Part shown: piece by piece, positions 1 to 41,558 of the stretch
How positions within the stretch are numbered: the stretch's first letter is position 1
Layout: each line of letters opens with the position of its first letter
Assembly: GCA_017526905.1 (NCBI GenBank)
Contig: JAFXQT010000004.1
Coordinates: 1-41,558, forward strand
Length of the DNA stretch: 41,558 nucleotides
Direction: 5' to 3'
Source: Bacteroidaceae bacterium
GTDB taxonomy: Bacteria; Bacteroidota; Bacteroidia; Bacteroidales; Bacteroidaceae
The notes under the pieces: model-generated
Databases searched by the model: none
What the model saw: the letters and a program-made list of their open reading frames with translations, nothing else
What the model was told of the DNA's origin: nothing
Position numbers and translations under genes: made by a program

Positions 1-264
1 ATCATGGAGCACAACCGTCTGTTCCAGCAGCAATCCACCGCCGAGCAGTTCTTCTACGAGTTCTTCGAAATCGTGGAACCGACGGCCACCGATGCCCAGT
101 GGATGTCAAGTCCCGCCCTACTCATGGCCATCAAGCAGCACGCCGGAGCCGCCTTCAAAGCACCCACCCCACAAATGTTCGGCCGCACCCTCTGCAACAT
201 CAAAGGACTCCGATGCAAGCGCCTCAACACCGGCCGCGTATTCTGTGTCCGACCCCGTTTTTGA
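1..264 (+). CDS. C-terminal fragment of a DUF3874/VirE-type protein (truncated by window edge)
   Basis: The reading frame is open to the left edge (an ATC codon precedes the first visible ATG), so this is probably the last ~87 codons of a longer gene. The tail contains an E-H-N-R-L-F-Q-Q-Q stretch, then a compact segment resembling the winged-helix-like DUF3874 end of Bacteroidota VirE/primase-helicase-type proteins (sequence W-M-S-S-P followed by P-T-P-Q-M-F-G-R-T-L). Such proteins are common on mobile or accessory islands in Bacteroidales. The assignment rests on my memory of the family's C-terminal pattern, not on a catalytic motif, so it is tentative. The stop codon is followed directly by an iterated ATCAC region and a large hairpin. 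Confidence 0.5.
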   Translation: MMEHNRLFQQQSTAEQFFYEFFEIVEPTATDAQWMSSPALLMAIKQHAGAAFKAPTPQMFGRTLCNIKGLRCKRLNTGRVFCVRPRF

Positions 265-274
265 CCCAATATCG

Positions 275-354
275 ATCACCAAATCACCTATAAATCACCC
301 CATCAATCACTCCTAATCACTTGGTATTCAGTACCGAGTGATTGAGTGATTGAT
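275..354. repeat. ATCAC iterons merging into a 23-bp hairpin
   Basis: ATCAC occurs at 275-279, 283-287, 293-297, 306-310 and 316-320, and as its complement GTGAT at 338-342 and 346-350. Bases 302-312 pair perfectly with 344-354 (11 bp). After a 2-base bulge (313-314), bases 315-326 pair with 332-343 (12 bp, one G-T wobble) around the loop TTCAG. The structure could terminate the upstream gene, but it has no T-run right after it. The roughly helical spacing of the iterons also suits a protein-binding array. Function is inferred; the pairing is read directly. Confidence 0.7.
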
Positions 355-467
355 ATTATCTGGCATAAAAACTATAAGTGTATTGAATAGATGTCCAAAA
401 TTATTTTACCATATCTTGTTTAGTAGGTAGAAAATACAACGTCAAATTGTGAACACCTACTTACTTG

Positions 468-498
468 AAAGGCCTGCGTTCTCACAACGCAGGCCTTT
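468..498. terminator. Bidirectional rho-independent terminator
   Basis: A perfect 13-bp inverted repeat (468-480 with 486-498; core GGCCTGCGTT) closes a 5-base loop. The stem ends are A-rich on one side and T-rich on the other, so it can act in both directions. It lies between the left-edge gene and the convergent lipoprotein gene. Confidence 0.8.
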
Positions 499-626
499 TG
501 CTGTCCGGTAATGTCCTTTGAGAGCACGCCGAAGGTGTGCCCTTTCAATAGCCAGAGGTCGAGCGCAGAGTACAGGCATGTCCGTCAGGCGTAGTATCCA
601 GCGCGCGAGAGGGAGTGATGGCGCAC

Positions 627-646
627 TGATTGGGGTGCCCCAATCA
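627..646 (-). terminator. Hairpin overlapping the lipoprotein stop codon
   Basis: TGATTGGGG (627-635) pairs perfectly with CCCCAATCA (638-646) around a two-base loop. The second arm contains the TGA stop codon of the minus-strand gene ending at 644. There is no U-tract downstream, so it may be an mRNA 3'-end stabiliser or a weak terminator rather than a classical one. Confidence 0.45.
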
Positions 647-1363
647 GTTGCCCTCTGCTTTGTTCTTGAAGGCCTCTTTGGTTGCCTCGATTTGCGCTTC
701 GGCTTGCTTGAAGGCCTCGCTTTCACGGTCCATGATGACGATCTTTTGCAACTTGGCCCAGCCGGCAGCATCATAGTCGCTGACGCTGATGTAAAATGCG
801 AAGGTGAAGGCCTTGCCCTCCTGGATGGGATAGTCGTTGAAGTTGATGCCCCTGGATGCTATAGCGATGGGGTTGCCGTCGCTGTCGAAGGCGACGGGTT
901 TCAGCGTCATAATCTGAGTGTGGTTGGACGCACCAGCAGTGAAGGTGCCGCTCACCCGTGCCTCGCGCTTGGCATCCAACTTGAAATTACCGTCGAGTTG
1001 CAAGGGCAGACCGTCGGCCAGTTCAGCAGGGATTTCCTTTCCCTCCAGCGTCTTCTCGATGGCAGGGAGGGTTTCCTTCTTGAATTTGGTGGTGTTGCCC
1101 TGGCCGATGTATTCCGACCAGAATTCACGGGCCTTTTCGGGGTCGCTCTTTTTCAGTTCGTCATACTTGGCCGAAGCAGCAGCCTCGGCAGCTTCAAAGT
1201 CGGCCACGGCCTTGGGCAGTTCGCCCAAAATGCCGTCGATAGGAAGGTCGGCGGCTTCGCTGACTGCGCTGCCGGCACCACTCCCGGTGCCACCGCAAGC
1301 CGTGAATACACATGCCATGAATGCCACTGCACCCAGCATCAAAAGATTTCTTGTTTGTTTCAT
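644..1363 (-). CDS. Putative lipoprotein of unknown function (239 aa)
   Basis: The N-terminus is a lipoprotein signal: K-Q-T-R, a hydrophobic core, then the lipobox F-T-A-C-G, so Cys23 is the predicted lipidation site. A Gly/Ser-rich tether follows, then an alpha-helical, Lys/Glu/Ala-rich segment (about residues 45-110), a beta-rich middle (about 120-200) and a charged helical C-terminus (about 205-239). The residues after Cys are G-G-T-G-S rather than acidic, so no surface-export signal is evident. I do not recognise the family. It lies 93 bases downstream of, and in the same direction as, the large secreted-protein gene, so the two may be co-transcribed and share regulation by the divergent AraC-type gene. 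Confidence 0.75.
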   Translation of the reverse strand: MKQTRNLLMLGAVAFMACVFTACGGTGSGAGSAVSEAADLPIDGILGELPKAVADFEAAEAAASAKYDELKKSDPEKAREFWSEYIGQGNTTKFKKETLPAIEKTLEGKEIPAELADGLPLQLDGNFKLDAKREARVSGTFTAGASNHTQIMTLKPVAFDSDGNPIAIASRGINFNDYPIQEGKAFTFAFYISVSDYDAAGWAKLQKIVIMDRESEAFKQAEAQIEATKEAFKNKAEGN

Positions 1364-1406
1364 AATGGTTGTTGAATTAAAGTTAATAATTTACAATTCG
1401 GGAGTT

Positions 1407-1440
1407 CTTCGCAAGCGAAGCGTCCTTCGGCCGAGCGAAA
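1407..1440. repeat. Small dispersed palindromic repeat (copy 1)
   Basis: CTTCGC (1407-1412) and GCGAAG (1415-1420) form a short hairpin. The next 19 bases (1422-1440) recur with one mismatch at 5824-5842. It lies in the 93-base gap between two minus-strand genes, where it could modulate read-through. Confidence 0.55.
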
Positions 1441-1456
1441 GGGGGGAGTTAAAGAG

Positions 1457-4447
1457 TTACTTCTGCTGCACAAACTTGCCTGCAAGAGACTTCAGTCCGG
1501 CAATGCCCCTCGGGTTGTGCACCACGACGAAGCCTGCGCCAGAGCTTTCCACCATCCAGACGTTGTCCATACTGTCGATATAGATGTTGCTTGCTGTTTC
1601 AACGGTCAGAGGCAGCTTTCGGCCAACGTTGATGCCGGTGGAGAGTTTCTTCATCAGTGTTGGAGCGTTGCCCGCCACATTGAAGCGGGCAAAGCGGTTC
1701 AGGTTGCCGTCGCTAATGTAAGCAAAGCCCGTTCCGCTGCCGGCAAGTGCTCCATCGTACAGTTTGAGGCCGTTGCCGGCCAGGCTGGCCGTTTCCGCCC
1801 ATTTGAACGTCTTGGCATCCGTCTTCATCACTTTCCTGCCGCCGGCGATATAGATGTCGACACCTATCTGGCAGATGGCAATAGGATGGTCCTGGAGCAG
1901 CTCGCCTATCTCGGCGGTATTGGTGGCGTCGCCATCGGTGTTGCCGTTGTTGCGATAGACAAGGACGCGGAAGTTGTTCACGCCGAAGAAATCGCCATCG
2001 TCGGTAACGAGGAAGTCCTCAAAGCCGTCGTGGAACGTCTTGACCAGCTTGTTGCCTTCCTTCAAGTCGAACACATAGTTGTGGCAGTTCTGGCCCGCGT
2101 AGGCTAAGAAGCGGCCGTTGGGCGAAAGCACAATCTTCTTGAAGCTGTCCATGAAGCCACGGTCTATGGCATGGATCAATTCAGACGTCTGCACATCCTT
2201 GCCGTTGTAGCGCACCACTCCCCGGCCCTCCACGTCGAGATAAAGGTCGTTGCCGTGGGCACCGATGCTGATGATGGCCGGACGGTCGGCCTTCCGCTTG
2301 CCCGGCACCACTTCGGAGAGTTGGCCCGACGACTTGTCGATGGCCAGCACGGCATTGTCCTCATAGGAGGCTTGCATGAAATAAATGTATCTGTCATTCT
2401 CGGCGAATGGCTTTTCGATGCTGGCGTGATTGAGCTGCCCAATCACAGCATACTTGCTGCTTGAGTGGGTCGTCGGGGCCCCAGCCAATTCTTCCGTTGG
2501 TGGCTCTTGGCCGATGACGGGCGGATTAGGCTCGCCAATGGGCGGATTAGGCTCGCCAATGGGCGGATCGGAGATATAGACGGGCGGCTCCGGGGCCTCG
2601 GTGGGTGGTTGCTGCCCGCCGGTGCCTGTGTCGTCGCCTGGTGATATGAGGCACTGTATGCTGATACACACCGTATCGCCGCACAGTTCAATGGCTGGGT
2701 CTTGGGGTGTCCCCACAAAGGTGGCCACACACTTCTCCTTCCCGGGCGGGGTGGGTTTCTTCAGGTGGAAATGTTGCTTGAAGTAGTCGATCATGTCGCG
2801 GTGTTCAAACATCGACGCCAGGGTGGTATTGCCGGTTGTGGGGTCTGCATAGCCCATGAAACTGCTGATAGCCTTGACGGCCGACTGGGCAGCGGCCTCG
2901 TATTTGCCCTTGGGATTGCTGATGTCGGAATAGCAGAACACCACGCCTACCAGTTTGTCATAGTCTTGGTCATAATAGAAGTAGTTGTCGAGCACAATCT
3001 CAATATTAGCGCCAGCCATGAGCGAGAGCCACGAGTTGCTCAGGTCGATTTTGTTGACGATGCGGCCGCCTTCGTGCCCATTGAACATCAGTTCCTCCGG
3101 CTTTCCCTGCTTGATGGCGTCTTTCCATGTGGCGCTGGTCGTATGCGGTATGTTGGCTCTGGTCAGTTCGCGGCTGAACTTCTCGCGCATGCCCTCTTCC
3201 AGGGCTGCCCACAAGCCGAGGATGGACGACGAATAGAGCATGGTGGTCATCATGGCGGCTTGCGCCGACTCCTGACCGTCGAACACAAACACGGTGGTGC
3301 GTGTCTGACGGCCGAAGAAGAGATTGAGCAGATGCTCGTACTGCTTCAGCCCCCCATCCAGCTGGCCTGTCTTGACTGGTGTGGCATACTTGGAGGAGGA
3401 GATGCTCATCATGCGCGACCGCAAGGCTGGATAGGTGTATTCGGGGAACGACTCGATGGTACCGTCGGGGTTGTCGAAATAGAAATAGGCGGTTTCAAGA
3501 CTGCCCTGCTTCCTTGTGGGGGTGCCTGCGGCAGACGGACCGCTATTGCCCACCGGAGCTGTGGCCTGTCCGCTGCCTACGTCCAGGCCGCCGCTAACGT
3601 CCTGCCTGTTGCGACCGCTGTCGGTTCCCTGGTGGCTGGGCGTTGCCGCCTCCTGACCGCTGTTTTGACCTGTGGCCGGGGTTTGACTGAGCAACTGGGA
3701 CACCTCTTCGGGGCTGTGCCCTTCCGCCAGCAACACTTTGGCCAGTTCAAGGCGGGCCTCGTTCTGTGTGCGGTTGGCCTCCTTCTGGGCATTGTACTTG
3801 TCCATCGCACGTTTGTAGAAGAAGTCGGCTATGTTCTCGGTCAGTTCGTTGTAGCCGTCGGAAACCAAGTCGCCCAGGCTGGGGATGTTTGTCAGCCTGC
3901 TCAACTCCTCGAGCGTGCTGACAGGGATAATCGGGTTTTGGGTCTGTTTGGCGGCATTAAGGGCTTCGTCGAAGCAGATGCCGATGCCGTTCTTCACATC
4001 GCGGGTGACCAGATCGACAGCCCTGCCTATCAACTTCGCGCCGCCTTTGGAAAGGAAATCATCGATCTTGGCTATGCCGGAGGGATTCTGGTTGAATTTC
4101 TTGTACTCTTCGCGGTAGCTGAGCACTTTATCACTGTCGAGGGCTATATTCGACTTCTTTGTCTGCCCATTGACTGTTTGTGTCACCGTGACCGAACGGG
4201 TGCCGGCATACTGGAAGTCGACAGTAGCCACGCTGTTGACCATCTCAGAGGGGAAGCCATAGCTGTTGACTTTGATCAGCGTCTGGTCCCTGCCGGAATA
4301 GATAATCTTGTCCACAGCGTTGCCATAGCCAAAGGCAACGGTGGTAAGCAGGTTGTTGGTCTTGTCGTAGCCCAGCTCCCGGTGGGGCTGTTGGGCCTGG
4401 GCGCTGATAAAGAAGAAACTCAGCAGGGTCAGTAACGTGGTTCGCAT
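1457..4447 (-). CDS. Large secreted multidomain protein with propeller-like C-terminus (996 aa)
   Basis: A Sec signal peptide (M-R-T-T-L-L-T-L-L-S core ending S-A-Q-A-Q, about residues 1-19) starts the protein. Residues about 20-260 form an unknown domain. A Gly/Ser/Thr/Gln linker (about 262-310) leads to a second unknown domain (about 315-600), which contains repeated aromatic/Asp segments such as Y-F-Y-Y-D-Q-D-Y-D and paired cysteines near its end. A Pro-rich linker (about 605-660) is built on a 7-residue P-I-G-E-P-N-P repeat. The last ~335 residues have repeated I-Y-I/D-L-Y strand motifs typical of a beta-propeller or YncE-like fold. No catalytic motif is clear. The ATG at 4447 is preceded by a 220-base region shared with a divergent AraC-type regulator gene. 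Likely envelope or extracellular; function unknown. Confidence 0.75.
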   Translation of the reverse strand: MRTTLLTLLSFFFISAQAQQPHRELGYDKTNNLLTTVAFGYGNAVDKIIYSGRDQTLIKVNSYGFPSEMVNSVATVDFQYAGTRSVTVTQTVNGQTKKSNIALDSDKVLSYREEYKKFNQNPSGIAKIDDFLSKGGAKLIGRAVDLVTRDVKNGIGICFDEALNAAKQTQNPIIPVSTLEELSRLTNIPSLGDLVSDGYNELTENIADFFYKRAMDKYNAQKEANRTQNEARLELAKVLLAEGHSPEEVSQLLSQTPATGQNSGQEAATPSHQGTDSGRNRQDVSGGLDVGSGQATAPVGNSGPSAAGTPTRKQGSLETAYFYFDNPDGTIESFPEYTYPALRSRMMSISSSKYATPVKTGQLDGGLKQYEHLLNLFFGRQTRTTVFVFDGQESAQAAMMTTMLYSSSILGLWAALEEGMREKFSRELTRANIPHTTSATWKDAIKQGKPEELMFNGHEGGRIVNKIDLSNSWLSLMAGANIEIVLDNYFYYDQDYDKLVGVVFCYSDISNPKGKYEAAAQSAVKAISSFMGYADPTTGNTTLASMFEHRDMIDYFKQHFHLKKPTPPGKEKCVATFVGTPQDPAIELCGDTVCISIQCLISPGDDTGTGGQQPPTEAPEPPVYISDPPIGEPNPPIGEPNPPVIGQEPPTEELAGAPTTHSSSKYAVIGQLNHASIEKPFAENDRYIYFMQASYEDNAVLAIDKSSGQLSEVVPGKRKADRPAIISIGAHGNDLYLDVEGRGVVRYNGKDVQTSELIHAIDRGFMDSFKKIVLSPNGRFLAYAGQNCHNYVFDLKEGNKLVKTFHDGFEDFLVTDDGDFFGVNNFRVLVYRNNGNTDGDATNTAEIGELLQDHPIAICQIGVDIYIAGGRKVMKTDAKTFKWAETASLAGNGLKLYDGALAGSGTGFAYISDGNLNRFARFNVAGNAPTLMKKLSTGINVGRKLPLTVETASNIYIDSMDNVWMVESSGAGFVVVHNPRGIAGLKSLAGKFVQQK
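2519..2568 (-). repeat. 21-bp in-frame tandem repeat encoding a proline linker
   Basis: A 21-base unit occurs twice without mismatch (2519-2539 and 2540-2560), and a third partial copy begins at 2561. Each unit encodes seven residues (P-I-G-E-P-N-P). Copy-number change would alter linker length without a frameshift. Confidence 0.8.
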
Positions 4448-4529
4448 AGTGGTGTAGTTTTGAGTTCTGCTGACAAAGCTATTGGAATTTGTGCAAACAG
4501 CTCACATTTTTCGCACGGCTGCATGACTC

Positions 4530-4600
4530 AATGCGTCAAAGTATTGCCATATTGACGCATTTTTGGCGTATTGAAACGCGTTTTTGTCGGATTGACGCAC
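4530..4600. promoter_or_regulatory. TTGACGCA boxes: likely operator array of the AraC-type regulator
   Basis: AATGCGTCAA (4530-4539) is the perfect inverse of TTGACGCATT (4552-4561). A degenerate direct copy, TTGAAACGCG, starts at 4571 and another exact TTGACGCA at 4592-4599. The direct copies are 19-21 bases apart, two helical turns, each followed by a T-run. They lie between the divergent genes starting at 4447 (minus) and 4668 (plus). AraC-family proteins typically bind such direct repeats, so auto- and cross-regulation by the adjacent regulator is the simplest reading. This is inference. Confidence 0.6.
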
Positions 4601-4630
4601 GCTGAGGGGCAGCTATCAAAAGAAATGTGC

Positions 4631-4638
4631 TACATTTG
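4631..4638 (+). promoter_or_regulatory. -7 promoter box of the AraC-type gene
   Basis: TACATTTG matches the Bacteroidota -7 consensus TAnnTTTG and lies 29 bases before the start codon. No clean -33 TTTG is present, which fits a promoter that depends on an activator bound at the upstream TTGACGCA boxes. Confidence 0.55.
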
Positions 4639-4667
4639 CAGCAAACTTTTCGAACAGTTCAGCAGAC

Positions 4668-5702
4668 ATGAACAACATCACAGCATTTACCATAGGGGTT
4701 GCGGCAGCCTTCTTTGCCATCTTTTCCATCAACATCCTGTTCTGGCGCAAAAACCAATCGCGGTTCCAGACTGTCCTGGGCTGTATCATGGCAGTGTGGT
4801 GCCTGTGGATGCTGAAAGACATGGTGCTGACTTATCCTGGCATGTACAGGAAAGAGGTGCTCGACTGGATCCTCATCATCGACGGATGGTCGGCACTGAC
4901 CTATATGGTGCTTATCTGCGAGGTCGTCATGCCTGGGTGGCTGACATGGGGCAAGCTGACGCTCTCAGCCATCCCTTTCGCAGCGTTCACCATGGCTTAT
5001 AGCTTGTGGCAGCACCCGATGGTCATCTACGCATACGTCGGCTTCCTGTGGTGCTTTTCATGGACCATTGTCATTGTTGGCTATGTGAAGATGAAGAAGA
5101 CGCTGGCCTATCTATACGACAATTACTCCAACACCGACAGGATCGACGTGTCATGGTTGCGCCCTGTGTTTTTCTTCTGTATCGTGGGGCAGCTGCTGTG
5201 GTTGGCTGTGTCATTCTGGGCATCGCCCGTAGCCGACACTGCCTATTATGTGGTGGCTATGGCACTGTGGCTCTTGGTGCTCTACAAATGTTGGGACTTC
5301 CGCCCTGTCCGCATCGCGGCCGATCCGCTTGGGCAGGAAGTGGCCAAAAACAAGAAAGCGACAGCACTGCCCGAAGGCGTACTGGAGCAAGTGGTGGAAG
5401 AGAACAGGCTGTATCTCAACAAGATGCTCACCGTAGCCGACCTGGCCAAAGCGCTCGGCACAAACCGCACCTATGTGAGCAGTTACCTCAGTCAGCAACT
5501 GGGGCTTACGTTCTACGATTACATCAACAAGTTGCGAATAGAACGGGTCAGCATCCCCCTGATCAAGGAACATCCGGAGTTTACGTTCGAGTACGTGGCC
5601 AATGAGAGTGGCTTTGCCTCCATCTCCACCTTCCGAAGGGCATTCCTAAAAATTACCGGACAGACGCCAAGCCAGTTCGCCGCAACCATGGAGACGAACT
5701 GA
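4668..5702 (+). CDS. Membrane-anchored AraC-family transcriptional regulator (344 aa)
   Basis: The N-terminal ~210 residues contain about seven hydrophobic segments (roughly residues 5-25, 35-55, 65-88, 96-112, 117-139, 161-185 and 190-208). The C-terminal ~105 residues form an AraC/XylS double helix-turn-helix, recognisable from L-T-V-A-D-L-A-K-A-L-G-T-N-R-T-Y-V-S-S and the second-HTH pattern G-F-A-S-I-S-T-F-R-R-A-F followed by G-Q-T-P-S-Q-F. Membrane-bound AraC regulators are common in Bacteroidota and presumably sense a signal through the membrane part. The gene is divergent from the secreted-protein/lipoprotein pair, and the shared region carries repeated TTGACGCA boxes, so those genes are its probable targets. 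The ATG at 4668 precedes the first transmembrane segment directly. Confidence 0.85.
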   Translation: MNNITAFTIGVAAAFFAIFSINILFWRKNQSRFQTVLGCIMAVWCLWMLKDMVLTYPGMYRKEVLDWILIIDGWSALTYMVLICEVVMPGWLTWGKLTLSAIPFAAFTMAYSLWQHPMVIYAYVGFLWCFSWTIVIVGYVKMKKTLAYLYDNYSNTDRIDVSWLRPVFFFCIVGQLLWLAVSFWASPVADTAYYVVAMALWLLVLYKCWDFRPVRIAADPLGQEVAKNKKATALPEGVLEQVVEENRLYLNKMLTVADLAKALGTNRTYVSSYLSQQLGLTFYDYINKLRIERVSIPLIKEHPEFTFEYVANESGFASISTFRRAFLKITGQTPSQFAATMETN

Positions 5703-6076
5703 CGATAGCTCAACAAGCACCCCACGCTCACGTACAGTGAACAAGCATCTTTTTAACATCTAAAGGCACTAAAAAACGGAAGCCTAAGGGGGAAGTCAAA
5801 ATGGAAGATCTTCAAGTATGAAGTGTCCTTTGGCCGAGCGAAAAAGGACAACACACCATGGGCAGACAGCATCCAGAGCTATCGTCCAGCATGCTCTTCC
5901 TCGTTTTCGTATCTTTAGATGTTATTCACGGCATGTTAGCCCCCCTTCCGTGGCTTCCGTGTTTTTAGATGTTACTCTACTGTGGCAAAGTATCTCTACT
6001 CTTTACTCTCTACTCTCTACTCTCTGCTCTCTACTCTTTACTCTCTACTCTCTGCTCTCTTATCACTGCCAGCAGC
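5703..6076. other. Gene-free region packed with repeats
   Basis: No credible ORF. TAACATCTAAAG (5754-5765) has its exact complement at 5913-5924, and a second copy of that complement core (TTTAGATGTTA) lies at 5964-5974. On the appropriate strand each is followed by a related C-G-G-A-A-G-C-C / G-rich segment, suggesting three degenerate copies of one element, one plus and two minus. The GTCCTT-GGCCGAGCGAAA element at 5824-5842 is the second copy of the repeat at 1422-1440, here closing with AAGGAC to make a hairpin. Confidence 0.6.
5993..6062. repeat. CTCTACT/CTCTGCT pyrimidine tandem repeat
   Basis: About ten imperfect heptamers (CTCTACT, CTTTACT, CTCTGCT) in succession. Similar pyrimidine-on-one-strand heptamer/nonamer tracts occur at 13903-13969, 15161-15238 and 19776-19840. 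Those three directly precede start codons; this one does not. Confidence 0.75.
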
Positions 6077-6115
6077 AAGGCCCCAAGACATTGCTGATGC
6101 ATGTCTCGGGGCCTT
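6077..6115. terminator. Terminator between repeat region and inositol-phosphate synthase gene
   Basis: AAGGCCCCAAGACA (6077-6090) pairs with 6102-6115, 14 bp with one G-T wobble, around an 11-base loop. It is followed on the plus strand by TTTTGC. It sits 31 bases downstream of the stop codon of the minus-strand gene ending at 6146 and probably ends that transcript. Confidence 0.7.
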
Positions 6116-6145
6116 TTGCTCTGTTATGTGTGCGAAGAGGAGGGC

Positions 6146-7474
6146 TTAGTCGATTTCCTCGTCGGCCTCGTAGCCGCCCATCTCGCGGATGGCATTCTTC
6201 AGCATGGTGTACTGCTGATAGAGGTGGTTAACGGCCTCCTCGCCCTGGGTGTAATCGTGCATGGGGCTCTTGAGGAAGAAGCTGAGGAAGCGCTGGGTGC
6301 CGTAGCGGCCGGCGCGTGCAGCCAGGTCGGAAAGCAGGCAGAGGTCCAGGCAGAGGGGAGCTGCGAGGATGCTGTCGCGGCAGAGGAAGTTAATCTTGAT
6401 CTGCATGGGATAGCCCATCCAGCCGAAGATGTCGATGTTGTCCCAGCCTTCCTTGTTGTCGTTGCGGGGCGGATAGTAGTTGATGCGCACCTTGTGGTAG
6501 TACTGCGTGTCCTCGTCGTTGCCGTGGCCGTAGAGGTCAGGCTGCACATCGGGCTTGAGGATGGTCTCGAGGGTAGAGAGCTTGCTGACCTCCTTGGTGC
6601 GGAAGTTGGCGGGCTCGTCGAGCACCAGTCCGTCGCGGTTGCCCAGGATGTTGGTGGAGAACCAGCCGCTCAGTCCGAGGCAACGGGTGCCGATGATGGG
6701 TGCGAAGCCGCTCTTGACCAGTGTCTGACCGGTCTTGAAGTCCTTGCCGGCGATGGGCATCTTGGTCTTTTCGGACAGTTCCCACATAGCGGGGAAATCG
6801 ACCGTGGTGTTGGGAGCGCCCATGATGAAGGGAGCGCCTTCGGTGAGGGCTGCATAGGCGTAGCACATGGAGGGTGCGATATGCTCGCGGTCGTCGGCCT
6901 TCATAGCAGCCTCGAGATCGGCGAGGTGGTAGTGCACCTTCTCACAAACAGGCACATAGATTTCGGTAGAAGCGGCCCAGAGCACCACAATGCGGTTGCA
7001 GCCCTTCTCGGCCTTGAAGCGGCGGATGTCCTCGCGGAGGGCCTCAACCATCTCCCAGCGGGTCTTGCAGTCCTTGACGTTGTCGCCGTCCAGACGCTTG
7101 GCGTAGTTCTTGTCGAAAGCGGCCTTCATGGGCACAATCTGCTCCAGCTCGTCGCGCACGGGTTCGATGTCCTTTTCCTTGAGCACCTCGGCATACATAG
7201 CAGCCTGATAGGCGTTGGCGGGATAGACGTCCCAGCAGCCGAACACGATGTCGTTCAGGTCGGCCAGGGGTACGATGTCCTTGTAGTGAAGATACTTCTT
7301 GTCTGCACCGCGACCGATGCGAATCTTGTCATACTGTGTCATGCTACCGATAGGCTTGGCCAGACCCTTGCGAGTCATAAGCACGCCCGTCATGAACGTA
7401 GTGGCAACGGCACCGTTGCCCACAACCATAATGCCCAGCTTACCTTCAGCGGGGCGGACGTTAGAATTAGTCAT
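6146..7474 (-). CDS. Inositol-3-phosphate synthase (myo-inositol-1-phosphate synthase)
   Basis: This enzyme converts glucose-6-phosphate to 1D-myo-inositol 3-phosphate with catalytic NAD (EC 5.5.1.4). The N-terminal NAD-binding motif G-N-G-A-V-A-T-T-F is at residues 19-27. The family-specific segments G-L-A-K-P-I-G-S-M-T-Q (about 38-48), P-L-A-D-L-N-D-I-V-F-G (about 69-79) and W-F-S-T-N-I-L-G-N-R-D-G with K-E-V-S-K-L-S in the C-terminal third are all present. At 442 aa it is full length for bacterial members. It has its own -7/-33 promoter in the 85-base gap after the PAP2 gene, but runs in the same direction as the lipid enzymes upstream. Context says its product feeds phosphatidylinositol-type lipid synthesis. 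Confidence 0.95.
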   Translation of the reverse strand: MTNSNVRPAEGKLGIMVVGNGAVATTFMTGVLMTRKGLAKPIGSMTQYDKIRIGRGADKKYLHYKDIVPLADLNDIVFGCWDVYPANAYQAAMYAEVLKEKDIEPVRDELEQIVPMKAAFDKNYAKRLDGDNVKDCKTRWEMVEALREDIRRFKAEKGCNRIVVLWAASTEIYVPVCEKVHYHLADLEAAMKADDREHIAPSMCYAYAALTEGAPFIMGAPNTTVDFPAMWELSEKTKMPIAGKDFKTGQTLVKSGFAPIIGTRCLGLSGWFSTNILGNRDGLVLDEPANFRTKEVSKLSTLETILKPDVQPDLYGHGNDEDTQYYHKVRINYYPPRNDNKEGWDNIDIFGWMGYPMQIKINFLCRDSILAAPLCLDLCLLSDLAARAGRYGTQRFLSFFLKSPMHDYTQGEEAVNHLYQQYTMLKNAIREMGGYEADEEID

Positions 7475-7525
7475 TTCGTTGTTATATTAGTAGATGTTAA
7501 GTTTCAATGTTTTAGAAAGCGGCTG

Positions 7526-7556
7526 CAAAGTTATGACTTTTTGAGTAAACCACAAA
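7526..7556 (-). promoter_or_regulatory. Promoter of the inositol-phosphate synthase gene
   Basis: On the minus strand TTTG (complement of 7553-7556), a 19-base spacer and TAACTTTG (complement of 7526-7533) match the Bacteroidota -33/-7 consensus. The predicted start gives a leader of about 45-50 bases before the ATG at 7474. Confidence 0.75.
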
Positions 7557-7559
7557 TCT

Positions 7560-8381
7560 TTAGGAGGAAAATCTGTCTGTTTCCAGCCATCCTGCATACT
7601 TTTCCGTCCATGCCGACCACCAAGGCCAGCGCGTCAGCACACGCTCATAAAGCACCAAGCCCAGCACCATGGTGAGGATGCCCAGCAGGACATCGATGGT
7701 GTAGTGATGTGAGCTGTACACGGCCGTCCACCAAATGCCTACAGCGAACAGGGCAAGGATGCCTGCCCACCAGCGTGCATCGGCCTTGAGGGCATAGAAG
7801 AAAGCTATGGGACAATAGGCTGCATGGAGCGAAGGCACGGCAGCAAATACGTTGCTGTTGTTCACGTAGATGCTCTGGAACACGGGCAGGCCCACCAGCG
7901 CATCGAAGCGTCCGAGGCCGGCCACGTCGCCGCCGGTGTTGAAGATGGGGTCGAAGCCGAACTTCTGCACATACCATGGCGGTGCTGCCGGATGGATGTA
8001 ATAGCCCACGAAGCCGACGAGATTAACAAAGAGGAACGCGCACGCGTAGCGGAAGCACAGCCGGCGCTGACCCGTGCAGAACAGCCAGATGCCGAACAGC
8101 ACCGGCAGCGGCACCCACATCAGATAAAAGCAGCCCGACAGGAAATCGAGCACGGGCGCGGTGTGCACCGCCCACCACTCGTTGGGCGTAAGCCCGCCTA
8201 TGCCGAACCACTCCCGTTCGGCATCGTAGATGCCACGGATGTCGATGGGGGCAAACAGATAATTGGGCCAGAACTTAAAGGAGCCGTAAATGAGACCGAA
8301 GATGATGAAGGGGAGCATGGCCCCCAACAACTTGAGCAACGTGGTGAATGGAGCGTGAAGAACGGAGTGAGTGCTACGCAT
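7560..8381 (-). CDS. PAP2-superfamily membrane protein, Aur1/inositol-phosphoceramide-synthase-like
   Basis: A 273-aa integral membrane protein with about six hydrophobic segments. The PAP2_3/Aur1 signature is visible: P-S-L-H-A-A-Y in the middle-to-late part, then S-S-H-H-Y-T-I-D-V-L-L-G, which supply the catalytic histidines and aspartate of this fold. In fungi and some bacteria such enzymes move inositol phosphate from phosphatidylinositol to ceramide; other PAP2 enzymes dephosphorylate lipids. With the neighbouring inositol-phosphate synthase and CDP-alcohol transferase, two roles are plausible: phosphatidylinositol-phosphate phosphatase or inositol-phosphoceramide synthase. The PSLHA/HHYxxD pattern favours the second. 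I chose ATG 8381, two bases after the upstream stop; a TTG at 8387 overlapping that stop is an alternative. Confidence 0.85.
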   Translation of the reverse strand: MRSTHSVLHAPFTTLLKLLGAMLPFIIFGLIYGSFKFWPNYLFAPIDIRGIYDAEREWFGIGGLTPNEWWAVHTAPVLDFLSGCFYLMWVPLPVLFGIWLFCTGQRRLCFRYACAFLFVNLVGFVGYYIHPAAPPWYVQKFGFDPIFNTGGDVAGLGRFDALVGLPVFQSIYVNNSNVFAAVPSLHAAYCPIAFFYALKADARWWAGILALFAVGIWWTAVYSSHHYTIDVLLGILTMVLGLVLYERVLTRWPWWSAWTEKYAGWLETDRFSS

Positions 8382-8383
8382 GG

Positions 8384-9088
8384 TCAATTCCCCTTTTCAG
8401 CAGCATCGCGCACATCGAGCTGTTTCTTTACATGAAGAATGCGGACGATGGCTGTCCAGTTGGCCAGCACCGCTATGAGCACAACTGCGCCGAGCAGGAA
8501 CCACAACGAGTTGAAAGGCACCACATGCTGTAGGAAGCCGGCAAGCAGCAAGCCCAGCACCAGCACCACTACACGCTCGGGGCGCTGCATAAGCCCCACC
8601 TTGCACTCGCAGCCCAAGCCCTCGGCCCGTGCACGCACATAACTGACCATGATGGAACCAATCAGCGCGAGCGCCGTGATGAGCGACGAGCCCCAATCGC
8701 CCAGCACCATAAAGTAGAAGGCGATGGCAGAGAGCACCACCAACTCCTGGTAGCGGTCGAGCACGGAGTCGTAGAAGGCGCCGAAACGGCTCTCCAGATG
8801 GTGCGTGCGAGCCATGTAGCCATCCACCATGTCGCAAATGCTGAAAACGATGATGCACAGACCGGCCCAGCCCAACAGGGCATAGGACACGGGCATGCCG
8901 AAGGACGAGGCCATCCATACGCTCAGTGCCGCACGGACAATGAGCACGGCTGCCAGCACATTGCCCAGCAGGCCCAACGTGGTTATCCAATTGGGGGTAA
9001 CCCCCAACCGCACCAGCAGGCGTACAGGGGCGTCGATCAGTTTATACACCCCCTGTTGGATGCCGTTGCGGAATGTTTGAAATGTCAT
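8384..9088 (-). CDS. CDP-alcohol phosphatidyltransferase, probable phosphatidylinositol(-phosphate) synthase
   Basis: A 234-aa membrane enzyme with the full CDP-alcohol transferase signature D-x2-D-G-x2-A-R-x8-G-x3-D-x3-D at residues 86-111, the metal and CDP site. About six hydrophobic segments are present. Downstream, S-Y-V-R-A-R-A-E-G and M-Q-R-P-E-R resemble the Arg-rich pocket of actinobacterial PgsA1-type enzymes that use inositol phosphate as acceptor, so the substrates are probably CDP-diacylglycerol and inositol 3-phosphate. The ATG at 9088 is preferred: upstream codons encode a hydrophilic leader with no family similarity, and a -7 box lies near 9200. It is the first gene of the inositol-lipid module, followed after two bases by the PAP2 gene. 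Confidence 0.88.
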   Translation of the reverse strand: MTFQTFRNGIQQGVYKLIDAPVRLLVRLGVTPNWITTLGLLGNVLAAVLIVRAALSVWMASSFGMPVSYALLGWAGLCIIVFSICDMVDGYMARTHHLESRFGAFYDSVLDRYQELVVLSAIAFYFMVLGDWGSSLITALALIGSIMVSYVRARAEGLGCECKVGLMQRPERVVVLVLGLLLAGFLQHVVPFNSLWFLLGAVVLIAVLANWTAIVRILHVKKQLDVRDAAEKGN

Positions 9089-9199
9089 TGCAGAAATCGA
9101 AGATTGATTGTTTAACGTTAAGGTGTGAAAATTACTCCACAAATGCACTTGCCAGCCACGCAGGCCGGCATGCGGGAGGAGCATCTCCCTTTGCGGCTG

Positions 9200-9207
9200 C
9201 AAAAGTA
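9200..9207 (-). promoter_or_regulatory. -7 box for the inositol-lipid module
   Basis: The complement reads TACTTTTG (TAnnTTTG) about 110 bases upstream of the ATG at 9088, with no clear -33 TTTG. The 306-base gap 9089-9394 is a divergent promoter region. Besides this box and the plus-strand box at 9316-9323, I see no genes or strong structure in it. Confidence 0.5.
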
Positions 9208-9315
9208 CAAAATAAAGCGGAAGGGTGTCCTAAAAAATGCTCCTTTTTGCTTGCCGAAAAGGATATAGAATTGTCCTTTTTATCCTTTTCTTTTCCCGAT
9301 AAGGAAAAGATGTCG

Positions 9316-9323
9316 TATCTTTG
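9316..9323 (+). promoter_or_regulatory. -7 box of the DUF5686 gene
   Basis: TATCTTTG is a perfect TAnnTTTG match 71 bases upstream of the start codon at 9395. A T-rich but imperfect -33 region lies about 20 bases further upstream. Confidence 0.6.
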
Positions 9324-9394
9324 CCGCGCTTTTTAAGGCGGGAGGGGCCACGAATCTTACTGCACCATACGCCCCACCCCACGGATATTGATAT

Positions 9395-12046
9395 ATGGAT
9401 AAACGAATCATCGCACTATTACCCATCCTCACATTTTGCATTAGCCTTCACGCTCAGGTTATGGGCACCGTCATCGATGCCAAGACACGCAAGCCGCTGG
9501 AATACGTCAATGTATATTACGACAAGAAAGGCTATGGCGAGATGACCGACGAGGACGGGCGCTTCGTGATCAAGGAGGACTCCGCATGGAAGGAGCTGAC
9601 CATCTCCACCATGGGTTATGAGAAGCAGGTGGTGCAACTGGGCCCCTTCGGCAAAAACCGGAACCTGAAAATCAAGATGCAGCCCGAAGGCAAGAACCTG
9701 CAGGAGGTTACCATCACCACCAAGCGCACCAAATACAGCCGCAAGAACAACCCGGCGGTGGAACTGATGCGCAAGGTCATCGCCCACAAACGCTCCAACG
9801 ACCTGCACGCCAAGGACTACTTTACCTACACCACCTACGAGAAGATGACATTCTCGGTGAATGAGTTCACAGAGAAGATCTTTGACATGGAGGAGGGCAA
9901 GCGGTGGGCCTTCCTGAAGGACCATGTGGAGCGCCACCCGCAGACGGGCAAGCTGATACTGCCCCTGACGGTGGACGAGCAGCTGTCGCACACCTTCTAC
10001 CGCAAGAGCCCCAAGAGCGAAAAGGAACTGATCAAGGCCAAATCCAGCCGGGGCATCAACGAACTGATCAACACCGGCGAGATCCTGACCACCATACTGA
10101 AGGACTGCTTCACCGACGTGAACATCTACGACGAGGAATGCCGCCTGCTGCAGCTGCACTTCAAGAGCCCCATTGCCAACTCGGCCATCCAGTTCTACCG
10201 CTACTACATCCAGGACACCATTGCCGTGGCACCACAGGACTCGGCCATCATCATCGGCTTCACGCCCAACAACCAGATGGACATCGGCTTCACCGGCCAA
10301 CTGACCATACACAAGGACTCCACCTATCAGGTGCTGCGCTCGGAACTGTACATACCCAAGCAGGCCAATGTGAACTTCGTGGAGAACATCACCATCAACC
10401 AGGACTATGACGAATTGCCCACCGGCGAGCGCGTGTGCACCAACAACGACATGCTGGTGGAACTGAAGGTGACGTCGTGGCTGTCGAAACTGCTGGTGCA
10501 GCGCACGGTGCGCAACTTCGACTATGCCTTTGACGAGATTCCGGTGAACGTGTTCAAACGCATCAAAGGCACCACCTTCACCGAGCCGGATGCCACCATG
10601 CACACCGACGACCAGTACTGGAGCCAGTACCGCCAGGAGCAACTCAGCGAAGCCGAGAGCCAGATAGGCGGGCTGCTGAAACGGCTGACGCAGATGAAAG
10701 GGTTCAAGCCCATCATGGTGGGCGTGAAGGCACTGATCGAGAACTATGTGGAGACGTCTGACAGCACCGCCACCAACAAGTTCGACTTCGGCCCCATCAA
10801 CACCACCATCTCCTACAACGACTACGACAAGTGGCGCTTCCGCCTGTCGGGCTTCACTACAGCCCACCTGATGCCCCACTTCTTCCTGAGCGGCTACATA
10901 GCCTACGGCACGCAGTCCAAGAACCTGTACGGCTGGGGCGAGGCCGTGTACAGTTTCAACCGCAAGGCCTACCTCTCGCGCGAGTTCCCAAAGAACAATA
11001 TCCACTTCAGCTACCGGCGCGACGTAACCACCCCCTTTGACAAGTTCGTGCCCACGGACAAGGACAATATGTTCATGGCTTTCCACACTTCGAAGGTGGA
11101 CCAATACAACCTGATCCGCGAGTGGAAAGTGATGTGGGACCGCGAGTGGTACAACGGAGCCAAGATGCAGCTGAAATTCACCCGCACGCAGCAACGCCCG
11201 GTGGACAAGCTCTTCTACCAGCGTGTGGGCACCGATGCCGGCGTCACGGCCACGCAGGACATGAGCGCCCTGCAATACGACCCGTCCAAATGGCTGAAAG
11301 GCATCAACCTGAGCGAATTCTATGCCGGCATCAGCTTCGAGCCCGGAGCCACTTACATCAACACCAAGCAGCGCCGCGTGAAGATCAACAAGGACGCGCC
11401 CATCTTCTCCGTGAGCCACACCATGGGCCTGAAGGATTTCCTGGGCGGCGACTACAACTACAACGTGACGGAAGCAGGCATCTACAAACGCTTCTACATC
11501 CCCTCGGGCTGGGGCTACACCGACTTCGACATCCGTGCCGGCATACAGTGGAACACCGTGCCTTTCCCGCTGCTGATCCACCCGGCGGTGAACCAGAGCT
11601 TCGTGATTCAGGACAACACCTTCTCGCTCATCAACAACCTGGAGTTCCTGAACGACCGCTACGTGCAACTGATGTGGAACTGGGACCTGTGCGGCAAGAT
11701 ATTCAACCGCGTGCCGCTGCTGAAGAAACTGCACTGGCGCGAGTTCATCGGCCTGAACGGCCTGTGGGGCACACTCACCGACAAGAACAACCCCGCCGGC
11801 CTGGGCTACACCAACGGCGACCTGTTCTACCTGCCCGGCCATTTCCGCACGGCTGCCGACGGCACGCCCTATTACGAAAACAACACGGTGGTGATGGACA
11901 AGAACACGCCCTACCTGGAATTGCGCGTGGGCGTGCACAACATCTTCAAAATCCTGCACGTGGAGTACGTGCGGCGCCTCACCTATCTGGACAACCCCGG
12001 CACCAAGAAGAACGGCGTGCGCTTCATGTTCCGCGTGTTCTTCTGA
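9395..12046 (+). CDS. DUF5686 family outer-membrane protein with carboxypeptidase-regulatory-like domain (883 aa)
   Basis: Signal peptide at residues 1-20 (I-I-A-L-L-P-I-L-T-F-C-I-S-L-H-A). Residues about 22-105 form a CarboxypepD_reg-like beta-sandwich (G-T-V-I-D-A-K-T-R-K-P-L-E-Y-V-N-V and Y-G-E-M-T-D-E-D-G-R-F), the domain that precedes many TonB-dependent receptors. The body matches DUF5686, with alternating aromatic/hydrophobic strands typical of an outer-membrane barrel and the terminal residues R-F-M-F-R-V-F-F, a classic C-terminal beta-signal ending in Phe. No plug or TonB box is evident, so it is not a canonical receptor. The family is widespread in Bacteroidota and functionally uncharacterised. 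It stands alone, divergent from the inositol-lipid module, with its own promoter and terminator. Confidence 0.85.
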   Translation: MDKRIIALLPILTFCISLHAQVMGTVIDAKTRKPLEYVNVYYDKKGYGEMTDEDGRFVIKEDSAWKELTISTMGYEKQVVQLGPFGKNRNLKIKMQPEGKNLQEVTITTKRTKYSRKNNPAVELMRKVIAHKRSNDLHAKDYFTYTTYEKMTFSVNEFTEKIFDMEEGKRWAFLKDHVERHPQTGKLILPLTVDEQLSHTFYRKSPKSEKELIKAKSSRGINELINTGEILTTILKDCFTDVNIYDEECRLLQLHFKSPIANSAIQFYRYYIQDTIAVAPQDSAIIIGFTPNNQMDIGFTGQLTIHKDSTYQVLRSELYIPKQANVNFVENITINQDYDELPTGERVCTNNDMLVELKVTSWLSKLLVQRTVRNFDYAFDEIPVNVFKRIKGTTFTEPDATMHTDDQYWSQYRQEQLSEAESQIGGLLKRLTQMKGFKPIMVGVKALIENYVETSDSTATNKFDFGPINTTISYNDYDKWRFRLSGFTTAHLMPHFFLSGYIAYGTQSKNLYGWGEAVYSFNRKAYLSREFPKNNIHFSYRRDVTTPFDKFVPTDKDNMFMAFHTSKVDQYNLIREWKVMWDREWYNGAKMQLKFTRTQQRPVDKLFYQRVGTDAGVTATQDMSALQYDPSKWLKGINLSEFYAGISFEPGATYINTKQRRVKINKDAPIFSVSHTMGLKDFLGGDYNYNVTEAGIYKRFYIPSGWGYTDFDIRAGIQWNTVPFPLLIHPAVNQSFVIQDNTFSLINNLEFLNDRYVQLMWNWDLCGKIFNRVPLLKKLHWREFIGLNGLWGTLTDKNNPAGLGYTNGDLFYLPGHFRTAADGTPYYENNTVVMDKNTPYLELRVGVHNIFKILHVEYVRRLTYLDNPGTKKNGVRFMFRVFF

Positions 12047-12080
12047 ACCACCCATCAGCCCCCACACCACACAGACGACA

Positions 12081-12107
12081 GCCGCCTACCCCTCGCGGGC
12101 AGGCGGC
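12081..12107 (+). terminator. Terminator of the DUF5686 gene
   Basis: GCCGCCT (12081-12087) pairs perfectly with AGGCGGC (12101-12107). The 13-base loop is followed by C-T-T-A-T-A. It lies 35 bases after the stop codon. Confidence 0.65.
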
Positions 12108-12180
12108 CTTATACCTTGCGTTTACTACATTTTATTTAACCCACTTGCAAGGCTGACTTTAGTAATCGTAAAAGCATAAC

Positions 12181-13893
12181 TTAGGACTTTGACAGGCGGA
12201 AGGTGATGGGCAGGGAGAAGCGTACGGGCACCGGCTTGCCGTCCTTCATGCCAGGCTTCCAATGCGGCATGCTCCTAACCACACGTACGCTCTCTGACTT
12301 CAGCATCTCCAGCGCCTTGATCTGTTGTTCCACCGCAGCGGTCTCAGCCACCGTCATGCCAGGCTGTCGGGCATTCACCACCACTTCTTTCAGACCATTG
12401 ACCGAAAGCACTTTCTCAGAGTTGACATTGGTAATGACTCCTTCCTCACTGACAATGAACTTAACAATGACTTTGCCCTGAATGCCGGCCTCATGAGCCA
12501 AAGCCGGATACTGGACATTGCGTACGAGGAAGTGATACATGGCTTCGATGCCACCAGGGTATTCCGGCATCACATCGGGTTTATCAACAGCCCGCTCCTG
12601 ATAGCCTCTGGTCTCGACTTCCAGCACGCCGCCCGCGCCACGCGAGCCCCACTTCTGCAGTGCTTCATTCAAATCCAGCATGCGTGCACGTACGATTTCA
12701 TGCTTATGGCTTTCGACCTCTGCTTCTGTGGAAACATTTCCGTCCAGGATGTACAGTCTCGGGGCCAAAACGGTATCAGTGACGATCTCTCCTTCGGGCA
12801 GCGCCTCGACGACAGGCTCCGGTTCGGCTACCGATATTTCACGCTGAAGCACGGCTTGTGGCTCGGCCACGTCGGTACCGGGCGCATCGGTCTGTCTGGC
12901 CTGCATCGAGGTGGCAACAGGTGCCTGCTGACGTTGCTGTACGATTGGGGCGGCGAGCGGTTTCACTTCTCTTGCAATGGAGCGGGCCATGGCATCTATA
13001 TTGCCGAGCAGCACCACGGCTGCAGCGGCAGGCACGAAGAGGATATACTTGAGCATCCCCATCGGGCTTGTTCTCTTCGAATTCATCATAACGATTCTTC
13101 TTTTAAGGGGTAAGACATTGAAATTATTAACAAGTGTAGCTACATTCATCTGAGAGGCCAGGCCCAGCAAGTGGAACTGGTAGGTGCGGCGGTCGGCATC
13201 GTGCCCCACCACGGCTGCATCGGCAATGAACTCAAGGTTCAGGCGCACCTCCCTGCGCAGCACCCATGCAGCGGGATTCCACCAGAACAGGATGCAGAAG
13301 AACTGCGCCAGGAAGATGTCCAGCGTGTGCCACTGGTGCACGTGGGTCTGCTCGTGCCGAAGCACTTCGCGCAGTTCGGCCTCGGTGCCGATGCTTTCCA
13401 GATGCAGGAAGATCCAGCGCCCGAAGGAGAAGGGGCTGCATGGCTCGGGATAGAGGAATACTTGCTGTCCAAGCACTTCCGTGCGCACGCACGTGAATCT
13501 TATATATAATATGTGCACGGTCTGCCACAACAGCTTCAGCGTAAGCCACGCCACCGGCACCAAATAGGCAATACCCAACACCAGCCCGAGCGGAATGTCC
13601 CATAAGGTACCGCCCGCGGCAGCTATCCTCCCGCCTTCGGCGGCACCGACCCGGCGGGCCGTCACTTCGAGCGTGGGCAGCACATAGGTGGCATAGTCCG
13701 AAGCCATGTTCAGGGCGGCCACGCGACCCTGCAGTAATGACTGGATATCCAGCAACGGCAATAGCAACGCTGCTGCATAGATGCCCAAAAGCATAAAGCG
13801 TCGAACACTGAAATAGGTGTCGCGATGCATCAGCACTTGAAACATTAGACACAGAATGGCCAGGATAATATTTAGTTTGATCAGGTATAGCAT
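12181..13893 (-). CDS. M56-family (BlaR1-like) metallopeptidase with C-terminal TonB domain (570 aa)
   Basis: Residues 1-290 form a membrane-embedded BlaR1/MecR1-type peptidase domain: transmembrane segments near 1-22, 33-50, 100-125 and 278-295, and zinc motif H-E-Q-T-H at 180-184, followed by helix V-R-L-N-L-E-F-I-A-D-A-A with the third ligand region. A periplasmic Pro/Glu/Val-rich stretch (about 310-400) leads to a TonB-C-like domain (about 440-570; Y-P-A-L-A-H-E-A-G-I-Q-G-K-V-I-V). The beta-lactam-binding domain of true BlaR1 is absent. It lies downstream of a BlaI-type repressor gene, so it presumably inactivates that repressor by proteolysis on an unknown signal. The TonB part might sense outer-membrane or receptor status. 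The two genes are separated by a heptamer repeat next to the start codon. Confidence 0.88.
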   Translation of the reverse strand: MLYLIKLNIILAILCLMFQVLMHRDTYFSVRRFMLLGIYAAALLLPLLDIQSLLQGRVAALNMASDYATYVLPTLEVTARRVGAAEGGRIAAAGGTLWDIPLGLVLGIAYLVPVAWLTLKLLWQTVHILYIRFTCVRTEVLGQQVFLYPEPCSPFSFGRWIFLHLESIGTEAELREVLRHEQTHVHQWHTLDIFLAQFFCILFWWNPAAWVLRREVRLNLEFIADAAVVGHDADRRTYQFHLLGLASQMNVATLVNNFNVLPLKRRIVMMNSKRTSPMGMLKYILFVPAAAAVVLLGNIDAMARSIAREVKPLAAPIVQQRQQAPVATSMQARQTDAPGTDVAEPQAVLQREISVAEPEPVVEALPEGEIVTDTVLAPRLYILDGNVSTEAEVESHKHEIVRARMLDLNEALQKWGSRGAGGVLEVETRGYQERAVDKPDVMPEYPGGIEAMYHFLVRNVQYPALAHEAGIQGKVIVKFIVSEEGVITNVNSEKVLSVNGLKEVVVNARQPGMTVAETAAVEQQIKALEMLKSESVRVVRSMPHWKPGMKDGKPVPVRFSLPITFRLSKS

Positions 13894-13902
13894 GGGGAAA
13901 GG

Positions 13903-13979
13903 GATAAGAGATAAGAGATAAAAGATAAAAGATAAGAGATAAAAGATAAGGGATAAGAGATAAGAGATGAGGGGGGGGG
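13903..13979. repeat. GATAARA heptamer array plus G9 tract before the M56-TonB start codon
   Basis: Nine to ten heptamers (GATAAGA/GATAAAA) run from 13903 to 13969, and a run of nine G lies at 13971-13979. In the coding direction this is a TCTTATC pyrimidine array ending ten bases before the ATG at 13893. Length change by slippage could alter the leader between repressor and peptidase genes. Confidence 0.8.
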
Positions 13980-14038
13980 CGATGGGGGAATCAGGTATGA
14001 AGGTTGGATGCCCAGCCTTATCTGTTATCCATCATCGT

Positions 14039-14416
14039 TCACCCGTTTTCTCTTGTCCCTCCATCAGTTTCGATGAGCTTGATGATGTCCTGCAGATCCT
14101 CCGACGACAGTTTTTGGTCGCGGGCAAAGAACGTGACCATCTCCTTGAACGAGTTGGAGAAATAGTCCTTGACGAAGCCGGAAACACGCTGACGCTTGTA
14201 ATCGGCCTGTGCGATTAGCGGGGCATAGATATAGGTCTTACCCTCATGAATGCCTTTCACATAACCCTTGTTCTCCAGGTTCTTGACCACTGAGGCTAAG
14301 GTGGTATAGGGGGGCACGGGTTCTGGGTAACGTGCGAGTATCTCCTTGACGGTGCATTGACCGAGCTGCCAGATAATGACCATGGCCTGCTCTTCCTGTA
14401 CAGTTAACTTTTGCAT
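14039..14416 (-). CDS. BlaI/MecI/CopY-family transcriptional repressor (125 aa)
   Basis: The winged-helix DNA-binding domain covers residues 1-75: L-T-V-Q-E-E-Q-A-M-V-I-I-W, the recognition-helix area with Y-T-T-L-A-S-V-V-K-N-L-E-N-K-G-Y, and the wing with G-K-T-Y-I-Y-A-P. The helical C-terminus (76-125) is the dimerisation part, where BlaI-type proteins are cut by their partner protease. Length is typical. It is first in an operon with the M56-TonB gene, 145 bases apart. Two similar 15-bp palindromes at its own promoter suggest autorepression. Confidence 0.93.
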   Translation of the reverse strand: MQKLTVQEEQAMVIIWQLGQCTVKEILARYPEPVPPYTTLASVVKNLENKGYVKGIHEGKTYIYAPLIAQADYKRQRVSGFVKDYFSNSFKEMVTFFARDQKLSSEDLQDIIKLIETDGGTRENG

Positions 14417-14466
14417 ACGAAACTTTCGTTATTAGGTTTGACGCTGCAAATTACGACAATTTCGTA
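14416..14466. promoter_or_regulatory. Two BlaI-type operator palindromes
   Basis: TACGAAACTTTCGTT (14416-14430, overlapping the start codon) and TACGACAATTTCGTA (14452-14466) share the pattern TACGA-n5-TTCGT. Each is a near-perfect dyad, centred at 14423 and 14459, 36 bases apart. They flank the presumed promoter of the repressor gene. BlaI-family dimers bind such dyads; canonical BlaI sites use TACA/TGTA half sites, whereas these use TACGA/TCGTA. Confidence 0.75.
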
Positions 14467-14552
14467 GATATAGGCAAGCATCCGCACGTTAAAAAAGCTT
14501 AACGCTTTGCTTTTCTCGCTTTCATGCCGTTTCGCATTTGACGCAAAAGGCG

Positions 14553-14560
14553 TACTTTTG
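14553..14560 (+). promoter_or_regulatory. -7 box of the phosphatase gene, nearly leaderless
   Basis: TACTTTTG matches TAnnTTTG and ends only seven bases before the ATG at 14568. Transcription would be expected to start within a few bases of the start codon, giving a very short or absent leader. Confidence 0.55.
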
Positions 14561-14567
14561 CCGTCGC

Positions 14568-15095
14568 ATGGAACTTTATTTGATTCGACACACCAGTGTG
14601 GCCGTGGAACGCGGCACCTGTTACGGCTGGACCGATGTGCCCGTCTCAGCCCACTTTGAAACAGAAGCCTCAGCCTGTAAAGAGGCGCTGGCCGGCATCT
14701 GCTTCGACCGGGTCTATACATCGCCGTTGAGCCGTGCCAGCAAGCTGGCCGCCTACTGCGGCTACCCCGATGCCGTGGCCGAGCCACGCATGAAGGAGAT
14801 GCACATGGGCGACTGGGAGATGCGGCGTTTTGACGAGATCGACGACCCGGACCTGCAGAAGTACTTTGACCACTTCTTGGAACACCCCACGCGCAACGGC
14901 GAGTCGTTTCGTGACCTGTACCGACGCGTAGCACAGTTCTTGGACGAACTGAAGGCATCGGGCCTGAACCACGTGGCTGTGTTCTGCCACGGCGGACCTA
15001 TTATGTGCGCGCTGGCCTATGCAGGGGTGATACCTATAGCAGAGGTGTATCAGCACATCCCCCCCTATGCTTCGGTGACACGCATCGAGCTATAG
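14568..15095 (+). CDS. Histidine-phosphatase family protein, alpha-ribazole phosphatase-like (175 aa)
   Basis: The N-terminal R-H-T catalytic motif is at residues 7-9 (L-I-R-H-T), followed by G-T-C-Y-G-W-T-D-V-P-V, which resembles CobC/alpha-ribazole-5'-phosphate phosphatases more than phosphoglycerate mutases. The second arginine (S-P-L-S-R-A) and C-terminal catalytic histidine (F-C-H-G-G-P) are present. CobC removes phosphate from alpha-ribazole phosphate during assembly of the cobalamin lower loop. No other B12-synthesis gene or riboswitch adjoins it, so the substrate is not proven. I start at 14568 because the family begins with M-E-L-Y-L-I-R-H-T and upstream codons overlap the -7 box. 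Confidence 0.8.
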   Translation: MELYLIRHTSVAVERGTCYGWTDVPVSAHFETEASACKEALAGICFDRVYTSPLSRASKLAAYCGYPDAVAEPRMKEMHMGDWEMRRFDEIDDPDLQKYFDHFLEHPTRNGESFRDLYRRVAQFLDELKASGLNHVAVFCHGGPIMCALAYAGVIPIAEVYQHIPPYASVTRIEL

Positions 15096-15098
15096 CTA

Positions 15099-15239
15099 GG
15101 AGGTAAGGCCCCTGTGGTCCCCCGGCGGGGGACGTCCATTTGAGCCAAAAGGTAACTCTTATTTTTCACTTTTCACTCTTTCACTTTTCACTCTTCACTT
15201 TTCACTCTTCACTTTTCACTCTTCACTTTTCACTTTTCC
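15099..15239 (+). repeat. Shared leader element, copy A (before the DUF554 gene)
   Basis: It begins four bases after the stop codon of the phosphatase gene and ends at the ATG at 15240. First comes GGCCCCTGT with a perfect GTCCCCC/GGGGGAC hairpin (15117-15133), then T-T-T-G-A-G-C-C, then G-G-T-A-A-C-T-C-T-T-A, then a (TTTTCACTC)-type tandem tract (15161-15238). Copy B at 19716-19840 has the same parts in the same order upstream of an unrelated gene. Purpose unknown. Confidence 0.8.
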
Positions 15240-15935
15240 ATGCTTGGCACCATCACAAACACCATCACGATTATCGTAGGCTCCGTGGCCGGAGCCATTA
15301 TGAAACGCGGCATCAAGCCACAATACCAAGAGTGTCTTTTCACCGCCATGGGGCTTGCCTCGTTGGCCCTTGGCTTCAACGCCGTGGCACGCACCATGCC
15401 CAAAAGCGAGTACCCCGTGCTTTTCATCGTCAGCATCGCACTGGGTGCCCTTATCGGCACTGTTCTCAACATAGACCAACGCTTCAAAGGGCTGGTGGAC
15501 CGGTTCGACAAGAGCGAGGATAAAGGCAGCTTGGCCAAAGGGCTCTCCACCGGCATCCTGCTCTACTGCATCGGTACCTTCAGCATCGTCGGCCCCATGC
15601 TCAGCGCGTTGGAAGGCGACAACACCTTCCTCTACACCAATGCCACGCTCGATCTAATCACCTCGGCCGTACTGGCTGCCACCTATGGCATTGGCATGGT
15701 ATGGGCCGCGCCCGTACTGTTCTGCTGGCAGGGCACATTCTACCTTATTGCCAAGCTGTTCGGCCCCATCATTCCCGACACCCTTGTGAATGAAATCATC
15801 ACCGTGGGCGGCACGCTTATCGTGGCATCTGGTTTGTCGCTGCTGAACATCAAGGACTGCAAGTCGCTGAACCTGCTGCCCTCCCTGCTCGTTCCGGTTG
15901 TCTTTTTCCTGCTGAAAGGCTTTGTGGGGCTGTAA
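15240..15935 (+). CDS. DUF554 family membrane protein (231 aa)
   Basis: An integral membrane protein with about seven hydrophobic segments and the DUF554/YdfK pattern: G-T-I-x-N-T-x-T-I-I-V-G-S near the N-terminus, A-L-G-A-L-I-G near residue 70, and G-I-L-L-Y-C-I-G followed by G-P-M. Homologues are widespread and suspected, without firm proof, to be small-molecule transporters. It starts at the ATG immediately after the pyrimidine repeat tract; no Shine-Dalgarno is visible. The convergent ABC exporter gene ends 33 bases downstream. Confidence 0.85.
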   Translation: MLGTITNTITIIVGSVAGAIMKRGIKPQYQECLFTAMGLASLALGFNAVARTMPKSEYPVLFIVSIALGALIGTVLNIDQRFKGLVDRFDKSEDKGSLAKGLSTGILLYCIGTFSIVGPMLSALEGDNTFLYTNATLDLITSAVLAATYGIGMVWAAPVLFCWQGTFYLIAKLFGPIIPDTLVNEIITVGGTLIVASGLSLLNIKDCKSLNLLPSLLVPVVFFLLKGFVGL

Positions 15936-15967
15936 AGAGCGCTGCCTTCGCACGCTGCCACAACCCG

Positions 15968-17746
15968 TCAGCCTTCCTGCCGTTCCAGCACGATGGTCTG
16001 CGTGCAATGTGCCACGACCGCAGGCCGGTGAGTAATACAGATAAGTGTGGGCTTCACGGACAACGTCTGATGATAACCGATCAGGTTCTGCAACAGCCGT
16101 TGCTCTGTATCCTGATCCAAAGCCGACGTAGCCTCGTCCAACAACAACACAGAGCCACTGCGCAACAAGGCCCTGGCTATGGCTATACGTTGCGCCTGCC
16201 CCTCTGACAGGCCTGTGCCTCCCTCGCCTATCCTTGTATCAAGCCCACCAGGCAACGAGGCCACGAAATCGGCACAGGCCAATCGGAGCGCCCTGCGCAT
16301 CTCGGCATCGGTAGCCTGCGGGTTGCCCATTTGCAGGTTCCAACGCAAAGTGCCGCTGAACAACGTATTGCCTTGCGGCACATACACCAGATTGCAGCGC
16401 GTCTGGGCCGATGCAGTGGCCGTGCGGCCGTCGGTTCCATACAGTTCCACACGGCCCCGGTCGGGCTGTATCAAAGCCAGGATAAGGCGTACGAGCGTGG
16501 TCTTACCGGCGCCGGTCTCGCCAAGGATAGCCGTTGTCGACCCCGGTGGAAAATCATACGAAGCCCCACAAAGCACGGGCCGTTTCCGCAGGTCGTAGGC
16601 AAAGTCCACATGGTCGAAGCGTATGCCTACGCCATCGGCAAAACGTATGGGCTGGCCCTCCTCCTCAAGCGGCATCTCCTCAAGTTCCATCAGGCGCTCG
16701 GCGGCCGTGAAGGAACTGATGATGGCTGGGATAAAGCGTGTCAGTTCGCGGAACGGCCCTTGAATCTGGCCACACAGCTGGATGAAAGCCGTCATCATAC
16801 CAAACGTAATGACGCCCAACGAGAGCTGATAGGCGCTCCACAGGAATGTGAACAGATAGGCGGCGCCGAAGCCCACATTGAGCACCAGGTTCGAGGTGGT
16901 GGAGAAGAGCGTGCGCCGGCGCACCTGGTGGCGCAACTGGGCTTGCTCGCCTGCCAGCATATCCGAAATGGTCTGCATCCGTTCCAGCGTCTTGATAACC
17001 ATACGGTGCTGAAGGCTCTCTTGCAGCGTCGATTGGATGCGGCTGTCTGTCTGCCGCACTTCACGGGTGATGGCACGCATGCGGTTTACGTACAGTTTGC
17101 TCAGCGCTATGAACAGCGGCAGAATCACCACCACCACCAATGCCAGCGTGGCATCCATGGCAAACAGGAAGAAGAAGGCGGCCACCAAGCGCACTACAAC
17201 GGCCAGTGCCTGCGGTACGGTATCGGTCACTACATGCACCACGGTGCTGGTGTCGGTGACCAGACGGTTCAGCGTGTCGCCGCTGTGGCGGGCTTCAATG
17301 CCGCGCCATTCGCTGCGCAACAGGTGGTCGAAGATGTGACGCTGCATGCGGTTCTGGGCCCCCACACCCAGCAGGGCAGCAATCCACCGGCCGGCGTATC
17401 CTAAAGCGAGCTGGGCCAACATAATAAGCACCAGCACCAAACCGGCATCAAAGAGAGAGAAGTGTATGTGCAGGAGCGATGACGTGGTGACATGTGTACT
17501 GCTGGTGGCGGCATCGATGGCTTGCTTGGTGGCCCAGATGAAAGCAAAGTCTAATGCCACGCGCAATATACCGCTCACTGCATTGATGAGCGCCTGGAGT
17601 TTGACCTGCCTGAAGATTCTTAGGAACCAACGAAGGATGGCGAGGGTGGACTTAGACCCAGGTACGACAGACTCACCCCCCAGCCCCCTCCCTTTCAAGG
17701 AGGGGGAGGTTGAGTTACTATTTGACTTATGGAGGTCTTTATTCAT
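15968..17746 (-). CDS. ABC exporter, fused permease and ATPase (592 aa)
   Basis: A half-transporter of the MsbA/lipid-drug exporter type. Residues about 40-330 form a six-helix transmembrane domain. The ATPase domain has Walker A (I-L-G-E-T-G-A-G-K-T-T), signature L-S-E-G-Q-A-Q-R and Walker B (V-L-L-L-D-E-A-T-S-A-L-D) followed by the H-loop histidine in C-I-T-H-R-P. The substrate is not predictable. Oddity: residues about 11-30 (S-P-S-L-K-G-R-G-L-G-G-E) are encoded by a palindromic repeat, so the natural start may lie after it or the repeat was absorbed into the N-terminus. No ATG closer to the transmembrane domain exists, so I keep 17746. Confidence 0.9.
   Translation of the reverse strand: MNKDLHKSNSNSTSPSLKGRGLGGESVVPGSKSTLAILRWFLRIFRQVKLQALINAVSGILRVALDFAFIWATKQAIDAATSSTHVTTSSLLHIHFSLFDAGLVLVLIMLAQLALGYAGRWIAALLGVGAQNRMQRHIFDHLLRSEWRGIEARHSGDTLNRLVTDTSTVVHVVTDTVPQALAVVVRLVAAFFFLFAMDATLALVVVVILPLFIALSKLYVNRMRAITREVRQTDSRIQSTLQESLQHRMVIKTLERMQTISDMLAGEQAQLRHQVRRRTLFSTTSNLVLNVGFGAAYLFTFLWSAYQLSLGVITFGMMTAFIQLCGQIQGPFRELTRFIPAIISSFTAAERLMELEEMPLEEEGQPIRFADGVGIRFDHVDFAYDLRKRPVLCGASYDFPPGSTTAILGETGAGKTTLVRLILALIQPDRGRVELYGTDGRTATASAQTRCNLVYVPQGNTLFSGTLRWNLQMGNPQATDAEMRRALRLACADFVASLPGGLDTRIGEGGTGLSEGQAQRIAIARALLRSGSVLLLDEATSALDQDTEQRLLQNLIGYHQTLSVKPTLICITHRPAVVAHCTQTIVLERQEG
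17656..17715 (-). repeat. Palindromic repeat inside the ABC exporter N-terminus
   Basis: CCCCCTCC (17684-17691) pairs with GGAGGGGG (17699-17706) around a 7-base loop. The encoded text ends G-G-E-S-V-V-P-G. RecG carries an insertion encoding A-G-G-E-S-V-V-A at 21684-21737 with similar DNA, so the same element appears to have entered two reading frames in open frame. Confidence 0.7.
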
Positions 17747-17886
17747 ATCTTCATAAACTATCTGCAGTAACTTCCAGAGCCCGAAAGCCCCGATGGCACA
17801 GCCTCACCCCTTCCGTGGAAGAGAGGGAGGGGGGGATGCCCAAGGGCAGGTGGTGGCTCCACGGGAGTGGGCTGGGCGGGAATGCC
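17747..17886. repeat. Short gap holding a related G/C-rich palindrome
   Basis: No gene. GCCTCACCCCTTCC (17801-17814) with GGAAG (17817-17821), then a long G run, resembles the element inside the ABC exporter gene and may be a third, degenerate intergenic copy. Confidence 0.45.
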
Positions 17887-18768
17887 TCAGTCCCTGCTAT
17901 CCGCGCCCCAGCCCAACTTGGTGCGCAGCGTGCGGAAGAACGACTGCCCTGGCCGTTTCAGCACCTTAATAGCGTAGGGTGCACGGCGAATCGTAAGACT
18001 GATGTCCTCGCTGCATTTCTCACTGCGGCCGTCAACCGACACCAGGAAGTTATGGTTGCGCGACGACACATGCAGGGTGATTACAGCATCGTCCGTAACC
18101 GTCACCGGCCTGATACTCAAGCTATGCGAAGCCACTGGAATAATACAGAGTGTGTGGCTCTGCGGTTGAATCACAGGACCGCCATTGGACAGTGCATAGC
18201 CCGTTGAGCCGGTAGGCGTACTCACAATCAAGCCATCGGCCTGGTAAGTGGCCATATACTCGCCATTCACATCCACACGGATGCTTATCATCGATGCATT
18301 GTCCCGCTTCAGCACAGCCACCTCGTTCAGCGCATAGGGGTATCCCACCGGCGTTCCCTTGGAGTACTCCATCCCGATAACCACGCGCTCCTCCGGTTGG
18401 AACAAGCCGTCGTAGATGCCGTCAATAGCAGCGCCGATGTCGTCGGGGGTGATATCTGCCAGGAACCCCAGGTGCCCCATATTCACCCCAAGAATAGGGA
18501 TGCCCTTGTTGCCCACACGCCGGGCTGCCTCAAGGAACGTGCCGTCGCCACCCATCGAGATGGCCACATCGGCATCAAAGTCGTCGTTCGTAATGATAGC
18601 TGCCGGATGCACTTCTATTTTTACATCTTCCTTCAGGTAGCGGTAGAAAGCCGCATCCACCAGCACACGGGCCTTGCGCTGCTCCAAGAGGCAGAGCAAC
18701 TTCTGCACGGACGATGACTTCCGGGGTTGATAGATGTTTCCGAAAAGGGCAAAGGTGAGCTGTCGCAT
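17887..18768 (-). CDS. nadK: NAD kinase
   Basis: Phosphorylates NAD to NADP (EC 2.7.1.23) in the cytoplasm. The diagnostic G-G-D-G-T (S-M-G-G-D-G-T-F-L) is present, followed by N-M-G-H-L-G-F-L and Y-A-L-N-E-V-A-V, and the ATP/NAD-binding T-P-T-G-S-T-G-Y-A-L-S-N-G-G-P motif. With the ATG at 18768 the protein has 293 aa, normal for the family. A longer frame to 18834 would place the start inside the promoter. It is divergent from pdxJ, and the two share a mirror-symmetric promoter. Confidence 0.96.
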   Translation of the reverse strand: MRQLTFALFGNIYQPRKSSSVQKLLCLLEQRKARVLVDAAFYRYLKEDVKIEVHPAAIITNDDFDADVAISMGGDGTFLEAARRVGNKGIPILGVNMGHLGFLADITPDDIGAAIDGIYDGLFQPEERVVIGMEYSKGTPVGYPYALNEVAVLKRDNASMISIRVDVNGEYMATYQADGLIVSTPTGSTGYALSNGGPVIQPQSHTLCIIPVASHSLSIRPVTVTDDAVITLHVSSRNHNFLVSVDGRSEKCSEDISLTIRRAPYAIKVLKRPGQSFFRTLRTKLGWGADSRD

Positions 18769-18793
18769 ATCACTTACTTTTGTGTTTCTTGGC

Positions 18794-18853
18794 GCAAAGG
18801 TAAGGATTATTTTGATTTTCTCTTCGTAAATCATAAATTATCCTTACCTTTGC
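18794..18853. promoter_or_regulatory. Mirror-image divergent promoter of nadK and pdxJ
   Basis: A perfect 14-bp inverted repeat (18794-18807 and 18840-18853) contains both -7 boxes: CAAAGGTA on the left (TACCTTTG for nadK) and TACCTTTG on the right for pdxJ. The 32-base AT-rich centre must hold both -33 regions, so the polymerases would compete for it. No clean TTTG -33 is seen for either. Confidence 0.75.
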
Positions 18854-18893
18854 AGTGAAAGTTAAGCAGAAACAGCTTCAATACTCCACGACA

Positions 18894-19640
18894 ATGACCA
18901 AACTAAGCGTCAATATCAACAAAGTTGCCACCCTGCGCAATGCACGGGGCGGCAACAACCCCAATGTGCTGCAAGTGGCCTTGGACTGCGAACGCTTCGG
19001 CGCGCAAGGCATCACCGTACACCCCCGCCCCGACCAACGGCACATTCGCTATCAGGACGTGCGCGACCTTCGCCCACGCCTCACCACAGAGTTTAACATC
19101 GAAGGCAACCCCATCTCGGAGTTCATCGCCCTGGTGCTCGAAACAAAGCCCACACAAGTGACGCTGGTGCCCGACGGACACGACCAGATAACCAGCAATC
19201 ACGGTTGGGACACCAAGACCCACCTCGATTTCCTCTCCGACGTAACGGCGCGTTTCAAGGCCGCCGGCATCCGCGTCAGCATCTTCGTCAATGCCGATGT
19301 GGAAATGGTCGAGTATGCAGCCCGCGCCGGAGCCGACCGCGTGGAACTCTACACCGAGCCCTACGCCCAGGCTTTCGCCGCCACCACGGCAATGTCCGGC
19401 GACGCCGAGAATGCCGCCCGACTGGCCGCCATCGCCCCCTTTGTCCGTGCGGCCAAGGCCGCTACCACATTTGGTCTCGGGCTCAACGCCGGCCATGACC
19501 TCAGCCTGCAGAACCTTGCCTTCTTCAAGCAGCACATTCCCTGGACCGACGAGGTAAGCATCGGGCACGCCCTCATTTGCGACGCCCTCTATCTGGGTCT
19601 TGAAGAGGCCATCCGCCGCTACCGCGCCTGCCTGGTATAG
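18894..19640 (+). CDS. pdxJ: Pyridoxine 5'-phosphate synthase
   Basis: Condenses 1-deoxyxylulose-5-phosphate with 3-amino-2-oxopropyl phosphate to form pyridoxine 5'-phosphate (EC 2.6.99.2) in the DXP-dependent vitamin B6 route. Family marks: [17 protein letters not shown] at the N-terminus, G-I-T-V-H-P-R-P-D-x-R-H-I with the substrate histidine and arginines, N-I-E-G-N-P, and C-terminal G-L-N-A-G-H-D-L and S-I-G-H-A-L. At 248 aa it is standard length. The ATG at 18894 is preferred over an upstream start that lies too close to the promoter. It is transcribed away from nadK. Confidence 0.96.
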
Positions 19641-19715
19641 CCATTCGTCGCTATCACGGGGCACCGCGATGCACAATGGCTCAAAGCAACCCTTTACAGG
19701 CCCCTATCGGCCTCT
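19641..19715. other. Spacer before leader repeat B
   Basis: Short gap with no recognisable signal; the repeat element begins near 19716. Confidence 0.4.
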
Positions 19716-19840
19716 GGTGGAGGGCCCCTGTAGCCCCCCGGCGGGAAACGCCCGTTTGAGCCAGAGGTAACTCTTATTTTTCACTTTTCACTCTTTCACT
19801 TTTCACTCTTTCACTTTTCACTCTTTCATTTTTCACTCTC
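19716..19840 (+). repeat. Shared leader element, copy B (before the DJ-1 gene)
   Basis: Same order of parts as 15099-15239: GGCCCCTGT, a C/G-rich hairpin (CGGG at 19742-19745 with CCCG at 19751-19754), T-T-T-G-A-G-C-C, G-G-T-A-A-C-T-C-T-T-A and a TTTTCACTC-type tract (19776-19840) that reaches the start codon at 19841. It differs from copy A by point changes in the hairpin and by fewer tandem units. Confidence 0.8.
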
Positions 19841-20392
19841 ATGATTTACCTTTTCTTTGCCACAGGCACCGAGGAAGTGGAAGCCTTGGCCACCGTTGAT
19901 ATCATCCGACGTGCAGGGCTGCCCCTGCAAATCGTCAGCATCACCGGACAGCCCATCGTAACGGGCGCCCACGGCATCCGCGTGCAGACCGATGCTCTCA
20001 TCGAGGACATCGACTTCAGTGCAGCCTCCATGCTCATTTTGCCAGGGGGACTGCCCGGCGCCACCAACCTGGCCGACCACCAACTGCTGAATGCCGAAAT
20101 ATTGAAACATGCCGCCACGGGCAAACCGCTGGCCGCCATCTGCGCCGCCCCTCTGGTCTATGGCCGTCTGGGGTTGCTCGCCGGCCACCGCGCCACCTGC
20201 TATCCTGGCTTTGAGACCGAGCTGAAAGGCGCTACATACACAGGCGCACTGGTGCAGCAGGACGGACAGTTCATCACCGGCAAGGGGCCAGCCGCCGTGT
20301 TTGAATTCGGCTACGCCATCGTGGAACGGCTCAAGGACAAGGCCACGGCCGATGCCCTTCGGCAGGGCATGCTGTGGAGCGAGGTGGTATGA
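19841..20392 (+). CDS. DJ-1/PfpI family protein (183 aa)
   Basis: DJ-1-like flavodoxin-fold protein. Active-site Cys101 lies in the nucleophile elbow (A-I-C-A-A-P), Glu11/12 (T-E-E-V-E-A) supplies the conserved acidic partner, and G-G-L-P-G-A-T-N-L is the family loop. Members act as glyoxalase III/deglycase or chaperones; the YajL/DJ-1 subgroup fits best. Its stop codon overlaps the ispD start by four bases (ATGA), so translation is likely coupled. The start codon follows the pyrimidine repeat leader directly. Confidence 0.9.
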
Positions 20393-21087
20393 CCACACAT
20401 AAGTATGCCATCGTCGTGGCGGGCGGCAAAGGCCTGCGCATGGGGGCCGACACGCCCAAGCAATTCCTGCCCATCGGTGGGAAGCCGGTGCTGATGCGCA
20501 CGCTGGAACGCTTCCGCGAAGCGCTGCCCGACGTGGCACTCGTCCTGGTGCTGCCTCCCAGCCAGCAGGACTTCTGGCGCCAATTATGCGTGCACCACCA
20601 CTTCACGCTGCCACACACAGTGGCAAGCGGTGGTGCCACGCGCTTTCATTCCGTGCTCAACGGTCTGCGCACCATCCCAACCGATGTGGCCGAAGCCGTG
20701 GTGGGCGTGCACGATGGCGTCCGCCCCTTCGTCAGCCCCGACGTTATCCGTCGCTGTTATGCCGAGGCCGAGCAAACAGGCACCGCAGTGCCCGTGATGC
20801 CGGTGGTCGAGACGGTACGCCACATCCAGGCCGACGGCACCAGCTCCGCCACCATCGATCGCTCCCGTCTCCGGTTGGTACAAACGCCTCAGACTTTCAG
20901 CCTCAGCCTGCTACGCCGTGCCTACGAACAGCCCTATCGCGATGCCTTTACCGACGATGCCTCGGTGGTCGAGGCGCTCGGCCACCCCATCACTTTGGTC
21001 GAAGGCAACCGCGAAAACATCAAACTCACCACACCCTTCGACCTCCAAGTGGCCGAAACCATACTGACATTCAGCCGCGAGCCCTAA
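20389..21087 (+). CDS. ispD: 2-C-methyl-D-erythritol 4-phosphate cytidylyltransferase
   Basis: Third step of the MEP isoprenoid pathway: joins CTP to methylerythritol phosphate (EC 2.7.7.60). Nucleotide-binding motif [10 protein letters not shown] (residues 10-19) with K-Q-F at 25-27; later [14 protein letters not shown] and T-P-Q-T-F are all IspD marks. At 232 aa it is normal. The ATG at 20389 overlaps the preceding stop and is chosen over an earlier in-frame start inside the DJ-1 gene. recG follows after 47 bases. Confidence 0.95.
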
Positions 21088-21134
21088 GCGTCCCGCCCGC
21101 AGCACCTTCAGACAAACAGCCGCACCGCCCACTC

Positions 21135-23291
21135 ATGCCCACGTCACTGCTCGACACCGAACTCACCTACCTGCCCGGCATCGGTCCCAAACGGGCCGAA
21201 CTGTTGCAGAAAGAACTGCGCCTGCGCACGTTCGGCGACCTGCTGCACTACTTCCCCTACAAGCATATCGACCGCACACGCCTGTACTACATACACGAAC
21301 TCACGGCCGACATGCCTTTTGTGCAGGTGAAGGGCGAAATCCTCAGCTACGAGGAGGAAGGAACGGGCCGGAAGCGGCACCTTATTGCGCATTTCACCGA
21401 CGGCCGCCACATAATGGACTTGGTGTGGTTCCAGGCCAGCGCCATCAAATGGGCCAAGCAACAGTACAAGATTGGCACGGTGTATATCGTGTTCGGCAAG
21501 CCCACGGTGTTCAACGGCCGCATCAACATTGCACACCCCGACATAGACCCTGCCGACTCGCTGGCGCTCTCCACCATGGGCCTGCAGCCTTACTACCACA
21601 CCACCGAACTCATGAAAAAGGCGGGGCTGAACAGCCGGAGCATTGAGCGCTTCACCCAGACATTATTGAGCAAGTTAGGGCTGGGTGTGGATTCACCGCC
21701 GACCCCTCCGGACAGGGCTGGGGGCGAGTCCGTGGTTGCTGAAACCCTGCCCCCATGGCTCATCCAGCGCCACCTGCTCATGGGGCGGGCGCAGAGCCTG
21801 CGGGCCTTGCACTACCCCACTTCGGCCGACGAGCTGCGACGTGCCACCTACCGCCAGAAATTCGAGGAACTGCTTTTCATCCAGCTGAAACTGGTGCGCT
21901 ACATGCGCGAGCGACAGCAACAAAGCCGCGGACATCTGTTCAGCCGTGTGGGCCAGCACTTCAACACCTTCTACAGCCACTACCTGCCCTTCCAGCTAAC
22001 CGGTGCACAAAAGCGCGTCATTCGCGAGATGCACGCCGACATGCGCAGCGGCAAGCAGATGAACCGCCTGCTACAGGGCGATGTGGGCAGCGGCAAGACA
22101 CTGGTGGCACTCATGACCATGCTCATCGCTTTGGACAACGGCTACCAAGCCTGCCTCATGGCACCCACCGAAATCCTGGCCGAACAGCATGCGGCTACTT
22201 TCCGACAGTTCCTGAAGGACATGCCCGTGCGGGTGGAACTGCTCACCGGCGCCGTGAAGGGTAAGCGGCGGCGCGAGCCCATCCTCTCGGGAGTGGCCGA
22301 CGGCACCGTGCAAATCCTCATCGGCACACACGCGCTGATCGAGGACACCGTGCAGTTCCACAACCTCGGATTGGCCGTGATCGACGAGCAACACCGCTTC
22401 GGCGTGGCACAGCGCAGCAAGCTCTGGCGCAAAAACACGCTGCCGCCGCACGTGCTGGTCATGACCGCCACGCCCATCCCACGCACGCTGGCCATGACGC
22501 TCTATGGCGACCTGGACGTGAGCGTCATCGACGAACTGCCACCCGGTCGCAAGCCCATCCAAACGCAACACTTCTGGCAGGAACGCACGGAGAGTCTCTA
22601 CCGCGGCATTCGCCAGCAAATCAGCCTGGGCCGGCAGGTGTATGTGGTATATCCGCTCATCAAGGAAAGCGAGAAGATCGACCTCCAGAACCTGGAAGAG
22701 GGCTACGCACAGCTGTGCCAGGTGTTCCCCGACCTGCACATCTCCAAGGTTCACGGCAAGATGAAAAGCGCCGAGAAGGACGCCGAGATGGACCGCTTCG
22801 CACGCGGCGAGACGCAGATCCTCGTGGCCACCACCGTCATCGAGGTGGGCGTGAACGTGCCCAACGCATCGGTCATGGTCATTCAGAACGCCGAGCGCTT
22901 CGGCCTGGCACAGTTGCACCAGCTGCGCGGCCGTGTGGGGCGCGGAGCCGACCAAAGCTACTGCATCCTCGTCACCAAGTACCAACTGTCCAAGGAAACC
23001 AAAAGCCGCATACAAATAATGTGCGAAACCAACGACGGCTTCGAGATTGCCGAGGCCGACCTGCGGCAACGCGGACCAGGCGACCTGGAAGGCACACAGC
23101 AAAGTGGCGTGGCCTTCGACCTCCACATTGCCAACCTGGCACGCGACGGCCAATTGGTGCAGCTGGCACGCGACACTGCCAACTACATCCTCGACCACGA
23201 CCCCACCCAGTCCGCACCGGAGAACGCCACCATGTGGCACCGCCTGGCCGAATTGAGCAAGGACGAGATGGACTGGAAGAACATCTCATAG
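21135..23291 (+). CDS. recG: ATP-dependent DNA helicase RecG (718 aa) with a repeat-derived insertion
   Basis: RecG remodels stalled replication forks and Holliday junctions. Wedge OB-fold in the N-terminal third (G-I-G-P-K-R-A-E-L-L and V-Q-V-K-G-E). Helicase motifs in order: G-D-V-G-S-G-K-T (I), A-P-T-E-I-L-A-E-Q (Ia), D-E-Q-H-R-F-G (II), T-A-T-P-I-P-R-T-L (III), and C-terminal L-H-Q-L-R-G-R-V-G-R-G (VI), then the TRG-type tail. The open frame extends further left, but the protein starts at the ATG at 21135 after ispD. Residues about 184-201 are an 18-residue insertion, S-P-P-T-P-P-D-R-A-G-G-E-S-V-V in part, encoded by a repeat that also occurs in the ABC exporter gene. It lies between wedge and helicase domains and leaves the frame open. 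Confidence 0.95.
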   Translation: MPTSLLDTELTYLPGIGPKRAELLQKELRLRTFGDLLHYFPYKHIDRTRLYYIHELTADMPFVQVKGEILSYEEEGTGRKRHLIAHFTDGRHIMDLVWFQASAIKWAKQQYKIGTVYIVFGKPTVFNGRINIAHPDIDPADSLALSTMGLQPYYHTTELMKKAGLNSRSIERFTQTLLSKLGLGVDSPPTPPDRAGGESVVAETLPPWLIQRHLLMGRAQSLRALHYPTSADELRRATYRQKFEELLFIQLKLVRYMRERQQQSRGHLFSRVGQHFNTFYSHYLPFQLTGAQKRVIREMHADMRSGKQMNRLLQGDVGSGKTLVALMTMLIALDNGYQACLMAPTEILAEQHAATFRQFLKDMPVRVELLTGAVKGKRRREPILSGVADGTVQILIGTHALIEDTVQFHNLGLAVIDEQHRFGVAQRSKLWRKNTLPPHVLVMTATPIPRTLAMTLYGDLDVSVIDELPPGRKPIQTQHFWQERTESLYRGIRQQISLGRQVYVVYPLIKESEKIDLQNLEEGYAQLCQVFPDLHISKVHGKMKSAEKDAEMDRFARGETQILVATTVIEVGVNVPNASVMVIQNAERFGLAQLHQLRGRVGRGADQSYCILVTKYQLSKETKSRIQIMCETNDGFEIAEADLRQRGPGDLEGTQQSGVAFDLHIANLARDGQLVQLARDTANYILDHDPTQSAPENATMWHRLAELSKDEMDWKNIS
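21684..21737 (+). repeat. Repeat element inserted in frame into recG
   Basis: Encodes about 18 residues absent from the RecG pattern I know, ending A-G-G-E-S-V-V. The DNA (A-G-G-G-C-T-G-G-G-G-G-C-G-A-G-T-C-C-G-T) closely resembles the minus-strand element in the ABC exporter gene at 17656-17715. Evidence for a mobile or dispersed repeat tolerated within proteins. Confidence 0.65.
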
Positions 23292-23391
23292 GCAGGCTCC
23301 AGTCTCGCAGGTGTGCGATACCCTTTGCAGGACTGCCTTCCCTACGCACGCAGCTATTTTGCCCGAATCCTCATACATCTTAGTTTGAGGA

Positions 23392-23520
23392 TTATTGCCC
23401 GTAATGCAGGTAATCCACATCCACGTAACCGCTTTCCGATAAATTGTTGAACGAATAGATGCCGATGCGGTCACCGTAGCTACGGCACAGACCATCAGGG
23501 CGAGTCCTACAAAAGTGTTC
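23392..23520 (-). pseudogene. Remnant C-terminus of a secreted glycosidase (GH43-like)
   Basis: A 42-codon open stretch ending at a stop encodes Y-G-D-R-I-G-I-Y-S-F-N-N and G-Y-V-D-V-D-Y-L-H-Y. That is the pattern of the C-terminal beta-sandwich end of GH43-type xylosidases/arabinofuranosidases. There is no start codon and a stop closes the frame at the upstream side, so only a fragment remains. It is on the same strand as the adjacent fucosidase gene, in the 296-base gap between recG and that gene; the rest of the gap shows nothing clear. Confidence 0.5.
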
Positions 23521-23587
23521 TCATATTGCAAATGACTTAGATATGCTGATGGAATTGAAGATGCAGATTAGTTGAAAAGAATGGACG

Positions 23588-26500
23588 TCACCTGAGCACC
23601 TTGCGTGTAGTGCCATTGCGGTTTATGAGCATCATGCTCCTACGGGCGGAATTAGTATTGTAATTAGAATTCCTGAGGCCAGGAAGGCGGCGACCAGAGA
23701 GATCGTACCACCTTTCAGCAGATGTCACGGGAGACTTTATTTCCCCAATTCCCACGGGCACACTGGTGTTCAGTGCCAGAAGGCAGACGGCTTCAGCACG
23801 GAATTCCTGAGTCTCGCTGCCGGATGCCATGTTGGCCTGGAAACCAAGGTAAACATCAGAAGTCTGAGGCAGAGTGAAATAGATGCCATAGTAACGGCCA
23901 TCCATGGCGCAGGTGCTGATGTTGTCGTAGGCGATAGAGCTGGTAGGAATCTTGGCTGTAGTGAGCAAGTCGGAAGCGGCAAAGATGTATGCCTTATTGA
24001 GCGAGTAGTTGGCATTGAAGCGGGCGCCGAAATAGTAACGGCCGGCATCTAAGTGTACCTTCTGGTAGATGCGGGCGTTGGCCAGATTGCCGCTGCGGTT
24101 GTTGCTGCGGTCATTCCACACGCCCAGCATCAGCGCATCCGCACCGGAGTAGCGGTCCAGGCCTTGCTTGGTGCCGTCAGATCCGTTCGGTATCTGAAAG
24201 CCCTCAACCGTCCAGTAGGCCGGTTTGCCGAAGCGGGTGGTTGAGGCGTCGGTGCGGCTGAAGTTGTCAGCCTCCTTAAGTACGTCGATGGTCAGGTCAC
24301 GGCTGTCTTCAGGAAGCCCCAGGCTCAAGTCATACACGCCGTGGGCGTTAAGGCCGTGAACGGTGAACTGGTCATAGGCCGTCTGGAGGGTGTAATATGC
24401 GTGGATAATGGTGCTCTCGGAAGCCCCTTCGGGGACGGTGCATTCGTCCAGACTCTGTTGGAGCAGGCTCACCGCCTCGGTAGCATAATAACCGGTGTTG
24501 GCATTTGTCTTGCCCTCGGCCTTGTCCAAGGCGCTCTGTACCTTCTTCTGCAGTGTGGTAAGAGCCGTCTGGGTTACGTCCTTGCGACGCACCAGTTTCA
24601 CCTTCTCAACCCTGAATTCCAGTGTGTTAGAACCTTGCTTCAGATCCACCTGCCACCCAAGCAGAACTTCTTGCTCTTGATCAAGCATAAATTCGATGCC
24701 GTAGAACTTCCCGTCCGAAGCGCAGGCTGTGATGGGATACCATGCCAAGGCACCGGAGGTAAGGCTGGCGGTAGCAGTTGTGGCGGTGGCAGCGAACATG
24801 TAGGCTTGGTCACTGAGACCGTATATTGTGTTATATGTTGCACCAAAGAAATAGCGGCCGGCAGGCAGCGTAACGCGGCGGTAGATGCGGGCATTCTGCA
24901 AGTCGCTCTCGCTGGTCCCGTCCTCGCCAGCCCATAAGCCCAACATCAGGCAGGGATAGCCGGGGTTCTTGTCGATGCCGTTCTTGGGGCTGTTGCCATT
25001 GGTCTGCGGCACATAGAAGTTCTCCACGGTCCAGTTGGCTGGCGTGCCGAAACGTTTGGAAGATGCATCTAAACTGCTGAAGTTGGAGGACTCGACAAGG
25101 TAATTTGTGGTGATGTCCGTACCGGTTACGCTCAATGCTCCACCAACATTCACACCGTTCTGACAAAAGTCTTTGTAGGCGGCCCGTAAGGCGGAAAGGG
25201 CGACGGCGGCGGTGTTATTGGCTTGGGAAGGCTCTGCAGGCAAAGCGCTGAGCACACGCTTGGCTGCGGCTACCTGGATGCCGAGTTGGTTGAGTGCATA
25301 CTGTGTGAACTGGCCGGTGTTGAAGCCTGTCGCAGTGGCGTATGCAACCATCTTCCGCTCAATCATGTCAATGAGCAGCTGCAGGCTCTCTGCGGCAGCA
25401 CCGGCCGCGTCAAAACCCACTTCGAATACGGGGGCGATGCCGTTGGGATGCTGTGACGGCACCTGCACGGTGAGCCCGTTCTCATCGAAGGTAAAGGGTA
25501 CGTCACCGCTACCCAACAGGCGCACACTCACGGGCTTTCCGCAATAGCTCTCAGCCATGATGCCGAAGGCCTTGAAGGTAAAGGCACCGGCAGCGGGCCA
25601 CTCCATGATAGTGGCATAAACAGTAGCTGGTGCATCGGGATGGGCTGCATTTTGCTTCTGCACATAGCGCACGTCCCGGGCAGAGTAGTTGATGCCCTCG
25701 TTAAAGCCCTGCGCATTGAGCGGATTGGCACTCTCAAAGAGCGGCCCCTCACCATACACTTTCCACGGGCGGGTGCCGTAGATGCTCTCTGAGTTGATAT
25801 CCATCCATGCCTTGATGCCCATCACACGCTCTCGCTCGTGCTCGTCTATGGTGCCGTTGCCGCACACTGGCACGCTGAGCAGCAGGTTGCCGTTCTTCGA
25901 GACGATATCCACCAACATACGCACCACTTGTCCGGCACTCTTGTAGCCGTTGCGCTCGTAGGTGCCGCGATCATAATGCCAGTCGGCAAGGCAGGTACAA
26001 GTCTGCCAAGGCAGTGGCTGACAGCGGTCGGGAATGCCTCGCTCCACATCCCACAACATGGCCTTCTTGTGCTTGTCTTGAAGGATCTTGCCGGTAACCA
26101 CCACCTCGGCACAGCCCGAGGCAGCCTCGAGGGCGCTCGTATTGTAATAATGCGTGAGGATGTTCAGGCCGATGCGCTCGTCGCAGCCCCAGAATGGGAG
26201 CACGGTGTCGTCGAAGTAGATTATAGAGGGGTGGTATTTGTCGATGGCCTGCAGCACGCGGTTCTGGAACTTCTGCTTGTATGCCTCAGATGGCTGTGCG
26301 GCCCCACCGCCCCACGCCCACTGGCCGTGTATGCTGCCACTGTTCTCCCATCCGCTGCTGTGCGGGTGGTTCTGTGCGTAGAGTTCCTGCGGGTCCAGCC
26401 CTTCCCACCACTGTCCCTTGCCGTCGGCCTTTGTCAGGTTACCATCATACCTGGTAGAAGGTTCCATCCACGTCCATGTGTGGCTGGCATGGAAGCTGAT

Positions 26501-27040
26501 GCCGAGGTAAAGGCCGTACTTCCGGCACATCTCGGCCCATCCGCCCACGATATCGCGCATGGGGCCTACGTTCATCGAGTTCCACTCCTGGTAGGGGCTG
26601 TCCCAGCAATCGAAGTTATCGTGGTGGTTGCCCATAGCCATGAAGTAGCGTGCTCCGGCGCTTTTATAGAGGCTGATAAGCTCTTCGGGATTCCATTTGT
26701 CGGCTTTCCAGTCACGGCACAATTCCTTGTATCCGTAGTCTTTTGGGTCTCCGAAATGGCTCTTATGCCAATCCTGCTTCCATCCTGGATAGTACATTTC
26801 GCGGGCATACCAGTCGCCGGCCTCGGCCTGACATTGCGGGTCCCAATGCGCCCAGATTCCGAACTTGGCATCGCGGAACCACTCGGGACAAGACCATGCG
26901 GCAAGATTGTCCCAGTCCGGCTCATATTGCCCAGTCTGCACGGCCACGTCCTTTTTGGGCTTGTTCACTCTAATCTTTGCTACAGATGCATCAGCAATGC
27001 ACAGCAGCATTGCCACAGCCAGGATTGTCTTTCTCTTCAT
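23588..27040 (-). CDS. Secreted GH29 alpha-L-fucosidase with two DUF5013-like domains (1150 aa)
   Basis: The signal peptide (residues 1-21, M-K-R-K-T-I-L-A-V-A core) sets the start at ATG 27040; the frame runs 43 codons further left with no family match. Residues about 40-450 form the GH29 barrel: W-F-R-D-A-K-F-G-I-W-A-H-W (54-66), H-H-D-N-F-D (139-144) and Y-F-D-D (275-278), where the nucleophile aspartate of the family lies. A beta-sandwich and helical segments follow, then two homologous domains (about 640-840 and 900-1100), each with F-x3-D-A-S-x3-R-F-G and an A-R-I-Y strand, matching DUF5013, probably carbohydrate-binding. The end (W-Y-D-L-S-G-R-R-L, later N-R-N-G) resembles a type IX secretion sorting tail. 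Likely cleaves fucose from host or plant glycans at the surface. Confidence 0.88.
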   Translation of the reverse strand: MKRKTILAVAMLLCIADASVAKIRVNKPKKDVAVQTGQYEPDWDNLAAWSCPEWFRDAKFGIWAHWDPQCQAEAGDWYAREMYYPGWKQDWHKSHFGDPKDYGYKELCRDWKADKWNPEELISLYKSAGARYFMAMGNHHDNFDCWDSPYQEWNSMNVGPMRDIVGGWAEMCRKYGLYLGISFHASHTWTWMEPSTRYDGNLTKADGKGQWWEGLDPQELYAQNHPHSSGWENSGSIHGQWAWGGGAAQPSEAYKQKFQNRVLQAIDKYHPSIIYFDDTVLPFWGCDERIGLNILTHYYNTSALEAASGCAEVVVTGKILQDKHKKAMLWDVERGIPDRCQPLPWQTCTCLADWHYDRGTYERNGYKSAGQVVRMLVDIVSKNGNLLLSVPVCGNGTIDEHERERVMGIKAWMDINSESIYGTRPWKVYGEGPLFESANPLNAQGFNEGINYSARDVRYVQKQNAAHPDAPATVYATIMEWPAAGAFTFKAFGIMAESYCGKPVSVRLLGSGDVPFTFDENGLTVQVPSQHPNGIAPVFEVGFDAAGAAAESLQLLIDMIERKMVAYATATGFNTGQFTQYALNQLGIQVAAAKRVLSALPAEPSQANNTAAVALSALRAAYKDFCQNGVNVGGALSVTGTDITTNYLVESSNFSSLDASSKRFGTPANWTVENFYVPQTNGNSPKNGIDKNPGYPCLMLGLWAGEDGTSESDLQNARIYRRVTLPAGRYFFGATYNTIYGLSDQAYMFAATATTATASLTSGALAWYPITACASDGKFYGIEFMLDQEQEVLLGWQVDLKQGSNTLEFRVEKVKLVRRKDVTQTALTTLQKKVQSALDKAEGKTNANTGYYATEAVSLLQQSLDECTVPEGASESTIIHAYYTLQTAYDQFTVHGLNAHGVYDLSLGLPEDSRDLTIDVLKEADNFSRTDASTTRFGKPAYWTVEGFQIPNGSDGTKQGLDRYSGADALMLGVWNDRSNNRSGNLANARIYQKVHLDAGRYYFGARFNANYSLNKAYIFAASDLLTTAKIPTSSIAYDNISTCAMDGRYYGIYFTLPQTSDVYLGFQANMASGSETQEFRAEAVCLLALNTSVPVGIGEIKSPVTSAERWYDLSGRRLPGLRNSNYNTNSARRSMMLINRNGTTRKVLR

Positions 27041-27232
27041 GATGGTTAAGGTAAGCGTAAACGATTTGTGTCGCAAAGGAAACAAAAATATTGTGCAACA
27101 CCTCGCCTCTTCAGTAAAAAATGCTAAAGTCGGGGCGAAAAATGCCACACAATACCAATATAGTGACAAAAACGCATACCATTCCGCGCATGCTTGTCCG
27201 AGGTAGCGACGGATAGGGGGAACAGGAGCCCC

Positions 27233-27249
27233 GTCCGCCAGAGGCGGAC
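27233..27249. terminator. Perfect hairpin downstream of the pyrophosphatase gene
   Basis: GTCCGCC (27233-27239), loop AGA, GGCGGAC (27243-27249). Flanking CCC/GGG pairs lengthen the stem with wobbles. It lies 70 bases past the stop of the minus-strand gene ending at 27319 and in front of the fucosidase promoter region. No long U-run, so the terminator role is inferred. The rest of 27041-27318 has no gene; an imperfect -7-like CAAAGGAA for the fucosidase lies at 27074-27081. Confidence 0.5.
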
Positions 27250-27318
27250 AGGGTCAAAGCTCGTCATTGAGGAGTGCAGGGCGAAGCGTAATGGATGCGG
27301 GGGACGTTGCCCACAGCA

Positions 27319-29511
27319 TCAGCCGAATGCCACCGTCAGGCCCGCCATGACGATGCTGACCATGGACATCAGCTTGATGAGGATGTTAAGCGAGGGGCCG
27401 CTGGTGTCCTTGAAGGGGTCGCCCACGGTGTCGCCCACGATGGTGGCTTTGTGGGCGAACGAGCCCTTGCCGCCGAAGTTGCCTTCCTCCACCATCTTCT
27501 TGGCGTTATCCCACGCACCGCCCGCATTGGCCATGAATACGGCCAGCGTGAAGCCACACGACAGACCGCCCACCAGCAGGCCCAGCACACCGGCCACACC
27601 CAGCACCAGCCCCACCACGATGGGGATGGCGATGGCCAGCAACGACGGGAAGATCATCTCGTGCTGGGCGGCGCGGGTCGAGATTTCCACACACGAGCCG
27701 TAGTCGGGCGTGCCCGTGCCTTCCAGGATGCCCTTGATCTCGCGGAACTGGCGGCGCACCTCGGCCACCATCTTCTGCGCCGCACGTCCCACGGCCTCCA
27801 TGGTCAGGCCGCAGAACAGGAAGGCGGCCATGGCACCGATGAAAGCACCCACCAGCACGCGCGGGTTCATCAGGTTCACTTGGAAGTAGTTCATAAAGTC
27901 GGGGATGGTAGCCTGAGCGGCACTTATCACCTCGCCCTTCAGGTTGGTCAGCGTCATGCCCGCCCGCTCCATGGCAATCTTTATCTCTTCGATATACGAA
28001 GCCAACAGAGCCAGAGCGGTCAGTGCGGCACTGCCTATGGCGAAGCCCTTGCCCGTGGCAGCGGTGGTATTTCCCAGCGCATCGAGGGCGTCGGTGCGGT
28101 GACGCACTTCCTCGCCCAAGTTACTCATCTCAGCGTTGCCGCCGGCATTGTCGGCAATGGGTCCATAGGCGTCTGTGGCCAGGGTGATGCCTAAGGTGGA
28201 GAGCATGCCCACGGCTGCAATACCGATGCCATACAGGCCTTTGGACAGAGCTTCGGCGCTCATCTGCATGTCGAATCCGTTGGCACACAAGTAACTCAGC
28301 ATGATGGCCACGCCGATGGTCACCACAGGCACGCAGGTGGATATCATCCCCGTGCCGATGCCTTTGATGATGACCGTGGCCGAGCCCGTAAGGCCGGCTT
28401 CCGAAATGCGCTGCGTGGGCTTGTACGAGTGCGAGGTGTAGTACTCGGTGGCCTGCCCTATGATGACGCCTGCTGCCAGACCCGTGATCACGGAGAACGA
28501 CAAGCCCAGCCAGCCGTCAATCTGCAACAGATACAGGATCAGGAAGGTGGCGGCGGCAATGAGCAGCGCACTCACATTGGTGCCCACGGAGAGCGAGTGC
28601 AGCAGGTCGCGCATGGTGGCCCCTTCCTTGGTACGAACCAGATAGATGCCCAGGATGCTCAAGAACACACCCACGGCCGCAATGAGCATGGGGGCGATGA
28701 CGGCCTTCATCTGCATATCGCCGCTCATGGCAAAGGCCGTGGCACCCGGCGCGGCGGTGCTCAGTATGGAACCGCAGTAGCTCTCATACAGGTCGGCACC
28801 CATGCCGGCTACGTCGCCCACATTGTCGCCCACATTGTCGGCAATGGTGGCGGGGTTGCGCGGGTCGTCCTCCGGGATATCGGCCTCCACCTTACCCACG
28901 ATGTCGGCCCCCACATCGGCCGCCTTGGTGTAGATGCCACCGCCCACACGGGCAAACAGGGCCTGCGTCGAGGCGCCCATGCCGAAGGTGAGCATCGTGG
29001 TGGTGATGGTGATGAGGGCCATCGAGTCGCCTTGGTAGAACTGGCTCAGCACAACAAACCACAACGCAATATCCAGCAGGCCCAGGCCCACCACCGTCAG
29101 GCCCATCACAGCGCCGCTGCGGAAGGCAATCTTCAGCCCGCCGTCCAGGCTCTGCTGCGCGGCGTGTGCCGTGCGTGCGCTGGCATACGTGGCCGTCTTC
29201 ATGCCGAAGAAACCGGCCAGGCCGGAGAAGAGGCCGCCCGTGAGGAACGCAAACGGCACCCACGGGTTCTGCCATTTCAGCACATAGGCCATAAAGGCAA
29301 AGATGATGGCCAGCACCACAAACACAATGGCAACCACCTTGTACTGCTGTTTCAGATAGGCCATGGCACCGCGGCGCACATGTCCTGCAATTTCACGCAT
29401 TCGCGGCGTGCCTTCATCCGCCGCCATCATCTGGCGGAAGAAACACCACGCCATGCCCAATGCCACCACAGAGGCCACGGGCACAAGCCAGAAAACAGAA
29501 GGAATGTTCAT
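27319..29511 (-). CDS. hppA: Membrane-bound, K+-dependent pyrophosphatase (ion pump)
   Basis: Hydrolyses pyrophosphate and pumps H+ and/or Na+ across the cytoplasmic membrane. The 730-aa protein has about 16 hydrophobic segments. The PPi-binding signature D-V-G-A-D-I-V-G-K-V-E is followed by D-D-P-R-N-P-A-T-I-A-D-N-V-G-D-N-V-G-D and a late D-N-A-x-K/K-A-T-x-G-D-T-V-G-D-P-F-K-D-T-S-G-P-S block. G-N-T-T-A-A has Ala at the position that is Lys in K+-independent enzymes, so potassium dependence is expected. Ion specificity cannot be settled by eye; related Bacteroides enzymes are reported to move both Na+ and H+. Has a well-formed promoter at 29606-29636. Confidence 0.95.
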   Translation of the reverse strand: MNIPSVFWLVPVASVVALGMAWCFFRQMMAADEGTPRMREIAGHVRRGAMAYLKQQYKVVAIVFVVLAIIFAFMAYVLKWQNPWVPFAFLTGGLFSGLAGFFGMKTATYASARTAHAAQQSLDGGLKIAFRSGAVMGLTVVGLGLLDIALWFVVLSQFYQGDSMALITITTTMLTFGMGASTQALFARVGGGIYTKAADVGADIVGKVEADIPEDDPRNPATIADNVGDNVGDVAGMGADLYESYCGSILSTAAPGATAFAMSGDMQMKAVIAPMLIAAVGVFLSILGIYLVRTKEGATMRDLLHSLSVGTNVSALLIAAATFLILYLLQIDGWLGLSFSVITGLAAGVIIGQATEYYTSHSYKPTQRISEAGLTGSATVIIKGIGTGMISTCVPVVTIGVAIMLSYLCANGFDMQMSAEALSKGLYGIGIAAVGMLSTLGITLATDAYGPIADNAGGNAEMSNLGEEVRHRTDALDALGNTTAATGKGFAIGSAALTALALLASYIEEIKIAMERAGMTLTNLKGEVISAAQATIPDFMNYFQVNLMNPRVLVGAFIGAMAAFLFCGLTMEAVGRAAQKMVAEVRRQFREIKGILEGTGTPDYGSCVEISTRAAQHEMIFPSLLAIAIPIVVGLVLGVAGVLGLLVGGLSCGFTLAVFMANAGGAWDNAKKMVEEGNFGGKGSFAHKATIVGDTVGDPFKDTSGPSLNILIKLMSMVSIVMAGLTVAFG

Positions 29512-29605
29512 AGAGGTTATAAAGGTTTTAAAGTTGAATAAATGTCGGATGGCAAGGGGCCGCTACCCTCATAGCACAGGCATCAGGCCCTTTCGGTTGT
29601 GTGGG

Positions 29606-29636
29606 CAAAGATAAACCAAATTAACCACAACACAAA
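29606..29636 (-). promoter_or_regulatory. Promoter of hppA
   Basis: On the minus strand: TTTG (complement of 29633-29636), a 19-base spacer, then TATCTTTG (complement of 29606-29613), an exact consensus match. The repeat array at 29661-29782 lies just upstream of the -33 box. Confidence 0.8.
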
Positions 29637-29660
29637 AGAAAGGCGACAATAATTTGAAAT

Positions 29661-29782
29661 AAGGTGAACCTCAAGGGGCGAACAACAGCTGTCTGCCACC
29701 CGAACGACAGCTGTCATTCACCCGAACGGCAGTTGTTGTTCACCTGCATGACAGCTGTTGTTCGCCCATTGAGGTTAACCTT
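29661..29782. repeat. Four 22-bp CAGCTG repeats inside a 33-bp inverted repeat
   Basis: Four contiguous 22-base units fill 29679-29766 (29679, 29701, 29723, 29745), each with a central dyad: CAGCTG at 29686, 29708 and 29752 and CAGTTG at 29730. The ends of the block, 29661-29693 and 29750-29782, are inverse copies with 31 of 33 positions matching. The block therefore can fold as one large cruciform or present four dyads on one DNA face. It lies between hppA's promoter and the stop codon of the GntR-type gene. No spacers, so not CRISPR. Operator array or terminator are both possible. Confidence 0.8.
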
Positions 29783-29790
29783 GACGAGCA

Positions 29791-30147
29791 TCAGCGTTGC
29801 CCCCAAGCCTCGTCCACCTCGCTGATGTCGATGCCCAGCAGCCGCATCTGGCGGAACAGTTCGGGCAGACGCTCGTTCATGAAGGCGGCACGGCGGGCAC
29901 GCAGAATCTCTCGGCGGGCGTTCTTGGCCACGAAGTAGCCCAGGCCGCGCTGGTTGTAAATGACGCCCTGTCGCGCCAGCTCGTCGTAGGCCTTCACGGC
30001 GGTGTTCACGTTCACGCCCAGTGCCACGGCATATTCGCGCACGCTGGGTATGCGTTCGTCGGCCTTGTACGTGCCGGCCAGGATGTCATCGCAGAGGCGG
30101 TCGGCCATCTGCAGATAGATGGCTTTGTCTGGATTGAAGTTACTCAT
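29791..30147 (-). CDS. GntR-family regulator, YtrA-like (118 aa)
   Basis: A winged helix occupies residues about 8-78, with I-P-S-V-R-E-Y-A-V-A-L-G-V-N-V-N-T-A-V-K-A-Y as the recognition region and G-V-I-Y-N-Q-R-G-L-G-Y-F-V as the wing. Only about 40 helical residues follow, as in the short YtrA subfamily, where they dimerise. YtrA-type genes usually sit with ABC transporter genes, and here the fused ABC gene lies 12 bases upstream in the same operon. It probably represses this operon; candidate operators are the GGCCG/CGGCC dyad at 31941-31952 and the 22-bp array just downstream. Confidence 0.92.
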   Translation of the reverse strand: MSNFNPDKAIYLQMADRLCDDILAGTYKADERIPSVREYAVALGVNVNTAVKAYDELARQGVIYNQRGLGYFVAKNARREILRARRAAFMNERLPELFRQMRLLGIDISEVDEAWGQR

Positions 30148-30159
30148 GGCGGGCGGGGC

Positions 30160-31881
30160 TTAGAGGTTAGTGAAGCGGCCGGTGTCCGTCTGCCAGCTGC
30201 AGAAGATGCGATGGGCCAGCCACAGGCAGAAGGGGGTCATCAGCGTACAGAAGCCCCACCACCAGGGATTCCACTCCACTTCGGTATCGATGCCGAAGAT
30301 GGGCATAACGGTAGAGCCGATGACGCCTGCCGTAAGCCAAATCGATATGAGGCCGACAATGCCCCAAGCCCATTGTGCCCGCCGGAACATGGCGCTGCAC
30401 AACATCTGGAAGAAGAACAAAAACGTGAAGAAGCCGAAATACAAAGGAGTACTGTTGGTTGCTTCCTTGAAGAAGGAAACGAAGTCGCGCAGGAAGAAGC
30501 CGTATATGGGACGGGCCATCTCCGGACATGTCTTCAGCGAGATGAGCATGCGCAGGATGTCGGCCACAGCCACACCTGCCATCACAGCAAACAGCCATAA
30601 CACAAACAGGCCGATGAGACGAGCGCATGTCTTGTGCAGGTTGGTGGCCGGCAGCATCAGCCAGGTGGTGCGTGCCCGCTTGTCGGCCAGGCCTGCGTAG
30701 GTCAACGCGCCGCCGAGTATCAGCAGCCACAAGAGACCTAAGCCCAGACCTTGGCTCAGGCCCTGCAAGCGGAACTGCACCACCTCGGCCGGAGACATCG
30801 TGCCGTAGAGACTCTTGGTGTACTCCGACATGGAAAAGAAGCCCTCCTCCAGGATGAATTTCAGCATAACAACTCCCACAACCACGATCAGCGCCAGCCA
30901 TGGCAGACGGTGATAGGTGGCGTGGAGATAGCGGAGCAGGGGCTGCCATCCCGGCGATGAAGCCGTCGGGTGCTCTGTCTCAAGGGGCTGTGTGGCCTGT
31001 GGGCTGTTGCTCGCCTCCTCCTGACGGATTAGGGAGAAGGGCTTCTCATCGGTCAGCACGGCATTGAACAGCACCTCGAGGTTAACGTTCGTCTCCGGCT
31101 CGTCGGCCTTGCGGGGCCGGATTACGGTCATGCCTTGCACGGAGGGTTCGGCATAGAACGCATCGGCGGTGTCGGCACCGGACGGGCGGGTCTCGAACAC
31201 GAAGCTGTCGGCCAAGGCATCCAAGGGGGTGTTGAGGAGCAGGGGTGCGGCATCGAGGCGTGAGTGACTGAGGATGAGAATGTGATCCAGCAGCTGTTCC
31301 ACATCGTGTACCTGGTGGGTGGAGATGACCACGGTGCGCTCGGCCGTCATGCACTGGGCCACCACGCTTCTGAACTGGCTCTTCGAGGGTATGTCGAGGC
31401 CGTTGGTGGGCTCGTCCATGAGGAGCAGACGGGTGTTGGCAGCCAGCGCAAAAGCGATGAACACCTTCTTGCGTTCGCCCATGGACAAGGCACCGAGGTA
31501 CAAGTTGCGCGTCAGACCGAACGCCGCGAGATTGTGCGTGAACTGCTCGTCGGAGAAGCGGGGATAGAAGGGTGCGTTGATGCGCACGTAGGCATCAAGC
31601 ATCAACGACGGCAGCTCGAACTCCTCGGGCAGCAGGAACACCTCGCGCAGGAATTCGGGGCGGCGGCAGAAGGGTGTCTGCACCGACGGACAATGGGCCG
31701 TGACACGCCCCGACGCAGGGCGCAACAGGCCTGACATGAGGCCGAGCAGCGTGCTCTTGCCCGTGCCGTTCTCACCCAACAGGCCATACACGCGGCCAGG
31801 GGCCAACTGGAGGTTCAGGCCACGGAACACAGGCCGGGCCGAACGCTTGTAGCGGAAGCTTACGTTAGTGAAGGTAATCAT
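30160..31881 (-). CDS. ABC transporter, ATPase fused to ABC-2-type permease (573 aa)
   Basis: Residues 1-210 are an ATPase: G-E-N-G-T-G-K-S-T (36-44), L-S-M-G-E (132-136), L-L-L-M-D-E-P (152-158) and a switch histidine in V-I-S-T-H. After a linker (about 215-310) come about six transmembrane segments (from about 313), including G-L-L-W-L-L-I-L-G-G-A-L-T-Y-A-G-L-A-D-K-R-A-R-T-T-type text like ABC-2 permeases that carry a K-R after the second helix. YtrBCD-like systems normally have separate ATPase and membrane genes, so the fusion is unusual. The substrate is unknown; the family includes stress and antibiotic-response exporters. It precedes its GntR regulator in the operon. Confidence 0.85.
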   Translation of the reverse strand: MITFTNVSFRYKRSARPVFRGLNLQLAPGRVYGLLGENGTGKSTLLGLMSGLLRPASGRVTAHCPSVQTPFCRRPEFLREVFLLPEEFELPSLMLDAYVRINAPFYPRFSDEQFTHNLAAFGLTRNLYLGALSMGERKKVFIAFALAANTRLLLMDEPTNGLDIPSKSQFRSVVAQCMTAERTVVISTHQVHDVEQLLDHILILSHSRLDAAPLLLNTPLDALADSFVFETRPSGADTADAFYAEPSVQGMTVIRPRKADEPETNVNLEVLFNAVLTDEKPFSLIRQEEASNSPQATQPLETEHPTASSPGWQPLLRYLHATYHRLPWLALIVVVGVVMLKFILEEGFFSMSEYTKSLYGTMSPAEVVQFRLQGLSQGLGLGLLWLLILGGALTYAGLADKRARTTWLMLPATNLHKTCARLIGLFVLWLFAVMAGVAVADILRMLISLKTCPEMARPIYGFFLRDFVSFFKEATNSTPLYFGFFTFLFFFQMLCSAMFRRAQWAWGIVGLISIWLTAGVIGSTVMPIFGIDTEVEWNPWWWGFCTLMTPFCLWLAHRIFCSWQTDTGRFTNL

Positions 31882-31922
31882 GACTTGCGGATGTTTTAGT
31901 GTAATACTATGCTATGACACCG

Positions 31923-31955
31923 CAAAGATAAGGGAGGAAAGGCCGAACGGCCAAA
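31923..31955 (-). promoter_or_regulatory. Promoter of the ABC/GntR operon with overlapping dyad
   Basis: TTTG (complement of 31952-31955), a 21-base spacer and TATCTTTG (complement of 31923-31930). The dyad GGCCG-AA-CGGCC (31941-31952) lies between and touches the -33 box, a good place for repressor binding. Confidence 0.7.
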
Positions 31956-32002
31956 CGAAAGGTAATCTTTAACACTTCTTTAACAGAAAAAGGCAGCGGG
32001 CA

Positions 32003-32995
32003 TCACTGGCGGCGCAGTATGACCCAAATCACCACGGGCGCACCGATGACGGGCGTGATGACGTTGATGGGAATGAGACCGTGGGTGGGCAGGGTGCAGA
32101 TGAGGTTGCACGCCAAGGCCAGGCAGGCCCCGGTGAGCATGGTGGCGGGCAAGAGCGAGCGGTGGTTGGCAGTGCCCATGAACAAACGGGCCAAATGCGG
32201 CACAGCCAGGCCGATGAAGGCGATGGGGCCGCAGAAGGCCACGCTGGTGGCGGTGAGCAGCCCCGTGACTACTAATAAATAAGTACGCGCGCGACGCACA
32301 CGTATGCCGAGGTTGGCAGCGTAGCGGTCGCCCAAAAGCAAGGCATTGAGGGGCTTTATGTAGAGCAGGGCGGCCACAAGCCCAATGGTCATGGTGAGGC
32401 AGAAAGCGGGCAGGCGGTCGGAGGTGACATTGGCAAAGCTGCCAAGACCCCACATCATGAACGAACGCACGCCCTCCTCGGTGGCACCATAGTTGAGCAG
32501 AGAGATGGCCGACGATGCCAGATAGCCAATCATCACACCCACAATGAGCAACAACACCTCGCTGCGCAGCGTTGAAGCAAAACCGATGAGCAACAGCAGC
32601 ACAGCCATCGCACCGACAAAGGCGGCCACGATGACCAGCAGGAAACCGCTCAAGGAGAAGGCACCGGCGGAAAACGAACCGCCCAGCGCCAGCATAGCCA
32701 CGGCCACGCCCAGATTGGCGCCGCTGTCGATGCCCAGCAAACCGGGACCGGCCAGCGGATTGCGGAAGAGTGTCTGCAAGAGCAAGCCTGCCACAGCCAG
32801 CCCCGCACCGCTCAGCACCGCTGTGACGGCCTGCGGAATGCGGCTCTCCCAGATAATATAAGTCCAAGAGGGGTGGTCCACGTCGCGGCCCAGCAGGATG
32901 TCCGTGACGGCCGTCAGGGGGATGTGGACGGCGCCAAGGTAGAGGTTGGCCAGCACAAGGGCCATAAGCATCAGCAGGAAGGCAAGGCGTTTCAT
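32003..32995 (-). CDS. btuC: FecCD/BtuC-type ABC permease for B12
   Basis: A 330-aa integral membrane subunit with about ten hydrophobic segments and the FecCD family pattern: L-R-L-P-type start replaced by W-E-S-R-I-P-Q-A-V-T-A-V-L-S-G-A-G-L-A, N-P-L-A-G-P-G-L-L-G, G-A, and late P-H-L-A-R-L-F. It forms the inner-membrane channel for cobalamin. Its ATG overlaps the stop of btuF by four bases. No btuD-type ATPase gene follows; the next gene downstream is the unrelated YtrA-type operon. Iron-chelate transport is a possible alternative, but the riboswitch and BtuB/BtuG context favour B12. Confidence 0.88.
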   Translation of the reverse strand: MKRLAFLLMLMALVLANLYLGAVHIPLTAVTDILLGRDVDHPSWTYIIWESRIPQAVTAVLSGAGLAVAGLLLQTLFRNPLAGPGLLGIDSGANLGVAVAMLALGGSFSAGAFSLSGFLLVIVAAFVGAMAVLLLLIGFASTLRSEVLLLIVGVMIGYLASSAISLLNYGATEEGVRSFMMWGLGSFANVTSDRLPAFCLTMTIGLVAALLYIKPLNALLLGDRYAANLGIRVRRARTYLLVVTGLLTATSVAFCGPIAFIGLAVPHLARLFMGTANHRSLLPATMLTGACLALACNLICTLPTHGLIPINVITPVIGAPVVIWVILRRQ

Positions 32996-34149
32996 TCGGT
33001 CAGGGGGAGGTAATAGCGGGTGCGGCGGTCCTGCATCAGCTCCGGATGGAGGATGATGACCAGGTCGCGCAGCAGGCGGTCTGGGTGAAAGGGTGTCTCC
33101 TCATAAAAGTGGGTGGCGTCGAGGTTGCACGCCCAGATATGCCGCTCGCGCCAGGCTCGGAACTGGGTGTAGGGCCGGTAGTCGCGCGCCAGCGACGTGT
33201 AGCCTACGGGAGCCGACTGGTTGTACTTGACCAGCCACACGTCGGCCTGTCCGGCCCGCTCCAGCACCTCCTCAAACGCGAGACCCTTGCTGCCGCTACC
33301 GGCAATGTAGGCAAAGGGATTGGCGGCACCGGCATCGGCCAACATGCGCCCCATGGTGCTCTGCGCACACGGCACGAACCACTGCCCGCCATACATCGTC
33401 TCGGTGAGAAGCGACGGCAGGGCGGCGGCGGTAGCAGCCGAGCAGTGGGCAGCAACGCTGTCGCGCAAGGCCAGATAGTGCCGCTCCACGGCGGCAAAGA
33501 TGCTGTCGCCACGTGCTTCGGCACCGAAGAGGAGGGCGTAGAAGCGCATCCATTCGGCACGGCCCAGAGCCGAGGTCTCCATATACTCGGCACACTCGAT
33601 GATGGGGATGCCCAGGCGTTCCGCACGGCCGTAGCCGCCGCTGTGCTCGAAGGGTGTGAGCAGCAGGGCATCCGGTGCCGTGGCCATGATGCGCTCGATG
33701 TCGGGGTTCATGCCGTTGCCGAAGTCGGCCACACGTCCGCTGCGCAGGCCCTGCTGCACATCGGGCTGATGGATATACTCCTGCTCGCACACCCCGGCAA
33801 TGGCATCGGCACACCCCAGCTCGGCAATGAGTCCGCAGGCCACGGCCGTTGCCACACCGGCACGGCGCAGCGGCGTGCGCACCAGCGTGCCCTCGGGCAG
33901 GGCGTTGGGAAGGTCGGCATCGGCAGGCACCAACAGGTAGGTGTGTAGCACGGCCGCCGTGTCCCAAGGGTTGCGCAGCCGCACTTCTATCCAGCCGTCG
34001 TGGCGTACGATGGCGAGGTTGGTGGCATAGCGCATCGAGTCCGCTTCGCCCTCGGATACGGCCCCGCCGCTCCTGCCCCCGCCGCACGAGGCGGCGAGGA
34101 GCAGGAACAGCAAGGCGATTGCGCCAAGGGGAAGCCTTCGGTCTGTCAT
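32992..34149 (-). CDS. btuF: Cobalamin-binding lipoprotein of an ABC transporter (BtuF-like)
   Basis: Lipobox L-L-A-A-S-C-G-G-G (Cys22) after a short signal sequence. The rest is a class III periplasmic binding-protein fold: V-A-T-A-V-A-C-G-L-I-A-E-L-G and D-F-G-N-G-M-N-P-D-I-E-R-I-M-A-T-A-P-D-A-L-L-L-T-type text, typical of FecB/BtuF proteins. A second lobe follows after a long helix. The 385-aa size is above E. coli BtuF, as is usual in Bacteroidota. It lies 12 bases after btuG and overlaps btuC. Confidence 0.85.
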   Translation of the reverse strand: MTDRRLPLGAIALLFLLLAASCGGGRSGGAVSEGEADSMRYATNLAIVRHDGWIEVRLRNPWDTAAVLHTYLLVPADADLPNALPEGTLVRTPLRRAGVATAVACGLIAELGCADAIAGVCEQEYIHQPDVQQGLRSGRVADFGNGMNPDIERIMATAPDALLLTPFEHSGGYGRAERLGIPIIECAEYMETSALGRAEWMRFYALLFGAEARGDSIFAAVERHYLALRDSVAAHCSAATAAALPSLLTETMYGGQWFVPCAQSTMGRMLADAGAANPFAYIAGSGSKGLAFEEVLERAGQADVWLVKYNQSAPVGYTSLARDYRPYTQFRAWRERHIWACNLDATHFYEETPFHPDRLLRDLVIILHPELMQDRRTRYYLPLTE

Positions 34150-34161
34150 GACGTGCCGCGT

Positions 34162-35274
34162 TTACTTCAGGAAGACAATTTTGTTGGGATTTAGGCCGTT
34201 GGTCGCGAACTCAACGCCGGTCCACTCGCCCTTCTTATTGAACACGAACACGAGACCGTTGGTGGTGTAGTCGCTGGTGGCTACATAAATGTCGCCGGTG
34301 TAGGGGTTCACGCTGATGCTATAGACGAAGGAGGTGGTGATCTCCTCGGGCACCTTGGTAAAGAAGGCATTGTCGGTCTTGCCGGTGGCGAGGTCGTAGC
34401 GTGAGAGCGAGGTGGTGGTGGCGTAGGTGTTCCAGTCGGTCAGGGAGTAGGCAATGTAGAGAGCGCCGTCGGCACCGGCCATAGCTGTGGCATTGCCCTT
34501 CAGTAAATACTCGCCTGTGGTAGTGTTTATCTCGCCGAAGGGGTAGTCATAGTAGCGGCCATAGCCCTGGACGAACACGTGACCATCCACGGCAAGGATG
34601 TTGTCGGGGTTGTACATCACCTCGGTATAGGTGATGGCTTCGGTCTTGAAGTCATTGACGGGCACCACTGCCACGCGGGTGTCGTTATCGGGGTAGGCGC
34701 CGGCCACCACGCAATAGAGCTTGCCGCCCTCAGCGCAGATGCCTTCCAAGTTGGTGCCCACGCTGACGTACTCGTTCTGGAAATCGAGCGTGTTGCCGTT
34801 CACGCGGATCTTCAGCACCAGACCGCCATAGGTGGTGACATAGAGGGCGCCGTCGGCAAAGGCAAGGTTGCGCACCTGCACGGTGGTGCCGTTCACGCCC
34901 TGGGCGAAGGAGACACGGGAGAGCTCCACGGCAGAGCCGTTCAGCAGCGTCACATAGTTGGAACCATTCACGGCCACAGCCAGCTTGCCGTCGAAGGTGA
35001 TGATGTCGTTGCCCGTGTCGCCTAACTGCTGACCATTCTGCTGGGTATAGATGCAGCTGGGGTTGAGCGAGTGGGTGGTCCAGTCGAAGCAGATGAGGTT
35101 GGAGTTGTTAGCCCCCATGGCGCCCTCGTTCAGGATGAAGGCACGCGTCTGTGCCAGTTCTACCTTGGAACCCTCTTTCCAGGCGTCGTCATCATCGTCG
35201 TCGGAGCAAGAGGTGAACACAGCACCCACGCTGAGCGCGCAGAGTGCAGAAAGGAAAAGACTTCTGAGTTTCAT
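34162..35274 (-). CDS. btuG: Surface B12-binding lipoprotein, DUF5074/BtuG
   Basis: Lipobox F-T-S-C-S at Cys23, directly followed by a run of aspartates (S-D-D-D-D-D-D), the kind of acidic export signal that sends Bacteroidota lipoproteins to the cell surface. The remaining ~340 residues form repeated YncE-like blades (motifs such as G-D-I-Y-V-A-T and G-A-L-Y-V-T-T), consistent with the seven-bladed propeller of BtuG, which binds cobalamin extremely tightly and hands it to BtuB. At 370 aa it is the right length. The gene sits between btuB and btuF in a riboswitch-led operon, which supports the assignment. Confidence 0.85.
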   Translation of the reverse strand: MKLRSLFLSALCALSVGAVFTSCSDDDDDDAWKEGSKVELAQTRAFILNEGAMGANNSNLICFDWTTHSLNPSCIYTQQNGQQLGDTGNDIITFDGKLAVAVNGSNYVTLLNGSAVELSRVSFAQGVNGTTVQVRNLAFADGALYVTTYGGLVLKIRVNGNTLDFQNEYVSVGTNLEGICAEGGKLYCVVAGAYPDNDTRVAVVPVNDFKTEAITYTEVMYNPDNILAVDGHVFVQGYGRYYDYPFGEINTTTGEYLLKGNATAMAGADGALYIAYSLTDWNTYATTTSLSRYDLATGKTDNAFFTKVPEEITTSFVYSISVNPYTGDIYVATSDYTTNGLVFVFNKKGEWTGVEFATNGLNPNKIVFLK

Positions 35275-35323
35275 TGTTTTGGTTGTTTTAGGATAAATGT
35301 ATTGGTTGTATTTGTTGTATTTG

Positions 35324-37393
35324 TCAGAAGGTGACGGATGCCCTGCCCTCGACCGAACGGCCGGGCATGGGATAATACTGAATGATTTCGTAGTGCGCCC
35401 CGGTGAAGTTGCGCAAGGTGAGACCCAAATCGATTTCGGTCTTGTGCAGACGCACGCGGCGGCTGGCTGTGAGGGTATGCTCGGCGTAGGCGCTGAGCCG
35501 CTCGATGCTGATGTTCTGTGCCGAGCTGTAACGTTCGCTGCTGCCGCTCAGGGTGTAGCCCAAGTCGAGCCAAGGCGAATGCAGCAAGGCGGAGAGCGAG
35601 CCATGATGGCGCGGCGTGTAGGGCAACTGCTTGTGGTAGGTGGCCGAACGCGAATCGGCATCCAGCGCACGCTGGCCGGTGTAGCCAGCCGTCAGGCCAA
35701 GGCTGAAGCGGCGACCGAAAGGGATGTCTGCGGCCAGCGTTACATCGCCGCCCCAGATATCCACCTTGCCGAAGTTGGCCATGCGCCACACGTAGGCGGC
35801 AGGGAAGGCCACAATCTTGTCGGTGACGCGGTTATAGTAGGCATCGACGGTGAGCGAGAGACAGCGCAGCCAAGCCACAGGGGCACCGTGCCAGGTGAGG
35901 CCGAGATTGTACTCGTGGGCACGCTCGGGGCGCAGGTTCGGGTTGCCCATGCGCCGATAATAGGTGTCGTTGAACGACGGCATGCGGAAGGTGTGCTTGA
36001 GCATGGCACGCAGAAAGAGCGAACGGTCGGGCAGAAGCCGGTAGGACACCGCCACCGTGGGCGAGAGGTGCCGACGCACCGGGGGCTGGCTGCCCGCTTG
36101 GACATGCTCGGCAGCATAAGTGCCCACCAGCCCGGCATCGGCCTGGACACGTCCGGAACGGAACCGGGCCGTGAGCGCTGTGAGCGAGGTGGTGCGGACC
36201 GGGTTGGGCACATCAAGATGAGTGTTGATGTAGATGTTGCTGTGCAACACATTCACGCTCACGTCCTGTGCCAGCGCCAGGGACAACAGCGGCAGCGGCT
36301 TCCAACAGACCGCAGCCGTGGCATAAGCCTCGTCCTGCCGGCTGTGATCCACCTGCACCCCGCCGGGATAGACAGCATTGCTGCCTTCGAAGTGAGAACG
36401 CGTATGCGTGTATTTGAGCCCTGAGCGCAATGCCCACTTCGGACTGAACACCTTGTCGAAGACAGCTTGCGCAAAGCCCTCGCGCTCCCACAGGCGGTCG
36501 TCGGAAAAAGGATTGTAGAGGATGACGGCGCCCGGCAGGCCACGCTCGGAATCGTAGTAGCTGCCCTTGACGACCAACCGGCTGCTGTCGCGGAAGGTGT
36601 GGTACAGGTTGCCTTCGGCCTGCCATGACTGCACATCGCTGTTGATGCGCTTCTCGCGCGAGCGCGCGCCCGCATTCCTTAATATAAAAGGATAACGGCC
36701 ATCGGCACGCATGAACATGCCGTCGGCAGTGAACACGGTGCGCTGGGCCACCCGGCGGGCATAGCGGAGGGAAGGAGCCAGCAAGCCATAGGAACCGCCA
36801 CGCAGGCGAACACGCCACTGGCTGTTGTTGCCATACAGAAACTGCGGGCGCTCGCTGCGAATGGACAGAATGCCACCGCTGGCATAATGACGTGCAGGCT
36901 GAAGCAGGTCGTCGCCCGCCCCCACCGCCATCGACACGGTGCCGATGCCATCTAGCTGATAGCGGCCTATATCAATCTGCCCGGCCTGGGTATTGCTCAG
37001 GGTCAGGCCATCATAGCTGACGGCCGTGTGGTGGGCCCCAAGGCTGCGCACGCTCACTGTCTTCATGCCGCCGATACCGCCGTAGTCGTGCACCTCGGCA
37101 CCCACAAACAGCTTCACGGCATCGGCCAGGGTGGTCAGTCCCAGCTGTTCCAGTTCGGCCCGTCCCATCTGTTGGAGAGGCTTGGTGGCCGTGACCGAGG
37201 GCGAGATGCGCCGGGCATCGACGGCCACCTCATGCAGCCGCCTGGGTCCACGGCCAAGCGTGTCGGCCGGCAACGGCATTCCGCCTGCGGGCACAGCCGC
37301 CCGTGCCGTTCCTGCCTGCAGGAAGGCACACGCCACAGCAAAGAAAGCAGTCAGAAAAGTCCTGACAGAGCCACGTAGAACCATACGTACCAT
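35324..37393 (-). CDS. btuB: TonB-dependent outer-membrane receptor for cobalamin
   Basis: A signal peptide (V-R-T-F-L-T-A-F-F-A-V-A-C-A-F) is followed by a plug domain (about residues 70-180; L-A-D-A-V-K-L-F-V-G-A-E-V-H-D-Y-G-G-I-G-G and V-R-S-L-G-A-H-H-T) and a ~500-residue barrel ending in a terminal Phe (A-S-V-T-F). This small receptor type, without a carboxypeptidase-like N-domain, matches BtuB. Two start codons are possible (37393 and 37384, M-V-R-M-V-L-R-G); I list the first. It is the first gene after the B12 riboswitch and 49 bases ahead of btuG. Confidence 0.88.
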   Translation of the reverse strand: MVRMVLRGSVRTFLTAFFAVACAFLQAGTARAAVPAGGMPLPADTLGRGPRRLHEVAVDARRISPSVTATKPLQQMGRAELEQLGLTTLADAVKLFVGAEVHDYGGIGGMKTVSVRSLGAHHTAVSYDGLTLSNTQAGQIDIGRYQLDGIGTVSMAVGAGDDLLQPARHYASGGILSIRSERPQFLYGNNSQWRVRLRGGSYGLLAPSLRYARRVAQRTVFTADGMFMRADGRYPFILRNAGARSREKRINSDVQSWQAEGNLYHTFRDSSRLVVKGSYYDSERGLPGAVILYNPFSDDRLWEREGFAQAVFDKVFSPKWALRSGLKYTHTRSHFEGSNAVYPGGVQVDHSRQDEAYATAAVCWKPLPLLSLALAQDVSVNVLHSNIYINTHLDVPNPVRTTSLTALTARFRSGRVQADAGLVGTYAAEHVQAGSQPPVRRHLSPTVAVSYRLLPDRSLFLRAMLKHTFRMPSFNDTYYRRMGNPNLRPERAHEYNLGLTWHGAPVAWLRCLSLTVDAYYNRVTDKIVAFPAAYVWRMANFGKVDIWGGDVTLAADIPFGRRFSLGLTAGYTGQRALDADSRSATYHKQLPYTPRHHGSLSALLHSPWLDLGYTLSGSSERYSSAQNISIERLSAYAEHTLTASRRVRLHKTEIDLGLTLRNFTGAHYEIIQYYPMPGRSVEGRASVTF

Positions 37394-37454
37394 ACAGATT
37401 TCCGAAACGCTCCGTCCTCGAAGGGCGCCCGGCGCACAAAGGCGTATTAACGCT

Positions 37455-37620
37455 GCGGCAGGTCTTCTGACTCGTTCCCAGTGGGGCACCTTCCCAAGCC
37501 TGCACTCAGCAGGCCCAGTGGCATCACAGGCCTCACCTATCGATGGAACTTACAGCTGCGGGACAGTTCGGGAGTTGCACCCGATTCCCTCTTCGTCGCA
37601 TACCTTGCGAACCGCAACTA
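37455..37620 (-). promoter_or_regulatory. Cobalamin (B12) riboswitch
   Basis: Read on the minus strand, the region contains the B12-box elements in order: G-G-G-A-A-T-C-G-G-G-T-G near 37580, C-T-G-T-C-C-C-G-C near 37560, the conserved G-C-C-A-C-T-G core near 37520, G-G-G-A-A-G-G-T-G near 37495, and the closing G-T-C-A-G-A-A-G-A-C-C-T-G-C-C (37457-37471). Binding of adenosylcobalamin would shut off the btuB operon. It ends about 64 bases before the start codon. The expression platform (terminator or start-site occlusion) is not clear by eye. Confidence 0.92.
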
Positions 37621-37632
37621 CTGAAAGCGGCG

Positions 37633-37640
37633 CAAAGATA
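37633..37640 (-). promoter_or_regulatory. -7 box of the B12 operon
   Basis: The complement of CAAAGATA is TATCTTTG, an exact -7 match just upstream of the riboswitch. The transcript would start near 37628, so the aptamer forms the 5' end of the mRNA. Confidence 0.65.
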
Positions 37641-37678
37641 AGGATAAAATCCGATTCATTCGGAAAAGAAGCAAGAAA

Positions 37679-37710
37679 TTTGGCTTTTCACCGTTAAAAT
37701 AGTACCTTTG
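37679..37710 (+). promoter_or_regulatory. Promoter of the Smr gene
   Basis: TTTG (37679-37682), 20-base spacer, TACCTTTG (37703-37710). Divergent from the B12 operon promoter; the two -7 boxes are about 62 bases apart. Confidence 0.7.
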
Positions 37711-37735
37711 CGCCCACATTAACAATAACTACAAC

Positions 37736-38950
37736 ATGGATATCAAAATAGGAGATAAAGTAAGGTTCCTCAACGAGGTGGGCGGTGGCATCGTCTCCGG
37801 CTTCCAAGGAAAGGACATCGTACTGGTGGAGGACGAGGACGGATTCGACATCCCCATGCTCAAGGGCGAAGTTGTGGTCATCGACACCAATGCCAACAAC
37901 TTCGAGCGGAAAAGTGCGCCAAAGCCCACGCCGGCGGCAACAACAGCGCCAAAGCCCGAAGCCGTGACACGGCAGAGCATGAAGGCGGCACTGGCCGAAG
38001 CGGCCAACGATACAGACGACGCCCCCGATACCGACCCGGCCGACGGGCCCGTCACCTACAAGGCAAAGCCCCAGGAACGCAAGAACGGCGACCGCTTGAA
38101 CGTATTCCTGGGCTTCATACCCGAGAACGTGAAGGAGCTCACCTCCACACGGTTCGAGGCATATGTCGTGAACGACTCCAACTTCTACCTGAGCCTGTTC
38201 TTCGCCAATGCCGAAGGCGCAGCCTGGCACGCACGGTGGCAGGGCACCATCGAGCCCAACACGAAAGTGCTCATCGAAACCTTCGACCGCTCGCAGCTGA
38301 ACGACCTGGAACGCCTCAGCATCCAGTGCATCGCCTGGAAACAGGACAAGACATTCGCCCTGAAACCCGCCATAGGCGTAGAACTGCGGCTGGACCTGGT
38401 CAAGTTCTACAAGCTGCACGTATTCCAGGCATCGCCCTTCTTCCGCGAACCGGCCCTCATCTACGATATCGTGCGCGACGACCAGCCCATCCGCCAGGTG
38501 CTGGTCGAAGCCAAGGACGTGCTGGACGCCATCACCTCCATACAGGAGGAAGTGAAAGAAGAACGCGCCAATGCGCCACAGGCCGACAAGCCGATGCGCA
38601 CACAAACAAAGGACGACCTGCGGCGCGCCAAAGCCGAATACCGCCAGTCGCAGCGCCACTTCGGCAAAGATGTGCTCGAAGTGGACCTGCACATCAAAGC
38701 CCTGCTGGACAACATCGAAGGCCTGTCGGCATCGGTCCTGCTCAACACCCAACTCACCGAGTTCCGCACCGTGATGGACCGCTATATCAAGAAGAAAGGG
38801 CAGCAAATCGTATTCATCCACGGCAAGGGCGAAGGGGTGCTGCGCGAAGCCATCATCAAAGAGCTGCAACGCCGCTACCGCACATGCCTCTGGCAAGACG
38901 CATCCTTCCGCGAATACGGCTTCGGTGCCACACTCGTCACCATCAAGTGA
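37736..38950 (+). CDS. DUF2027 domain protein with C-terminal Smr domain (404 aa)
   Basis: Residues about 1-60 are an SH3-like DUF2027 start (G-D-K-V-R-F-L-N-E-V-G-G-G-I-V). An Ala/Pro/Thr-rich linker (about 60-115) leads to a beta-rich central domain (about 115-270), then a helical stretch (about 275-315). The Smr domain (about 320-404) has L-E-V-D-L-H-I and I-H-G-K-G-E-G-V-L-R, the conserved nuclease-like motifs of MutS2/Smr proteins. This DUF2027-Smr architecture is a Bacteroidota hallmark. Role unknown, likely nucleic-acid cleavage or ribosome rescue by analogy to Smr proteins. It precedes queA by nine bases. Confidence 0.92.
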   Translation: MDIKIGDKVRFLNEVGGGIVSGFQGKDIVLVEDEDGFDIPMLKGEVVVIDTNANNFERKSAPKPTPAATTAPKPEAVTRQSMKAALAEAANDTDDAPDTDPADGPVTYKAKPQERKNGDRLNVFLGFIPENVKELTSTRFEAYVVNDSNFYLSLFFANAEGAAWHARWQGTIEPNTKVLIETFDRSQLNDLERLSIQCIAWKQDKTFALKPAIGVELRLDLVKFYKLHVFQASPFFREPALIYDIVRDDQPIRQVLVEAKDVLDAITSIQEEVKEERANAPQADKPMRTQTKDDLRRAKAEYRQSQRHFGKDVLEVDLHIKALLDNIEGLSASVLLNTQLTEFRTVMDRYIKKKGQQIVFIHGKGEGVLREAIIKELQRRYRTCLWQDASFREYGFGATLVTIK

Positions 38951-38959
38951 GAAGCATAC

Positions 38960-40222
38960 ATGGATCCTAAGCACATCAAAATAGCCGACTACGCCTATCC
39001 ACTGCCCGAGGAGCGCATAGCCAAATACCCGCTGCAACAGCGGGATGCCTCTAAACTGCTCATCTACAACCAAGGGCACATCAGCCACACCACGTTCAGC
39101 CACCTGCCCGAGTTCCTGCCCGAGGGCTCGCTCATGGTCATGAACAACACGCGTGTCATCCAGGCCCGACTGCATTTCCGCAAGGACACCGGCGCCCTAA
39201 TCGAGGTGTTCTGCCTGGAACCCGCACTGCCGGCCGATTATGCCCTGATGTTCCAACAGACGGGGCGCTGCACGTGGCACTGTCTCATCGGCAACAGCAA
39301 GAAATGGAAGGAAGGCGTCCTGGCACGCACCATCGTCATAAATGGCCAGGAGCTCACCCTGACCGCCTCCAGAGAACAGGACACCGCAGGCTCTTTCCTC
39401 GTCAGTTTTGAGTGGAACAGCACCGACGTGACATGGGCACAGGTCCTTGAAGCCTGTGGCGAACTGCCCATACCGCCCTACCTGAACCGCGAGACCGAGG
39501 AGAGCGACCTCACCACCTACCAGACCGTCTATTCCAAAGTAAAGGGCAGCGTGGCCGCCCCCACGGCCGGGCTCCATTTCACCGAGCGCGTGCTTCAGGC
39601 CATCACGGCCCGGGGTATCGAACGGGCCGAACTGACGCTACATGTAGGCGCCGGGACCTTCAAGCCCGTCAAAAGCAAAGAAATCGAAGGCCACGAGATG
39701 CACAGCGAATGGATCTATGTGCCACGCAGCGTCATCGAGGCCCTGGTGCGCCATGGCGGCGAATGCACAGCCGTAGGCACAACGAGCGTCCGCACGCTCG
39801 AAAGCCTCTACTACATCGGCCTGAAGATTCTGGCAAACCCCGACATCAGCGAGCTCGAAATGAAAGTGGCCCAATGGGAACCCTACGACAACACCGAGCA
39901 TCAGCAACCGGCCGGCACAACCAGCAACACCGCACCGCAGGCCGCAGAGAGTGCGTTGCCACAGCTGCAAGCCATCCTCAGCTGGATGGACCGCAACCAC
40001 ACCGACTCGCTGCACACCGCCACACAGATCATCATAGCACCGGGCTATAGGTACCACATCGTCAAGCGCATGATCACCAACTTCCACCAGCCTCAAAGCA
40101 CACTGCTGCTGCTCGTGTCTGCATTTGTGGGCGACGACCGTTGGCACGACATCTACAACTACGCCCTTGACAACGACTTCCGTTTCCTCTCCTACGGCGA
40201 CTCCAGCCTGCTCATACCGTAG
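38960..40222 (+). CDS. queA: S-adenosylmethionine:tRNA ribosyltransferase-isomerase
   Basis: Adds the epoxycyclopentane ring to preQ1 at the wobble base during queuosine synthesis (EC 2.4.99.17). Motifs: Y-P-L-P-E-E-R-I-A near residue 12, H-T-T-F-S-H-L, N-N-T-R-V-I-Q-A-R-L, P-I-P-P-Y-L-N-R, Y-Q-T-V-Y-S-K-V-K-G-S-V-A-A-P-T-A-G-L-H-F-T-type core, and C-terminal N-F-H-Q-P-Q-S-T-L-L-L-L-V. At 420 aa it exceeds the ~350 of E. coli by a Thr/Ala/Gln-rich insertion near residues 310-335. Starts nine bases after the Smr gene. Confidence 0.95.
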   Translation: MDPKHIKIADYAYPLPEERIAKYPLQQRDASKLLIYNQGHISHTTFSHLPEFLPEGSLMVMNNTRVIQARLHFRKDTGALIEVFCLEPALPADYALMFQQTGRCTWHCLIGNSKKWKEGVLARTIVINGQELTLTASREQDTAGSFLVSFEWNSTDVTWAQVLEACGELPIPPYLNRETEESDLTTYQTVYSKVKGSVAAPTAGLHFTERVLQAITARGIERAELTLHVGAGTFKPVKSKEIEGHEMHSEWIYVPRSVIEALVRHGGECTAVGTTSVRTLESLYYIGLKILANPDISELEMKVAQWEPYDNTEHQQPAGTTSNTAPQAAESALPQLQAILSWMDRNHTDSLHTATQIIIAPGYRYHIVKRMITNFHQPQSTLLLLVSAFVGDDRWHDIYNYALDNDFRFLSYGDSSLLIP

Positions 40223-40253
40223 CTGCCGACCGCCAGCAGGCCGAGCGTTTCTG

Positions 40254-40835
40254 CTATGCGTTGCCTGACAGATGCTCGACCAATATCTTCAGGCCGATAC
40301 CGATGAGGATGACACCGCCCAGCATCTCCGGCCGGAGGCGACGGGCGAGATGGGCACGTCCACAAAAGCCCACCCAAAAAGCCAGCAGCGAAAGCAACGA
40401 ACTGACCACGCCTATCATCAGTATCGGCTGCGCCAACGCCGCATACGAAGCCATTCCCATGCAGGCAAAGGACACGCCCACGGCCAGGGCATCGACACTT
40501 GTCGCCACAGCCATCAGCAGGATAGTGCCCAGACGGCTGAAGTCCAGCCGCCGCTGCTCCACCTCACGACGCGACTCCAGCAGCATGTTCACGCCCAGCC
40601 ATGCCAACAGGCCGAAGGCTATCCAGTGGTCAAAGGCCTCAATATAAACACGGAAGCGGCTGGTCAGCGCCCAACCCAGCAAAGGCATCAGTGCCTGGAA
40701 CAGTCCGAAGAAGAAAGCCATCAGGCCTATCGGACGCCATTGCGGATGCCGCATGCCCAACGCCGCGGCCAGACAAACAGAAAAACAATCCATGGCCAGA
40801 GCGACGGCCAAAGTCAGGGATTCAATCAACGTCAT
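40254..40835 (-). CDS. mntP: Manganese efflux pump MntP
   Basis: A 193-aa membrane protein with six hydrophobic segments arranged as two DUF204 repeats. Conserved acidic residues sit in the first repeat (A-V-A-L-A-M-D-C-F-S-V) and second repeat (A-V-A-T-S-V-D-A-L-A-V-G), which carry Mn2+ out of the cell. Convergent with queA; no yybP-ykoY riboswitch is visible in the short upstream region. Starts at the ATG at 40835. Confidence 0.93.
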   Translation of the reverse strand: MTLIESLTLAVALAMDCFSVCLAAALGMRHPQWRPIGLMAFFFGLFQALMPLLGWALTSRFRVYIEAFDHWIAFGLLAWLGVNMLLESRREVEQRRLDFSRLGTILLMAVATSVDALAVGVSFACMGMASYAALAQPILMIGVVSSLLSLLAFWVGFCGRAHLARRLRPEMLGGVILIGIGLKILVEHLSGNA

Positions 40836-40858
40836 CAGTCAGAGATATTTTTAGGCCG

Positions 40859-40866
40859 CAAAGGTA
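40859..40866 (-). promoter_or_regulatory. -7 box of mntP
   Basis: Complement of CAAAGGTA = TACCTTTG, 24 bases before the start codon. No clear -33 TTTG. Confidence 0.55.
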
Positions 40867-40952
40867 CAACGTTTTTGCAACTCTCACCGCCTTTCCTTGC
40901 CAAAAATGTCTAAAAAGCGTTAACGGATTGTGCCCGTTCTAAATAATATCCC

Positions 40953-40960
40953 TATCTTTG
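40953..40960 (+). promoter_or_regulatory. -7 box of ndk
   Basis: TATCTTTG is an exact match 26 bases before the ATG at 40987. A TTG ends at 40930, 22 bases upstream, as weak -33. Confidence 0.65.
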
Positions 40961-40986
40961 TGCCGTAAATGTACGTACAAAAACAC

Positions 40987-41448
40987 ATGGAAACAACCCT
41001 CGTATTGCTCAAACCCAGTTGCGTGAACCGTGGCCTTATCGGTCAAATCATCAATCGTTTTGAACGCCGTGGCCTGCAAATCGTAGGCATGAAGATGATG
41101 CAACTGGACGATGCCATCTTGCGCGACCACTATTCCCACCTGGTTGACAAGCCCTTCTTCCCCTCGCTGGCTGCATCAATGAAAGCCACCCCTGTCGTTG
41201 CCATGGCGCTGCAAGGCGTGGAGGCCGTGACCGTGGTGCGTGGCATGACGGGCTACACCAACGGCCGTAAGGCCGACCCCGGCACCATCCGTGGTGACTA
41301 CTCCATGAGCAACCAGCAGAATATCGTACACGCTTCCGACTCCATCGACAATGCCGCCGTGGAGCTGGCACGCTTCTTCAAGCCGGGCGAGATTCTGAAC
41401 TACAAGCACGCACTGGCCGAATACATGTACGGCTCAGACGAGATCTGA
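40987..41448 (+). CDS. ndk: Nucleoside-diphosphate kinase
   Basis: Transfers the terminal phosphate between nucleoside tri- and diphosphates through a phosphohistidine (EC 2.7.4.6). L-L-K-P-S-C-V-N-R-G near the start, R-G-D-Y-S and the active-site N-I-V-H-A-S-D-S are present; R-G-D-Y replaces the commoner R-G-D-F. At 153 aa from the ATG at 40987 it is normal. A longer frame starting at 40969 would begin inside the leader and is not supported. Confidence 0.95.
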   Translation: METTLVLLKPSCVNRGLIGQIINRFERRGLQIVGMKMMQLDDAILRDHYSHLVDKPFFPSLAASMKATPVVAMALQGVEAVTVVRGMTGYTNGRKADPGTIRGDYSMSNQQNIVHASDSIDNAAVELARFFKPGEILNYKHALAEYMYGSDEI

Positions 41449-41461
41449 ACAAAAAAAGACT

Positions 41462-41493
41462 GCGGGCGGCGCAATAATACGGCCTCCGCCCGC
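41462..41493 (+). terminator. Terminator of ndk
   Basis: GCGGGCGG (41462-41469) pairs with CCGCCCGC (41486-41493); a 16-base loop and GTTTGCTT follow. It starts 13 bases after the ndk stop codon, preceded by an A-run. Confidence 0.75.
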
Positions 41494-41522
41494 GTTTGCT
41501 TAATACAACGACCAACAAGCCT

Positions 41523-41558
41523 ATGATGATTAAACACATCCTCAAGCACACCGCCGCA
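41523..41558 (+). CDS. Start of a gene cut by the window edge
   Basis: ATG ATG begins an open frame encoding M-M-I-K-H-I-L-K-H-T-A-A to the edge. Twelve codons are too few to identify it; a basic, then hydrophobic beginning could be a signal or membrane segment. Same direction as ndk, 29 bases after its terminator. Confidence 0.45.
   Translation, partial: MMIKHILKHTAA

What the first reader, a model, noticed from the sequence alone, without database searches (positions are those of the whole stretch)
29661..29782. Four 22-bp dyads nested in a 33-bp inverted repeat
A 122-base block of exact periodicity with a CAGCTG dyad per unit, between an hppA promoter and a GntR gene. As DNA it offers four evenly phased sites on one face; as RNA it would fold into one very long stem. 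I know of no named element with this design.
Basis: partly seen in the sequence, partly recalled or inferred. Interest (0 to 1): 0.75.

Follow-up and report, generated by a model that had tools for sequence, protein, structure and literature searches.

The report
Four-unit 22-bp palindrome array, dispersed
Between two genes of a Prevotella-like bacterium lies a small block of four short mirror-symmetric DNA sites set exactly 22 bases apart; blocks with other sequences but the same spacing are scattered through this and related genomes, and they look like docking sites for an unknown DNA-binding protein.

Summary
The block is real: four dyads (three CAGCTG, one CAGTTG) at exact 22-bp steps, flanked by GGTGAACC and GGTTAACC boxes on the same grid. 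Shuffles do not come near its periodicity. It is not tied to GntR or hppA: seven copies (six with four units, one with three) lie beside unrelated genes in this genome. The 22-bp design recurs in relatives with other cores; in Prevotella communis nine loci each hold four GAGTTAACTC-type cores. A 22-bp peak stands out in samples of this genome and of 20 genus genomes; a smaller sample of other families of the order has one such array.

In the CAGCTG families cores are kept and spacers are not, the step between cores does not vary in the own copies, and symmetric pairing is high at the core and about 9 bp out but lower between. Unit order does not favour a long RNA stem in this genome. I favour DNA sites packed by a dimeric protein, carried by dispersed intergenic elements; the protein is unknown. 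Rivals: a MITE/REP-like repeat without function, or a 3'-UTR RNA hairpin. Terminal inverted repeats, target duplications (by eye, one pair) and the REP transposase domain were not found. Nine paper searches gave no description.

The parts
29661..29782 (.). whole block: inverted repeat of 59-nt arms holding a 22-bp tandem array
29663..29670 (.). left outer box GGTGAACC, 22 bp from the first core
   Evidence: layout; (7 of 8 matches to GGTTAACC at the grid place)
29685..29692 (.). core 1, ACAGCTGT
29707..29714 (.). core 2, ACAGCTGT
29729..29736 (.). core 3, GCAGTTGT (two differences from ACAGCTGT)
29751..29758 (.). core 4, ACAGCTGT
29773..29780 (.). right outer box GGTTAACC, 22 bp from the last core
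   Evidence: layout; (8 of 8 matches)
29791..30147 (-). GntR-family regulator gene (Pfam PF00392); 8 bp from the block; neighbour only
27319..29511 (-). hppA, membrane pyrophosphatase (PF03030); neighbour only

Best explanation
The block is one copy of a dispersed intergenic element made of dyad-symmetric DNA sites on a rigid 22-bp grid, most often four per array. Each 22-bp unit is most likely one site for a homodimeric DNA-binding protein that touches the core (ACANNTGT here) and a base pair about 9 bp to either side. The 22-bp step would be the packing distance of neighbouring dimers, so an array loads about four dimers side by side. The elements lie beside genes with no common function, so a chromosome-level role is likelier than control of one regulon: for example a nucleoid-type protein cluster, or a boundary near gene ends. 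Shown here: the grid, core conservation within the CAGCTG families, fixed core-to-core spacing in the own copies, dispersal, and recurrence with other core sequences in relatives. Inferred: the protein, its dimeric packing and any effect.
For: A profile of the seven copies finds those seven places in the own assembly and no other at E<=1 (150 of 465 first-look candidates were scored). All 20 core-to-core steps are 22 bp although the copies average 74% identity per column. Core identity is 0.89, spacer 0.51, in the six copies of four units; in P. communis 0.79 against 0.47 between units of different index. In non-coding DNA of a 407-kb own sample, over distances 8-79, ACANNTGT pairs occur only at 22, 44, 66 (6, 4, 2), GGTNNACC at 22, 44, 66 (6, 4, 2) plus one at 61, AAGN8CTT at 22, 44, 66 (14, 8, 3); none at 22 in coding DNA. 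Perfect 8-bp palindromes: 17 non-coding pairs at 22 against 0.7 expected; coding 3 against 4.1. Own-unit dyad pairing in this genome: 0.93-1.0 at 8-10|13-15, 0.85 at 3|20, only 0.30-0.56 at 4-7|16-19. Pair 3|20 is also high in G110 (0.88) and G015 (0.75), whose spacers differ, with a trough (0.15-0.50) at 5-7|16-18 in both. A selected continuous stem should not show such a gap. Dyad test: 17 of 30 arrays in the own and genus samples at p<=0.05, against 21 of 183 arrays of other periods.
Against: No protein is identified. Several unrelated cores share the grid in one genome, sometimes in one array, which needs several proteins or a shape reader. If the 80 GntR loci are added, the dyad test gives 19 of 46 (2 of 16 there). 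In G110 pair 8|15 is only 0.46 and 4|19 is 0.79, so the contact pattern is not identical between species. A cross-validated profile over mixed families is nearly flat. The outer boxes are weak in some copies: 9 of 14 match GGTTAACC at 6 or more of 8 at the grid place, and 12 of 14 match best there within 4 bp. Positions are not conserved: of 26 genomes with a readable serS end, an array precedes the next gene in this species, in G010 (other sequence) and weakly in G041, while in 18 a same-strand gene follows within 113 bp. In P. communis whole elements with flanks are duplicated, so part of the likeness is plain descent; three related copies fold best in their native order (1 of 24), which hints at RNA. 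In the 400-kb P. communis sample period 22 (5 arrays) is below 14 (7), 21 (9) and 33 (6), and palindromes show no excess at 22 (2 pairs, 0.98 expected).
Confidence: 0.45

Rival explanations
1. A dispersed, non-coding repeat of the MITE/REP/BrickBuilt sort: a small element with an internal palindromic minisatellite that spreads by copying and has no function of its own; the 22-bp step reflects how units are duplicated.
For: Dispersed copies beside unrelated genes. Nine P. communis copies keep unit order (spacer identity 0.771 for the same index, 0.469 otherwise), and two share 229 bp with sharp ends. In G110 unit number varies (4 to 7) between similar flanks. Within-copy spacer homogenisation in the own copies, p=0.003.
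Against: Cores are kept while spacers are lost, and all 20 own core-to-core steps are 22 bp. Own copies show no unit-index homology (0.507 against 0.508). No TIR or TSD seen by eye at the one sharp pair of ends. No Y1_Tnp domain in the own assembly. The same period recurs with unrelated sequences.
Confidence: 0.3
2. An RNA-level element: a long hairpin in the 3' untranslated region that protects the upstream mRNA or helps termination.
For: The window copy folds at -82.2 kcal/mol, z -13.6 on the plus strand; z -9.9 on the minus strand. It lies 8 bp after the GntR stop codon. Of 30 arrays of the own and genus samples 28 could be placed: 9 lie between convergent genes (about 4.2 expected, P=0.017), and 11 of 16 in tandem gaps are nearer the upstream stop. 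In P. communis six of nine copies share a right flank; five of these have an intact GGCC-type hairpin right after the array, four of the five with a T-run (by eye, and related by descent). Two own copies (C22, C41) have a strong separate hairpin beside the array. Three P. communis copies fold best in native order.
Against: In the seven own copies native unit order folds no better than reordered units (orders folding at least as well: 2, 17, 8, 12, 21, 24 of 24, and 2 of 6). Dyad pairing has a gap between the core and pair 3|20. 3 of 28 arrays lie in divergent gaps (5.4 expected, P=0.19, so not a significant lack). A standard scan finds no terminator at the window copy. A hairpin does not need a common 22-bp step.
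Confidence: 0.16
3. An operator array of the adjacent GntR regulator controlling hppA or its own operon.
For: Adjacency; dyads suit a dimeric helix-turn-helix protein (general knowledge).
Against: Six other copies have no GntR neighbour; no GntR match in 21 hppA loci of genus relatives; the block lies at the 3' end of the GntR gene.
Confidence: 0.04

Closest known systems
BrickBuilt of Porphyromonas gingivalis (PMC4596501; passages seen)
   Same: Bacteroidales; a dispersed non-coding element with internal short tandem repeats (23 nt).
   Different: BrickBuilt has a leader, a tail and terminal inverted repeats like those of ISPg1/ISPg9; the word stem 'palindrom' does not occur in its main text. 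Here the units are dyads on a 22-bp grid and no TIR was found.
PINSR of Prevotella intermedia/nigrescens (PMC4755523; abstract, passages and section 3.4 read)
   Same: Prevotella-lineage-specific intergenic repeat without terminal inverted repeats, non-coding, many copies, function unknown.
   Different: 188 bp, 177 and 184 copies; no 22-bp periodicity is mentioned in the section read. I had no PINSR sequence to compare.
REP/BIME elements of enterobacteria (recalled)
   Same: Palindromic, extragenic, often at gene 3' ends, dispersed, species-specific.
   Different: REPs are longer stem-loops tied to RAYT (Y1_Tnp) transposases (recalled); that domain is absent from the own assembly. No 22-bp grid is known to me.
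ArgR-type tandem operator boxes (recalled; PMC7248756 seen only in the search listing)
   Same: Two-fold sites packed at about 21 bp (recalled).
   Different: Two boxes at arginine genes, not four-unit arrays scattered beside unrelated genes.

Membership tests
MITE | terminal inverted repeats | tested here: not met
   By eye, none at the only sharp-ended pair (p238k/p320k of P. communis, 229 bp); some own copies continue on the grid beyond the outer boxes (by eye)
MITE | target site duplication | tested here: inconclusive
   None seen at the ends of the one pair; no empty site available
REP/BIME | genome codes for a Y1 (RAYT) transposase | tested here: not met
   PF01797: 0 matches in the own assembly (79% complete); control rings in 5 of 14 genomes
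REP/BIME | extragenic palindromes, dispersed | tested here: met
BrickBuilt | 23-nt direct repeats inside an element with ISPg1-like TIRs | tested here: not met
   Period 22; no TIR seen; definition from passages of PMC4596501
PINSR | 188-bp consensus sequence | not tested
   Consensus not available as text; section 3.4 read
Intrinsic terminator | hairpin followed by a T-run | tested here: not met
   0 found at 29400-29900; a looser scan flags one weak 7-bp stem inside the array on the minus strand; in P. communis a separate hairpin follows five of nine arrays
Known Rfam RNA | match above the gathering score | tested here: not met
   Window: only a cobalamin riboswitch elsewhere; P. communis arrays: only hits to microRNA families far below their gathering scores
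GntR operator | bound by GntR, recurring at GntR genes | tested here: not met
   Recurrence tested and absent; binding not testable here
Protein-site array | conserved dyad cores, variable spacers, fixed step | tested here: met
   for the CAGCTG families; the mixed-family profile is nearly flat
Protein-site array | a protein that binds it | not testable with these tools
   no candidate

The most novel reading that the evidence does not exclude
Prevotella and close relatives carry an undescribed, lineage-wide class of intergenic protein-docking arrays: mostly four dyads at a fixed 22-bp step, five to eleven arrays found per family and genome, whose core sequence turns over between species while the geometry is kept, read by a fast-evolving chromosome-organising protein family.
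Probability: 0.3. Interest if true: 0.82.

Novelty: new variant of a known kind. Interest (0 to 1): 0.6.

Why it matters
Dispersed intergenic palindromes are known, but here a strict geometry (22 bp, mostly four units) recurs while the sequence changes from family to family and species to species. That separates geometry from sequence and makes a direct test possible: pull down what binds an array and vary its step. If a protein is found, a very common group of gut and rumen bacteria would have a chromosome-binding system that nobody has named. If not, the arrays are a compact model of how palindromic minisatellites arise.

Tried and rejected
GntR operator: rejected, as six other copies have other neighbours. 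Conserved hppA-GntR synteny: none in 21 loci. Common regulon: neighbours of the seven copies are unrelated. Long RNA stem as the conserved feature: not supported in the own genome, though three related P. communis copies favour it. REP by Y1 transposase: none. Positional conservation after serS: not found. Four-unit palindromic calls just before GntR in some Prevotella loci lie, by eye, in the end of the upstream coding sequence. The cross-validated profile over mixed families is nearly flat; only the profiles within families support the core/spacer contrast. In one search the row for other families was spoiled by runs of N; it was dropped and redone without N (0 pairs at 22 bp, 0.81 expected). 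Three of the 14 G110 places hold no chain of CAGCTG cores and were left out. PINSR could not be compared for lack of its sequence. On re-checking I restated the outer boxes, the hairpins beside P. communis arrays, the serS counts and the dyad test with all loci; confidence went from 0.48 to 0.45 for these.

Limits of the samples. The own-genome stretches were taken from contigs that had appeared in the element search, so they are not random; three CAGCTG copies fall in the sample, but 12 of its 14 arrays are of other sequence. Of the 20 genus genomes, seven had a weak profile hit; they supplied 3 of the 16 arrays. The P. communis loci were found with a pattern that needs one core pair at 22 bp.

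Full report
WHAT IS THERE. Window 29661-29782 holds four dyads at exact 22-bp steps: ACAGCTGT at 29685, 29707 and 29751, and GCAGTTGT at 29729. The two 59-nt arms are 80% complementary. Lag-22 identity is 0.79; 2000 dinucleotide shuffles of the gap reach at most 0.53. Tandem palindromes are also inverted repeats, so the long inverted repeat follows partly from the unit design. The block lies 8 bp after the stop codon of a GntR gene; hppA, on the same strand, starts 149 bp beyond its other end.

THE ORGANISM. The window is contig 51 of a 2.80-Mb draft genome, 79% complete. The 80 named GntR relatives kept are 66-77% identical; nearly all are called Prevotella or Prevotellaceae, the rest Segatella, Alloprevotella, Bacteroidaceae, Bacteroidales or just bacterium. 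HppA is 91% identical to that of Prevotella communis E15-14 (15 of 20 named genomes had a match), against 88-94% in the 21 genus relatives with a match, of 60 searched. I call it Prevotella-like.

COPIES IN THE SAME GENOME. A sequence-only profile of the seven copies finds these seven places, each on both strands, and no other at E<=1; 150 of 465 first-look candidates were scored. Six have four units and one has three. All 20 core-to-core steps are 22 bp. The outer boxes are clear in some copies and weak in others: at the grid place 9 of 14 match GGTTAACC at 6 or more of 8 positions, and 12 of 14 match best there within 4 bp. The neighbours are unrelated: PAP2 and tetrapyrrole methylase; NhaA and DUF4859; CHAT and a nucleoside gate protein; an iron-sulfur protein of the dihydroorotate dehydrogenase B/dihydropyrimidine dehydrogenase type and seryl-tRNA synthetase; an aspartyl protease and a lectin-like protein; a rhamnogalacturonan lyase and an unknown protein; H-pyrophosphatase and GntR. 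Three copies lie between convergent genes, four in tandem gaps, none in divergent gaps.

A WIDER CLASS. In 407 kb of this genome (the window plus 20 stretches, from contigs already seen), 14 arrays have period 22, against 1, 0, 1 and 0 for periods 19, 20, 23 and 25. Periods 44 and 66 follow as harmonics (9 and 6), while 21 (15), 14 (13) and 28 (10) are also high, which I put down to heptamer tracts and codon-multiple repeats. Twelve of the 14 are not CAGCTG arrays. Several core types appear: ACAGCTGT, GGGTTAACCC, AAG-N8-CTT and GAGAC-N6-GTCTC. In non-coding DNA, pairs of the same core fall at 22, 44 and 66 bp and almost nowhere else for these types; AAG-N7-CTT also shows 23, 45 and 67, and AAG-N6-CTT no pairs. 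One genome thus holds several families on the same step, sometimes within one array. In these other families the arrays laid out have about three to eight units.

RELATIVES. The window block matches none of 40 other genomes at E<=0.01 by BLAST. The profile finds matches, much weaker, in 13 of 138 other genus genomes (stricter filters). Of 17 such loci that I looked at, of 26 fetched, 13 have period 22 and four (L168, L169, L170, L172) do not. A 392-kb sample of 20 genus genomes has 16 arrays of period 22 and none of 19, 20, 23, 25 or 26 (21: 10; 14: 9; 24: 4). A 258-kb sample, 20 stretches from 16 genomes of other families of the order, has one; it is smaller and some of its contigs are short. 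In 80 GntR-centred loci (620 kb) 14 arrays of period 22 were found, but 21 and 18 are also high (16 and 10), and at the laxer threshold only 2 of 16 arrays pass the dyad test. In P. communis nine loci hold exactly four GAGTTAACTC-type cores; they were found by a pattern that requires one pair at 22 bp; the reversed control pattern gives none. But in a 400-kb sample of the same chromosome period 22 is not exceptional (5 arrays, against 7 of period 14, 9 of 21 and 6 of 33), and perfect palindromes show no excess at 22. In the genus sample the palindrome excess is modest: 6 pairs at 22 against 1.0 expected, largest other distance 4. In G110, 11 of 14 places are CAGCTG arrays with 4,4,7,4,4,4,5,4,7,4,5 units (one would count 8 under laxer matching); in G015 five arrays have 5,4,4,4,3. 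Over these four families (own, P. communis, G110, G015) 25 of 32 arrays have exactly four.

WHAT IS CONSERVED. Over the 27 own units A8 is kept in 25, C9 27, A10 27, T13 27, G14 26, T15 27, G3 24 and C20 26; the two central positions in 22 each. Core identity is 0.89, spacer identity 0.51, in six copies of four units. Symmetric pairing within a unit is 0.93-1.0 at 8-10|13-15 and 0.85 at 3|20, but 0.30-0.56 at 4-7|16-19. In G110 it is 1.0 at 9-10|13-14, 0.88 at 3|20 and 0.79 at 4|19, but 0.46-0.50 at 5-8|15-18. In G015 it is 0.9-1.0 at 8-11|12-15, 0.75 at 3|20, 0.70 at 4|19 and 1.0 at 1|22, but 0.15-0.50 at 5-7|16-18. The spacer sequences of the three differ. I read this as contacts of a dimer at the core and about 9 bp out. 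A minisatellite drifting freely should lose cores as fast as spacers, and a stem under selection should keep the pairs between. The claim rests on the CAGCTG families and, less cleanly, on P. communis, since a mixed-family, cross-validated profile is nearly flat. The dyad test passes (p<=0.05) in 17 of 30 arrays of the own and genus samples, 19 of 46 with the GntR loci added, against 21 of 183 arrays of other periods in the three sets together.

RNA OR DNA. The window copy folds into a strong hairpin on either strand. In the seven own copies, however, native unit order folds no better than reordered units. In P. communis three related copies are best of 24 orders and the others rank 2 to 17, so an RNA role is not excluded there. 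Six of the nine P. communis copies share a right flank; in five a GGCC-type hairpin follows the array directly, four of the five with a T-run. Among own copies, C22 and C41 have a strong separate hairpin beside the array. Of 30 arrays, 28 could be placed: 9 between convergent genes (about 4.2 expected, P=0.017), 16 in tandem gaps, 3 in divergent gaps (about 5.4 expected, P=0.19). Gene calls come from a simple hexamer script of mine, not a curated annotation.

HOW THEY SPREAD. The nine P. communis copies keep unit order (spacer identity 0.771 for the same index, 0.469 otherwise), so they spread as wholes. Two share 229 bp with sharp ends and no terminal inverted repeat or target duplication that I could see. 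One P. communis array lies near an IS110-type transposase gene. The own copies have lost or never had unit-order homology (p=0.51), while units within a copy are more alike (p=0.003). Downstream of serS, of 26 genomes with a readable end, an array precedes the next gene in this species, in G010 with another sequence and weakly in G041; in 18 a same-strand gene follows within 113 bp.

KNOWN ELEMENTS. BrickBuilt (PMC4596501, passages) is the nearest in build; PINSR (PMC4755523, abstract, passages and section 3.4) the nearest in host and habit. The Y1 transposase domain that defines REP-mobilising RAYTs (recalled) is absent from this assembly. Nine paper searches listed no description of 22-bp palindromic arrays in Prevotella; I judged by titles, abstract starts and the few papers opened, and subscription journals are mostly missing from that library.

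VERDICT. Site arrays for an unknown dimeric protein, carried by dispersed intergenic elements, is my best reading (0.45). The protein and any effect are inferred, not shown.

Noticed in passing
window 5993-6069, 13899-13968, 15163-15238, 19778-19839: Heptamer tracts (TCTCTAC, AAGAGAT, TTTTCAC types), reminiscent of the intergenic heptamer repeats described in Beggiatoaceae, Cyanobacteria and some Bacteroidetes (PMC4679880, abstract and outline seen).
   Followed up: no
window about 15139-15240 and 19754-19840: Two heptamer tracts share a left flank (TTTGAGCCA..AGGTAACTCTTATTTTTCAC), so a somewhat larger piece was duplicated.
   Followed up: no
window 37440-37631: Cobalamin riboswitch on the minus strand, 105 bits.
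   Followed up: no
window 29606-29613: TATCTTTG on the minus strand upstream of hppA fits the recalled Bacteroidetes -7 element TAnnTTTG; a possible hppA promoter (sequence).
   Followed up: no
window 30160-31881 and 29791-30147: An ABC ATPase gene (573 aa, with apparent membrane segments) comes before the GntR gene; the usual order is the reverse (recalled).
   Followed up: no
own-genome sample: A smaller excess of palindrome pairs at 23, 46 and 69 bp (6, 4, 3) suggests a second array type with a 23-bp step.
   Followed up: no
L301 455-510: Another small palindrome array (GATAGTTATC type, starts at 455, 477, 500) in G110.
   Followed up: no
L290 2016-3068: An IS110-type transposase gene near one P. 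communis array.
   Followed up: no
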